Part shown: one piece after another, positions 1 to 37,492 of the stretch
Layout: the number at the start of each line of letters is the position of its first letter
Position numbering within the stretch: position 1 is the first letter of the stretch
DNA from: Candidatus Poribacteria bacterium
GTDB lineage: Bacteria; Poribacteria; WGA-4E; WGA-3G
NCBI GenBank assembly: GCA_009839975.1
Contig: VXOP01000329.1
Location: 1 to 37,492, forward strand
DNA length: 37,492 nucleotides
Direction of reading: 5' to 3'
The notes under the pieces: generated by a model
What the model saw: the letters and a program-made list of their open reading frames with translations, nothing else
Told to the model about the DNA's origin: nothing
Database searches by the model: none
Position numbers and translations under genes: made by a program

Positions 1-133
1 TTTTAAGATTATGTCTTTCATTCATAAAGTAATTTCCAATGGTGATAAAATTTTAACTTCAGAATGAAACAAAATTGTGATATTTCTTTGGCAAATACAA
101 GAAATTAAATCAACTTGAGTTTGATAAATGTAG

Positions 134-153
134 CGCAAACTTTCCAGTTTGCG
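134..153. repeat. Dispersed palindrome, GTAGCGCAAACT family
   Basis: Arms CGCAAACT and AGTTTGCG enclose a TTCC loop. A sister copy with the same arms and a GTT loop lies at 7500-7518. The repeat sits just upstream of the first gene. The rest of 1-133 is AT-rich and shows no gene I can support. Confidence 0.75.
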
Positions 154-263
154 AAGATGTGTCACAAACTGCCATTTTAATAAAATTGGTTGTGCTACCA
201 TTCAAGCATATCGGATACGAAAATGACGTGAGTGAACACATCCGAATTGGAGAGACGTATTCA

Positions 264-839
264 ATGATCAAGGAACTATTAAGGAAAACGACACACCTTG
301 CGGGGTTCTTTATACCATTAATCTACATCGTGCTGGATAAGTCAACGATGATATTTATTGCAGGTGCTTTTGTAGGGATTGCGGTGATTGTTGAGTTTTT
401 AAAATGGGTGTCTGAAAGTTTCAGGGAGTTGTTTTTTCGTTTTTTTAAATTTATTCTCCGTAGACACGAACGCAAGGGAGCGATTACCGGAGCGACCTAT
501 TATATTATCAGCACGTTTCTGTGTATTGTCATTTTTGACAGGAATATTGCGATAGTGAGTATTTTCTTTATCGTCTTGGGAGATACAGCTGCAGCTTTAG
601 TAGGTAAGGCGTGGGGTCGTATAAAACTCATTGGTCGTAAGAGTTTGGAGGGGAGTGCGGCATGTTTTGTCGTTTGTGCATTGATATCACTTTTCTGGTT
701 AAACCCGATCATCGGCATTATAGGTGCTTTTGTCGCTACACTTGCTGAACTTCTGCCTATGCGGATTGATGATAACTTGACAATGCCGATTATTTCCGGA
801 GCGGTGATGCAGCTGATGGTGACATATATGTCTCTGTAA
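264..839 (+). CDS. Dolichol/phytol kinase-like integral membrane protein
   Basis: The 191-residue product is almost entirely hydrophobic, with about six membrane segments. It resembles the CTP-dependent dolichol/phytol kinase and phosphatidate cytidylyltransferase-like superfamily. It begins MIKELLRKTTHLAGF, where the basic RKxxH at the first helix is typical of this group, and carries an acidic-glycine segment GDTAAALVGKAWG with the nearby GRKSLEGS, which match the conserved nucleotide-handling stretch DxxAaxvGrxxGr...KSlEGs. The expected role is phosphorylation of a polyprenol or phytol-like alcohol, or lipid salvage; the substrate cannot be read from sequence. The ATG at 264 is chosen because GGAGAG lies about ten bases upstream; an in-frame GTG at 159 would add a 35-residue tail that runs through the palindromic repeat. 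It stands alone, convergent with argG. Confidence 0.75.
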   Translation: MIKELLRKTTHLAGFFIPLIYIVLDKSTMIFIAGAFVGIAVIVEFLKWVSESFRELFFRFFKFILRRHERKGAITGATYYIISTFLCIVIFDRNIAIVSIFFIVLGDTAAALVGKAWGRIKLIGRKSLEGSAACFVVCALISLFWLNPIIGIIGAFVATLAELLPMRIDDNLTMPIISGAVMQLMVTYMSL

Positions 840-855
840 ATAATCTAAACATTGT

Positions 856-2097
856 CTAGTACTCTTCAGTCTGACCCGCTATAGCTGATGCACGTGCACC
901 TACACCGAGCACACCGAGGAATCCCTCCGAATCTGTGTGGTCAAAATCTCCAATATCTTCCATAGAAGATGTCTCCTCCGAATATAATGAATGCGGCACC
1001 CCACTCGCAGCGTGAAATGATACGTTCCCTTTGTATAGTGCGACCGTTATAGTCCCAGTTGCTAAACGTGTCAACGGTTGAATTGATGCAAGCATCGCAT
1101 GGGTAGCAGCATCAAACCAATACCCTTGATATACTTGCTCAGCGATGGCTGTGGAAATCGCGTCAAAATGTCTACGTGCCCGTCTATCTATGATGAGCTG
1201 GAGTAGGAATTCATAGCATTTGCCTAACAGTTCCATCCCGGGTGATTCATACACACCACGACTCTTGATTCCAACAAATCTGTTTTCAACCGTATGTATT
1301 CCGATACCGATACCATTTCTTCCACCAATTCCGTTTGCTGCATTCAGACTCATGAGCGGCGTGCATGGTGCACCGTTTACCTCTACTGGCGTTCCACGAC
1401 TAAAAGTCACTGTAAAATGTTCTATATCGTCTGGTGCATCTTTTGGATGGACTCCCATCCCGGGCGTAATAAACCCAGCAGTTGTCTTCAGTGATTCTAA
1501 CCGACCTGCTTCGTGTGTCAATCCTAATAAATTTGCATCCGTAGAGTAAGGTTTTTCGTGTGTAGCCGTAATCGGTAAATTGTGTTCTTGACAATAATCA
1601 ATCATCTCTTTTCTACCACCGAATTTTGCGAGGAAATCAGGGTCTCGCCAGGGTGCGTAGACAGAAAAGTCAGGATTAAGCATGTTCGTTGCCAGTTGAA
1701 ATCGGACTTGGTCGTTCCCGCGTCCTGTTGCGCCGTGTGTTAATATAGAGATATCCCGTTTTTCCATCTCTGGCAATAGTGCTTTCACGGTGACGTGTCG
1801 TGCGATGCCGGTTGTGTTCCAATACCCCCCTTCATACATCGCCTGCGTTTGGATTAGACGGATTCCCGCATCGGCAAGTGCGTCCTTTGCATCAACCATC
1901 ACCGCTTCTTGTGCGCCACAAGCCATCATGCGTTCTCGGATTTCATCAACGTCCCGTTCATCAGGCTGTCCGAGATCCGCTGTGAAGCAGACGACATTGA
2001 CACCGTTATCTACTAACCATTTTGTGATTGTGCAACTATCAAGTCCGCCAGAGACTGCAGCCCCAACAGTTTTACCTTGTAATGTTTTAATGTTCAT
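856..2097 (-). CDS. argG: Argininosuccinate synthase
   Basis: The enzyme joins citrulline and aspartate with ATP hydrolysis to AMP and pyrophosphate to give argininosuccinate, the penultimate step of arginine synthesis, in the cytosol. The 413-residue protein has the N-type ATP pyrophosphatase loop AVSGGLDSCT near residues 14-23 and the conserved HGATGRGNDQVRF segment that lines the citrulline/aspartate site. The length fits the family (about 400-450). It is monocistronic: neighbours are on the other strand. A promoter with TATAAT ends only seven bases before the ATG and there is no Shine-Dalgarno sequence in between, so the mRNA may be leaderless. No other arginine genes are in the window. 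Confidence 0.95.
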   Translation of the reverse strand: MNIKTLQGKTVGAAVSGGLDSCTITKWLVDNGVNVVCFTADLGQPDERDVDEIRERMMACGAQEAVMVDAKDALADAGIRLIQTQAMYEGGYWNTTGIARHVTVKALLPEMEKRDISILTHGATGRGNDQVRFQLATNMLNPDFSVYAPWRDPDFLAKFGGRKEMIDYCQEHNLPITATHEKPYSTDANLLGLTHEAGRLESLKTTAGFITPGMGVHPKDAPDDIEHFTVTFSRGTPVEVNGAPCTPLMSLNAANGIGGRNGIGIGIHTVENRFVGIKSRGVYESPGMELLGKCYEFLLQLIIDRRARRHFDAISTAIAEQVYQGYWFDAATHAMLASIQPLTRLATGTITVALYKGNVSFHAASGVPHSLYSEETSSMEDIGDFDHTDSEGFLGVLGVGARASAIAGQTEEY

Positions 2098-2104
2098 AGA
2101 TGGG

Positions 2105-2133
2105 ATTATAGCATGATTTCACTATATTCGCAA
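2105..2133 (-). promoter_or_regulatory. argG promoter, possible leaderless start
   Basis: Read on the minus strand: -35 TTGCGA (2133-2128), a 17-base spacer ending in TGC (extended -10), then TATAAT (2110-2105). The usual start point, six to eight bases downstream, falls on or next to the A of the argG ATG at 2097. Confidence 0.55.
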
Positions 2134-2164
2134 TCGGTGTTTCATCAAAACGCATAGCTAAATC

Positions 2165-2193
2165 TTGCATTCCCTGTCTAAATCATGTATAAT
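2165..2193 (+). promoter_or_regulatory. Sigma70-type promoter of the toxin-antitoxin pair
   Basis: TTGCAT (2165-2170), a 17-base spacer, then TATAAT (2188-2193), 37 bases before the antitoxin ATG at 2230. AGAGG provides the ribosome binding site. Confidence 0.5.
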
Positions 2194-2229
2194 TGGCATT
2201 AAAATATTCACTATTGTCAGAGGTATCAG

Positions 2230-2559
2230 ATGAAAAAACCCAAACTTGTCGTCGGTCATCTCACGAATGACGAATTACTCGTGAAATCTGTTACGACTTC
2301 AAAGTCCTTTGATTGGGTCAAATGGTTAGAATCAGAAGAACTTGTTGAGTTTTTTTCTGAATTGTTCAAGCTGCTACCAAAAATCTCAGAGGGCAAAAAA
2401 GATGCTGAAACTCTTGCTATTTTTATCTCCGAATGGCGTGAGACCGCATTGATTAATACTGAACCAGATGTTTTAGCAGATATGGCTGAGGCAGAACAGG
2501 AATTGAATGCTGGCGGCGGAATCCCCTGGGCACAGGTCAAGAAGGAGATTGGTCTGTGA
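2230..2559 (+). CDS. Putative antitoxin of a RelE/ParE-type module
   Basis: This 109-residue protein has no family I can name with certainty. Its N-terminal half is acidic and helical (around EELVEFFSELFKLL) and its C-terminal end, NAGGGIPWAQVKKEIGL, resembles the tails of antitoxins that wrap around RelE/ParE toxins. The main argument is context: it is the first of two genes, has its own promoter, and its stop overlaps the toxin start in GTGA (four bases), the usual antitoxin-first layout. The expected role is to neutralise the toxin and repress the operon, although no clear DNA-binding helix-turn-helix or ribbon-helix-helix is visible. It could instead be an unrelated small protein that happens to precede the toxin. 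Confidence 0.6.
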   Translation: MKKPKLVVGHLTNDELLVKSVTTSKSFDWVKWLESEELVEFFSELFKLLPKISEGKKDAETLAIFISEWRETALINTEPDVLADMAEAEQELNAGGGIPWAQVKKEIGL

Positions 2560-2837
2560 ATCATCACCAATATGTGCTTGAATCACTGCCAAGAAAAGTC
2601 GTAAATTTCATCAGAAGGCGGGATCAGGGGACACAGGAACGAATTAATGCTGCATTTGAGTACATTGTTCGTTCTCCGTTTCGACACGAAAATCCTACAA
2701 TAATCAAACGACTACGTGGAACAAAAAGCGAACGTTTTCGCTATCGGATAGGGGACATTCGTTTCATTTACCGAGTCGATAGAGAAAAAAGAACAATCCG
2801 AATTATACAAATTGACAATCGTGGTGATATTTACTAA
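2556..2837 (+). CDS. RelE/ParE superfamily toxin
   Basis: The 93-residue protein has the compact RelE/ParE layout: an N-terminal helix pair (KVVNFIRRRDQGTQERINAA), a central PTIIKRLRGTKSERFRYRIG strand segment, and the C-terminal IRFIYRVDREKRTIRII strand with its row of basic and aromatic residues. KRLRG...RYRIGDIRFIYRVD is the recognisable family signature. RelE-type members cut mRNA on the ribosome and ParE-type members poison gyrase; the sequence does not decide between them. Translation starts at GTG inside the antitoxin stop, so the two are probably translationally coupled. The toxin-side C-terminus IDNRGDIY is intact, so the module looks functional. A promoterless follow-on gene (PhyH) starts 29 bases later. 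Confidence 0.85.
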   Translation: MNHHQYVLESLPRKVVNFIRRRDQGTQERINAAFEYIVRSPFRHENPTIIKRLRGTKSERFRYRIGDIRFIYRVDREKRTIRIIQIDNRGDIY

Positions 2838-2866
2838 CTATACTGGTATAAATTAGGAGCAGAACT

Positions 2867-3655
2867 ATGGTAGAACTATCACGAGATGACATTGCGTTTT
2901 TCCAAGATCAAGGATATTTGATAAAACGAGAAGTATTAAACCCTGAACTGATGGAACGTGCACGTAGTAAACTATGGGAAGGTGCACCTGAGGGAAGAGT
3001 GCGCGAAAATCCTGATACATGGATAGGTCCCTTCAAACCTGAAGAGGAAAACGAAGATAATTCTAACCGAAGAAAAGGATTTCGTTGGAACTATAGAGAA
3101 CCCGGTGGTGAAGACTGGATGGTCAAATTACTGGCTACTGATCCCAACGTGTGGCACATGGCAGAGCAATTCTTAGGTGAAGGTAATCTCGTTGAACCTG
3201 CACGCGTACGGGGGATATATTGCACACTCCCTTACGGTGATGTTCCAAAAAAGTCGATTGGATGTCATGTGGACGCACATCCGTTCCATCTCGGAGTCGT
3301 TGGCTACATTGATGATGTGCCACCAGAAGGCGGTGCTTTTACCGTGTGGCCCGGTAGTCACAAAGCCTTCTATTACGACTATAAGTCACAATACAAACAT
3401 GAACCCACACCACAATACGATGTAGATAGGGAACGGATCAGTAGAGAACCCGGTGTAGAATGTCACGGAAATGCAGGAGACATTGTATTTTGGCACCATC
3501 GTATCGGACATGCAGCTGGACATAACTACTCACGCCAAATACGACAAGCAGTTCTTTACGACTTTAGAAAAACTGAACTACCTGAAACACAAGAAGAACC
3601 ACCGAATGAGGATATGTGGCGGGATTGGCCCGGTATCAAAGCGTTGGAAAACTAA
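2867..3655 (+). CDS. Phytanoyl-CoA dioxygenase (PhyH) family protein
   Basis: A 262-residue Fe(II)/2-oxoglutarate oxygenase-like protein. It starts with the family N-terminus DDIAFFQDQGYLIKREVL. The metal triad is visible as the H and D of CHVDAHPFHLG in the middle and the distal H in the WHHRIGHAAGHN segment; the basic residue of SRQIRQ is the likely 2-oxoglutarate contact. GAFTVWPGSHK is the conserved turn between them. Family members hydroxylate lipids, small metabolites or natural products; the substrate is unknown. It has a ribosome binding site TTAGGAG before the ATG, follows the toxin gene, and converges with the isomerase with a seven-base gap at their 3' ends. Expanded PhyH families are typical of Poribacteria (established knowledge). 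Confidence 0.85.
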   Translation: MVELSRDDIAFFQDQGYLIKREVLNPELMERARSKLWEGAPEGRVRENPDTWIGPFKPEEENEDNSNRRKGFRWNYREPGGEDWMVKLLATDPNVWHMAEQFLGEGNLVEPARVRGIYCTLPYGDVPKKSIGCHVDAHPFHLGVVGYIDDVPPEGGAFTVWPGSHKAFYYDYKSQYKHEPTPQYDVDRERISREPGVECHGNAGDIVFWHHRIGHAAGHNYSRQIRQAVLYDFRKTELPETQEEPPNEDMWRDWPGIKALEN

Positions 3656-3662
3656 CGCAGCT

Positions 3663-4484
3663 CTAGCGCAGCTCTAACGCATTTAAAACTTGCGACATCA
3701 TATCGTAGGCAATCTGTGCTTTCCCCTTATGCATGTGTGGAAAAGTTTCAACAGAGATGTACTTGTCGTATCGTACCTTACCTAAGCTCTCAGCAAAGGT
3801 CTTAAAATCCAATTCGTCGTCATCCTCACCCGGAATAAGAAAAGTGCTGTAAGGATACATTCCAGATACGCCTTTGACATGACAGTGTGTCGTTAGATGA
3901 CCTAACCGCTCTGTCACCTCAGCAATATCTTCACCCATGTGATAGAAGTTTGTGATGTCATTAAGAACACGTAGGGAATCGGAACCAACATGTTCAATCA
4001 AGAGTAGGACTTTTGATGACGTATCAATAGTTGTTGCTTCATGGTTGTGGATGTTCATTGTAAGTCCAAATTTCTCAGCACGTTGACAGATCGGTTTTAG
4101 CACATCTACAAGCAGCTTCCATGCAAACGCATCACCTTTGTCACCACCATAACCCGTTAGAAAGTTGACACCTTTTGCCTCTAATGCCACTGCTACGTCT
4201 TGGAGCAAAGCGTAATGATCAACCGCACTTTGCATATCCTCTAATGCCAATTGATACAATCCCTTACCCGTAAATGGATTGATAACAGACACCTTTAGTC
4301 CGTGATCAGTTACTATCTCTTTGACATTTTTGAGAAGTTTCTCTGTCACTTCACCTGAAGGGATGTGTGCTTCTGGTCCGCACATCATCTCAATTGCATC
4401 GTAGCCAATGTCTGAGAGGATTGTGATGACTTCTTGAAGAGAAAGGTCTTTCATGCCACCTGCATGATATGATATGCCTATCAT
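3663..4484 (-). CDS. Sugar phosphate isomerase/epimerase-like TIM-barrel protein
   Basis: The 273-residue protein matches the xylose isomerase-like TIM-barrel (AP endonuclease 2) family. It begins MIGISYHAGG and has LSDIGYDAIEMM on the first barrel turn. Candidate metal ligands are E/H in MNIHNHEATT, D in LNDITNFYH, H in HCHVKG and E in SVETFPH, one per strand as expected. Members isomerise or epimerise sugars, inositols or hydroxypyruvate; the substrate is not determined. An AAAGGAAC ribosome binding site precedes the ATG. Downstream of its TrpD-like neighbour on the same strand, but separated from it by 142 bases that hold a strong palindrome, so it is probably transcribed separately. Confidence 0.8.
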   Translation of the reverse strand: MIGISYHAGGMKDLSLQEVITILSDIGYDAIEMMCGPEAHIPSGEVTEKLLKNVKEIVTDHGLKVSVINPFTGKGLYQLALEDMQSAVDHYALLQDVAVALEAKGVNFLTGYGGDKGDAFAWKLLVDVLKPICQRAEKFGLTMNIHNHEATTIDTSSKVLLLIEHVGSDSLRVLNDITNFYHMGEDIAEVTERLGHLTTHCHVKGVSGMYPYSTFLIPGEDDDELDFKTFAESLGKVRYDKYISVETFPHMHKGKAQIAYDMMSQVLNALELR

Positions 4485-4543
4485 CTGTGTGTTCCTTTCA
4501 AGTAATGTTTGTAGTTACTCAGGTGTGCTTCAAACATGTCACT

Positions 4544-4577
4544 CCGGTAGGTGCGATATCCTTATCGCACCTACCGG
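4544..4577. repeat. Perfect 15-bp hairpin repeat, GGTAGGTGCGATA family
   Basis: Left arm CCGGTAGGTGCGATA and right arm TATCGCACCTACCGG around the loop TCCT. It is followed by GGGGTAATCAAAATTACC (another small hairpin) and a tail up to about 4628. The whole composite of about 80 bases recurs at about 14204-14284, so it is a mobile or copied unit, although it may now also end transcripts of the TrpD-like gene. Confidence 0.85.
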
Positions 4578-4626
4578 ACTGGGGTAATCAAAATTACCTG
4601 ATTATATATTTGATCTTCATACGGGA

Positions 4627-6075
4627 CTAATTGCTTTTTGTTATATAGTTATTCAAATGCCGCAAAGCACTCCCATCATCCATAACGGATTGCACCCGCT
4701 TGATGGCATCATGAGGATCAGGACAAATTCCTAATAGATAATCTACCATCGCAGAATTGAGGAGAATTCTGTCATAGATATGTCCCTGCTCTCCGGATAG
4801 TGCTGCTATGCCTGCCTTTGCGAAAGCATCCGCACTCACAGCCTCTGGACGGGGATTTAGCCTATAGTCAAATCCAAATTTCTTCGGATCTATATCCAGA
4901 GCAAAATCTTTTCGTTGATTGTCAACACGATGGAATCCTTGCGAATAATTGACTGCCATCCTATCCACTGTAGATGGTTTACCGAGTCGCAGTGCATAAT
5001 GACTTGTCCCCTCCTCACCTTTCACAGCAATCGCAGCATTAAACCCACGATCCCATGCCAATTGCAACAGTGGTTTCTCATAACCTATATGGTAATAACC
5101 CAGTACCATATAATTTGCCTCTCGTGCAGAAAAGAACTGTTGCGCTTTCTCAGTTGCTGCCCATGGCGGACGTTTCTTTATATGGACCCGCATCTCACGA
5201 ACACTATATGCACCCGGTGAATACTCGCGTTGACTGATATAACCAAATCCTACATCCTTATCACTGATGAGAGATGCAGTCTGCTCAAGGTTAAGGTCTG
5301 TTTTCGCGCCCAATGCAGTTAAGATTGCTTCTTCCGTAACACCATTCTTTGGTGGCATCAGATCAACACTATGTAAGAGTGAACGTTCCCCTAACGCTGC
5401 ACGGACAGCTGCGACAAATAACGTTGGACGAAAATTGCGTGTTGCACCATCGTAGGGTTGACCAAAGTGTGTCAGCGTATCAACGTCAATCTGTCTGATG
5501 TCTTCAGGATTGAAATAGGCATCAAGGTACCCTCGGACCTCTTGATATGTCTCTCTATTCATGCGTTGTCCGATAAGTGCAGCAGCCTTTAGTGCGGGTT
5601 TAACTTCGTCAGTAAGGAGCATCTCACACATCTGACGTGTCTCAGCATAACCCAGATGTTTTCCTCTGAGTATCTTCTCCAAAGCAGAAACAACAAGGAA
5701 TTCTGATGGATTGTTAGGTACATATCCAAGTTCAGGACGCATGACGAATTTAATCTCATCAGGTAGACGGGATAACAGCGCGGATTCGTATTTCTGAAAA
5801 GCTGCAGTTTCTGCTTCACTCCACTGTGTTGACTCAGGAAAATCTTTCCGGATTGTCATCGCGACGAAAAATGCTCCCATCTGTGCTTCAGAAACCGTTT
5901 CATCTTCAGGCAATTCCTCGTTAAGGGATTGCAATATCGTCTCTAAAACCGCATCAGGTTGGGGACCGTCGTTGGATCTCTTACCTAAAGGTCTTGTTTG
6001 GTGTGGACCTGTGCAGACTCTTGCTTGTGCCTCAAGTAGTTCTTCGTTTGGTCCTGGAAATTGTGGGGTATACAT
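4627..6075 (-). CDS. Divergent TrpD-family (glycosyltransferase family 3) protein
   Basis: At 482 residues it is longer than anthranilate phosphoribosyltransferase (about 340). It has the TrpD N-terminal helical domain (GKHLGYAETRQMCEMLLT, the counterpart of the L-x-x-x-E-A sector) and the core from LTHFGQPYDGATRNFRPTL through VAAVRAALGERSL to ILTALG, plus ILLNSAMVDYLLG, matching the ending LLNAA of TrpD. However, the diphosphate-binding GTGGD motif is replaced by HFGQPYDG and the KHGNR motif by HSVDLMPP, so PRPP binding as in TrpD is doubtful. An extra N-terminal segment of about 90 residues precedes the fold. It may be a TrpD2-like protein with another ligand. Not part of any trp operon here; divergently transcribed from the EF-Tu-like gene. 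Confidence 0.65.
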   Translation of the reverse strand: MYTPQFPGPNEELLEAQARVCTGPHQTRPLGKRSNDGPQPDAVLETILQSLNEELPEDETVSEAQMGAFFVAMTIRKDFPESTQWSEAETAAFQKYESALLSRLPDEIKFVMRPELGYVPNNPSEFLVVSALEKILRGKHLGYAETRQMCEMLLTDEVKPALKAAALIGQRMNRETYQEVRGYLDAYFNPEDIRQIDVDTLTHFGQPYDGATRNFRPTLFVAAVRAALGERSLLHSVDLMPPKNGVTEEAILTALGAKTDLNLEQTASLISDKDVGFGYISQREYSPGAYSVREMRVHIKKRPPWAATEKAQQFFSAREANYMVLGYYHIGYEKPLLQLAWDRGFNAAIAVKGEEGTSHYALRLGKPSTVDRMAVNYSQGFHRVDNQRKDFALDIDPKKFGFDYRLNPRPEAVSADAFAKAGIAALSGEQGHIYDRILLNSAMVDYLLGICPDPHDAIKRVQSVMDDGSALRHLNNYITKSN

Positions 6076-6114
6076 GCGTCCGTTCCTAATTTCTTGTTTT
6101 GTTTCAGTTGGATT

Positions 6115-6143
6115 AGTATATCACATGAGAATGATATCGTCAA
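6115..6143 (-). promoter_or_regulatory. Promoter of the TrpD-like gene
   Basis: On the minus strand: TTGACG (6143-6138), 17-base spacer, TATACT (6120-6115). AGGAAC lies before the ATG at 6075. It is divergent from the promoter at 6173-6201, with about 30 bases between the two -35 boxes. Confidence 0.65.
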
Positions 6144-6172
6144 ACTTTGCTGTATACGTAATAAACACATTC

Positions 6173-6201
6173 TTGCACTATCGTCTAACTTTTGCTATAA
6201 T
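6173..6201 (+). promoter_or_regulatory. Promoter of the EF-Tu-like gene
   Basis: TTGCAC (6173-6178), 17-base spacer ending TTTGC, then TATAAT (6196-6201); the TGC before TATAAT makes an extended -10. It gives a leader of about 45 bases with AGGAGAA before the TTG start. Confidence 0.65.
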
Positions 6202-6253
6202 TGTAAGGACATTATGATCCCATACTATCCAATCTGACTATTAGGAGAAACTG

Positions 6254-7414
6254 TTGACACACGAAAAGAGGACATCTTCAGATCACATACTGTCTATCTG
6301 CACGCTCGGCGCAGCACACCACGGGAAAACTACTTTGACTGCAGCGATTCAAAAGGTCGTTGCAAGAATTGGGGCAGTTCATTCAGATGCAAAAACCGAA
6401 TTCATACAGCAGATACCTTCACACTATCCACTCCGAAAAGGTGTCGGTATTACGTATCGCGAAGTTGATTATGAAACCAGTGGGAAGTTCTATAGACAGA
6501 TTGACTGTGATACGCATCTGGATATTGTCAAAATGCTTGTGAGTCGATCATTCGGTATACAGGGAGCAATATGGGTGGTCGACGCTTTTGAAGGCGTTAC
6601 CGCTGAATCTGCAGAACACATCCGACTTGCACAACACATCCAACTACCAAACATAATCTCATTCCTCAATACGCATAATATCACTGAAGATGATGAGTTA
6701 CAGGATATCTGTCAACAAGAAATGCGTGAATTACTTACAGAATACGGATGGGATGAAAACAACAACCCTATCATCGTAGGAGATGCAAATAGGGCTCTAA
6801 AATATAAAGGAGATAGGACAGGATCCGAACAGTGGAAACCAATTGTGGATCTGATATTTGCGTTGAATCGATATATGCCTTCGCCTATAAATACTGGCAA
6901 TCTTCATCTAATTATGCCAATCTATGAAATCGTTGAGGAAAAAAAAGAACAGGTGACTGTGCGTGGTGATGTGGTTCAAGGACATCTATCAGTGGGACAA
7001 GCAGTGGATATTGTCGGAAAGGGAGACCGAATCAAGACAAAATGTCTCGGTACAAAAGATGGCGACGTAGTGGTTGAATCTGAACCCGATTGGATCTCTG
7101 TTGGACAGGTCCTGTGTACACCAAAGACCATTAGGGCACACACGGATTTTGAGGCGATCATCTATCTACTAACACAAGAGGAAAGTGGGACACATATACC
7201 TATCATCGAAAACGACAAACCTATGATACATCTATGGGGAATTGATGTTACGGCACATTTACATCTCCCATCCGATTTGCCTATTGTTTCACCTGGCGAG
7301 AATGTTCATGTATCCGTAAAACTTGAACTCCCGCTTGCTATGGAAGTTGGGACGCGTTTTGAGGTAAAGAAAATGGGGACATGTATCGGTATTGGGATAG
7401 TAACTTCTATTTGA
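6254..7414 (+). CDS. Degenerate EF-Tu-like GTPase paralog
   Basis: A 386-residue protein collinear with elongation factor Tu (about 394) across all three domains. Visible landmarks: P-loop GAAHHGKT (19-26), where EF-Tu has GHVDHGKT; switch I KGVGITYREVDYET; switch II DCDTHLDIVKML (84-95) in place of DCPGHADYVKNM, keeping the histidine but losing PG; and the guanine-specificity motif changed to NTHN (139-142) in place of NKCD. Domains II and III follow (around LSVGQAVDIVG and SPGENVHVSVKL). The P-loop Lys and Thr are kept, so nucleotide binding is possible, but guanine selectivity is probably lost. It is unlikely to be the cell's working EF-Tu. Start is TTG with AGGAGAA five bases upstream. 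Standing alone, with no ribosomal genes nearby. Confidence 0.85.
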   Translation: MTHEKRTSSDHILSICTLGAAHHGKTTLTAAIQKVVARIGAVHSDAKTEFIQQIPSHYPLRKGVGITYREVDYETSGKFYRQIDCDTHLDIVKMLVSRSFGIQGAIWVVDAFEGVTAESAEHIRLAQHIQLPNIISFLNTHNITEDDELQDICQQEMRELLTEYGWDENNNPIIVGDANRALKYKGDRTGSEQWKPIVDLIFALNRYMPSPINTGNLHLIMPIYEIVEEKKEQVTVRGDVVQGHLSVGQAVDIVGKGDRIKTKCLGTKDGDVVVESEPDWISVGQVLCTPKTIRAHTDFEAIIYLLTQEESGTHIPIIENDKPMIHLWGIDVTAHLHLPSDLPIVSPGENVHVSVKLELPLAMEVGTRFEVKKMGTCIGIGIVTSI

Positions 7415-7499
7415 TAACCCAAGTTGCTACCTATAAGTTTTTAGATATGGAAACACCTTCTTTAATGAAAACATGCTGATAATTAGTCAATATCCGTAG

Positions 7500-7548
7500 C
7501 GCAAACTGTTAGTTTGCGTTTCACAAGCACAATCTAACAGATTGTGCT
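7500..7548. repeat. Two tandem palindromes of the GTAGC family
   Basis: CGCAAACT-GTT-AGTTTGCG (7500-7518) is followed by AGCACAATCT-AAC-AGATTGTGCT (7526-7548). Both follow GTAGC or end in GCTAC. They occupy the convergent gap between the EF-Tu-like gene and hisA (7415-7585), which holds no other feature I can see, and could serve as bidirectional terminators. Confidence 0.8.
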
Positions 7549-7585
7549 ACAAGGTGACAACTTAGTTCATTTAATTGCACTTTTT

Positions 7586-8293
7586 CTAACGGGCAGCAGC
7601 AATTGCATCTTGCAAAGCAAGGTCACCCGTATATAATGCGCGTCCGATGATCGCACCGCTGGCACCTATTCTCTTAAGATCTTCAACATCGCATAGCGAC
7701 GTGACTCCGCCAGAGGCGATAACATCTGCGGATATAGCATTGATTATCTCCGCAGTTGTTTCCACATTCGGTCCCTTCAGCATCCCATCACTCTTGATGT
7801 CGGTATAAATCACCGTTTGGACTCCCGCCATTTCAACAGCGAATTCCACAGCAGGTTTCTGTGATACTTCTAACCATCCGTGTGTCGCAACCCTACCGTC
7901 TTTAGCATCAATACCGACTGCGATACGTTTACCATGCTTCTCACAGGCTGCCTTTACCAAACTCGGTTGTCTAAGCGCAGCGGTTCCTAAAATCACCCTG
8001 TCAACACCTATCGCTAATATGTCCTCTATCTGTTCAATACTGCGAATGCCACCACCGAGCTGAACAGGTATGGAAAGTTCAGTAACGATTTCACGCACAA
8101 TGTCAAGATTAGCTGAAACACCTTGAAACGCACCATCAAGATCAACAAGATGTAGGTATTCTGCACCTTCTGTTTGCCACTGTTTTGCCATATCAACGGG
8201 TGAATCAGAGAAAACGGTTTCCTGTTCGGCAATACCTTGAACAAGATTTACACACTTGCCACCACGTAGATCAATTGCTGGAAGTATTTGCAT
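7586..8293 (-). CDS. hisA: Phosphoribosylformimino-AICAR-P isomerase (ProFAR isomerase)
   Basis: HisA catalyses the Amadori rearrangement of ProFAR to PRFAR, the fourth step of histidine synthesis, in the cytosol. The 235-residue product has the family start ILPAIDLRGGKCV with the catalytic Asp8, the mid-barrel VGIDAKDG holding the second catalytic Asp, phosphate loops LGGGIRS and ASGGVTSL, and GAIIGRALYTG at the end. The ATG at 8293 is preferred to an adjacent TTG (8296), with AAAGG upstream. It lies 12 bases downstream of the ABC permease gene and so may be co-transcribed with the sugar-uptake genes; no other his genes are in the window, so the pathway is scattered. Confidence 0.95.
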   Translation of the reverse strand: MQILPAIDLRGGKCVNLVQGIAEQETVFSDSPVDMAKQWQTEGAEYLHLVDLDGAFQGVSANLDIVREIVTELSIPVQLGGGIRSIEQIEDILAIGVDRVILGTAALRQPSLVKAACEKHGKRIAVGIDAKDGRVATHGWLEVSQKPAVEFAVEMAGVQTVIYTDIKSDGMLKGPNVETTAEIINAISADVIASGGVTSLCDVEDLKRIGASGAIIGRALYTGDLALQDAIAAAR

Positions 8294-8305
8294 CAATATC
8301 CTTTC

Positions 8306-9205
8306 TTATTCCTCTTTGAAAATTCCGAGGAGTCGTAGTTGTGCTATGGAAATAACCGCAATGATAATGAAAAGCACCCATCCTATCGTTGCTGCGTAAC
8401 CGAGACGCATGAATTGAAAACCGTTCTTATACAGATACATCACGATTGTGGTACCAGCGTCAGCAGGTTCACCACCATTTGTGAGAATAAAAGGAAGATC
8501 AAAAAGTTGGAACGAACCAATCATGGATACAACGAATACGAATGCTATGACAGGTTTAAGAGAAGGTAACGTGATATGTATAAAGCACTGCCACCAATTT
8601 GCACCGTCAACGGCTGCTGCTTCATATAATTCCTGCCGAATACCCTGTAATCCCGCCAAGAAATAGATCATATTGAAACCTGCCCACTGCCATACACCCG
8701 TCAGAATCACCGCTGGCATCACGTATCTTCCTTCACTTAACCAACCGATCTCCTTGCCAAAAAGCAGAAATTCGTTGTTAATTAACCCCGCACGTTGGTC
8801 AAATATCAGATTGAAGATAATAGCGACAAACACACCTGCAACGAGAACAGGCGCAAAGAACGCAAGTCGTAGGAAATTCTTTCCCTTCACAAATTTTGAG
8901 TTGAGAAGAATCGCAAGAAACAGAGCAATCGGTAATTGTAATACGAGTGTTCCCAATGCGAAATAGGTTGTGTTCCACAGAGATTTCCAAAAAACCGGAT
9001 CACGTAAAAGGTCTGTGAAGTTATCTAAACCAACGAATATCTTACTTTGGAAACCGCGCATCTCATAAAAACTCATGATCAGTGATGAGATAAGCGGATA
9101 CCCCATAAAGACTATAAATAGCAGGAAAAACGGTGCTATAAACAGATAGGGTGCAATCTTCTGCTGTTGATTCCAGAAGCGATGTCTAATTGATGTGTTT
9201 TGCAT
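8306..9205 (-). CDS. ABC sugar transporter permease (MalF-like)
   Basis: The 299-residue inner-membrane protein has six predicted helices and a basic N-terminal tail. The ABC-permease EAA loop is clear: YEAAAVDGANWWQCFIHITLP, with the conserved EAA...G spacing that docks the ATPase subunit. The N-terminal YLFIAPFFLLFIVFMGYPL is typical of the MalF/UgpA/LacF family that imports oligosaccharides, glycerol phosphates or similar solutes. It follows the binding-protein gene on the same strand by 110 bases. The usual second permease (MalG-like) and ATPase are absent; hisA comes next instead. In such systems the ATPase is often shared and encoded elsewhere, but the missing second permease suggests gene loss or rearrangement. 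Confidence 0.9.
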   Translation of the reverse strand: MQNTSIRHRFWNQQQKIAPYLFIAPFFLLFIVFMGYPLISSLIMSFYEMRGFQSKIFVGLDNFTDLLRDPVFWKSLWNTTYFALGTLVLQLPIALFLAILLNSKFVKGKNFLRLAFFAPVLVAGVFVAIIFNLIFDQRAGLINNEFLLFGKEIGWLSEGRYVMPAVILTGVWQWAGFNMIYFLAGLQGIRQELYEAAAVDGANWWQCFIHITLPSLKPVIAFVFVVSMIGSFQLFDLPFILTNGGEPADAGTTIVMYLYKNGFQFMRLGYAATIGWVLFIIIAVISIAQLRLLGIFKEE

Positions 9206-9237
9206 CTATATATCCCGATAATGCCTCTTTTATAGTA

Positions 9238-9258
9238 GCACAATCTGCCAGATTGTGC
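9238..9258. repeat. Palindrome GCACAATCT/AGATTGTGC
   Basis: Perfect nine-base arms with the loop GCC, preceded by GTA. It lies in the gap between the binding-protein gene and the permease gene, where a partial terminator could lower permease expression. Same family as 7526-7548. Confidence 0.8.
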
Positions 9259-9315
9259 CGTTCTCTGTTTCATTCATAACAGTTTGTAATAAGAAGAAAA
9301 TCAATATAAATCATA

Positions 9316-10671
9316 TTAGTTGTTACCCCAACGTTCTTGGTCCTTTGCAATAATAGAACGCACTTTATCAGCAAGCTCCGTTAAAGCGTGTCGTGGTGTC
9401 TGTTTTTCTGTAACAGCATTGAAAATTGCATCGTTCAGAAGATCCGCAGCTTCAGACCAATACGGGTTCTGATAACGGGGTGGTAAATCCGGAGCAAGAT
9501 CAATAAACAACCTTCCAAGGGGTTGACCCCCTAAATATGGGTCAGGTTCACTATAGATCGGGTCATCCCACGCTGCCTTGAGGGGTGGTATAATACGAGT
9601 TGTTTCATAACGATTTATCAGACCAGCCTTGTCAAAATATGCGAATTTCAGAAACTCCCACGCTAAGTCTGGGTTCTGACACTGTTTTGTAATACCAACC
9701 ATCGTTCCACCTCTCGTCGTCGTTCTTCTGCCACCCAGCTCCCATGAAGGCATCGCAACTGCCTTCCACTTACCCGACATTTGTGGAACCTGACTCTTAA
9801 GGATACCAACATACCAGTCTGGCGCAAGGATTGAGAGTATTCTCCCATCTTGCATTGCTGCGAAATTGCTCGGATCGCCATGCCATGTGCCGTAAACAGG
9901 TGTAGCGATTTTATGTTCGTTGAATAAAGAAGTAAAGAACGTTAATGTATCAATTGCAATATCGCTGTCAATAACAACATTTCCCTCACCATCAAAAAAG
10001 CCTGCACCTCTCTGCAGTAGCAGATTAAAGTAATCACTTTCAGTGCGTCTATCCAGAACAATTGCGTACTGGTCATTTTCACCGTCTCCATCCAGATCAC
10101 GCGTCGCTTTCTTCCCCGCAATTATGAAGTCATCCCACGTCTCTATTTCGGTCATGTCAACACCAGCGGCTTTGAAAAGATCGTCTCTGTAAAGTAAGAC
10201 CACAGGATGTAAATCGTGCGGTAACCCGTAAATCTTTCCACCGTAAGACCACGGGGTGAAACGACTTACGACCAGTTTTTCCATCCAACCTTCACTTTCT
10301 AAACGTGGCTTCAGATCCACAAAACCGATCTCATCAATAGCACCTTTCAGGAAACGACCAATTGATGTAATCTCTACTTCAACAATGTCGGGGGCACCGA
10401 AATCAGAGAGCAGCGCGGTCAATAATTTATCGTGCATTGACCCGCCATAGTTAATCAGTTTAACATTGACACCTGGATGAAGTGCTTCAAAGATAGGCAC
10501 ACGCGCTTGATATTCCTCGTAATGGGTGTTAGCGAAAATCCAGAATTCAATACTCTCATCTTTCTCCTCGGTAGCTGAGAATATGAATACAGATGTAATG
10601 ACGAAAAGTATCAGCATCACCATCGGACCTTTACCAAGTGGAAAACTATCGCTATCTATCTGAAAACGCAT
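9316..10671 (-). CDS. ABC sugar-binding protein, family 1
   Basis: An extracellular solute-binding protein of the maltose/glycerol-phosphate family. The N-terminus has a hydrophobic stretch (VMLILFVITSVFIF, about residues 18-31), then IEFWIFANTHYEEYQARVPIFEALHPGVNVKLI, which is the typical first beta-alpha-beta of this family. Later segments PHDLHPVVLLYRD and NPDLAWEFLKFAYF are also family-like. No lipobox Cys follows the signal, so it is either anchored by an uncleaved helix or released, with the cleavage site unclear. An ATG at 10671 is chosen, with AGAGG upstream; a GTG lies one codon earlier. It delivers an unidentified sugar or polyol to the neighbouring permease. Confidence 0.85.
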   Translation of the reverse strand: MRFQIDSDSFPLGKGPMVMLILFVITSVFIFSATEEKDESIEFWIFANTHYEEYQARVPIFEALHPGVNVKLINYGGSMHDKLLTALLSDFGAPDIVEVEITSIGRFLKGAIDEIGFVDLKPRLESEGWMEKLVVSRFTPWSYGGKIYGLPHDLHPVVLLYRDDLFKAAGVDMTEIETWDDFIIAGKKATRDLDGDGENDQYAIVLDRRTESDYFNLLLQRGAGFFDGEGNVVIDSDIAIDTLTFFTSLFNEHKIATPVYGTWHGDPSNFAAMQDGRILSILAPDWYVGILKSQVPQMSGKWKAVAMPSWELGGRRTTTRGGTMVGITKQCQNPDLAWEFLKFAYFDKAGLINRYETTRIIPPLKAAWDDPIYSEPDPYLGGQPLGRLFIDLAPDLPPRYQNPYWSEAADLLNDAIFNAVTEKQTPRHALTELADKVRSIIAKDQERWGNN

Positions 10672-10723
10672 CACATACCTCTGAGAAAAAGCATCGTGGG
10701 GTTAGAAATATTCATTTTTTATC

Positions 10724-10752
10724 TTGACATTTCGGATTTTAACTATTAAAAT
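10724..10752 (+). promoter_or_regulatory. Promoter of the FmdB-like gene
   Basis: TTGACA (10724-10729), exactly 17 bases, then TAAAAT (10747-10752). A strong GGAGGG (10788-10793) precedes the ATG at 10803. Confidence 0.7.
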
Positions 10753-10802
10753 TTATCAGATTATCCTGATTTTATCAACAAAGAAATGGAGGGATATGCT
10801 AT

Positions 10803-11126
10803 ATGCCTACGTATGACTATAGGTGCCTTGAATGTGAAGTTCAATTTGAAAAGTTTCAAGGCATCAATGAACCACACCTTGAAGAATGTCCGGAATGTAA
10901 CGGCAAAGTTAAACGTCTTATCGGAGCGGGTGCGGGGTTAATCTTTAAAGGTTCCGGTTTCTATATCACTGATTATCGCAGTGAAGGATATAAGGAATCC
11001 GCAAAGAAGGACGAAAAGGCTACATCAGAAAAAAGCAATAAAGATAAGAAAAACAAGAAAGAAAAGCAAGATAAGAAAAGCGATACAAGCAGTCAAGCCA
11101 AAAGTCAACCCAAAGAATCTGACTGA
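10803..11126 (+). CDS. FmdB-family zinc-ribbon protein
   Basis: A 107-residue protein that starts with the FmdB/CxxC-CxxC regulatory-protein signature PTYDYRCLECEVQFEKFQ, with Cys at 8, 11, 29 and 32 forming a single zinc ribbon, and the following KVKRLIGAGAGLIFKGSGFYITDYR. This is the standard family core of about 70 residues. The remainder (from about residue 68) is a lysine-, serine- and glutamate-rich disordered tail (KKDEKATSEKSNKDKKNKKE). The cellular role of the family is not established; a transcription or metal-related role has been suggested. Preceded by its own promoter and followed after 46 bases by a zinc/cobalt exporter gene, so a metal theme is possible but unproven. Confidence 0.9.
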   Translation: MPTYDYRCLECEVQFEKFQGINEPHLEECPECNGKVKRLIGAGAGLIFKGSGFYITDYRSEGYKESAKKDEKATSEKSNKDKKNKKEKQDKKSDTSSQAKSQPKESD

Positions 11127-11172
11127 ACAGGCGGACTACTGATCATCTTGTTCACCATTTTAAGGAAAGCCA

Positions 11173-12114
11173 TTGCACAATCATAACCATCATCACGATC
11201 ACGATGAAACGCAACCCCATAGCCATCAGAGACACCTTCAAGGAAAATTTATAATAGCAATTTCAGTCACGTTTTGCGTCTTTCTTGGAGAAGTAATTGG
11301 CGGTATCTGGACTGGTAGTCTGGCGTTGTTAAGTGATGCTGCGCATGTGCTGTCTGATGTGTTTTCACTTCTCATAAGCTGGTTTGCGATTTACCTTTCA
11401 ACGCGTCCTGCAACTTCATCTCGTACCTTCGGCTATCATCGAGCAGAGGTATTTGCTGCATTTATCAATGGGATCACCCTCATCGGAATCTCTGGCTGGA
11501 TTTTCTATGAAGCATACCAACGATTTAATTCACCAGAAGAGATACGGGTGACAGGTATGTTCGTTGTGGCGTGTCTCGGTTTGATAGCGAACCTATTTAT
11601 CTTGTGGCAACTCCATGGCGAGAGTCATGGTAACCTTAACGTACGGAGTGCTGTACTTCATGTGATAGGCGACACACTATCTTCTGTCGCGGTTGTTGTC
11701 GGGGGGGCAATCATACTTTGGACGAAATGGTATCCGATTGATGCTATCCTGAGTTTCCTTATCGGCGCGATTATTCTTATCAGTGCAGTAAACGTAACGA
11801 AGGAGGCAGTTCACATCCTACTTGAGAACTCACCACGAAATGCCGACGCTTTAACAGTCGCTAAACATCTATGTAATTTAGATGCTGTGAAAGATGTACA
11901 CGATATGCACGTCTGGTCGTTATGTTCTAACTATAGTGCTTTAAGCGCACATATTGTCATTCAGGAAGATACCTCACTATCCTATGACCAGATACTCAAA
12001 CAGATAAACAGGGAATTGCAGACCCGATTCGGTATCCATCATACCACACTCCAATTAGAACAGGTTGCATGTACACAAGAAGGTAACCTGCTATGCAACG
12101 CACAACATACCTAA
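11173..12114 (+). CDS. Cation diffusion facilitator (CzcD/ZitB-like metal exporter)
   Basis: A 313-residue inner-membrane antiporter of the CDF family, expected to export Zn2+ or Co2+/Cd2+ in exchange for protons. It starts with a histidine-rich cytosolic tail (HNHNHHHDHD...HSHQRH). Six membrane helices follow. The metal site of helix 2 is seen in LLSDAAHVLSDVFSL (H/D), and that of helix 5 in VLHVIGDTLSSVAVV (H/D). The cytosolic C-terminal domain carries VHDMHVWSLCSNYSALSAHI, the CDF dimerisation domain with its His ligands. The start is TTG at 11173 with AAGGAAAG upstream. Probably in one transcript with the FmdB-like gene. The His-rich tail and HD-HD set favour zinc. Confidence 0.92.
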   Translation: MHNHNHHHDHDETQPHSHQRHLQGKFIIAISVTFCVFLGEVIGGIWTGSLALLSDAAHVLSDVFSLLISWFAIYLSTRPATSSRTFGYHRAEVFAAFINGITLIGISGWIFYEAYQRFNSPEEIRVTGMFVVACLGLIANLFILWQLHGESHGNLNVRSAVLHVIGDTLSSVAVVVGGAIILWTKWYPIDAILSFLIGAIILISAVNVTKEAVHILLENSPRNADALTVAKHLCNLDAVKDVHDMHVWSLCSNYSALSAHIVIQEDTSLSYDQILKQINRELQTRFGIHHTTLQLEQVACTQEGNLLCNAQHT

Positions 12115-12130
12115 TAGCAATCCTAACTCT

Positions 12131-12709
12131 TTACCTGTGTTCCTCTTTTAAGCGGTGTGCTTTACGGATAAGAGATGTATCCTTAGCGAATTTTAATGTT
12201 GCCTGCACGAGTCCATCCACATGAGATTCCATATCCCGCTCAACCTGCACGATGCGATTCATAAGGAACGGACGATCACTCTCTTTAATCGCTTGTCTAA
12301 TAATCGAGAGTAAGTACATGTATATCGTATCCGCCTCACTTCCCTCAATCGCGATAGCAATTTCAAATGCCTCGTCTAATGAAATTCTCCCAGCTTCTAT
12401 CCTTGTTTCGTGGAAGTCCAAAGCATCCGTAATCCGCTGAACAGAAATGTCTGGAATCGGCGCGATCAGTGAAGAAGTTTCCGTTGAGCCTTCTTGATGT
12501 AAAGGTGTATCCATACCGAATACTTCCATACACACAGTGCGTCCGAAATCTACAAGTATGTAATGCTGCCACTCCTCAGCACTCATGCGTTCCCAAAACT
12601 TCGCTATCCGTTCATCAACATCGCCTAAGATCAGTGAGAATGAGGCATATAACTTGGCTTGACGTAATTCAAGGTCTTTACAAAGATCAAATAGCTCTTC
12701 TAATGTCAA
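12131..12709 (-). CDS. Ferritin-like four-helix protein
   Basis: A 192-residue, mostly helical, acidic protein of the ferritin/rubrerythrin superfamily by pattern. Helix 1 has ELRQAKLYASF with Glu14, and the second helix has SAEEWQHY, giving the classic ExxH (Glu46, His49). The third helix region IAIEGSEADTIY and the fourth, VERDMESHVDGL, would supply the rest of the site, but the last reads Glu-Ser-His rather than ExxH, so the diiron site may be altered. Expected role: iron or peroxide handling. Start is TTG, five bases after GGAGAAAAA. Convergent with the metal exporter, 16 bases apart. No rubredoxin-like domain is present. Confidence 0.65.
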   Translation of the reverse strand: MTLEELFDLCKDLELRQAKLYASFSLILGDVDERIAKFWERMSAEEWQHYILVDFGRTVCMEVFGMDTPLHQEGSTETSSLIAPIPDISVQRITDALDFHETRIEAGRISLDEAFEIAIAIEGSEADTIYMYLLSIIRQAIKESDRPFLMNRIVQVERDMESHVDGLVQATLKFAKDTSLIRKAHRLKEEHR

Positions 12710-12764
12710 TTTTTCTCCATTAAAAATTAAAGTATACTACAAATTAATATCTCTATCTATTCAC

Positions 12765-13802
12765 CTACATTTGAAGTGGCAAAGAAACTGCAGCACCAGA
12801 TGACATACTACGCGTAACCGCTTCGGTGAACTCCATGTATTTTACACCCGTCTCAAAGTCCGTATGCGTTATCGTTTCCTTACCACGGATAGCATTAACG
12901 AACTCCTCTTCCACTCTCCAACCGCCTTCCTCCGCTGAAGGTATATCTATCTCTTGTAGTTCGTTATCTTCTCTTTGACCACCGAAGAGTCTGTTTCCTG
13001 AAAACCGTACCGTCCCTTGACTGCCAAAAATAAGAGCTTCTGGCGCACCTGCTAATCCTGTAACAGCAGAGACTTGCATGTGAAGTTGTGCACCACAAGC
13101 AAGGTCACCCATGATATCAATATGTTCAGGGATTCTGACAGGTCGCATAATGCCATCAGCATCAGGACGCATTTTGACGAATGTTTTCCCCATAGCCATG
13201 ATACGTGTTGCTTCTCCCACCCACCGCATCAATGCTTCGTACCATATCCCCATACTCATGATGTTCATCCCGCTGAGATCCAAATCTTGACGCCACTGCA
13301 GCGGTGAATCAGCGTCTAAGAATGCTCCCCCTGCTCTGACTTCAACTGCTAAGACATCACCGAGATAACCGTCAGCGATGAGTCGCTTGATCGTATTATC
13401 AACGCGTAACGTCATCGGTGAGGGGACTATCTGTGCGGTGAGATGTGTTTTCTGACGTGCTAACATACGCATCATGTGTGCTTCTCGTGCGTTCATTGAC
13501 ATCCTTGCTTCACACATGACGTGTTTATTCGCCATCAGGGCCGCCACTGTCGCACGGCAGTGCATATAGGGCCACGTCCCGATGACAATCGCGTCTGTGT
13601 CACTGTCTTTAATCACATCTTGCCAGTTGTCGTATATTTTTGAAATACCAAACTCGTCAGCAACACGCTGTGACGATTTTCGACTCCGATTACAGACACC
13701 GATGATCTCAACCCCCTCAATTGCTTGTAATCCTGGGATATGTCTTGATTTTGTGTTTCTTCCTGCACCGATGATACCGACGCGGACTTTTTCTGATGCC
13801 AC
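12765..13802 (-). CDS. Gfo/Idh/MocA-family oxidoreductase
   Basis: A 345-residue NAD(P)-binding protein. The N-terminal Rossmann motif is VGIIGAGRNTKSRHIPG, followed by VEIIGVCNRS, SDTDAIVIGTWPYMHCRATVAAL and KHVMCEARMSMNAREA. The C-terminal half is the family's beta-sheet domain. In most active members the segment after KHV reads CEKP with a catalytic-site lysine; here it is CEARM, so the lysine is absent and a standard sugar dehydrogenase reaction is doubtful. The start is GTG with GGAG eight bases upstream. Members of this family oxidise sugars or inositols; this one may act on an unusual substrate or serve another function. A block of repeats lies upstream. Confidence 0.85.
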   Translation of the reverse strand: MASEKVRVGIIGAGRNTKSRHIPGLQAIEGVEIIGVCNRSRKSSQRVADEFGISKIYDNWQDVIKDSDTDAIVIGTWPYMHCRATVAALMANKHVMCEARMSMNAREAHMMRMLARQKTHLTAQIVPSPMTLRVDNTIKRLIADGYLGDVLAVEVRAGGAFLDADSPLQWRQDLDLSGMNIMSMGIWYEALMRWVGEATRIMAMGKTFVKMRPDADGIMRPVRIPEHIDIMGDLACGAQLHMQVSAVTGLAGAPEALIFGSQGTVRFSGNRLFGGQREDNELQEIDIPSAEEGGWRVEEEFVNAIRGKETITHTDFETGVKYMEFTEAVTRSMSSGAAVSLPLQM

Positions 13803-13900
13803 CCATCTAACTCCTATACCTTTTTTCTCGTTATAATATCAAAAATGCATCCTTATGTCAAGAACTGTTTTGGATGCATAATGTTATTGTTACCCTTTCT

Positions 13901-13944
13901 GTCAGAATCGCGGATTACACGGAGAACACGGAGGACGCGGAGAG
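13901..13944. repeat. GTCAGAATCGCGGA block, copy 1
   Basis: A G+C-rich block beginning GTCAGAATCGCGGA and ending in GACGCGGAG recurs with small changes at 17989-18031 inside the MITE-like element there. The preceding 20 bases also resemble that element's left end, suggesting a decayed copy. The gap 13803-14397 holds this block, element A and its hairpins, and no gene. Confidence 0.7.
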
Positions 13945-14032
13945 GGCTCTTGCACATCTCAGGATTACTTTCACAGACTTAGACAATTTGGGGGAGTGTG
14001 TAAAGTTTTGGTTAAAATTCAACAATTCAACG

Positions 14033-14185
14033 ATGTTCCCAGGCCGGTAGGTGCGATATCCTTATCGCACCGGATCCTGCGCGGAAACCCTAAATGAAAC
14101 AGTTTTTCTATCATCTGGTGCTTCCGACCTTATCGCTTAAGTTCCGGTGCGATTAGGATATCGCACCTACCGGCCCTGGGAACAT
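14033..14185. repeat. Long inverted repeat within element A
   Basis: Arms ATGTTCCCAGGCCGGTAGGTG... and ...CACCTACCGGCCCTGGGAACAT pair over about 29 bases, with a 94-base loop that holds further GGTGCGAT pieces. Confidence 0.75.
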
Positions 14186-14203
14186 CACTAAATTGACGCC
14201 TAT

Positions 14204-14284
14204 GGTGCGATAAGGATATCGCACCTACCGGCCTGGGGGTAATCAAAATTACCTGATTATTAATTTAATCTTGATACGGGACTG
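14204..14284. repeat. Second copy of the hairpin-plus-tail composite
   Basis: GGTGCGATAAGGATATCGCACC hairpin, then CCTGGGGGTAATCAAAATTACC and a tail ending in GATACGGGACTGA. It matches 4552-4628 in order and sequence, differing at few positions. Confidence 0.75.
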
Positions 14285-14397
14285 AATAACATACTGTGAA
14301 AGCTATAGTGCATACGAAAGCACCTAAGTAGGAACAGTAAGACAAGTCAATAATATCAGCACATTCTTTTGCCAGAAACTTTACGCACCCGTAGAAC

Positions 14398-15390
14398 CTA
14401 AGGCACTTCAATTTTTGAAAACAGTTGCGTAATAATTGTCTCAGCATCAATACCTTCCGCTTCTGCTTCATAACTCAGAATGACACGATGTCGCAAAACA
14501 TCCATGCCAATTGCCTGAATATCTTCTGGTGTAACATATCCACGCTCCGAGAGGAAAGCATGCGCTCTCGCAGCAAGCGCAAGAAATATCGTAGCACGCG
14601 GAGAAGCACCGTATTCAATCAATGTGCTTAAGTCCCCTAACTGATATGCATCTGGAGTACGGGTCGCACAGACGAGATCAACGATATAATTTTCCAACGG
14701 TTCCGCCATATATATCTCACGCGTCAACTCACGGAATCTGATAACATCTTCACACGAGACCACTTTCTTGACTTTAGGAATCTTCTCAACTGTCATACGC
14801 CGCAGAATCTGCAACTCCTCAGTACGCGATGGATAGTTGACCTTAACCTTAAGCATGAATCTGTCAACTTGTGCCTCAGGCAACGGATAAGTGCCTTCAT
14901 GCTCAATCGGATTCTGGGTTGCTAAGACAAGAAACGGATCATCAAGTGCGTGTGTAGTATCACCGATCGTCACCTGTCGTTCTTGCATCGCTTCAAGTAG
15001 GGCACTTTGTACTTTCGCCGGTGCCCGGTTTATCTCATCGGCAAGCACAACATTAGCAAAAATAGGACCTAAATTAGTATAAAACTCTGCTTTCTGCTGA
15101 TCATATATTAACGTGCCGATCAGATCCGCTGGCAGCAGATCAGGTGTGAATTGGATCCGTTGGAATGATGCATCAATCGTTCTTGCCAATACATCAATAG
15201 CTGTTGTCTTTGCAAGACCGGGTACACCTTCTAATAGAATGTGTCCATTGCAAAGTAAACCGATAACCAAACGTTCAAGTAAGGTGCGTTGACCAACGAT
15301 GATTTTACCCGCTTCATCCAAAATCTGCTGTATTTTGCCGCTATCTTCTTGGATGCGGGCATTCATCGCATCTAAATCGTAGTTCTGCAT
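14398..15390 (-). CDS. moxR: MoxR-family AAA+ ATPase
   Basis: A 330-residue AAA+ protein with Walker A GVPGLAKTT, Walker B VVLADEINRAPAKVQSALLEAMQE, sensor segment LATQNPIEHEGTYPLPEAQVDRF and the C-terminal lid. MoxR proteins act as chaperones that mature metal-dependent or vWA-domain complexes, usually with DUF58 and vWA partner genes downstream. Here the gene is followed by element A rather than DUF58, so the normal partner set is missing, perhaps disrupted by the insertion. A vWA lipoprotein lies far away at 29.3 kb and need not be its partner. It is 16 bases downstream of the sulfatase gene on the same strand and may be co-transcribed with it. Confidence 0.9.
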   Translation of the reverse strand: MQNYDLDAMNARIQEDSGKIQQILDEAGKIIVGQRTLLERLVIGLLCNGHILLEGVPGLAKTTAIDVLARTIDASFQRIQFTPDLLPADLIGTLIYDQQKAEFYTNLGPIFANVVLADEINRAPAKVQSALLEAMQERQVTIGDTTHALDDPFLVLATQNPIEHEGTYPLPEAQVDRFMLKVKVNYPSRTEELQILRRMTVEKIPKVKKVVSCEDVIRFRELTREIYMAEPLENYIVDLVCATRTPDAYQLGDLSTLIEYGASPRATIFLALAARAHAFLSERGYVTPEDIQAIGMDVLRHRVILSYEAEAEGIDAETIITQLFSKIEVP

Positions 15391-15406
15391 CTGTTATCCG
15401 GTGGTA

Positions 15407-16765
15407 TTATGTGAAGAAAGGCTGCGTTTCACCTTCCTGAAACGACTGTTCAAGCCATGGATCCTTCGTCTTCTGTCTGAATTCAATTACCTTACGGCGC
15501 ATTTCATTGGCTATATCTTGTAATACCGGTTCATCAATCAGGTTATTAGATTCAGCAGGATCCTTTTCCATATCAAACAAGGCTTCTCGACTCTGATGGA
15601 CAAAGTCCTCTCGCTGTCGTTCACCCAGTTCTTGTATGTTATCATTTCGCACTGCTGTCCATGAAATAGAACGAAATAGATCGCTCGGTAAGGGTGTTTC
15701 TAACTGATATGCCAAATTACGAACATATTTATATCGACGCCCCCGTAATACACGATACGGATAGTAATTGGTTACTTCGTGGAAGCAGTGAGAGAAGTAT
15801 GTTTCCTCCCATTGACCATCTCCTGGATGAGGACTGTCATCTTCTAATACGGGAAGGATAGACCTACCTGGGAGTGCTTCTGCTCCGCCAGGGTGTTCAA
15901 CACCGCACCATTCCAGTATGGTCGGGCAGAAATCAACCCAATTAACAAGTGCTTGATTCCGTATACCGCGTTTCTGTTGTGTTGGACTCGCAATAAGTAA
16001 GGGACAGTGGTGTCCACTATCAAAACTGGACGCTTTTGCACCAGGGAACGGCATTGCGTGGTCAGTCGTCACAAAAACAAGTGTTTCATCTGCGCGACCA
16101 GAAGCGTCGAGTGCATCTAATGCTGCACCAACGACAGCATCCCAACGGGACACACTTTCGTAATAGTCAGCAAGGTCATCACGGACTGCTGGGACATCTG
16201 GCAGGAAATTCGGAACAATAATCTCATCGGGTGCGTAAGAACCCGGCTCAATACCTGCATGCTCCTGATCATTTCCAAACCCCTTACCAGCACGATGCGG
16301 ATAGGTACAGCCAATATGCAAGTAAAAAGGTGTATCCACATTTTGTGAAAGGAATTCGTCTACCTTCTCAGCAACCGATACTGGACTTCTCGGATTTACT
16401 TTTGGTTCGTAATCAAAAGGATAAACACTTTTGGGTTCAACGTGCTTTTTCCCGATACATGCAGTAGCAAATCCGTGCGATTTTAAAATCTTAGGCACTG
16501 ATTGCATGTTTTCATGTGTCCTAAATCCATGAATGCCGTGGCAGTGTCCATATTGTCCATGTGTATGGCTATGTTGTCCTGTTAGAATACATGCACGACT
16601 GACAGCACACGATGGACTTGTACAGAATCCGTAGTCAAAAACAACGCCACGTTCAGCGAATTCGTCAATACGTGGTGTTCTGATGACGTCATTACCGTAG
16701 CACTTTGCGATACGACTCCAATCATCGGCTATAACAAACATTACACTCTTATATTTTTTGTTCAT
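15407..16765 (-). CDS. Sulfatase (formylglycine-type alkaline phosphatase superfamily)
   Basis: A 452-residue hydrolase expected to remove sulfate esters. It has the metal-binding VIADD near residues 11-15, TPRIDEFAERGVVF, and the nucleophile region SPSCAVSRACILTGQ with Cys53 in place for conversion to formylglycine. The canonical signature is C-x-P-S-R; here it is CAVSR, so Pro is replaced by Val. FVTTDHAMPFPGAK supplies the second metal ligand set. GQHSHTHGQYGH is typical of the family. No signal peptide is visible, so it may act in the cytosol. Start ATG with GGAAG upstream. It heads a probable two-gene unit with moxR. The substrate is unknown; sulfated polysaccharide of a marine host is a guess. 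Confidence 0.88.
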   Translation of the reverse strand: MNKKYKSVMFVIADDWSRIAKCYGNDVIRTPRIDEFAERGVVFDYGFCTSPSCAVSRACILTGQHSHTHGQYGHCHGIHGFRTHENMQSVPKILKSHGFATACIGKKHVEPKSVYPFDYEPKVNPRSPVSVAEKVDEFLSQNVDTPFYLHIGCTYPHRAGKGFGNDQEHAGIEPGSYAPDEIIVPNFLPDVPAVRDDLADYYESVSRWDAVVGAALDALDASGRADETLVFVTTDHAMPFPGAKASSFDSGHHCPLLIASPTQQKRGIRNQALVNWVDFCPTILEWCGVEHPGGAEALPGRSILPVLEDDSPHPGDGQWEETYFSHCFHEVTNYYPYRVLRGRRYKYVRNLAYQLETPLPSDLFRSISWTAVRNDNIQELGERQREDFVHQSREALFDMEKDPAESNNLIDEPVLQDIANEMRRKVIEFRQKTKDPWLEQSFQEGETQPFFT

Positions 16766-16870
16766 ATCTTCCTTCCACTTTAAATGAAAACATCACGATT
16801 CATCAACCATCCAGACTACAGTATTATATAGAATATGATAGAAAAAAGCAAATGCTTTGAGAAATTCCTA

Positions 16871-17222
16871 TGGGTGTGTAAAGATTTTGGCAGAAATGGT
16901 CAGAAAAATTCCAAGCACCAGCGGTGCGAAAGGTATATAGAATATGTGAAAAACAAAATTCCAAGCACCAGCGGTGCGAAAGGTATATAGAATATGTGTT
17001 TTTAATTTCGTGCCATGATATACCTTTCGCCCCGCTGGGGCTTACTCTGGTAATATCAACGTTTTCTATACACCTTTCGCCCCTCTGGGGCTTGACATTT
17101 TACAGAAACCTACTTCTCTCCTTACTCATGTGCTTCTACAAGAACTGGACACATCAGAAACATGTTTATTACTAAGTTTCATGTTAGAAAGATGATTATG
17201 CCAAAAACTTTACACACCCCCA
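16871..17222. mobile_element. MITE-like element B
   Basis: Left TGGGTGTGTAAAGATTTTGGCA (16871-16892) and, inverted, TGGGGGTGTGTAAAGTTTTTGGCA (17222-17199). About 352 bases and no gene. It contains four copies of a smaller unit with a 50-base period within each pair: two direct copies (CCAAGCACCAGCGGTGCGAAAGG from 16911 and 16961) and two inverted ones (CCTTTCGCCCC from 17023 and 17073). It fills most of the gap 16766-17265. Confidence 0.75.
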
Positions 17223-17265
17223 CCACACGTCCAAGCACAAGATGATAAATTGAAGGAGGAGAACA

Positions 17266-17709
17266 GTGATTTTTGGAAATATATTCAAGCGGTTTTGGGT
17301 TTCATTATCCCTACTCACACTCTGCGGACTGGTATTATGCGGATGCACAGAACGCAAGGATTTGGAAACAGCACTCTATGCAGTGGTATTAGAAAACCTT
17401 AGAGCGGCAACTGAGGAAGATATAGATGCGTATGTGGATACAATGCATAGTGACGCACCGACATATCAACAAACGCAACAACTTACCAAGCAGGTATTTG
17501 CAACTCATGATCTCAAGTATGAAACACATGTATTCCGATATGTTGAGCAGGATGGCGATTACGCAATTGCGCGACTTGAGTTTTCCACAACCCGGATCGC
17601 TGGGCCCGAATTCAAGGATAATAGATTAGATACATTCCATATTTTTTGCAAAGAAAATGGTCAATGGAAAATTTGGAGTCAGGTTACTCTCACAGTAAAA
17701 TATCTTTAA
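17266..17709 (+). CDS. Small lipoprotein, NTF2/SnoaL-like
   Basis: A 147-residue protein with a lipoprotein signal: FGNIFKRFWVSLSLLTLCGLVLCGC, with CGLVLCGC as a lipobox-like end (L-C-G-C). The mature part, DLETALYAVVLENLRAATEEDID..., has the helix-rich start and the late sheet (YAIARLEF...FHIFCKENGQWKIWSQVTLTV) of the NTF2/SnoaL-like fold, a group of small binding or enzymatic domains with no fixed function. The start is GTG preceded by AAGGAGGAG. It directly follows MITE-like element B and precedes the small membrane peptide, with which it may be co-transcribed. Confidence 0.7.
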   Translation: MIFGNIFKRFWVSLSLLTLCGLVLCGCTERKDLETALYAVVLENLRAATEEDIDAYVDTMHSDAPTYQQTQQLTKQVFATHDLKYETHVFRYVEQDGDYAIARLEFSTTRIAGPEFKDNRLDTFHIFCKENGQWKIWSQVTLTVKYL

Positions 17710-17720
17710 GTGATGGGAAT

Positions 17721-17742
17721 GCGGGGAGACGCAAAACCCCGC
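17721..17742. terminator. Hairpin after the lipoprotein gene
   Basis: GCGGGG and CCCCGC around a ten-base loop, starting 12 bases after the stop codon. No T-run follows, so it may be a pause or attenuator before the small membrane peptide rather than a full terminator. Confidence 0.5.
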
Positions 17743-17749
17743 TAACATT

Positions 17750-17896
17750 ATGGACTGGTTGATTTTAATAGTTTTTGCTATTATTATGGGTGTTACGCTC
17801 GGGACCCTTAATCCCCCAGACGCATTAGCAAACTTCATTGTGTTTGTAGCGACGGCGGTTTTCGGTTACGTATACTTAGTCAAAAAAGTCGATTGA
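17750..17896 (+). CDS. 48-residue two-helix membrane peptide
   Basis: A small reading frame of 48 residues. It starts MDWLILIVFAIIMGVTLGTL (first hydrophobic segment) and after NPPDA goes on with a second one, NFIVFVATAVFGYVYLV, then KKVD. Two short membrane helices joined by a Pro-rich turn are typical of small membrane peptides, whose roles vary (regulators, transporter subunits, toxins). I cannot assign a function. No strong ribosome binding site is visible: the nearest GGGGAG lies in the hairpin 20 bases away, so coding is likely but not certain. Confidence 0.5.
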   Translation: MDWLILIVFAIIMGVTLGTLNPPDALANFIVFVATAVFGYVYLVKKVD

Positions 17897-17950
17897 CATT
17901 TTAGAATCGACGAAGCAAATCCAAATTGGAACGACTAAAACCCTAATAGA

Positions 17951-18332
17951 CATTATAATGGGTGTGTAAAGTAATTGTCACCTATTTTGTCAGAATCGCG
18001 GAAAGCGCGGAGAACACAGAAGACGCGGAAGTAGGTTTTGGGGATTTTAGTCTATTTTCACAACCATCAGGTGTTCTGTAAGAACTTTACACGCGATAAA
18101 GTATCTGCTCAGCATTTGGTGTTATCGCTGTTGTGAAGAGAGACATAATGATGGAGGAATGTTTTAGAAAGAAGCACAATCAAGATGAATGTGCTACAGA
18201 TATATCACGATGTTTGATCTACGGAGAGGGTAATGATAGAGGAAGGGTGTTTAGCACAATCAAAAGACAACAATACTTCTACATGCCAGAGGGATTCCAG
18301 TGACAAAAACTTTACACACCCCCATTATAATG
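17951..18332. mobile_element. MITE-like element C with long terminal inverted repeats
   Basis: The ends match over about 31 bases: left CATTATAATGGGTGTGTAAA (from 17951), right, inverted, CATTATAATGGGGGTGTGTA (18332 inward), both continuing to TTGTCAC. CATTATAATG is itself a palindrome, so it may be target duplication or part of the end. About 382 bases. The interior carries the GTCAGAATCGCGGA block (17989-18031) and pieces also found at 25.2-25.5 kb (18086-18200). No gene inside. Confidence 0.8.
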
Positions 18333-18427
18333 ATTTAGTTGTTAGTTATAGGCAACCTTTGTTATACTATAGTAAAGTTAAAAATTAAAGAGACATATCA
18401 ACGTTTACGATGACCAACCAGCGTAGG

Positions 18428-18444
18428 GGCGAGGTCTCCTCGCC
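18428..18444. repeat. GGCGAGG-TCT-CCTCGCC hairpin
   Basis: Perfect seven-base GC-rich palindrome in the gap upstream of the methyltransferase. The 210 bases from 18333 to 18542 hold this hairpin, and a weak -10-like TATACT at 18363; nothing else is supported. Confidence 0.6.
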
Positions 18445-18542
18445 TGCTGTGGAGTGTATCATTAATTCTGAAGTCCACTATAAATTCAATTATGCACACC
18501 CCTCAATAATCTAAACGTTTACCGTAGAACAGGAGCCTGAAA

Positions 18543-19571
18543 ATGTCCTATATTGATGACAGTTTACCTGTTGACCAAATTCTATGTGGAGACAATCTGG
18601 AACTTATCAAACATTTGCCTGATTGTAGCATCCAATTAGTCATCACCTCTCCCCCCTATTTTCAACAACGTGATTATGGTGGCGGGATGGGAAATGAAAC
18701 TGATGTCAATGATTACATTGGAACATTAATCAGCCTGTTCCGGGAATGTGTCCGTGTCGTCCGAGAGGATGGTAGTATTGTCTTTAATATAGGCGACAAG
18801 TATCAGGATAGCAACTTGCTTCTTGTTCCATATCGCTTTGCGCTTGCAGCAACAGCCACCGACTTAGTCAGACTTGTCAATGAGATTACATGGGTTAAAA
18901 AGAACCCTACACCACGTCAGTTTACCCGACGTCTTGTCAGCAGCACTGAACCGTTTTTCCATTTTGCAAAGTCAGACCAATATTTCTACAATCCTAAAGC
19001 TTTCTTAGCAGAAACACGTGAAACACAACATTCAAATAAAAGAGAAAATACAAACATTGGGCAGCGATATTTCGATCTTATTGAAGAATCAGACTTATCT
19101 AAGGATGAAAAATCCCTTGCTCGGATTGAACTGGCAGAAGTCATACAAGAAGTAAAACGAGGCAAAACAAAGAGTTTTAGAATGAAAATTCGTGGTATCC
19201 ATGCACCTCCATTTGGTGGACAGATGGGAGGACGCACATTACAATTAAAAAACAAAGGATTTACAATCATCCGGATTCATGGTAATAAACTCAAGCGAGA
19301 CGTAATTGAAACCCCTGTTGCTGCTGTTAAAGGAAACAAACATCCTGCAATTTACCCCGTGGAGCTTGTAGAAGAGTTTTTACATCTTCTTACACCTCCT
19401 AATTCCATCGTTCTTGATCCATTCATGGGGTCAGGGTCAACAGCCGTCGCGTGTAAAAACCTTGACAGGTATTACATAGGATACGACATCAACCCGGATT
19501 ACTGCAAATACGCTCAGCAACGTGTCTCTGATGTTCCTGATGAAAAGCAGTACAAATTAAAGGGGATGTAA
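18543..19571 (+). CDS. Type II DNA methyltransferase, beta class (N4-cytosine or N6-adenine)
   Basis: A 342-residue modification enzyme. Catalytic motif IV is TSPPY (35-39); the SAM-binding motif I is LDPFMGSGST near 291-300 at the C-terminal end. Motif IV before motif I defines the beta class; TSPPY fits amino methylation of cytosine N4 or adenine N6. Its role is to protect the host from the endonuclease encoded next, whose ATG overlaps this stop by one base. Target specificity comes from the region between the two motifs and cannot be read. It begins with a ribosome binding site AGGAGCC. Confidence 0.93.
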   Translation: MSYIDDSLPVDQILCGDNLELIKHLPDCSIQLVITSPPYFQQRDYGGGMGNETDVNDYIGTLISLFRECVRVVREDGSIVFNIGDKYQDSNLLLVPYRFALAATATDLVRLVNEITWVKKNPTPRQFTRRLVSSTEPFFHFAKSDQYFYNPKAFLAETRETQHSNKRENTNIGQRYFDLIEESDLSKDEKSLARIELAEVIQEVKRGKTKSFRMKIRGIHAPPFGGQMGGRTLQLKNKGFTIIRIHGNKLKRDVIETPVAAVKGNKHPAIYPVELVEEFLHLLTPPNSIVLDPFMGSGSTAVACKNLDRYYIGYDINPDYCKYAQQRVSDVPDEKQYKLKGM

Positions 19572-20731
19572 TGAACGATATACGCAGGATTTTAGATGAT
19601 GCCTATCAATTGGCAGAATCGCATGATATTTTCCAATTTGAACTATCTCATATTCAAAGAAAATGGATCGTAACAATTACTGAAAAAGCGGAATCTCATA
19701 AAGCAGTCCTTGCTGCCCTAATTACATCTCTTGTAAAAAAGATTGAAACGCCAACACAAGATATACGCTATCATAAGAAAGAACTGTCAAACGGTTATTC
19801 GGGAAGGGGGTTTGATACTTTGCACGTTACACCTTTTATTGCAGAAAAGTTTCCAAGATTTGCTATGAAAGGAGGAAGTGGTTGGTTGACGCGTTCACTT
19901 GAGCAGGCACATCCTTTTACACTTGACTTTCCGGGTAGAATTCGCAATTTGTCAGTAAAAGATGCGTTCCTTCAAATTCTCAATGATATTGAGGAAAATC
20001 AAGCTAATCCCAAAAACTATCTTCATGGAATATTTACTGCTTTAATTGATTTGATGGAAAGATCAAAGATAAACCTTGACCTATTTGAAAGTGAGAATAG
20101 AACTTTTAACAAGACGCAACACACAATAACAATTGATAGTATAGTAGATCTTCTAAAACGACACTTCTCTATCGGTTACGGCGTTTCAGGTGCTTCACGA
20201 CTGCCTGTATTAGCAGTATATTCTGCTTATCAAATGCTCATGGCAATAGATCGATATAAAGGGAAAACACTTTCACCATTGAAAAGTCATACAACATCGG
20301 ATATCAAATCTGGTGGGATTGGAGATATTGAGATATTAGACGAAAATGGTGATTTTTTTGAGGCTATAGAAATCAAACACAATATTCCAATTTCGCAAGA
20401 AATTACTCACGCTGCTTATGATAAATTCGCTCAAACCCCTGTTTCGCGTTACTATCTACTTACAACAGCAGAACCAAATGTAGAAGATATTGACTCAGTA
20501 AATAGATTAATCAACAAAATAAATACTAAGCACGGTTGTGAAGTAATTGTAAACGGTATTATTCCTTCACTAAAATACTATTTACGACTGTTAAGCAATC
20601 CAAAGTTGTTTTTAGATCACTATTCAAAAAACCTTGAATTAGATTTTAACCAGAATACAGACATAAAAGAAATTCATTTGAGATATTGGAAAGACTTGCT
20701 GAAATATCTGTCTGGAAACACTCCTGAGTGA
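19571..20731 (+). CDS. Type II restriction endonuclease (PD-(D/E)xK)
   Basis: A 386-residue protein translationally coupled to the methyltransferase, which is the main reason for calling it the cognate endonuclease. It has a PD-(D/E)xK nuclease core: GGIGDIEILDENGDFFEAIEIKHN, with Asp252, Glu267 and Lys269 as catalytic candidates and the expected spacing. The middle contains a rather conserved block SGRGFDTLHVTPFIAEKFPR. The overall form recalls the SacI-like type II group, but I am not sure of this. It would cut unmethylated target DNA. Confidence 0.75.
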   Translation: MNDIRRILDDAYQLAESHDIFQFELSHIQRKWIVTITEKAESHKAVLAALITSLVKKIETPTQDIRYHKKELSNGYSGRGFDTLHVTPFIAEKFPRFAMKGGSGWLTRSLEQAHPFTLDFPGRIRNLSVKDAFLQILNDIEENQANPKNYLHGIFTALIDLMERSKINLDLFESENRTFNKTQHTITIDSIVDLLKRHFSIGYGVSGASRLPVLAVYSAYQMLMAIDRYKGKTLSPLKSHTTSDIKSGGIGDIEILDENGDFFEAIEIKHNIPISQEITHAAYDKFAQTPVSRYYLLTTAEPNVEDIDSVNRLINKINTKHGCEVIVNGIIPSLKYYLRLLSNPKLFLDHYSKNLELDFNQNTDIKEIHLRYWKDLLKYLSGNTPE

Positions 20732-20737
20732 TTCAAC

Positions 20738-21667
20738 ATGGCACAATACACAACCCTTACACCTGATGAACTTGATGATATCGCGGCACATTACGAAGTC
20801 GGCACACCTACAAAATTAGAAGAACTGCCAGGAGGGTTTGGAAACAGCAACTATAAATTAACGACTACTGAAAATATGTTCCTACTAAAAATATGTGATG
20901 AAAAAAACCTTGAAGAACTTCATCAACAGATCACGCTGTTAGAACATCTGAAAAAGTATGCCTATCCGACTGTGTATCCAATCTTACAGAAAAATGGTGA
21001 TGCACTTCATCATGTTAATGAAAAGAAACGTGTGATGATCTATCCGTTTTTAAATGGAGAAACACCCAAACCATCAAAACGCGTGTTAGCACAAATCGGA
21101 GAAGCGTTAGCAAAGTTACATTGCATTCCACCGATTGCAAATTTGCCACGTTTTCCAATGGGGATAACAAAAATCATACCTTTTATGAACGAAGTAAAAC
21201 ACACAGAACTTGCAACACATCCCTTTTTTCTTTGGTTACAATCGGAACTTGAATGGATCATACCTGAAATAGAAAAACCCTTGCCAACAGGACTACTGCA
21301 CGGAGATCTGTTTTTAGATAATACCCTCTTTGACGATGAGAAGATGGTGGCAATTCTCGACTTTGAGGAAGGCTGTTATGATACCTTGCTAACTGATATA
21401 GCAATGACAATTATTGGCTGCTGTTATACAGAAAAAAATGATCTGAATATTGACGCGTTACACGATTTTTTAAATGCTTATGACGCGTTACGTCCTTTAA
21501 CAGAAAACGAATGGGAGTGTTTAGACGGTTTTGTCTACTATGCAGCATTGTCAATCGCAGTCTGGCGTTTTAGACAATTCAATATACGCCATCCCGATGC
21601 ACAGCGAGCAGAAACATACCTTGAGATGATTACCCGTAGTGCGAATTGGCAAACAATACGAATATAA
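20738..21667 (+). CDS. Homoserine kinase type II / aminoglycoside phosphotransferase-family protein
   Basis: A 309-residue kinase-like protein of the APH/ChoK superfamily. The N-terminal nucleotide loop region is LEELPGGFGNSNYKLTT; the catalytic loop is LLHGDLFLDNTLF (Asp190) and the metal-binding motif AILDFEEGCYD (Asp208). The layout, including IDFxxxCxD-like and QFNIRHPDAQ-like parts, resembles ThrB2, which phosphorylates homoserine in threonine synthesis, but paralogs act on other alcohols, so substrate is open. No thr genes are nearby. It follows the endonuclease gene by six bases on the same strand; a co-transcribed kinase after a restriction gene is probably coincidence. Confidence 0.75.
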   Translation: MAQYTTLTPDELDDIAAHYEVGTPTKLEELPGGFGNSNYKLTTTENMFLLKICDEKNLEELHQQITLLEHLKKYAYPTVYPILQKNGDALHHVNEKKRVMIYPFLNGETPKPSKRVLAQIGEALAKLHCIPPIANLPRFPMGITKIIPFMNEVKHTELATHPFFLWLQSELEWIIPEIEKPLPTGLLHGDLFLDNTLFDDEKMVAILDFEEGCYDTLLTDIAMTIIGCCYTEKNDLNIDALHDFLNAYDALRPLTENEWECLDGFVYYAALSIAVWRFRQFNIRHPDAQRAETYLEMITRSANWQTIRI

Positions 21668-21700
21668 CAGTTAAGAGTATAACTTCATTACACAAAAAAT

Positions 21701-23434
21701 ATGTCATTAATAACGATAAGCAATGTCACAAAACTATACGATCCAGATATAATCCTAAACGATATATCTATTGCCATCGCGCCTGGAGACCGGATAGGAC
21801 TAATTGGACGGAACGGTTGCGGAAAGACGACTTTAATAAAGATCATGTGCGGCATCATTACCGATTACAAGGGGGATGTCGTTTTAGCTAAGGGTAGACG
21901 AATTGGATACCTAAGTCAAGAACCTGATTTAGAACGGGATTGTACACTGCGACAGGAGATGCTCAAAGTTTTTCAAGAACGATTGACACTTGAAGACAAG
22001 ATGCTACTGCTGGCTGAGAAGATGGAAACTGGGGAATCATCCGAATTACTCCAACAGTACGCACGTATTCAGGAACAACATGAGCGACTCGGTGGATACG
22101 ATTATGAACATAAGATCAATCGCGTTTTAGGAGGATTGGGTTTTACGCAACAGGACTTCAACCTACCGGTCAGTGTCCTCAGTGGTGGACAAAAAAGTAG
22201 AGCAACATTGGCGAAACTCCTCCTTGAAGAACCCGACCTATTGCTGTTTGACGAACCCACAAATCATCTTGACATAAACGGAATTCAATGGTTAGAAAAC
22301 TATCTCAACACCGAATACAAGGGAGGTGTTCTGGTTGTTTCTCACGATAGATATTTTTTAGATAAGGTTGTTCGAAAGGTATGGGAACTTACTGAACAGA
22401 AAATAAATGTCTACCGAGGCAATTATTCCAAATTCTTGGAAATCAAAAATATTGAGAAACTCGTTGATAGTCGTGCCTATAAAATGCAGCAAGCATTTCT
22501 TGAAAAGGAGAAAGAGTTCATCGATCGTAACATCGCGGGACAACGCACACGTGAAGCACAAGGAAGACGAAAAAGACTGGAACGTGTGGCGTTAGTTGAA
22601 AAACCGAAATCTGAATCTCCAACGTTGAAACTCAATATCTCACCGTCAAAACGTGGTGGAGATGACATCCTGCGATGCAAAAACGTTAGTAAGCAATTTG
22701 ATGATAAAGTACTATTTACAGACCTAACTTTTGATGTTTATCGGGGGGATGTGGTAGGAATTATAGGACCGAACGGTACTGGTAAGACTACGTTTTTTCG
22801 CATGATGCTGGGAGAGGAGAAACCTACAGCCGGAGAACTTTGGGTGGGACCTAATCTTAAACTTGGGTATTATACACAAGAATTAGAGGGACTCAACTTA
22901 GCAAACGATGTGCTGGATGAGGTATGGGAGCTATGTCCAGATAAAACGCAATTTGAAATCCGAAGTTATCTGGCGAAGTTCCTCTTTTCAGGTGATGATG
23001 TGTTCAAACAGATTGGCAACCTAAGTGGTGGCGAACAGAGTCGCGTGCAACTGGCGAAGTTGCTCTTAGAAAAGGCAAATGTCCTTTTACTTGATGAACC
23101 GACAAACCATTTAGATATCCCAGCACGCGAGGCACTTGAAAATGCACTCGCCGAATATCCTGCTACGTTGTTCATTATCTCTCATGACCGTTTCCTTTTA
23201 AACCGTCTCGCAACAAAACTCCTGATTTTTGATGTAACCAAAGATGGAACAAACACGTTCCTATTTACAGGTACTTATACTGACTTTGAAGCAACACAAC
23301 AGAAACAGGCTGCTGAAGAGAAAGAGATTCTTCAAAAAAAGACTGTTGAGCATGAGTCTCCACTTAAACGATCTAAGTCAAAGTCTAAACGGAAACGAAA
23401 AATGAAGGCACAACGCTTGGTTGGTAGCAATTAA
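21701..23434 (+). CDS. ABC-F family ATPase
   Basis: A 577-residue soluble protein with two ABC domains and no membrane segments. First domain: Walker A GRNGCGKTT, signature LSGGQKSR, Walker B LLLFDEPTNHLD. Second: GPNGTGKTT, LSGGEQSR, LLLDEPTNHLD. A charged linker (around KEFIDRNIAGQRTREAQGRR) joins them, and the C-terminus is a lysine/arginine-rich tail (KRSKSKSKRKRKMKAQR). ABC-F proteins bind the ribosomal E site and relieve stalled or antibiotic-blocked translation (EttA, Uup, YheS types). The basic tail and the linker suggest a Uup-like or EttA-like member; no antibiotic-resistance role is implied by neighbours. Confidence 0.92.
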   Translation: MSLITISNVTKLYDPDIILNDISIAIAPGDRIGLIGRNGCGKTTLIKIMCGIITDYKGDVVLAKGRRIGYLSQEPDLERDCTLRQEMLKVFQERLTLEDKMLLLAEKMETGESSELLQQYARIQEQHERLGGYDYEHKINRVLGGLGFTQQDFNLPVSVLSGGQKSRATLAKLLLEEPDLLLFDEPTNHLDINGIQWLENYLNTEYKGGVLVVSHDRYFLDKVVRKVWELTEQKINVYRGNYSKFLEIKNIEKLVDSRAYKMQQAFLEKEKEFIDRNIAGQRTREAQGRRKRLERVALVEKPKSESPTLKLNISPSKRGGDDILRCKNVSKQFDDKVLFTDLTFDVYRGDVVGIIGPNGTGKTTFFRMMLGEEKPTAGELWVGPNLKLGYYTQELEGLNLANDVLDEVWELCPDKTQFEIRSYLAKFLFSGDDVFKQIGNLSGGEQSRVQLAKLLLEKANVLLLDEPTNHLDIPAREALENALAEYPATLFIISHDRFLLNRLATKLLIFDVTKDGTNTFLFTGTYTDFEATQQKQAAEEKEILQKKTVEHESPLKRSKSKSKRKRKMKAQRLVGSN

Positions 23435-23477
23435 CTGACCCAAAATGCCTGAAATTTCAAATATAAGTTATTTTTAT

Positions 23478-23506
23478 TTGACAATGGCTATAATTTAATA
23501 TATAAT
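23478..23506 (+). promoter_or_regulatory. Consensus promoter of the MarR-fusion gene
   Basis: TTGACA (23478-23483), exactly 17 bases, TATAAT (23501-23506): a full-consensus sigma70-type promoter. The ATG is at 23559. Confidence 0.8.
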
Positions 23507-23510
23507 TTAT

Positions 23511-23522
23511 GTCGTATACGAC
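23511..23522. promoter_or_regulatory. Perfect palindrome GTCGTATACGAC, candidate MarR operator
   Basis: A 12-base perfect palindrome that begins four bases after TATAAT and so covers the predicted transcription start of the MarR-type regulator gene. MarR-family dimers bind such palindromes to repress their own genes. I did not see a second copy of the full palindrome in this window. Confidence 0.6.
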
Positions 23523-23558
23523 GGATTATATATCTGATATAGGACGTATTTTAAAAAG

Positions 23559-24449
23559 ATGTCAAAAAACCGTGGATATAATCAAGGATTCAATCAAGAA
23601 ATAGATGTTGTCATGCGTGTGATGCGTCATGCGCAAGCAGCAGTCAAATCCAGATTTATTCAGGATGTTGTCCCTAACCGGCTAACAATCGTTCAGTTCA
23701 ACGCTTTACAACATCTCCATTGGTATGGTAGAGACGCTGGGATGTATGTCAGCGAATTAGGTGAACATCTGGGACTGGCACACAACACAGTTTCAGGATT
23801 GGTTGATCGTCTTGAACGTCATGGGTGGGTAATACGTCGTAAATGTGAAGAAGATCGTAGACGTGCTCGCATTCAACTGACACCGCAATCAAAGGAACTT
23901 TTCCGTGAACGGGTGGAACATGTTGTGGACTTTTGGGAACAGACCGTCGGTCAACTTTCCGCTGAAGAACAGCAGAACCTGATTGACAGTCTCAAAAAGC
24001 TGCAACAGGTGATGGCAAAACCCGTGTGGCCAAGTTATTCACAGTTACACCCACGTGACGCGGATCATTTACGGGAAAAGTTTGAAACCGATATTGATGA
24101 ACTTGCACAGACAAAACTGAAACTTGTCGGAATTCGGTTAATACTTGCACAAATTGCAGAAAAACGGAATGAGCACGAACTCGCGGCATACCTTAACCAA
24201 GCTGCATCCGAAGAGATACGACATACGAACCAGTTGTTTTCTCTACTCGGTCATGGAGAACATTTTGACAAACTGCTGTCATCACTCGTTGATGAAGATA
24301 AAGTCGTCTATGAGGAGTTATTAGCATTAATTGATGATGCTCCTTGCACCGAAGAGGATGAAGAATTTGTCCTTCTCCAACAGATGCTTCAAGATAGCCA
24401 TAGATATAAAAAATGGTTTCGCAGGGTTCATAAAGAAAAAAATCGGTGA
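23559..24449 (+). CDS. MarR-family regulator fused to a ferritin-like domain
   Basis: A 296-residue two-part protein. Residues about 1-155 are a MarR winged helix: MYVSELGEHLGLAHNTVSGLVDRLERHGW (recognition helix) and the wing RRKCEEDRRRARIQLT. From about 175 to the end is a helical segment with LAAYLNQAASEEIRHTNQLF (ExxH) and LQDSHRYKKWF, resembling the rubrerythrin/ferritin fold. Only part of the usual diiron ligand set is present: the first-helix Glu position appears to be Lys. The likely role is a one-component repressor whose signal (iron, peroxide, oxygen) could be sensed by the helical domain; this is inference. A perfect palindrome sits on its promoter, suggesting autoregulation. The ECF sigma gene follows after 62 bases. 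Confidence 0.75.
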   Translation: MSKNRGYNQGFNQEIDVVMRVMRHAQAAVKSRFIQDVVPNRLTIVQFNALQHLHWYGRDAGMYVSELGEHLGLAHNTVSGLVDRLERHGWVIRRKCEEDRRRARIQLTPQSKELFRERVEHVVDFWEQTVGQLSAEEQQNLIDSLKKLQQVMAKPVWPSYSQLHPRDADHLREKFETDIDELAQTKLKLVGIRLILAQIAEKRNEHELAAYLNQAASEEIRHTNQLFSLLGHGEHFDKLLSSLVDEDKVVYEELLALIDDAPCTEEDEEFVLLQQMLQDSHRYKKWFRRVHKEKNR

Positions 24450-24511
24450 CTTCTATTCTATCAAAGACCAACTGAGTCTCAGTCTTGGTCAATCACACTT
24501 GAGAGGAGAAC

Positions 24512-25126
24512 ATGCAGTCCCAAAGCCAAGAGAATATTCCACTATCCGATAACGATGATGCCGAACTGATAGAGCAATTCCAGAACGGCAATACTGCTGT
24601 ATTTGATACACTTTTTACCCGATATCAGAAACGCACCTATCGATTGGTTCAACGTTTCGTTCCAAACCATGAAGATGCACTTGATATTACACAAGATGCT
24701 TTCATCAGAGCGTATCAAGGATTAAGTAATTTCAAGAGCCAATGCCAGTTTTATAGTTGGCTTTACCGCATTACAGTCAACCTCTGTATAGATTTTTTGC
24801 GTAAAAAATCTCGGTCGGAAGTCATGGTATATGAATCTGAAGATTCTGATGAATTGCCGATGGCGAACTTCCCTGACTTACGATCAGTTTCCCCCGCAAA
24901 AGCTGCTGAAAACAAGGAACTCAGATCACAGATACGCAAGGCTATCCGTCAACTGCCACCTAAGCAACGACAAATCTTTATCCTCCGTCACTGGGACGGA
25001 TTATCCCTGAAAGACATTGCAACAGTAGTCGGCAGATCGGATGGCACAGTCAAAGCGCACCTATTCCACGCACATCGCAACCTCCGCAAACATCTGCAAC
25101 CTTACCTGAAGGAAGCGGATCTTTAA
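24512..25126 (+). CDS. ECF/SigE-like RNA polymerase sigma factor
   Basis: A 204-residue sigma factor with two domains. Sigma2: AVFDTLFTRYQKRTYRLVQRF, EDALDITQDAFIRAYQGLSNF (core binding and -10 recognition) and FYSWLYRITVNLCIDFLR. Sigma4: IRQLPPKQRQIFILRHWDGLSLKDIATVVGRSDGTVKAHLFHA (HTH for -35). No sigma3 region and no ECF anti-sigma gene next door, although the following gap is full of repeats. Short ribosome binding site GAGAGGAG. Regulated perhaps with the MarR-ferritin fusion just upstream. Target genes cannot be read. Confidence 0.92.
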   Translation: MQSQSQENIPLSDNDDAELIEQFQNGNTAVFDTLFTRYQKRTYRLVQRFVPNHEDALDITQDAFIRAYQGLSNFKSQCQFYSWLYRITVNLCIDFLRKKSRSEVMVYESEDSDELPMANFPDLRSVSPAKAAENKELRSQIRKAIRQLPPKQRQIFILRHWDGLSLKDIATVVGRSDGTVKAHLFHAHRNLRKHLQPYLKEADL

Positions 25127-25137
25127 TCATTTCGTCA

Positions 25138-25160
25138 AGACGGGGGTATTACCCCCGTCT
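25138..25160. terminator. Strong hairpin after the sigma factor gene
   Basis: AGACGGGGGT and ACCCCCGTCT around ATT, a perfect 10-base stem starting 12 bases after the stop. No T-tract follows, so it is terminator-like rather than a proven terminator. Confidence 0.6.
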
Positions 25161-25189
25161 CCCCTGCCTGTCATACTCTAATTATAGAT

Positions 25190-25500
25190 GTAGCACATTC
25201 ATCCTTGATTGTGCTTCTTTCTAAAACACTGCTTCATCATTACCCTCTCGTACAACAAACATCGTCGTATAGCCGTAGCACATTCATCCTTGATTGTGCT
25301 TCTTTGGACAACAACCATCCTTCATTGCGTCTCTCTGCACAACATTGATAAGACCCAATTCTAAGCAGATACTTTAGCGCGGGGGTTGGCGTGTTTCGTT
25401 GCACAATCAAGGATGAATGTGCTACGGATTGATAACGCCAAATGCTGAAATGATACTTTAGCGCGGGGATGACCGGATGCGTTGCACAATACAAGGAACT
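25190..25500. repeat. Cluster of dispersed palindromic repeats
   Basis: Three copies of GTAGCACATTCATCCTTGAT (two forward from 25190 and 25275, one inverted at 25401-25425) and two of GATACTTTAGCGCGGGG (about 25368 and 25453). The same units occur in reverse inside element C at 18086-18200. The 500-base gap from the sigma factor to the msrP-like gene contains these, the terminator-like hairpin and the msrP promoter. No gene is supported. Confidence 0.75.
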
Positions 25501-25532
25501 ATAACTTGAAACACTGCCTACCATAAATAACA

Positions 25533-25561
25533 TTGCTTAACAGAAACGAAATCGGTATAAT
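25533..25561 (+). promoter_or_regulatory. Promoter of the msrP-like gene
   Basis: TTGCTT (25533-25538), 17-base spacer, TATAAT (25556-25561); leader of about 60 bases with TAGGAG before the ATG at 25628. Confidence 0.6.
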
Positions 25562-25627
25562 GTGTATTAAAGAAAAGAAAATGATGATAAAATTACACAA
25601 AGAAGCAAAAGATATAGGAGATTCAAA

Positions 25628-26590
25628 ATGGCAAACATAAAAATCCCCAAGGGATGGGAAATACCAGAAAACAGAGCTACTCCTGAATCAGACTACATTA
25701 ACCGCAGAAAATTCATCAAAGACCTCGGCTTAGTAGGTGCTGGAACATTATCCCTATTTGGCACAAGTGCTTGTGCACAAGACGATAGGGTCGCAAAACA
25801 ACTTGAACCTTATCAGACACAAAAACTCGAACATAAGAAAAACACTGATTTCACCGTTAAACGACAACAGACTGAAGAAATCGTAGCCGCTACATATAAC
25901 AATTTTTATGAATTCACAAGCTCTAAAAGCACTGTGTGGAGACGGGTTGAAAGGTTCAAAACACGTCCATGGGAAATTGAAATATCCGGACTCGTTGAAA
26001 AACCGATGACTTTGGACGTGGATGACTTGATAAAAATGATGCCACTTGAAGAACGGATCTACCGTTTTCGCTGTGTTGAAACCTGGGCAATGGTGGTGCC
26101 GTGGGTCGGCTTTCCAATGAAAGCACTGCTCGAAAAAGTTCAACCCACATCTGACGCGAAATATGTGCAGATGACAACGTTTTTTGATCCCAAGGTAGCA
26201 CTTCAACAGAATGATCCGAATCTACCGTGGCCCTATCTTGAGGGATTAACACTTGCAGAAGCAATGAATGACCTTACACTGTTGGTCGTTGGCATCTATG
26301 GACACATTCTACCACCACAGCACGGTGCACCTATCCGTCTAATCGTTCCCTGGAAATACGGTTTCAAGAGTATTAAATCCATAGTCAGCATCGAACTCAC
26401 TAAGAAAAAACCACGAAATTTCTGGAACGTTATACTACCAAGAGAATACGGGTTTGAAGCCAACGTCAATCCGAATGTCCCGCATCCGCGTTGGTCACAA
26501 GCCACCGAATGGATGATTGGTACCATGGAAAGACACCCTACGTTAATATACAACGGCTATGGTGACGCTGTCGCACATCTATACAAATAA
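25628..26590 (+). CDS. msrP: MsrP (YedY)-like periplasmic methionine-sulfoxide reductase, molybdopterin subunit
   Basis: A 320-residue molybdoenzyme of the sulfite-oxidase fold. A Tat signal is seen at [20 protein letters not shown] (RR at 26-27). The molybdenum-ligand cysteine is C149 in [14 protein letters not shown]. Other family parts: [44 protein letters not shown] and [11 protein letters not shown]. MsrP repairs oxidised methionine in envelope proteins, with electrons from the haem membrane protein MsrQ; no msrQ is in the window. The length fits. It stands alone with its own promoter and a hairpin after the stop. Confidence 0.93.
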
Positions 26591-26625
26591 TAGTAGAATA
26601 TGGAATTATTTACACAGTCAACAAC

Positions 26626-26652
26626 GGTGCGATAAGGATATCGCACCTACCG
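26626..26652. repeat. Hairpin GGTGCGATA/TATCGCACC, further copy
   Basis: Nine-base arms around AGGA followed by TACCGGG. Lies 35 bases after the msrP-like stop; same family as 4544-4577 and 14204-14232. Confidence 0.75.
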
Positions 26653-26709
26653 GGATACGAAGTTTGTGATTATTTTCAAATTTCACCAAATGTAGGAGAC
26701 TTTCTGGAT

Positions 26710-27966
26710 ATGAATTTTAAGGCAATCTATTCATTATACATCCCACTTATCATGTGTGCCATATTGTTGGTGAGCACTACAGGTTGTGAACGCGATACTA
26801 ATATACAAGACGCTAAACCTGCCTTGACAGGTACTATTGAACCTGGTGTCGTTGACGCAAACACAAAATTCGGTTTTAACTTATTCAATGAAATCCTAAA
26901 TACTGAAGAAGATATAAACATATTTATCTCTCCATTTAGTGTTTCGCTTGCATTAGCGATGACTTTAAACGGTGCATCAGAGACGACTGAACAAGCTATG
27001 ATAGACACGCTCCAACTACAAGGCAACGATTCTGAAACCATCAATACAAGCTACGCACTCTTACTTCAAGCACTAAAAACTTCTGATCCTAAAGTGACAT
27101 TGGAAATCGCAAACTTACTCTGGGCGGATCAATATTTCACATTCAATCAAGATTTTCTACAGCGAAATACCGACTATTTTGGCGCAGAAGTTTCGACGCT
27201 TGATTTTGCAGATCCAAATTCTGTTGACACAATTAATCAATGGGTCGATACAAATACAAACGGAAAGATAGAAAAAATCCTTGAGCAAATTGCCGAGGAT
27301 GAAATACTGTTTCTTATCAATGCCATCTATTTCAAAGGAGCATGGCAAACAGAATTTGACCCTGCAAATACGCGTGATAATACATTCCATCTGGCTGACG
27401 GTAGTCAAAAGCAGGTCCCCATGATGACCCGTGAGGATACGTATCCGTTTTATTACGCATCGGATTTTACTGCAATTAGCCTGCCTTACGGAGAAGGAAG
27501 GGTAAGTATGTATATCTTCTTACCATCCCAAAACTCCAGTCTTGACCAATTTCTTGAGAATCTGAATGCAGAAAATTGGCAGAACTGGATATCACAGTTC
27601 CGTGAACAGAAGGTTTGGCTACAAATTCCAAAATATAAATTTGAATATAAAACTAATCTGAACAGTGTTCTCAAGGCACTCGGTATGGGTATAGCGTTTG
27701 ATGAAAATGCAGCTAACTTCAGTCGGATGCTGCCGGATGGCGCAGCAACTACAGGGAATCTGTTTATCTCAAGAGTTGATCACAAGACGTATGTAGAAGT
27801 CAATGAAGAAGGCACTGAAGCTGCCGCCGTGACGAATGTTGGCATAGGTGTCACATCGGCTCCACCATCATTTATCGTCGACCGTCCGTTCTTCTTTGCA
27901 ATTCATGACAATGAAACAAAAACAGTGTTATTTATGGGAACTGTTGTTGATCCCACTGAAGAATAG
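26710..27966 (+). CDS. Lipoprotein serpin, predicted P1 Thr
   Basis: A 418-residue serpin anchored as a lipoprotein: lipobox end LVSTTGC with Cys26. The serpin fold is plain: NIFISPFSVSLALAMTLNGA, LLINAIYFKG-type LFLINAIYFKGAWQTEF, VPMMTRE and the end FVDRPFFFAIHDNETKTVLFMG-like region. The hinge VEVNEEGTEAAAV is of the inhibitory type, with Gly/Thr and small residues at P15-P9. Counting against alpha-1-antitrypsin puts P1-P1' at Thr-Ser (VTNVGIGVT-SAPPSF). It should trap a serine or cysteine protease at the cell surface. AGGAG lies 11 bases before the ATG. The second serpin follows within 40 bases. Confidence 0.92.
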   Translation: MNFKAIYSLYIPLIMCAILLVSTTGCERDTNIQDAKPALTGTIEPGVVDANTKFGFNLFNEILNTEEDINIFISPFSVSLALAMTLNGASETTEQAMIDTLQLQGNDSETINTSYALLLQALKTSDPKVTLEIANLLWADQYFTFNQDFLQRNTDYFGAEVSTLDFADPNSVDTINQWVDTNTNGKIEKILEQIAEDEILFLINAIYFKGAWQTEFDPANTRDNTFHLADGSQKQVPMMTREDTYPFYYASDFTAISLPYGEGRVSMYIFLPSQNSSLDQFLENLNAENWQNWISQFREQKVWLQIPKYKFEYKTNLNSVLKALGMGIAFDENAANFSRMLPDGAATTGNLFISRVDHKTYVEVNEEGTEAAAVTNVGIGVTSAPPSFIVDRPFFFAIHDNETKTVLFMGTVVDPTEE

Positions 27967-28002
27967 TTTCCTGTTAGAACTGCCGCTGAGATGGAGAAAC
28001 CA

Positions 28003-29256
28003 ATGAATAGTAAGAGAACATCTGGAAAAACCAACCTATACATTATGTTTTTTAGTATCTTTCTGCTCATCGGGTGTTTTGATAATGCGGTGGACACACT
28101 CACAGAGAATATAGACAAACCTGCTGTCGTTCCGATTGATTTAAATGTATCTATGGCTAATACCAGATTTGGATTTGACCTATTTCAAGAGATATGGAAA
28201 GCCGAACCGAATCAGAATGTCTTTATATCCCCGTTTAGCGTTTCTACTGCTTTAACGATGACGTTGAACGGCGCATCTGGGGAAACAGAACAGGCAATAA
28301 CCGATACCTTACAACTACAGAATGTCGGTAACGATGCAATTAATAACAGTTTTAGTCAACTGCTACAGCAACTACAAACATCCGATCCGAAAGTAACACT
28401 TACAATTGCCAACTCACTTTGGGCAAATCAGGATTTTCAATTCAAACAGGACTTCCTACAACGAAATGAAAATTATTTTGAGGCTGAAGTCTCAACACTT
28501 GATTTTTTAGACCCAAATACACTCAATACGATCAATCAGTGGGTCAATACTAACACAAACGGTAAAATCCCAAAGATTCTTGAAGAAATTGAATCAAATG
28601 CTGTGTTGTTTCTGATAAATGCCATCTATTTCAAAGGCGTGTGGCAAACTGAATTTGATCCCGCAAAAACGCAAGATGGAGACTTCTATCTCACCGATGG
28701 CAGTACAAAACAGGTTCCGATGATGAATAGACAAGGCATGTTTCCTATCTATTACGGAGACAATGTAGCAGCAATTAACCTCCCCTATGGCGAGGGACGG
28801 ATGCGTATGTATATCTTCCTACCTTCACAAAAGTCTAACCTTAACGACTTTGTAGGTGTTCTAAACGCTGCGGACTGGGAGAATTGGATGACACAGTTCC
28901 GAGAACAGGATATTTCAATACGAATTCCAAAATTCAAAATAGAATATGGTACGAAAGAACTCAATGATGCGTTAACATCACTCGGAATGGGTGTCGCATT
29001 TGATGAAGATCGCGCAGACTTCAGCCGAATGGCAACATTAGAAAAACCGAGTGCTAATCTATATATAGACAAGGTAGCACATAAAACATTTATTGAAGTC
29101 AACGAAGAGGGGTCTGAAGCAGCAGCAGCGACAAGTGTAACGATCGGTGTTAAGTCACTACCGAGGATGTTTATTGTTAACAAACCGTTCTTCTTCGCAA
29201 TACGTGATAATGAAACACAAACAGTGCTATTTATGGGTGTCGTCGTAGACCCGTAG
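28003..29256 (+). CDS. Lipoprotein serpin, predicted P1 Lys
   Basis: The second tandem serpin, 417 residues, closely related to its upstream neighbour along the whole length (for example FISPFSVSTALTMTLNGASG and NAIYFKGVWQTEFDPAKTQD), so it arose by gene duplication. Lipobox end FLLIGC with Cys25. Hinge VEVNEEGSEAAAATS is inhibitory type; P1-P1' is predicted Lys-Ser (VTIGVK-SLPRMF), which would favour trypsin-like proteases, unlike the first serpin. The ATG at 28003 is preferred to 27991 because GGAG lies six bases upstream. Followed after 31 bases by the vWA gene, possibly in one transcript. Confidence 0.92.
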   Translation: MNSKRTSGKTNLYIMFFSIFLLIGCFDNAVDTLTENIDKPAVVPIDLNVSMANTRFGFDLFQEIWKAEPNQNVFISPFSVSTALTMTLNGASGETEQAITDTLQLQNVGNDAINNSFSQLLQQLQTSDPKVTLTIANSLWANQDFQFKQDFLQRNENYFEAEVSTLDFLDPNTLNTINQWVNTNTNGKIPKILEEIESNAVLFLINAIYFKGVWQTEFDPAKTQDGDFYLTDGSTKQVPMMNRQGMFPIYYGDNVAAINLPYGEGRMRMYIFLPSQKSNLNDFVGVLNAADWENWMTQFREQDISIRIPKFKIEYGTKELNDALTSLGMGVAFDEDRADFSRMATLEKPSANLYIDKVAHKTFIEVNEEGSEAAAATSVTIGVKSLPRMFIVNKPFFFAIRDNETQTVLFMGVVVDP

Positions 29257-29287
29257 ATAACACAAGACAGGAAAGGAGGCAAGTCTG

Positions 29288-30862
29288 ATGAAAACGCAAT
29301 TTTGTAAGGTCAATGCTTATCCAATATTAATGATATGTGGATTAATAACTATCATCTGCTTAGGTTGTGGTTTGGGTGGCAGTGAAGATAGTATTGAAGC
29401 AGAAGAGTCAGTTTCCACCACATCTGCTTTCGATAGCGGTATTCTTCCATCAGGATTGAATCCGCCAAATGGTGCCGCGTATGACGATGTGTTCTTTCAG
29501 GAATACGGTACAAACCCGTTTATTGATACAGAGGATGACAACCTTTCAACATTCGGTATGGATGTTGACACTGCATCGTATTCAGTTACAAGACGATACC
29601 TTAGAGATGGACATCTGCCACCCCGTGAAGCTGTAAGGGTAGAAGAGTTTGTGAATTCGTTTGATTATAGATACACGCCACCATCAGATGATGCCTTTTC
29701 TGTCAATATTGAGAGTGCCGCTACCCCCTATGGAGAAAATGAACGGTACCAATTGGTGCGAATCGGCATTCAAGGACGCGTTGTATCAGACGAAAACCGA
29801 AAGGACGCGACGTTAACATTCGTCATTGATGTTTCTGGGTCAATGGCAATGGAAAATCGGTTAGGATTGGTGAAACGTTCCTTGACACTCTTAGTTGAAC
29901 AACTTCGCCAAGGCGATAAGGTCGCTATTGTTGTTTATGGAACGAATGCAAGGATTGTATTACCCCATACTGGGATTGCGGCACGCGCGGAAATATTAGA
30001 TGCTATTAACGCACTTGAACCAGAAGGCGCAACGAATGCCGAAGAAGGACTTAAAGTCGGATACAGACTAGCACTACGAAATGCAGAAGTCGGGAGAATA
30101 AACCGAATCATTCTATGCTCGGATGGCGTTGCAAACGTCGGAGAAACTGGTGCTGATGCTATTCTCAAGAATATTCGCGCTTATGTTGAGGAAGGTATAA
30201 CATTAACAACCGTCGGATTCGGTATGGGCAATTTTAATGATATTCTCATGGAACAACTTGCAAATAACGGTAATGGCAGCTACGCTTATGTAGATAATCT
30301 TAACGAAGCAAAACGTGTCTTTGTTGAGAATCTGACAGGCACACTACAGATCATTGCTAAAGATGCAAAAGTTCAGGTCGAATTCAATCCTCAGAATGTA
30401 AGTCGGTACCGTTTACTCGGCTATGAAAACCGTTCCTTGGCAGATGAAGATTTCCGCAATGACGATGTAGACGCAGGAGAAATTGGTTCTGGACACAGCG
30501 TTACAGCACTCTATGAAATAAAACTACATGAAGGTGCCTCTGGACATCTGGCAAAAGTCTCTATCCGCTATGAAGACCCAGATACCTACAACGTATCCGA
30601 AATAAGTCGGGACATTTCATCAACTGAATTGAAGCGTACTTTTGAGGAAGCATCGTTACAGTTTCAACTTGCTGCATCCGTGGCAGAATTCGCGGAAATC
30701 CTGCGCGAAAGTTATTGGGCACAAGCAGGGAGTTTAGACATTGTACTCCAAAACATTGAGGAAATCAGAACTAACTTCGCCAATGAACAGGTCGAAGAAC
30801 TTGTCTCAATGCTACATCAATCAATTAGACTTAAAACAACTGATTCCATTGAAAGGCTTTGA
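29288..30862 (+). CDS. YfbK-like von Willebrand factor A lipoprotein
   Basis: A 524-residue envelope protein. Lipobox end TIICLGC with Cys27. Then the vWA-N-type segment (TEDDNLSTFGMDVDTASYSV... and GHLPPREAVRVEEFVNSFDY), a vWA domain with a complete metal-ion-dependent adhesion site DVSGSM (181-186) and later LCSDGVANVGETGAD, and a C-terminal conserved region (FRNDDVDAGEIGSGHSVTALYEIKL). It resembles E. coli YfbK, whose function is unsettled. Strong ribosome binding site AAAGGAGG. First gene of a close-packed set with a peptidase, phosphatase and TPR protein. Confidence 0.9.
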   Translation: MKTQFCKVNAYPILMICGLITIICLGCGLGGSEDSIEAEESVSTTSAFDSGILPSGLNPPNGAAYDDVFFQEYGTNPFIDTEDDNLSTFGMDVDTASYSVTRRYLRDGHLPPREAVRVEEFVNSFDYRYTPPSDDAFSVNIESAATPYGENERYQLVRIGIQGRVVSDENRKDATLTFVIDVSGSMAMENRLGLVKRSLTLLVEQLRQGDKVAIVVYGTNARIVLPHTGIAARAEILDAINALEPEGATNAEEGLKVGYRLALRNAEVGRINRIILCSDGVANVGETGADAILKNIRAYVEEGITLTTVGFGMGNFNDILMEQLANNGNGSYAYVDNLNEAKRVFVENLTGTLQIIAKDAKVQVEFNPQNVSRYRLLGYENRSLADEDFRNDDVDAGEIGSGHSVTALYEIKLHEGASGHLAKVSIRYEDPDTYNVSEISRDISSTELKRTFEEASLQFQLAASVAEFAEILRESYWAQAGSLDIVLQNIEEIRTNFANEQVEELVSMLHQSIRLKTTDSIERL

Positions 30863-30873
30863 ATGAGAAGGAT

Positions 30874-31782
30874 ATGAAGAGCCTTGTATTTGTCTTCATG
30901 TTTCTGCCCCTTTTTTCAGTGACTGCGAATTGGAAGTCGTCAGAAAGCACACATTTCCGCGTTTTTTACCGAGAAAAAATGGTAGATCCAAAACCGATAC
31001 TTCAAATAGCTGAAGATTTCTATACCGAGCTGTCTCGGATTTCACGCCACATATCAGACGGAACGATAACAATCTGGATATGTGAGACACAAGAAGATTT
31101 TCAGGCTTACGTTCATGCACCAATCCAAGATTGGGCAGTCGGGTGTGCATTTCCCCTAAGTCGACGTATCATTATACAAAATCCATCGCAGATAATGGCA
31201 GCAAAACTCCAATTAGCACAGGTGCTTCGACACGAGATAGCACATGTCTTGTTTGGACAGTATACACGGAAAGCGGTTAAAGGTATGCCACTATGGTTCG
31301 TTGAGGGAATCGCTATCTACTTCTCAAAGGAATGGGTACCAGGACGTCACAAAACACTATTGAGCAGTGTTTTCTCAAAATCCATCGTCCCACTGCAAGA
31401 ATTAACAGAGAAATTCCCTGTTTCACAGAAAGGGGCAGATTTAGCTTACGCACAAAGTCAAGATGCCATCCGATGGTTCGTTGAAGTCAACAGTATTGAA
31501 ACACTCTGGGCAGTCATTGATCATCTACATAATGGTGCAACCCTAAACAAAGCTTTCGTAGCGGTTGTAGGTTACAACCTTGAAATCTTTGACCAACTCT
31601 GGCGTGAATCGCTACCGCAACGTTATCATTGGGCATCCTTCCTTTCCAGTTCCTATGTGTTCTGGGGTGGAATCAGTGGATTGTTCCTCATCTGTTATCT
31701 TATTACCAGAATTCGTAGACGAAAACAACTTGACCGTCTTATTCAACAAGAAAACCGTATAGACCCATTCTTTAAAGAGTAA
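30874..31782 (+). CDS. Membrane-anchored gluzincin peptidase (peptidase MA-like)
   Basis: A 302-residue protein with an N-terminal signal (MKSLVFVFMFLPLFSVTA) and a C-terminal membrane helix (YVFWGGISGLFLICYLITRI) then basic RRRKQ, so the catalytic part is in the periplasm or outside and the tail is inside. The zinc site is HEIAHVLFG (His120-Glu121-x-x-His124) and Glu144 in PLWFVEGIAIYF, the MA-clan layout. TTG at 30859 overlaps the preceding stop; ATG at 30874 is preferred for its clean signal sequence, but neither has an ideal ribosome site. Substrates unknown; the neighbouring serpins inhibit serine/cysteine and not metallo-proteases. Confidence 0.8.
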   Translation: MKSLVFVFMFLPLFSVTANWKSSESTHFRVFYREKMVDPKPILQIAEDFYTELSRISRHISDGTITIWICETQEDFQAYVHAPIQDWAVGCAFPLSRRIIIQNPSQIMAAKLQLAQVLRHEIAHVLFGQYTRKAVKGMPLWFVEGIAIYFSKEWVPGRHKTLLSSVFSKSIVPLQELTEKFPVSQKGADLAYAQSQDAIRWFVEVNSIETLWAVIDHLHNGATLNKAFVAVVGYNLEIFDQLWRESLPQRYHWASFLSSSYVFWGGISGLFLICYLITRIRRRKQLDRLIQQENRIDPFFKE

Positions 31783-31788
31783 AAATTT

Positions 31789-32775
31789 ATGAATAGTACA
31801 TTAATTACCACCCTCGTCCTTCTTATTCTTATCTGTATCAGTTTCGCAGCGATCGCACAACAAAAACACATCTCTCAATATCCAAATCAGTTCACCCGTG
31901 ATGGACATCTTATCGTGCTACCTGACCACGGAACCATTTATATTGTCTCAGATTTACATGCACATTGGGACGATTTCAATCAATGGCTACAACAGACACA
32001 ACTGATTGAAAGAATTAAAGCTGGAGAGGATGTCTACGGTCTAATGCTCGGAGATGCGATTGACTATAAACCTGGTGAAATTCCCCAACCTCCTTACGGT
32101 GATATACAGATAATCAACCGTGTCATTGAGATTCAACAGCAGCTTGGTGAAAACGGGAAAAGGCTTATCTATCTAAGAGGTAACCATGAATACGCTGCGG
32201 CAGACCTCTATGAGATGTTAAAGAAAAGAGGGATGACCGAACATAATCGCAAAGAGTTTATTGATGCTCTATACAACAGTCCTCTCGGTCTTACCTATCA
32301 ACAGTTCAATTTCATTGAACGCATGTCCGATGTCCACTACGATTTCCTAATGAATATTCCTACGATTGTTGTTGCTAAAAATGGTTTTACTGCTGTTCAC
32401 GCTGGACCCGCCAGAAGCAAAATTACCCTCAGCGAACTTATTAAACCTGATATCAAATTACTTGACGAGATATTATGGGACCGTCCTGATGTCGCATACA
32501 GTGGTGGCTATACACAGAAACATACCGTAGATTTCCTGAAAATGTTGAATGCAAAATTTCTCGTCGTAGGACATACACCTATTAGTTACTTCCCAAAAGA
32601 GAATATCAGAGACGGTGTCGCACGACTTGGTGGAATACAACTCATCTTTTCTACAGGATACGGTGGACTTAATAGGGACGGACAAACTTATATAGAAATT
32701 GACTTGGCAAAAACTTATACATCTGTTGATGAATTTGAATTAGGTGTAAACATTCATCGTCTCTATCCGGAATAG
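31789..32775 (+). CDS. Secreted metallophosphatase (PPP-like calcineurin fold)
   Basis: A 328-residue protein with an N-terminal signal peptide (TTLVLLILICISFAAIA, likely cut after AIA23). It keeps the binuclear-metal motifs in order: SDLHAHWDD (Asp55, His57), MLGDAID, LRGNHEYA, GFTAVHAG and VVGHTPIS. These are typical of PPP-family Ser/Thr protein phosphatases; the usual GDxHG is SDLHAH here. It would act in the periplasm or outside the cell on a phosphoester. Starts six bases after the peptidase stop, so co-transcribed with it. Confidence 0.88.
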   Translation: MNSTLITTLVLLILICISFAAIAQQKHISQYPNQFTRDGHLIVLPDHGTIYIVSDLHAHWDDFNQWLQQTQLIERIKAGEDVYGLMLGDAIDYKPGEIPQPPYGDIQIINRVIEIQQQLGENGKRLIYLRGNHEYAAADLYEMLKKRGMTEHNRKEFIDALYNSPLGLTYQQFNFIERMSDVHYDFLMNIPTIVVAKNGFTAVHAGPARSKITLSELIKPDIKLLDEILWDRPDVAYSGGYTQKHTVDFLKMLNAKFLVVGHTPISYFPKENIRDGVARLGGIQLIFSTGYGGLNRDGQTYIEIDLAKTYTSVDEFELGVNIHRLYPE

Positions 32776-32776
32776 T

Positions 32777-33679
32777 ATGCGTACACTCATTTACATAATG
32801 ACCCCTGTCCTCATTCTCACATTCCTATTCGCTTCACGATTCGTATCATGGGATAGACTAAAGAACGTTGACACTGAAGCAGTGAAACATCTAAATGATG
32901 CCGCACGGTTCATTAGGAAAGGGGAGTATTACCAAGCGATTACTGAATTGACACATGCTATTGAAATTGAACCCAGATATGCTCAGGCTTACATTCAACG
33001 TGGCCGTGTCAATTACCATCTTACACGTTATAAAGAAGCAATTGACGATTACACAAAAACACTTTCATTCAAAAGATATATCGCGGACGCACATGCCAGC
33101 AGGGGAGATGTTTATCATGCATTAGGTGATATTCCTCAAGCAATCACCGATTACACGGCTTCCATCAAAAAACGAAAGAATGCGCTTGTTATGTCAAAAC
33201 GGGCACAGATTTTTCTTGAAACAGGTCAATTGGATGAAGCACTTGCAGACTATAACTACATCATTAAACGACGACCAAGTGCTATTGCATACTACAATCG
33301 TGGTAACGCATATTATCAAAAGTTTCTCCGTTTACATGAAGCAGAGGAAACCTTAAAACTCGCGCTGTCTGACTTTGATAAGGCAATTGAATTAGCACCA
33401 CAATTTGCCATAGCCCATCTCAGTCGTGGAGACGTTTACAACCATCTCGGACAACAGAAATCCAGGAACGTAGACTATGCTAAGGCTATTGACCTATTAA
33501 CCGAGGCAATTGACAAATGGCAAAAAAATGCTGATGGACTGCTCAATATCTATCTGTGGCGTGCAGTTGCTTACAAAAAACAGGATTACGTTCAAGCAGC
33601 GGAAACTGATCTGAAAAAAGTTTACAGCTTGTACACACAATTTTTCTTGAATAAATTAAGTGTTTCTGATATATTATAA
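32777..33679 (+). CDS. TPR-repeat protein with N-terminal membrane anchor
   Basis: A 300-residue protein. The N-terminus has a hydrophobic stretch (LIYIMTPVLILTFLFASRFV) that may be a signal or anchor. About six tetratricopeptide repeats follow, with typical A-x-x-x-R-G-x-x-Y positions: AYIQRGRVNYHLTRYKEAID, AHASRGDVYHALGDIPQAIT, AYYNRGNAYYQKF and AHLSRGDVYNHLG. TPR solenoids bind other proteins, so this could join the vWA, peptidase and phosphatase proteins into an envelope complex. The ATG follows the preceding stop by one base, strongly suggesting co-translation. Confidence 0.88.
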   Translation: MRTLIYIMTPVLILTFLFASRFVSWDRLKNVDTEAVKHLNDAARFIRKGEYYQAITELTHAIEIEPRYAQAYIQRGRVNYHLTRYKEAIDDYTKTLSFKRYIADAHASRGDVYHALGDIPQAITDYTASIKKRKNALVMSKRAQIFLETGQLDEALADYNYIIKRRPSAIAYYNRGNAYYQKFLRLHEAEETLKLALSDFDKAIELAPQFAIAHLSRGDVYNHLGQQKSRNVDYAKAIDLLTEAIDKWQKNADGLLNIYLWRAVAYKKQDYVQAAETDLKKVYSLYTQFFLNKLSVSDIL

Positions 33680-33712
33680 TTATACATTCAACAGGAGGAT
33701 ATAAGAAACAAT

Positions 33713-33985
33713 ATGACTGAAGATGCATTAGGATTAGTTGAAACAAGAGGACTGATAGGTAGTATTGAGGCAGCAGATGCAATGGTAAAGGCTGCCAATG
33801 TGAGACTGGTAGGTCGTCAAGAAGTGGGAGGCGGATACGTCACTGTCATGGTACGAGGAGATGTTGGGGCAGTGAAAGCCGCTACAGATGTCGGCGCAGA
33901 AGCAGCCGCACGAGTAGGAGAAGTTGTTTCAGTGCATGTAATTCCACGACCACACCCTGAAGTTGAAACTATCCTAAAAAAATAA
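33713..33985 (+). CDS. BMC-H shell protein of a bacterial microcompartment
   Basis: A 90-residue single-domain hexamer-forming shell protein of the PduA/EutM/CcmK type. It begins with [25 protein letters not shown] and goes on to [43 protein letters not shown], nearly the family consensus. The central pore segment is EVGGG (37-41); in PduA the middle residue is Ser (IGSG), so this pore should be lined by Gly and be a little wider. AGGAGG lies ten bases upstream. It is the first gene of a small microcompartment cluster. Confidence 0.95.
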
Positions 33986-34043
33986 AACATACTTTCATGA
34001 ACATCTTTTGAAGACGTTCGTATTGGAATAGAAACATACTAAT

Positions 34044-34757
34044 ATGCACGACAAAGACTTAGTAAAGTTAATTACCCGTCGTGTGGTAAGCCGATTATCC
34101 AATGATCAACCTTGCAGTGGATGTGCATTACGCAGTTGTGCACCAGGGGAACGCGCATGTGATGTTGTTACCGCGCAACAGAAAATACCTGTCGGTGTTT
34201 CAGCGCGGCATGCACACGTAACCCAAGAAGACCTGGAAATACTTTACGGTGCTGGACATCAACTTACCGTCTATGCACCACTATACCAACCAGGCGCATT
34301 CGCAGCAAATGAAACGGTTACTGTTGTTGGAAAACGGATGCGGGCAATTGAACACGTACGCATACTCGGACCCGTACGCGATTATTCGCAAGTTGAGGTG
34401 GCACAGACCGAAGCAATTCGTCTCGGTCTAAACCCCCCAATCCGGGACTCCGGTGACCTCAAAGGGGCCGAAGCGATAACCCTCGTAGGTCCCGAAGGCA
34501 GTGTCTATTTAAACGAGGGAGCAATCTGTGCTGCACGACATATCCACATGACACCAGAACACGCTGAATCCTTTGGTATTAGCGAAACAGACCTATTAAA
34601 GGTACGCATTCCAGGTGAACGCGCTTTAACCTTTGAGAACATTCGTCCGAAAATACATGAAGATTATGCACTCCAGATGCATCTTGATACTGACGATTCT
34701 AATGCCGCAGGCTTGAAAGGTGGCGAAGCTGTTGAACTGCTACGCGACAACACATGA
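34044..34757 (+). CDS. pduL: PduL-type phosphate acyltransferase with added four-Cys segment
   Basis: A 237-residue microcompartment enzyme that converts acyl-CoA to acyl phosphate, recycling CoA. Order: an amphipathic N-terminal helix (MHDKDLVKLITRRVVSRL, encapsulation-peptide-like), a Cys cluster Cys24-x2-Cys27-x4-Cys32-x6-Cys39, then two PduL domains with metal-site VGVSARHAHVTQ and AARHIHMTPEH. The first-domain motif usually reads SNRHVHL; here Ala replaces Asn. The Cys cluster is not part of the core PduL domains and could hold a metal or an Fe-S centre. No strong ribosome site. It is translationally coupled (ATGA) to the next gene. Confidence 0.9.
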   Translation: MHDKDLVKLITRRVVSRLSNDQPCSGCALRSCAPGERACDVVTAQQKIPVGVSARHAHVTQEDLEILYGAGHQLTVYAPLYQPGAFAANETVTVVGKRMRAIEHVRILGPVRDYSQVEVAQTEAIRLGLNPPIRDSGDLKGAEAITLVGPEGSVYLNEGAICAARHIHMTPEHAESFGISETDLLKVRIPGERALTFENIRPKIHEDYALQMHLDTDDSNAAGLKGGEAVELLRDNT

Positions 34758-35494
34758 CACCAGAACAGATTGAGCACATTGAGAAAATTGTTGAACGAGT
34801 GCTACAAGAAAATTTACACAACAGCACACATGCCAACAAGAAACTGCTTGCCATCATTGGCGCGACGCACCGTCCTTTAGAACAGCCGCTTCAACAATTA
34901 CAAACCTGCACACAAAACGGATGGAATATTAAAATAATTCTGTCTGAACTCGCAACTAAAGTAGTTGATCTCGCTCTGATTGATGAAGTGCTGGGTGAAG
35001 AGAATATCCTTCAGGAAAATGAACTGACTAACATTCCATCTATTGTTGATGAATATACTCAGATTGTGTTACCAGCACTTTCTTATCCGATGGCGGGAAA
35101 GTTAGCACTGAAGTTGGTTGATACGCCAGTTACATACTTAATCTTTCATGCACTATCTTGCGGAAAACAGGTCATCGCAGCAGCGGATTTTTTGAACAGA
35201 AGGGAGTTGCTAAATAAAAAATCGTTAATACTTGACGAAATTGAACAGGAACATGTCAACACTTTATCTGAATTTGGCGTTAAATGGGTAACAGTTGAGC
35301 AGATTGCGGAAACAATTGGTGAAGTAGATGCCACGAATCGCATCAGTATCAATACACCTGTCATAAGTGTAGCCGTTATAACCAATCTACCATCAAATGT
35401 TAAAGAGTTAGTATACGCTAAACCTAATGTCATTACACCTCTTGCCCGCGAACATGCAAAAAAGCTGGGGATTAGGTTGACACCAGAGCAATAG
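34754..35494 (+). CDS. Microcompartment-associated flavoprotein-like protein
   Basis: A 246-residue protein with an N-terminal amphipathic helix (TPEQIEHIEKIVERVLQE) that looks like an encapsulation peptide, then an alternating alpha-beta region (LLAIIGATHRPLE, WNIKIILSELATKVV, IVLPALSYPMAGKLALKLV, GKQVIAAADFLN) like the phosphopantothenoylcysteine-decarboxylase/flavoprotein fold, and a C-terminal PNVITPLAREHAKKLGIRL motif found in several microcompartment proteins. It is likely a luminal protein, with its function unproven. Overlaps the PduL gene by four bases (ATGA). No aldehyde dehydrogenase, vertex protein or signature lyase follows. Confidence 0.7.
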   Translation: MTPEQIEHIEKIVERVLQENLHNSTHANKKLLAIIGATHRPLEQPLQQLQTCTQNGWNIKIILSELATKVVDLALIDEVLGEENILQENELTNIPSIVDEYTQIVLPALSYPMAGKLALKLVDTPVTYLIFHALSCGKQVIAAADFLNRRELLNKKSLILDEIEQEHVNTLSEFGVKWVTVEQIAETIGEVDATNRISINTPVISVAVITNLPSNVKELVYAKPNVITPLAREHAKKLGIRLTPEQ

Positions 35495-35514
35495 ATTGAT
35501 GTCCTTCGCGATGC

Positions 35515-35544
35515 TTGACAATTACGATAATTTAATTGTATAAT
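35515..35544 (+). promoter_or_regulatory. Promoter of the Ser/Arg-rich secreted protein gene
   Basis: TTGACA (35515-35520), 18-base spacer, TATAAT (35539-35544). The sequence AATTTAATT-GTAT-AATTGAATT around the -10 is an imperfect palindrome and could be a regulator site. The leader is about 170 bases. Confidence 0.65.
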
Positions 35545-35720
35545 TGAATTAAACATAAGGTTCTTATCAATTTACATCATAATAACGCATAGAGAGACAT
35601 AAACTATAATTCACAGATTTATATGAGGAAACAAGCAGAACAGAAGAATGAACTTACTTTTTATTAAATCACATCAAACATAAGTTTTACATGTTTGACA
35701 CGTTACTTTGGAGGGTTCTC

Positions 35721-37331
35721 ATGCTAAAACGAATTTTTACCCTAACAATCACAGGACTCCTCAGCTGCATGCTTATCGGTTCGTTAGCGTCAGTAAGTGA
35801 TGCTGATTACGGTAATTATGCAGACCGTCTGAGTCGTGAACATAGAATCGCAAATGATGTTGATGAATGGATTGAACGTGGAAACGCAACGATCACGGCA
35901 AGTCCTCTCTTTGAGGATGGTATGCGACTTACCGCCTGGGCAAACAACTTTCAGGATACAGATAAATTTCAGTTTGCTATAGCAAGCGGTGTATATCTGT
36001 TCGAAATTCCACGTTCTGCACAGACAATAGAAATTGTAGTTCGCTATAAAGGTGAACCAAACACTTTTGAAATTAACGACCAATACGAACCCATCGCAGG
36101 ACGGATATGGATACGGAATATCAAGCGAGAAATGACAAGACGGGGATACCATGACCAAAGTGCTTCTGAAACACGATATGGCGACACTTTTGTACTACGT
36201 GCAAAAAACCGGTCCGAAACGATAAGAATTCCGGTTGCCGGACGTGTACAAGATGGATGGATGGAACTTCATGTCGTTGCTGAAGGAGGCGAACAGCTGG
36301 ATGTTGAATATATTGAAGTATCAACCTACCGGCGTGCACCAAAACTACGCGTAGTGCAGCAGTATACACCTTCATATAGGTGGCGTCCTTGGAACCGATA
36401 TACATATCTCTATTTCTACGATGGACCCGTATTCTATTCATCAGGATACGATTCATATCTATGCTGGAGTTACCCTGTCTATGACCATCGTTATCTTTCC
36501 ATCCGAACATATTATGGAGGGTACCTGGGCCGCTACCGTACCTATCACCCAGCACGTTATTCGTACTACTACACCCCCTATCACGGCGGTGGGTACGGAT
36601 ACGGATATGGCAGAGGGAACGTTGTCTATTCTAAACGGACACAGTTGAATAGGTGGAGGGCACAACACGAAAATGCGCGAAAACAGTATTCACGGAGTAG
36701 ATTAGCCGTACCAACTCGAACCGTTGAACGGACACAAATTAACAACAATGTTCGCGTGGTTATAGATAATCATCGCAGACAAGCACCACCAGCTACAGAA
36801 AGACTTACTCGGTCTGCGTTAATTTCACAGAAACAACGCGCAGTTACAAGTTCATCGCTCCGTACAAATGATGCATCAAGAACATATAGTAGTCGCTCGC
36901 GTTACTCAAACCTGAACATAGACAACAACCGTAGAATTCTACAGAATACACGGTCAAGGGTGAATACAGGTAGAAATAGTTCGTCAGCAGTTACAGAAAG
37001 ATCTTCAAGAATCTTTAGAAGATCCATTACCTCTTCTTCCAGTCGTTCAGGTTCTTCTTCGTCTTCAAATTCACGTCTACGTACCAGCAATAGCAGTAGT
37101 AGTCGGACACAACGAAGCACCCCAGCAGTAACGACTACGCCGACGAAAACACGGCCGACATCAACAAATTCATCACGGGTTTCATCATCCAGAAGTTCAC
37201 GGACTCGTTCAGCAACAACCAGCAGATCAAGTTCATCAAGCAGTTCAAGTTCCAGTTCAAGTAGCGATGATGACGACGATGATGATAACAGTCGGAGTCG
37301 TTCTTCAGAACGGATTAAAAGAAGAAGATAA
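35721..37331 (+). CDS. Secreted protein: conserved domain, Tyr/Gly-rich middle, Ser/Arg tail
   Basis: A 536-residue exported protein I do not recognise. A signal peptide (MLKRIFTLTITGLLSCMLIGSLASVSDA) is followed by a globular domain to about residue 210 with many beta-strand segments (FQFAIASGVYLFEIPRSAQT), a Tyr/Arg/Gly-rich stretch of about 100 (such as TYLYFYDGPVFYSSGYDSY and HGGGYGYGYGRGN), and a low-complexity Ser/Arg/Thr tail that ends in a Ser run, seven Asp and RSERIKRRR-like basics. The tail could bind polyanions or minerals, or be modified. The start is set at 35721 because of GGAGGG five bases upstream; an in-frame ATG at 35691 would spoil the signal. It has its own promoter. Confidence 0.75.
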   Translation: MLKRIFTLTITGLLSCMLIGSLASVSDADYGNYADRLSREHRIANDVDEWIERGNATITASPLFEDGMRLTAWANNFQDTDKFQFAIASGVYLFEIPRSAQTIEIVVRYKGEPNTFEINDQYEPIAGRIWIRNIKREMTRRGYHDQSASETRYGDTFVLRAKNRSETIRIPVAGRVQDGWMELHVVAEGGEQLDVEYIEVSTYRRAPKLRVVQQYTPSYRWRPWNRYTYLYFYDGPVFYSSGYDSYLCWSYPVYDHRYLSIRTYYGGYLGRYRTYHPARYSYYYTPYHGGGYGYGYGRGNVVYSKRTQLNRWRAQHENARKQYSRSRLAVPTRTVERTQINNNVRVVIDNHRRQAPPATERLTRSALISQKQRAVTSSSLRTNDASRTYSSRSRYSNLNIDNNRRILQNTRSRVNTGRNSSSAVTERSSRIFRRSITSSSSRSGSSSSSNSRLRTSNSSSSRTQRSTPAVTTTPTKTRPTSTNSSRVSSSRSSRTRSATTSRSSSSSSSSSSSSSDDDDDDDNSRSRSSERIKRRR

Positions 37332-37364
37332 GCACTCTTAGCAACTAAGTTACGTAATTTAACA

Positions 37365-37405
37365 TTGACGATGCCTAACGCAGATTTTGCACATGGCATC
37401 GTCAA
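37365..37405. repeat. Inverted repeat TTGACGATGCC/GGCATCGTCAA
   Basis: Perfect 11-base arms (37365-37375 and 37395-37405) with a 19-base loop, after the secreted-protein gene and before the cut gene at the right edge. It could be a terminator-like hairpin or a regulator site. Confidence 0.7.
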
Positions 37406-37437
37406 CATTAATCTAAAGACTAGCTAAAATTCATAAT

Positions 37438-37492
37438 ATGCGTATTTTGTCATTTATTTTTCTTTTACTATTGAGCGGACAAACATGTATCG
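37438..37492 (+). CDS. Partial gene start, probable exported protein
   Basis: Open to the right edge. The first 18 residues MRILSFIFLLLLSGQTCI look like a signal peptide, with an ATG but no strong ribosome binding site. Nothing more can be said, and the frame might not be a real gene. Confidence 0.4.
   Translation, partial: MRILSFIFLLLLSGQTCI

Follow-up and report, generated by a model that had tools for sequence, protein, structure and literature searches.

One-component repressors of the MarR/SlyA/OhrR type combine a winged helix with a short palindromic operator at their own promoter. Both features are found at the locus described here, which lies in a stretch of 37,492 nucleotides from a Candidatus Poribacteria bacterium (contig VXOP01000329.1, positions 1 to 37,492, hereafter the window), and its 12-bp operator is about the size of the SlyA site. 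The locus differs from these systems in that the regulator carries a fused C-terminal ferritin-like bundle and its output is probably a sigma factor, not a pump or an enzyme. Families and genera are labelled f1–f10 and g1–g22, respectively, with the window belonging to f1 and g1.

Rubrerythrin, sulerythrin and other ferritin-like diiron proteins resemble the C-terminal domain in their four-helix bundle, a likeness which sequence comparison traces to descent. In sulerythrin, Glu53 and His56 are diiron ligands (PMC12851003). The f5 orthologues of the regulator share with these proteins the ligand order Glu, ExxH, Glu, ExxH and with sulerythrin the 33-residue first spacing from Glu20 to Glu53, whereas the window lineage keeps only three of the six ligands and its domain is attached to a regulator instead of serving as an enzyme or an iron store. 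In the R2 protein of class Ie ribonucleotide reductase (VPK/QSK), three metal-binding glutamates are replaced, one of them by Lys, and there is a functional Tyr at the site (PMC11846895). The window protein is similar to it in having a Lys in place of a ligand glutamate within a ferritin-like bundle, which is metal-free in class Ie, this being an analogy of residue pattern and not of compared positions.

ECF sigma factors under transcriptional regulation include HrpL, SigE under CseBC, the proposed TetR-linked ECF203 and the PadR-associated ECF265 (PMC8999054). The sigma factor of the locus, in which Sigma70 regions 2 and 4 were found, is like them in having no linked anti-sigma factor and a transcription regulator nearby, but here the two genes appear to belong to a single operon under autorepression. 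In a review devoted to ECF factors that lack an anti-sigma factor, TetR- and PadR-linked groups are listed and no MarR-linked ones (PMC8999054), and a search of the open-access literature found no Poribacteria paper also mentioning ECF sigma factors. If the reading proposed below is true, a MarR repressor joins the few known controls of ECF sigma factors lacking an anti-sigma factor. The features of the locus are listed in Table 1.

Table 1 Features of the regulator locus in window coordinates
Feature	Position	Strand	Description
Promoter	23478..23506	+	TTGACA (23478–23483), 17-bp spacer, TATAAT (23501–23506); read directly from the sequence, both boxes shared by nearly all homologous loci aligned
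Operator box 1	23511..23522	.	Perfect palindrome GTCGTATACGAC covering the predicted start point, conserved upstream of homologues
Operator box 2	23538..23548	+	Degenerate half-site TATAGGACGTA, lying 23 bp past the TATACGAC half of box 1
MarR-ferritin-like regulator	23559..24449	+	296 aa, ATG to TGA; 64 of the 85 phylum genomes have a homologue
MarR winged-helix domain	23682..23861	+	aa 42–101, PF01047, E 7.8e-12
C-terminal four-helix, ferritin-like domain	24060..24443	+	aa 168–295; AF2 helices, Pfam matches of orthologues, profile match
Intercistronic RNA hairpin	24450..24506	+	Covariation in 29 f1 sequences
ECF sigma factor, probable second operon gene	24512..25126	+	204 aa; Sigma70_r2 and r4_2

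The regulator and its C-terminal domain

The sequence-only reading had described one polypeptide joining a MarR winged helix to a helical, ferritin-like domain with ExxH (SEEIRH) and DSHRYK motifs, and this description was borne out. The MarR domain of the window protein scores 45.3 bits against a Pfam cut-off of 24.6 and was also matched in all 43 homologues. It is followed by four long helices predicted with AF2 at residues 168–202, 206–229, 236–260 and 268–295, and the two motifs occupy residues 217–222 and 279–284. The model is of fair confidence inside the individual domains, its pLDDT being about 95 around residues 191–220, with a pTM of 0.41 marking the domain arrangement as uncertain.

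No Pfam ferritin match was detected in the C-terminal domain of the window protein alone, and the domain is labelled as ferritin-like because its orthologues pass the Pfam cut-offs and are linked to it by profile comparison. Two f5 orthologues from two other genera (L044 and L045), which align with the window protein over the full length with 32–34% identity, pass both PF02915 Rubrerythrin (37.0 vs 22.8 bits) and PF00210 Ferritin (29.0 vs 24.5 bits), and L046 comes near the Ferritin cut-off (21.7 vs 24.5 bits). The C-terminal profile of f1 and f3, built without f5 sequences, matches the f5 profile with an E-value of 6.5e-14. The seven best PDB matches of the former are all ferritins, none of them significant (E 0.024 and up). 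The Foldseek matches listed are MarR-type or other HTH-like proteins, the bundle itself not being independently matched to ferritins by structure, and the structure of an f5 orthologue was modelled poorly, with a mean pLDDT of 69. Judging by the Pfam and profile matches, the C-terminal domain descends from a ferritin-like ancestor. Assignment to the DinB superfamily (PF12867) was also considered and rejected as a chance match, with an E-value of 0.04 and an alignment spanning part of the MarR region.

Outside the phylum, the MarR-ferritin-like fusion was found neither in approximately 300 genomes of other phyla nor in 249 further, mostly small genomes (fusions elsewhere are possible), and the plasmids searched contained nothing beyond the MarR part. 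No paper on such a fusion was found in the open-access literature, which is not proof of absence. No clear ribosome-binding site precedes the regulator start codon (window 23540–23560, TTTAAAAAGATG), whereas the sigma-factor gene possesses a strong one.

Diiron ligand positions and selection on the bundle

The f5 orthologues carry all six diiron ligands, namely Glu186, Glu219/His222, Glu247 and Glu280/His283 in window numbering, with a spacing of 33 residues in both halves, and the ExxH motif of L044 aligns with Glu53/His56 of sulerythrin. The Glu, ExxH, Glu, ExxH pattern found in these orthologues is absent from the window protein, which has Lys186, Glu219, His222, Asp247, Ser280 and Tyr283 at these positions and thus retains Glu219, His222 and Asp247, the assignment of the third ligand to position 247 rather than 246 being less certain than the others. 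The earlier remark that the ligand set is incomplete therefore holds, three of the six positions being replaced in the window lineage. The replaced positions are themselves conserved: in the 40 sequences of f1 and f3 Lys186 is invariant, as are Glu219 and Asp247 (40/40 each), Tyr283 and His222 are each present in 39, and position 280 is occupied by Ser or Asn. The corresponding residues in f8 are Lys, Leu, His, Arg, Val and His.

The dN/dS values of the C-terminal domain range from 0.03 to 0.09 and are rough, with synonymous sites close to saturation. At least 90% conservation was found at 53 of the 136 domain positions, and the six ligand positions stand only modestly above the background because the general conservation of the domain is high. 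Judging by the dN/dS values, the domain is under purifying selection and is not decaying.

The sequence-only reading had suggested sensing of iron, peroxide or oxygen, which for a diiron site is not supported, because three of the six ligands are replaced by other, conserved residues. For the same reason a rubrerythrin-like diiron sensor finds no support in the window lineage, where the residue pattern argues for a metal-poor or metal-free sensor. Since the bundle of this lineage appears to be a dismantled diiron site, a rubrerythrin-like diiron reaction is a less likely signal than a small molecule, one bound metal or non-diiron redox chemistry.

A more specific suggestion, possible but not probable, is that the bundle derives from a diiron site but is now free of metal, the place of a ligand Glu being taken by an invariant Lys and that of a ligand His by Tyr, and that it has come to serve as a redox or ligand sensor controlling the sigma factor, the intact state being represented by f5 with its ABC exporter and the dismantled state by f1 and f3 with the sigma factor. 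If this is true, one regulator family would contain a natural series with the diiron site present, half gone and replaced, which makes it testable how enzyme folds become sensors.

Alternatively, the bundle may still be a metal sensor in which Glu219, His222 and Asp247, perhaps helped by Glu246, hold a single metal ion (iron, manganese or zinc), with occupancy or a reaction with peroxide switching DNA binding. The first and the third of these residues are invariant and the second nearly so in the 40 f1 and f3 sequences, and the ExxH motif matches the diiron ligands of sulerythrin; however, the symmetry-related ExxH is gone (Ser/Asn280, Tyr283), the charge of the invariant Lys standing in place of Glu at position 186 would oppose a metal, and f8 keeps the operator and the sigma factor despite having neither Glu219 nor an acid at position 247. 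This makes a metal sensor rather unlikely in our estimation.

It is also conceivable that the protein is an ordinary MarR-type drug or metabolite repressor with the ligand bound in the MarR dimer cleft and the bundle only stabilising the dimer. Between families the MarR domain is indeed better conserved than the bundle (67% vs 50% to L046), and the f5 neighbour is an ABC exporter, a classical type of MarR partner. Most MarR proteins do not need an extra domain, though, and within f1 the bundle is under strong purifying selection, while five of the six positions that once held ligands carry near-invariant residues, so an ordinary MarR repressor seems an improbable description of the protein.

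Promoter and operator

The palindrome which had been noticed over the consensus promoter of the regulator gene is sited just after the -10 box and is kept upstream of homologues down to 37% identity. Directly downstream of the -10 box in f1 and f3 lies its 10-bp core, either as TCGTATACGA or in a form that mostly differs from it at one or two positions, and in L043, which belongs to another family (f8) and encodes a protein 37% identical to the window one, the core is present as TTTCGTATACGAAA. The substitutions observed in the core in some homologues are small and often symmetric, and the position at the promoter is kept in nearly every homologue, far beyond chance. The operator is absent in the two f5 orthologues. 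Box 2 is conserved in genera g1–g4, its f1 form being TATAGGA within conserved flanking bases at a distance of 23 bp, and most f3 loci have TTATACGA(T/C) or TTATGCGAC at this place, 22 bp from box 1. In genus g4 (L007, L008, L010–L012, L031–L042), there are approximately 75–105 extra bases between the operator and the start codon, forming a long 5′ leader.

A genome-wide search for the palindrome, proposed earlier as a way of defining a regulon, revealed an operator essentially private to the regulator promoter. The 12-mer GTCGTATACGAC occurs only once in the 4.78-Mb genome, and no second match to the 20-bp operator was found there with up to three mismatches allowed. The pattern TATAAT-N(0-14)-TCGYATRCGA, searched in 59 family genomes, has matches in 44 of them, always including the promoter of the regulator itself. 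Two extra sites are sporadic, one located inside a coding sequence of the window genome (G000) and the other in G084, and the remaining extra matches arise from reading this palindrome on the opposite strand. No recurring second site was detected with this promoter-linked pattern in the 59 genomes, the search of weaker operator variants not being exhaustive. A wider regulon was considered and rejected, as nearly all of the 53 further exact matches to the core in the genus fall within coding sequences, and they have no shared or conserved promoter.

Because the palindrome is conserved at the promoter of its own regulator and is essentially confined to it, the operator is, on this comparative evidence, real, essentially private and autoregulatory. 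Its location over the start point suggests repression rather than activation.

The sigma-factor gene and the proposed circuit

The sequence-only reading recognised the regulator and the operator but overlooked the ECF sigma-factor partner, box 2 and the intercistronic hairpin. In the window, the sigma-factor gene begins 62 bases past the regulator stop codon. With a threshold of E below 1e-60, the sigma factor is found in 60 of the 85 phylum genomes, in all of which the regulator is present and adjacent, the sigma-factor gene lying approximately 60–300 bases downstream of it on the same strand, and genomes without the regulator have no match at this threshold. Four genomes possess the regulator without such a match, namely G060, G012 and two from f5. 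In G060 the locus is interrupted by a contig end, and in G012 (the L043 locus of f8) a 49% identical sigma factor overlaps the regulator stop codon by 4 bases. The regulator in f5 is followed by genes coding for an ABC exporter and a DUF1854 protein (L044, 394–3163; L045, 485–3285), which gives the regulator family another kind of neighbour; both proteins have their best matches to cyanophycin metabolism-associated models and fall below the cut-offs of those models. Upstream of the regulator there is an ABC-F gene, conserved only in f1. No candidate anti-sigma factor was detected among the next downstream genes in the inspected loci, an unlinked one being possible. Judging by this linkage, the sigma factor is probably the true output of the regulator. 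One f3 genome has an additional, more diverged sigma-factor copy with 57% identity, located away from the regulator (G017:C268:7656-8210).

The outer stem of the hairpin is formed by CUUCU just after the regulator stop codon (24450–24454) and AGAGG (24502–24506), which is the ribosome-binding site of the sigma-factor gene. In f1, 90.6% of the stem cells are paired compared with 21–56% for slid partners, and there are 21 double-change cells, with eight double changes at each of two pairs; the outer part of the stem is supported mostly by conservation. Some g4 loci fold more stably than their shuffles (z -3.0 and -4.5), whereas the window sequence is no more stable (z 0.12). The hairpin was not found in f3, and the window yielded no known RNA family in Rfam. 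The covarying stem points to translational coupling of the regulator and the sigma factor.

The covariation in f1 would also fit a palindrome and a hairpin acting mainly in RNA, as an attenuator or a thermometer, with the protein having other targets. Nevertheless, box 1 keeps its place at the start point by the -10 box even in distant families that lack the f1 hairpin, there is no Rfam match, and no other recurring promoter-linked operator was found, which makes an RNA-level role of this kind very improbable.

We consider it on balance probable that the locus encodes an autorepressed one-component MarR-type repressor with a ferritin-like sensor bundle, whose output is the adjacent ECF sigma factor; of this circuit, the operon and the operator are well supported by their conservation. 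As the strongly conserved anatomy suggests, a dimer on box 1, covering the start point next to the -10 box, would block RNA polymerase, with box 2, about two helical turns downstream, aiding its binding. A signal acting on the C-terminal bundle would alter the distance between the two winged helices, releasing the operon. The hairpin suggests that ribosomes finishing the regulator would then open the stem masking the ribosome-binding site of the sigma-factor gene, leading to both proteins being made together. The sigma factor, having no linked anti-sigma factor, would redirect RNA polymerase until new repressor closes the operon. Such a circuit may act as a small switch responding to stress.

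Further downstream in the window (26710–29256), two adjacent serpin genes, the first of which matches PF00079 with an E-value of 9.1e-123, follow a gene coding for a molybdopterin oxidoreductase domain protein and represent tandem protease inhibitors in a bacterium.
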